The notes under the pieces are model-generated. The model saw only the letters and a list, made by a program, of their open reading frames with translations. It was not told the DNA's origin and searched no databases. The translations under genes were made by a program, and so were the position numbers. 6,790 nt of DNA from Parabacteroides sp. (GTDB lineage: Bacteria > Bacteroidota > Bacteroidia > Bacteroidales > Tannerellaceae): assembly GCA_020026285.1 (NCBI GenBank), contig JAHHQS010000188.1, forward strand, positions 1-6,790, given 5' to 3'. Position 1 is the stretch's first letter; every line of letters starts with the position of its first letter. This document shows, piece after piece, positions 1 through 6,790 of the stretch.

Positions 1-112
1 TTTTGAAAAAACTATATTTTTAATTTTTATTGCTTACAAGTAAATATACTCTTTTTTTTACAAACAGCTATTAAATCCATAGCAAATTCTAAAAATGATG
101 AATATTACACAA

Positions 113-2407
113 CTACTGTTTCATTATTTCATTTATGACCTCATCCATACTCTTATACATGCTTTTGATACCATTTTCATATATTGTCCACACACCACCA
201 CGTTGATATATCAATTTTCGCTTAACGTATATTGAACTATTATCTTCTTGAGACTTAACAGCATCAAAGTTAGGAGCCAAATTATATTGATTTCGCAGAC
301 ACTCATACAATACTCGAATTTTTAAATCTGTATGAAAATGATTACGCCTGCTCTGATAATAAATGAGCACATCATCAGTACATACATCAAAAGCTATAAA
401 ACCCTGTTTTGAAAGTTGCATTATATTGGTACCATACTCCCCGATAAGCAATTCAATCCATTCTGTTGTAGGTTTATGTTCATTCGTGATTTTCTGTAGA
501 GACGCTGCAAGATTTTGAAAATCATAATTTTTGTCAGAGACGATTTCCTTTAAACAATTAAGCGCCGTCACATTCGATTTTCCACCAATACGAAACAAAG
601 ACTTCCATGAATAATCACGATGAGCAGGTCTATTGTAGAAATTCTTTCTAAAACTAGATAACCAAGGCATATAGTCCCCTTTAGACAACATCGCTTTTAC
701 CATAATGAAATCTTTTATGATTACAGAATTAGACAAGCCTAACTGTTCGAATAAAGGTAAAGACTTTTCTAAAACATTTCTATAAACATCCGGACTTGGT
801 ATTTGATTAAAATCCATGGACGTCAAGTTACATGAATCTCCTTCCTGCATGACTAGACCAGCTAAATATAATGTAACTCCAATCTGCCCTCTTAAATACG
901 AATTAGATTCAGCTTTTTTAATCAAGGTACGCCATACAGAATCCCGTCGAAGTTGGGCTTTACTTACTTCCTCATTCCATTGATAAATATCAAAGAATTT
1001 CGGTAAAGTTCTTGATGATTTAGCAATCCACTCATTAATAGTCAGACTCCCCTGACCACTTCTTGCTTCCAAGTAATCATTCAGAAGCAGTTCTATATCC
1101 TTAAGAACCTTCATCATTTCTTCCGAACTATTTATTCTTGTAGCAGCCGAAAGATTAAAAATGACACGCATCCACTCAGTAAGTTCAGCATTTTCTGCAT
1201 CTTTCATGACTTGTTTAAAATGGAAATAAGCATGAAGTTTAAGACGGGTATCATACGTTATATTACCATCATCATTCATATTTTTCCCAAACAATATCCA
1301 TTTTCTAACCGCCAATTCTATATCAAAAAACTGAGAATCATAATCGTTAAGATTATTATCTCTAAGTACAGTTGTTTCTGGATCTAGCAGAATTTTTAAG
1401 TCAGCAATCACCCTTTCCAAAAAAATAGAATCAAAAACCACCCCTATTTCCTCATACCAGTTGTGAGAAAACGTAACTGTCTTATCATTAGCTTCAAACA
1501 AGCAATCCAAATTTTCAGAATTCCAACGATAAGCATTATTATTAAACAAAGCCTCGTTAGCAAAAATGATTTTTAAGATACGCTCCAGCAAAAGGTCCAC
1601 ATTAGGAGTTCCGTTTGTACGATATCCCCATAACTCATCAGACCATTTCACATCCAAATCTGCTTTAAATTCTTTTTCCATCGAAGGAAGATGCTTCTCC
1701 ACATCCTCTATCAATTTACTTTTAAATATTTCAAAAGGAGTTAAAGGTAATCCACGTGCATTCATTTTTATGTACAAGTCATCAATATCATGGAAACCTT
1801 CAAGCGGTAAAAATTCAAAAACGATAGGTTGTACTTCCCCTGAATAAAGATTTACATACGCTTCATGAGCTACATCATAGAACTGCATATTTATTTCATC
1901 AAGCATCGTCAGCATACCTTTTATTGTCGGATCTTTTATCCAGGCACCAAACCACCAACTTTCATTTTGTATAAGTGAACTAGGTGTTTGAGAATCTTTT
2001 AAGCTATCCCTAGTTAAAATATTTCTAGCATTCACTAACAATGATTCACAAAACCGTGAAGAACTATCCCTAGTTTCATATAAGAAATGAAAAGAGTCAC
2101 AACTTTCACCTTCCATACTTCCAAGATAAACATGAAGTAACCACAACGTTGTCAGTCTCTGTTGTCCATCAAGAGGTATAAACCGATTATTTTCAGCTTT
2201 TCCATAAATAAAATCAAGACTATGCGTTTTACCACTAAAGATATATGATTTTAGTTCAGAAACAAAGTCCTTCCTAATTTTAGAAGTTCTTGTATTTTCC
2301 CTACCTTGTGCATAATCACGTTGAATTGAAGGTATAATGATTTCATAATGTTCCTTTAGAAAAAGGTCTAAAAAAGAATATTCTTTTGCATCAATTATAG
2401 TAGTCAT
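113..2407 (-). CDS. DUF262-family protein, 764 aa, without a visible HNH nuclease; probable partner subunit of a two-gene defence system
   Basis: This is the second gene of the DUF262 pair. Its N-terminus carries the family signatures: IPSIQRDY at residues 25-32, with the QR pair at 29-30; LDFIYG at 64-69; and DGQQRLTT at 80-87. A later YIKMNARG...LT..E..KSKL block at 212-232 matches the conserved DUF262 core. In GmrS, BrxU and SspE this domain binds and hydrolyses NTP and controls a nuclease. Residues from about 235 to 764 match nothing I recognise. I see no EH-x-x-P plus N...N...K pattern of DUF1524 there, nor a clear PD-(D/E)xK motif. No signal peptide or membrane segment is visible, so it should be cytosolic. 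I chose the ATG at 2407 because it lies four bases after the upstream stop and gives a normal DUF262 N-terminus. The reading frame is open a further 25 codons upstream, but that overlaps the preceding gene and looks unrelated to the family. The stop is TAG, and the last 112 bases of the window beyond it hold no gene I can support. It could be a DNA or modification sensor, or a second NTPase subunit. Confidence 0.87.
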   Translation of the reverse strand: MTTIIDAKEYSFLDLFLKEHYEIIIPSIQRDYAQGRENTRTSKIRKDFVSELKSYIFSGKTHSLDFIYGKAENNRFIPLDGQQRLTTLWLLHVYLGSMEGESCDSFHFLYETRDSSSRFCESLLVNARNILTRDSLKDSQTPSSLIQNESWWFGAWIKDPTIKGMLTMLDEINMQFYDVAHEAYVNLYSGEVQPIVFEFLPLEGFHDIDDLYIKMNARGLPLTPFEIFKSKLIEDVEKHLPSMEKEFKADLDVKWSDELWGYRTNGTPNVDLLLERILKIIFANEALFNNNAYRWNSENLDCLFEANDKTVTFSHNWYEEIGVVFDSIFLERVIADLKILLDPETTVLRDNNLNDYDSQFFDIELAVRKWILFGKNMNDDGNITYDTRLKLHAYFHFKQVMKDAENAELTEWMRVIFNLSAATRINSSEEMMKVLKDIELLLNDYLEARSGQGSLTINEWIAKSSRTLPKFFDIYQWNEEVSKAQLRRDSVWRTLIKKAESNSYLRGQIGVTLYLAGLVMQEGDSCNLTSMDFNQIPSPDVYRNVLEKSLPLFEQLGLSNSVIIKDFIMVKAMLSKGDYMPWLSSFRKNFYNRPAHRDYSWKSLFRIGGKSNVTALNCLKEIVSDKNYDFQNLAASLQKITNEHKPTTEWIELLIGEYGTNIMQLSKQGFIAFDVCTDDVLIYYQSRRNHFHTDLKIRVLYECLRNQYNLAPNFDAVKSQEDNSSIYVKRKLIYQRGGVWTIYENGIKSMYKSMDEVINEIMKQ

Positions 2408-2411
2408 AATC

Positions 2412-4415
2412 TCAAAATGGTAATGTAAGGTTAGTATACGGAGTAAGAGTTTTGCAGATATCGTTCCAATATGCCATAGCATCAGTTTTCGACCAATAAA
2501 ACATATCTTTTATCCTTCTAGAGTAAGCTTTTTCAAAAACATTTCTAGTACCTACAGGCGTATAGACACTCAGTTCATCTTGTAAGATTCTTCGCCGTTT
2601 TACCGGATAAATATTGTTACCGTAACTTCTGTTCGTTGATGCATTAAGCAAAACAAAGTTCCATATAAAATCCTTTTCATCCATCTCTCTATTATTGACG
2701 AGAGCAAAGCCGAACCTGTTTTTAGAGCCAGCATTCACCTTGTCATTTTCTGTCTCTTTTTCGAAATAAGCTGTAATCATAGAATAAAAATTCTCAATTT
2801 GTCTTTCTGGCTCCCCTTGATTAGACACAGAAACCGATTTCTCGGCTAAAGATTTACCATACGTATTCAGAATCTGTAAAGCAGTATTACATATCTCTGT
2901 TTCTTTAGTATCCAAGTAACCCCAAAGTTCTGAAGTTATAGAATAGAAGTCACCTTCAACCACCGGCATTGCACCGGTAAAAAGTTCAATGACATCCATT
3001 GCCAGCTGTTCCACTTTATCAGAATCGGGAGAATAGTCAACATGAGAAGCAACATGCTCCTGATCCCAACCTTTATTTTTCTTTACATTCTTATATTCAG
3101 CAAAAGAAAAGCGTGCATTATCAGCTATTCTTTTATCTTCAAGCAGAATGTTGTAAAGGAACAAAATTTCAGAAAGTTCTTTTCGGCCGTAAAAAAGTTG
3201 AGAACTCTTGATTTTAGAAACCTTTGTTCTTATAATATCGTCAAGTATTTCCAGTCTTTCTGAATGTTTGCGTCCTTTTAGTTGGTCTATTAAAGTCAAG
3301 ACGTTTTCTTCTGGAACATATTCTAAAATAAATCCAATTCTGTGAAATATGTGCCTGTCATCATACCATTCGGTAAGAGTATCAAATAACTGTTTCACTT
3401 GAAGCCAGCTATCTTCAACCCAACAAATTCTATTTCTAACATCTTTCCCTTCAGACCTCATCATTTCTCTATATTCATCCAGATATTGATTAAAAGTAAA
3501 GAAGTGCTTATCCTCATGCCACTTTTTTTTCCCCTTCAACAGATCAAAGAGATATTCGATGTGACAATCATAACTAAAAGGATACTGCGAACTCACAATG
3601 AATCCCCAAAATTCTTTCTTTTGCAAACAGTTTTCTATGTCACCCCATTCCAATGCTAACGATTTAGCTTTCGCTATATCATTCTCGCTCCAGTTACTTT
3701 GCTGTAGAAATAAAGCCTTAATAAGCTCCGCATTGTTTAAACCAATTTTTCCAGCATTCAGTCTGTCAAAGACATCAGCATTAGAACCAGAAGTACTTGT
3801 CGGATAATACCATATAAACTTAGTTCCGTTATGTAAAACCTCCGTCAGTTGATTGATGCAGATTTCATCCATTTGTTTTAAGCGCCCATAAACAGCACAG
3901 AACACTTCTGCAAAGTGATAATAATCACAGTTCTTATTTTCAAACGTATTCCGTTTTTCTAAGTCATAGACTATTTCACTGATTTCTTTTAACCAAACAG
4001 AACTTTCAACCCTGGTTTCATATTTAATGCTGTATAAATTAGGCGCTATGCTAACAGGAAAAGCTGCTAGTTGACTAATGTCAATAACAGATTCAAATTT
4101 AAGCAAATGTAATGCTTGCAATATAAGAAGGATAGTTGTAAGACGCTGTTGACCGTCAATTATTTCAAGTTGTTGGTCTCCATTATCTTTTAATTTTACC
4201 ACCAGTGGTTGTAAGCAATAAAATTTAGATTTATCTAAAAAATAATGATATTCAGCAAATTCTACGAGGTCATCAATAAGTTGTATAGCCTGTTCTTTCC
4301 CCCAGCGATATCCTCTCTGATATGCCGGTACATAAAAATTAAACTTCCCCAATAGAAGTTCCGAGACTGAGATTAATTCCAAAGAGTTAAATAAATTCAT
4401 AATTGATTCTTTCAT
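2412..4415 (-). CDS. DUF262 + DUF1524-like (HNH) nuclease, GmrSD/BrxU-like, 667 aa
   Basis: This is probably an NTP-controlled DNA endonuclease of the type IV restriction / anti-phage kind. The DUF262 domain is at the N-terminus: VPAYQRGYRW at 29-38 (QR at 33-34), IIDGQQRLTT at 85-94, and the FDRLNAGK..L block at 216-226. A helical middle section follows. The C-terminus has the two halves of a DUF1524-like His-Me (HNH) nuclease: WDQEHVASH at 450-458, with H454 the likely catalytic base, and NFVLLNASTNRSYGN....K at 586-606, with N595 the likely catalytic Asn and K606 also typical. About 130 residues separate the halves, which seems longer than usual. The EH motif reads EHVASH rather than the usual EHI-x-P. 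In GmrSD-type enzymes these domains cut modified phage DNA, in SspE they act in phosphorothioate-linked defence; the target here cannot be read from sequence. The ATG at 4415 is used; the ATG at 4400 (codon 6), preceded by AAAGAA, is a fair alternative. It is the first gene of a two-gene operon with a stop-to-start gap of 4 bases. Confidence 0.9.
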   Translation of the reverse strand: MKESIMNLFNSLELISVSELLLGKFNFYVPAYQRGYRWGKEQAIQLIDDLVEFAEYHYFLDKSKFYCLQPLVVKLKDNGDQQLEIIDGQQRLTTILLILQALHLLKFESVIDISQLAAFPVSIAPNLYSIKYETRVESSVWLKEISEIVYDLEKRNTFENKNCDYYHFAEVFCAVYGRLKQMDEICINQLTEVLHNGTKFIWYYPTSTSGSNADVFDRLNAGKIGLNNAELIKALFLQQSNWSENDIAKAKSLALEWGDIENCLQKKEFWGFIVSSQYPFSYDCHIEYLFDLLKGKKKWHEDKHFFTFNQYLDEYREMMRSEGKDVRNRICWVEDSWLQVKQLFDTLTEWYDDRHIFHRIGFILEYVPEENVLTLIDQLKGRKHSERLEILDDIIRTKVSKIKSSQLFYGRKELSEILFLYNILLEDKRIADNARFSFAEYKNVKKNKGWDQEHVASHVDYSPDSDKVEQLAMDVIELFTGAMPVVEGDFYSITSELWGYLDTKETEICNTALQILNTYGKSLAEKSVSVSNQGEPERQIENFYSMITAYFEKETENDKVNAGSKNRFGFALVNNREMDEKDFIWNFVLLNASTNRSYGNNIYPVKRRRILQDELSVYTPVGTRNVFEKAYSRRIKDMFYWSKTDAMAYWNDICKTLTPYTNLTLPF

Positions 4416-4483
4416 TGTATAACGAATCGTAGTATCCTTAGCAAAATTGTAAATTTAATATAAAATTTATAAAATCTCGACAT
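4412..4483 (-). CDS. possible 23-codon leader ORF overlapping the DUF262 nuclease start
   Basis: An ATG at 4483 opens 23 codons (MSRFYKFYIKFTILL..., hydrophobic and basic). It ends in TGA at 4412, which overlaps the DUF262 ATG as ATGA. A purine-rich GAAAAGTGA precedes the ATG, and a stop codon in the same frame lies directly upstream. The ATG sits inside the 3' arm of the 40-base hairpin at 4473-4512, so folding of a leader RNA would hide it. The ATGA overlap is typical of translational coupling. Against it, the ORF is very short and lies in very AT-rich DNA, where such ORFs arise by chance. Confidence 0.22.
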   Translation of the reverse strand: MSRFYKFYIKFTILLRILRFVIQ

Positions 4484-4512
4484 TCACTTTTCACAAAGTC
4501 TTTGTCGAGATT
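4473..4512. repeat. 40-bp hairpin repeat, copy 1, in the leader of the DUF262 operon
   Basis: The arms AATCTCGACA (4473-4482) and TGTCGAGATT (4503-4512) are perfect 10-bp complements. Inside them ACTTT and AAAGT form a second 5-bp stem around a TCAC loop. The two stems are separated by a symmetric unpaired TTC/CTT internal loop. The copy at 6031-6070 has the same length and differs at two positions only. On the minus strand the hairpin is followed by TTATAAATTTT, a weak T-rich tract. It lies between the promoter match at 4539-4546 and the DUF262 start, so it would be part of the 5' untranslated RNA. Confidence 0.9.
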
Positions 4513-4538
4513 CTATAGTATAATTTTTCAAAGACACG

Positions 4539-4546
4539 CAAAGATA
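4539..4546 (-). promoter_or_regulatory. candidate Bacteroidota -7 promoter box for the DUF262 operon
   Basis: The minus strand reads TATCTTTG, an exact match to the Bacteroidota -7 consensus TAnnTTTG. The -33 region, 19 bases upstream, reads GCTG instead of TTTG and is weak. A start near 4533 would give a leader of roughly 118 bases containing the 40-base hairpin. The odd-length palindrome ATAATGATTAT (4544-4554) overlaps the box and could be an operator. The second-best box, CAATTTTG nearer the gene, matches less well. Confidence 0.42.
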
Positions 4547-4553
4547 ATCATTA

Positions 4554-4765
4554 TTACTCACTTGTCAGCTCTTTCTCAATAGATTCGTTATAATGGTCGA
4601 CAAATTTGGATAGGACGATGCTTGCTTGATCAATGCACCCATTTCACGAATCGCCAGAACGGGAGTCGTTGGGAACAAGATGGATTCACATACGAGAGTC
4701 CCAAAAAGTGATGAATTAACTTTTCCGAAATTTGATGGTTCAAAGTTACTGACTACACAAGTTTT
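4554..4765 (-). pseudogene. possible decayed, frameshifted 3' end of an unrecognised gene
   Basis: A minus-strand frame open from 4765 has no good start and reads plausible protein, including LFPTTPVLAIREMGALIKQA. A +1 shift near 4619-4622 continues it as SIVLSKFVDHYNESIEKEL, ending at TAA 4554-4556. Each half looks protein-like, and joined they make a smooth C-terminus. The core, about 4611-4690, is near 49% GC by count, well above the surrounding spacer, as expected for a leftover of coding DNA. A stop at 4766-4768 closes the frame upstream. I do not recognise the family. It could be a relic of a gene displaced when the DUF262 or GNAT module arrived, or a chance open frame. Confidence 0.3.
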
Positions 4766-4850
4766 CTATTTTATGAAAAATACAATGTGTACTTTATCGG
4801 ATGCTTACGAAATACAATGCGTGGTAAGCTTTCGGTAAACTACGTGTAAA

Positions 4851-4897
4851 ATATTAAAGGCAATCTAGAGGTAAAAACCTCTTGACTGCCTTAATAT
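4851..4897 (-). terminator. intrinsic terminator-like hairpin downstream of the GNAT gene
   Basis: A 47-base imperfect hairpin has outer arms ATATTAA/TTAATAT and GGCA/TGCC (with one bulged base) and an inner perfect stem AGAGGT/ACCTCT around an AAAA loop. It lies 82 bases past the GNAT stop codon. On the minus strand the GGCA...TGCC stem is followed by TTTAATATTTT. This would end the small-protein/GNAT transcript before the DUF262 promoter. The T-rich tract is not a pure run, so strength is uncertain. Confidence 0.6.
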
Positions 4898-4979
4898 GCC
4901 ATAAACATAGTTACCAAGATATACAATATGAATACTATTGAAAATAGTGTCAAGAATGTCTTGTATAGCCTAAACTACT

Positions 4980-5633
4980 CTACTCAGAATACAATAAAAT
5001 TAAATCAAAATACATTAAACGAGTCCTTCTTTCCTCTATTTTAGATTTAGGACAGAAAAAATTCAACATTTTTTGAATCCAATTATCATTTTTCAAAGTA
5101 TTATTCATAAAATTCATCTCTTCTTCATCTGTAGCGAAAATAAAATCAAACCCATTATCCGTGTAATACTTTCTTACTTTAGGATGATTTATAGCATCTA
5201 CGATAACAAACCTACATCCTGTTTTATTCAAAGGTTCAATAAACCAAGCTTTTATAAAATCCATTAATTCATTACCGATATGTTTATTCTTAAACTTATC
5301 AAAAACAACAAGCTGGCCTACTAAAACCGCAGGATACTGAGAATGTCTTATCTCGTTAGGGATATGTTTATGAAGTTTTCGCTTTCTATTGTTACTCAAC
5401 CCTCTAACACGAATAGAAGAATTAGACACAGTAAAAGCGCAGACTATTTCATGCGGAGATTCATCTGTAAAGAAACAATAAGACTTACCTAACAGTTGTT
5501 TTGAATACTCGTTATAGTCTTTATGGAAAAAAGCATTGATATCTGTATCCTTTGAACAATTAAAAGGATTTGATTTACTGATAAGTTCAGGTGTTAATTC
5601 AGAAAATATGCAATGTTCTAAAAGGAAACTCAC
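4980..5633 (-). CDS. GNAT-family N-acetyltransferase, 217 aa, possible toxin of a toxin-antitoxin pair
   Basis: This should be a soluble acetyl-CoA-dependent acetyltransferase. The N-terminal FNCSKDTDINAFFHKDY (24-40) resembles the opening of TacT/AtaT-like GNATs, whose members acetylate the amino acid on charged tRNA. QYPAVLVGQLVVFDKFKNKHIGNELM (99-124) covers strand 4 and the acetyl-CoA loop. Its Q/R-x-x-G-x-G/A motif is degenerate here (KNKHIG, 115-120, with His in place of the first Gly). FVIVDAINHPKVRKYYTDNGF (142-162) is the closing GNAT motif, and Tyr157 sits where the general-acid Tyr is usually found. At 217 residues it is about 45 longer than typical TacT, mostly in the C-terminus. 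The start is GTG at 5633: no ATG lies upstream before an in-frame stop, and the next in-frame ATG would remove the N-terminal domain. It begins one base after the stop of the 53-residue gene, so the two are surely co-transcribed. A toxin role is inferred from this arrangement; a housekeeping or resistance acetyltransferase is the alternative. Confidence 0.85.
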   Translation of the reverse strand: MSFLLEHCIFSELTPELISKSNPFNCSKDTDINAFFHKDYNEYSKQLLGKSYCFFTDESPHEIVCAFTVSNSSIRVRGLSNNRKRKLHKHIPNEIRHSQYPAVLVGQLVVFDKFKNKHIGNELMDFIKAWFIEPLNKTGCRFVIVDAINHPKVRKYYTDNGFDFIFATDEEEMNFMNNTLKNDNWIQKMLNFFCPKSKIEERRTRLMYFDLILLYSE

Positions 5634-5634
5634 T

Positions 5635-5796
5635 TTAACTATTTCTATTTGATTTTTTTAAAATAGCCTGTGCTATTTTAACCTGTGTAGTAAAGTTTAC
5701 AGAAGCACGTTTCTTCTCATTATCGGCCGCAGTTTTACTAAATCGACTTGCAACTCGACCATGCAAAGTTGGGATTATTTTAATACTTATAGCCAT
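5635..5796 (-). CDS. small 53-aa protein upstream of the GNAT gene, candidate antitoxin
   Basis: I found this gene by reading the minus strand directly. It starts MAISIKIIPTLHGRVA, continues RFSKTAADNEKKRA, and ends with a predicted helix, VNFTTQVKIAQAILKKS. It is basic, with a short beta-prone N-terminus followed by helix, and has no membrane segment. Supporting it as real: a Bacteroidota promoter match 18 bases upstream, a palindrome by that promoter, and a stop codon one base before the GNAT start. GNAT toxins are usually encoded with a small antitoxin ahead of them that neutralises the enzyme and often represses the operon. It is shorter than DUF1778 ribbon-helix-helix antitoxins (about 90 aa), and I do not see that fold clearly. 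The antitoxin role is therefore inferred from position and size. A second ATG at 5801 is out of frame. Confidence 0.7.
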   Translation of the reverse strand: MAISIKIIPTLHGRVASRFSKTAADNEKKRASVNFTTQVKIAQAILKKSNRNS

Positions 5797-5813
5797 ATCA
5801 TTTTATTTTTATG

Positions 5814-5845
5814 CAAATATATTGTATTTCTTTCAGAGAAGCAAT
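5814..5845 (-). promoter_or_regulatory. promoter for the small protein/GNAT operon
   Basis: The minus strand has TATATTTG at 5821-5814, an exact fit to the TAnnTTTG -7 box. ATTG at 5845-5842 (three of four bases of the -33 TTTG) lies 20 bases upstream of it, which is normal spacing. The -7 box ends 17 bases before the ATG at 5796, giving a very short leader. Confidence 0.62.
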
Positions 5846-5848
5846 AAA

Positions 5849-5860
5849 ATTCTTAAGAAT
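5849..5860. promoter_or_regulatory. perfect 12-bp palindrome next to the -33 box, candidate operator
   Basis: ATTCTTAAGAAT is a perfect palindrome beginning three bases upstream of the -33 element of the 53-aa/GNAT promoter. Toxin-antitoxin operons are commonly repressed by the antitoxin binding such a site. A 12-bp palindrome is expected once or twice by chance in a window this size, so position is the main support. Confidence 0.32.
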
Positions 5861-5904
5861 GTCACTTAATATCATAAATTAAACATCAAAGAATGTAATC
5901 TTTA

Positions 5905-6025
5905 CACACTTTTGCTCCCCCACCGATGTACATTTCTCAATGGTATCGGTTCTATAATCAGCACCTCACAAACCGCCAACAAGCTGTTGGCGAAATTAGC
6001 CACACTCCACTCACCCCCCACCCAC
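5905..6025. other. C-rich, gene-free intergenic tract with two inverted repeats and a G-rich minus strand
   Basis: This part of the 415-base gap between the 53-aa gene and the next gene differs in composition from its AT-rich surroundings. ACCGAT (5922-5927) pairs with ATCGGT (5945-5950). CGCCAACA (5974-5981) pairs perfectly with TGTTGGCG (5985-5992) around an AGC loop. From 6001 to 6025 the plus strand has no G at all, making the minus strand a G-rich run (GGGTGGGGGG core). The minus frame 5965-5879 is open for 28 codons ending in TAA and could be a decayed C-terminus, but I would not call it a gene. The tract may be a dispersed intergenic repeat or mobile-element relic. Confidence 0.4.
5974..5992. 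repeat. perfect 8-bp hairpin with 3-base loop
   Basis: CGCCAACA and TGTTGGCG are exact complements separated by AGC, the most GC-rich stem in the window. No T-run follows on either strand, so it is not an obvious terminator. Confidence 0.75.
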
Positions 6026-6070
6026 AAAAAAATCTCGACATACACTTTTCACAAAGTCATTGTCGAGATT
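6026..6070 (-). terminator. terminator-like hairpin (40-bp repeat, copy 2) for the upstream 158-aa gene
   Basis: The hairpin at 6031-6070 uses the same 10-bp outer arms and ACTTT/AAAGT inner stem as the copy at 4473. Its internal loop is TAC/CAT instead of TTC/CTT. On the minus strand the outer stem runs straight into seven T residues (6032-6026), the classical shape of an intrinsic terminator. It lies 142 bases beyond the stop codon of the 158-aa gene. The same sequence without the T-run occurs at 4473-4512, so termination may not be the only role. Confidence 0.6.
6031..6070. repeat. 40-bp hairpin repeat, copy 2
   Basis: It matches copy 1 at 38 of 40 positions in the same orientation, judged by the TCAC loop. 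The two copies lie 1,558 bp apart and bracket the small protein/GNAT module. The two differences are symmetric: the middle base of each side of the internal loop changes from T to A. Confidence 0.92.
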
Positions 6071-6091
6071 ATTAAAATCTAAATATGAAAA

Positions 6092-6114
6092 TCCATATTA
6101 ATAAATAATATGGA
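6092..6114. repeat. 8-bp inverted repeat, AT-rich
   Basis: TCCATATT (6092-6099) pairs with AATATGGA (6107-6114) around a 7-base loop. An AAAATCTAAAT direct repeat lies on each side (6074-6084 and 6120-6130). Confidence 0.6.
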
Positions 6115-6147
6115 ATGAAAAAATCTAAATTAAAAAGGACATTATTC

Positions 6148-6185
6148 TAATCATAATGATTATTCAACAAAAATCATTATGATTA
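6148..6185. repeat. 14-bp perfect inverted repeat, also an 18-bp near-direct repeat
   Basis: TAATCATAATGATT (6148-6161) is the exact complement of AATCATTATGATTA (6172-6185), with a 10-base loop. Each arm is itself almost palindromic, so 6149-6166 and 6172-6189 also match as direct repeats at 17 of 18 positions. The stem has only two GC pairs and no T-run directly after it. It lies 26 bases past the stop of the 158-aa gene and could protect the 3' end of its mRNA or bind a protein. Confidence 0.7.
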
Positions 6186-6211
6186 TTCATAAAATCACTC
6201 AGCCTGCAACA

Positions 6212-6688
6212 TTACATAATAATCAGATCCTTTGCGTCACAATAATCTGCAAGTCTGCGCAGGTTAGCTGCAAGTTCCTTCATTGCACCCTCATCCTTCA
6301 CGTACAACTCAAACACCATTGGTTCGTGATGCGTAATCTTGTAATAGTTACCATCCTTACCTTCAAGCCACTGCATCGTGAATTCCTGATCCGGGCAAGC
6401 CAGATCATCATGATACATCAGGAACCACTGCTCCATATCATATCTCAGGTGCAACTTATCCTGCATGTCCATGTTTTCCTGCTCATCATTAAGGTAACAA
6501 GTCTCGAACGTATTGTAGTAGTCATTTTCCAAGAAAGAATAAAGCACGTTATATTCCTTGTCGAATATCTGCCAGCGGTTCGGAGTCTTTTCACTCTTTT
6601 TGAGGACAAAGCGGTTTTTCAACTTCTCCATCTCTTCCATTGTAACGATGTTATATTCTTCACCCTTAATTTCGTTTTCTTCTTCCAT
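6212..6688 (-). CDS. acidic conserved-looking hypothetical protein, 158 aa
   Basis: I do not recognise this family. The protein is acidic, especially at its N-terminus (MEEENEIKGEEYN) and mid-region, and has no signal peptide or membrane segment, so it is probably cytosolic. Several aromatic-rich patches (NRWQIFDKEYNVLYSF at 37-52, MEQWFLMYHDD at 85-95) suggest a compact alpha/beta fold. It ends with a helix, AMKELAANLRRLADYCD (135-151). The ATG at 6688 gives the longest form; Met17 and Met20 are possible later starts. No consensus promoter is seen in the 100 bases upstream. Its DNA is clearly more GC-rich than the other genes, as if it belonged to an older chromosomal background. The opposite strand is also open for 179 codons here, but that reading is a hydrophobic, cysteine- and histidine-rich mix without domain character, so I take the minus strand as coding. 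Confidence 0.78.
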   Translation of the reverse strand: MEEENEIKGEEYNIVTMEEMEKLKNRFVLKKSEKTPNRWQIFDKEYNVLYSFLENDYYNTFETCYLNDEQENMDMQDKLHLRYDMEQWFLMYHDDLACPDQEFTMQWLEGKDGNYYKITHHEPMVFELYVKDEGAMKELAANLRRLADYCDAKDLIIM

Positions 6689-6790
6689 GATAATAAAATT
6701 TTAGACGTTAATAAATAAATGTTTGTTTTGAACTTTACTATATAAACGCAGGGTGTCCCCGTTTTGTACCCTTTTTTGCGAACTTTTTTT
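6689..6790 (-). promoter_or_regulatory. upstream region of the 158-aa gene with inverted and direct repeats
   Basis: AGGGT (6750-6754) pairs with ACCCT (6768-6772), and outer CGCA/TGCG (6747-6750, 6777-6780) could extend it imperfectly. GAACTTT occurs twice, exactly 50 bases apart (6730-6736 and 6780-6786). On the plus strand the hairpin is followed by six T residues, so it could instead be the terminator of something beyond the window. No TAnnTTTG box is present on the minus strand. Confidence 0.3.

Follow-up and report, generated by a model that had tools for sequence, protein, structure and literature searches.

A divergent GrwAB-type pair of DUF262 proteins from a Bacteroidales-like source, probably a two-subunit modification-dependent restriction system

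Two-protein restriction systems in which both partners carry a DUF262 domain are exemplified by GrwAB, described in Vibrio cholerae in 2025. Its first gene encodes GrwA, which combines DUF262 with DUF1524, and its second encodes GrwB, in which DUF262 is followed by an uncharacterized extended C-terminus (PMC12137116). Defense requires both genes, neither of which protects alone, and is abolished by each of the substitutions R81A, H431A, N521A, and N530A in GrwA and R86A in GrwB; the targets are phages with 7-deazaguanine or sugar-modified hydroxymethylcytosine (PMC12137116). The authors reported 471 hits, in ~1% of genomes (PMC12137116), and close kin of the pair analyzed here may already be among them. 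TgvAB, encoded in a type I restriction-modification cluster in V. cholerae VPI-2, likewise comprises two DUF262 proteins, one with DUF1524, and requires both; homologues were noted in Bacteroides fragilis (PMC11411939) and may include pairs like the present one. Enrichment of DUF262 proteins beside GmrSD homologues was reported as early as 2015 (PMC4619093). By contrast, Eco94GmrSD and BrxU each work as one protein and have no DUF262 partner. SspE and DndI likewise act singly and belong to phosphorothioate systems; the tyrosine of their PxYQR motif (DndI Y25, SspE Y30) mediates the phosphorothioate response (PMC11662687).

The 6,790-nucleotide stretch of DNA analyzed here (hereafter the window) encodes two large proteins on its minus strand, A (2412..4415) first and B (113..2407) second, with a gap of 4 bases (2408-2411). 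Protein A (667 aa) consists of a DUF262/GmrSD_N domain (aa 18-237), a helical linker, and a C-terminal His-Me (DUF1524-like) nuclease; its database entry P0001 and the alignment with the V. cholerae protein P0292 (see below) suggest that translation likely starts at M6, giving 662 aa. Protein B has 764 aa, as in database entry P0121, and a longer frame of 789 aa from an earlier ATG is also possible according to the open reading frame listing. The window is probably a complete metagenome contig, as the database copy of B is found on two contigs, of which the longest has 6790 bases. Its DUF262/GmrSD_N domain (aa 14-232) is followed by an SspE/DndI-like helical linker and then by a C-terminal region that is variable, differs from that of SspE/DndI, and has no match to DUF1524. 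Both N-terminal domains matched Pfam GmrSD_N (PF03235) above the curated cut-off (A, E=9e-30; B, E=6e-20).

Conservation was assessed in alignments of 82 A proteins (80 loci, the window, and P0292) and 79 B proteins (78 loci and the window). The DGQQR motif of the NTPase (D87-R91 in A, 4143..4157, minus strand; D80-R84 in B, 2156..2170, minus strand) was present in 82/82 A proteins and 79/79 B proteins. The QR motif (Q33R34 in A, Q29R30 in B) was found in 81/82 A proteins, with one gap, and was intact in every B protein. Within DUF262, A also carries FxxxN (F216xxxN220), whereas B has YxxxN (Y212, N216; 78/79 B proteins, one gap). These results, together with the open reading frame coordinates, confirm the preliminary description of this DNA in its account of two DUF262 genes with QR and DGQQR motifs lying four bases apart.

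That description had also placed a nuclease in A only, naming H454 and N595. The catalytic His of the His-Me finger, H454 (3054..3056, minus strand), aligned with GrwA H431, and the other two residues, N586 and N595 (2631..2660, minus strand), aligned with N521 and N530, so that N586 completes the set. Each of the three was kept in 82/82 aligned A proteins, with no sign of the loss of conservation that would have spoken against the assignment. DUF1524 (PF07510) had no match in the A of the window at E<=1 and matched 31 of the 52 sequences in an alignment of A proteins (A1, window included) weakly (best E 0.0017). Since Pfam misses DUF1524 in A, we base the nuclease assignment on residue alignment with the GrwA-like protein, conservation, and fold. 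No B protein matched PF07510, either among 48 sequences at E<=0.1 (alignment A2, of B proteins) or among 63 at E<=0.01, both sets including the window, and the B of the window had no Pfam domain besides GmrSD_N at E<=1.

For comparison with GrwAB, we searched with the A protein of locus L050, in which residue spacing is close to the published GrwA numbers. Of 120 matches listed with it, seven have R81, H431, N521, and N530 (one listed protein of <535 aa was skipped), and only P0292 among the seven is annotated as V. cholerae; we take P0292 to be the published GrwA on organism and these four residue numbers, not on accession. The L050 protein is 70% identical to P0292 and groups with it in the tree, whereas A of the window is only ~32% identical to P0292 over its length, and its His and first Asn stand farther apart (132 vs 90 residues). 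B of the window is 29% identical to B of L050 over aa 7-724, with the L050 partner standing in for V. cholerae GrwB; the DGQQR arginine of L050 B is R86, the place of R84 in the window. A quick, midpoint-rooted tree of 79 A proteins placed the window and P0292 in the same set of 32 rows (support 97), with the former on a long branch together with loci L001 and L002, from a Porphyromonadaceae and a Bacteroidales MAG. Different phyla are intermingled in the tree, suggesting horizontal transfer.

The locus thus shares with GrwAB two adjacent, co-oriented genes, of which the first encodes the nuclease-bearing and the second the nuclease-free DUF262 protein. A resembles GrwA in its QR, DGQQR, and FxxxN motifs and in three His-Me residues at matching places, and B resembles GrwB in its DGQQR arginine and extended C-terminus. 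Judged from these sequence features, the pair is very probably a GrwAB-type (GmrSD-like, type IV) modification-dependent restriction system of two subunits. It appears to be a new, distant, and divergent GrwAB member from a Bacteroidales-like source, of a kind that was itself described only recently; the two-gene arrangement, for which the preliminary description knew no established name, had already been named as GrwAB (nuclease gene first) and, in related form, as TgvAB. Because identity to the GrwA-like protein is so low, the target modification may differ from those of GrwAB, or the target may not be a modified base.

Comparison with solved structures gave significant matches to SspE and DndI (PDB 7drs, 7drr, 6jiv, 9jfl). 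The model of A aligned with SspE from 10 to 661, nearly its whole length, whereas that of B aligned with SspE/DndI only to about residue 470-500, covering the N-terminal domain and the linker. In a profile alignment of A1 with SspE and DndI, Y32 of the A motif PxYQR (P30-R34; 4314..4328, minus strand) fell on the phosphorothioate-sensing tyrosine (DndI Y25, SspE Y30), and a tyrosine occupied this position in 81/82 A proteins, with one gap. B lacks it, as it lacks the nuclease: in the signature PxIQRDYAQGR (P26-R36; 2300..2332, minus strand), Ile28 replaces the sensing tyrosine, and the position held Ile in 75/79 and Leu in 4/79 B proteins, followed by a near-invariant DYAQGR. The word tyrosine is absent from the main text of PMC12137116, and we found no account of this difference between the two proteins in the parts consulted of the GrwAB, DUF262, and type IV literature, which included PMC12409362 and few subscription papers. 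The first 250 residues of B were better conserved than the rest. The C-terminus varied in motif type and length, with open frames of 587-953 residues (counting residues before the start and excluding one cut frame).

The significant matches to two phosphorothioate sensors, together with the large sequence distance of A from GrwA, could point to another role in DNA conflict, such as restriction of plasmid or unmodified DNA or the sensing of phosphorothioate, instead of restriction of modified phage DNA. We regard this as unlikely: the match of A with the GrwA residues points to GrwAB, and no other dnd/ssp-type protein was recognized among the five proteins scanned, although the window, at 6.8 kb, is short.

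The two genes are inherited together. A genome scan that used A1 alone yielded 419 confirmed relatives, of which the best 80 were kept, a selection that favors closer relatives. In all 80 of these loci, B or its beginning follows A (77 long, two cut by a contig end, one broken). The B profile recovered a relative directly after A on the same strand in 78 of the 80, among them one (L036) with only 156 aa of B before the contig ends. Of the two loci that the profile missed, L028 holds the first ~43 residues of B and then reaches the contig end, and L035, from Devosia, keeps A together with a B that is broken after ~58 residues. At 4349-4522 of L035, our reading of the open reading frames shows the B stub followed by an apparent inverted hsdR-type fragment.

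The same pattern was found in samples of genomes and plasmids. Among 395 Bacteroidota genomes searched at E<=1e-30, a threshold that misses remote relatives, A was detected in nine and B in the same nine, adjacent and in the same order; the sample includes its center (G003), picked for carrying the pair, and leaves 8/394 without it. A search for A in the order of G001 found it in 4/394 genomes, including the center, one copy with an in-frame stop. On plasmids, 16 records carried A and 17 carried B. In each of the 16 A records, B lies after A on the same strand, with ~1.5 kb between the matched pieces in NZ_CP136442; the 17th B record was a weak partial match. Distances among A proteins and among B proteins were correlated (Mantel r 0.83, 79 pairs; 0/2000 permutations as high, highest 0.17), which argues for co-inheritance but not for contact, since shared descent alone can yield such a correlation. 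The survey of gene neighborhoods suggested in the preliminary description, in which the pair might have proved rarely conserved together, thus shows the opposite, and A and B form a near-obligate pair of GmrSD-like genes, with two DUF262 domains and one nuclease between them. The two proteins plausibly form a complex.

So regular an association would also be expected if A were a single-chain GmrSD complete in itself, as Eco94GmrSD and BrxU are, and B restrained it from acting on host DNA as an antagonist or antitoxin-like regulator. A does have the architecture of such enzymes, with every part present, including the sensing tyrosine, and DndI is toxic to cells without its mark (PMC11662687). 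Yet L035 carries A beside a B that ends early, and in the published system the partner is needed, as neither gene protects alone and the GrwB NTPase variant abolishes defense (PMC12137116). We consider an antagonistic B improbable.

Returning to the GrwAB-type reading, we propose that A and B assemble as a hetero-complex in which both DUF262 domains would bind and hydrolyze NTP. A, with its SspE/DndI-type tyrosine and HNH nuclease, would nick or cut DNA. B would be a GmrSD-like scaffold with an NTPase of its own and, in the position of the nuclease, a variable C-terminal region, and would most likely license A; its C-terminus and altered patch may help to choose modified phage DNA, such that unmodified host DNA is spared. 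This division into a sensor patch plus cutter (A) and a licensing subunit (B) draws on the tyrosine pattern, the conservation gradient along B, and its variable C-terminus. The idea in the preliminary description that one NTPase senses and the other cuts oversimplifies matters, because the sensing tyrosine sits in the cutter A and is replaced in B; it is further disfavored by the need of published GrwAB for both DUF262 arginines and the GrwA nuclease residues (PMC12137116). More tentatively, and with rather low confidence, B could descend from an SspE/GmrSD-type nuclease and now serve as an obligate licensing subunit, having swapped its HNH domain for a C-terminal module that varies and lost from its DUF262 the sensing tyrosine kept by A. 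The pair would then form an asymmetric hetero-NTPase: A and B would each recognize a different feature of phage DNA, cutting would need both signals, and the types of B C-terminus would set target ranges.

The preliminary description took a neighboring module of a GNAT and a small protein as support for a defense island, a view that our searches did not sustain: the GNAT-like 217-aa, 53-aa, and 158-aa proteins of the window had no match in PADLOC, and any Pfam matches were below threshold. The GNAT-like gene directly follows that of the 53-aa protein (4980-5796, minus strand), an order perhaps of toxin-antitoxin style, with no family above the cut-off for either protein. These two genes are flanked by two copies of a 42-nt near-palindrome (4471-4512 and 6029-6070; 95% identical), which may represent terminators or a short repeat element. 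The copies were not listed in the terminator scan of the window, and a search of 295 genomes from the order of G003 for the near-palindrome pattern, allowing two mismatches, found none.

Elsewhere, the pair at L050 lies in an apparent type I restriction cluster (2823-15347) with HsdM, HsdS, a 420-aa gene, A, B, and HsdR, named from our reading of the open reading frames, a setting that resembles TgvAB in VPI-2. Blastp matches to the HsdM or HsdR of L050 occurred in the flanks (<=8 kb) of 15/80 loci, with both in 9/80, a raw count without a background rate. At L104, on the Chryseobacterium plasmid NZ_CP033935.1, the pair lies near genes for a GTPase, LeoA/HP0731-type dynamin-like proteins, an AAA ATPase, and a WYL-domain protein, which together may be a plasmid defense cluster. 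It is very improbable that the window pair belongs with TgvAB and not with GrwAB, although TgvAB has equivalent domain content, also depends on both proteins, and has homologues in Bacteroides fragilis. The nuclease-free tgvA apparently comes first (read from locus numbers and the ribosome-binding-site text of PMC11411939), whereas the nuclease gene leads in the window and in each of the best 80 of 419 loci. Outside DUF262, GrwB and TgvA are described as unlike each other (PMC12137116), a distinction drawn here from the published description, and the GrwA-like protein P0292 can be aligned with A along its length.

GrwAB has been characterized in V. cholerae, and the window pair adds a divergent, Bacteroidales-like member to this kind of system. 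The need of certain type IV enzymes for a second DUF262 protein is noted as an open question (PMC12137116; review), for which the loss of the tyrosine in 79/79 B proteins, an SspE-like scaffold without a nuclease, and C-termini of different types offer candidate reasons. If the pair does act as an asymmetric hetero-NTPase, the C-terminal types of B would define its target ranges.
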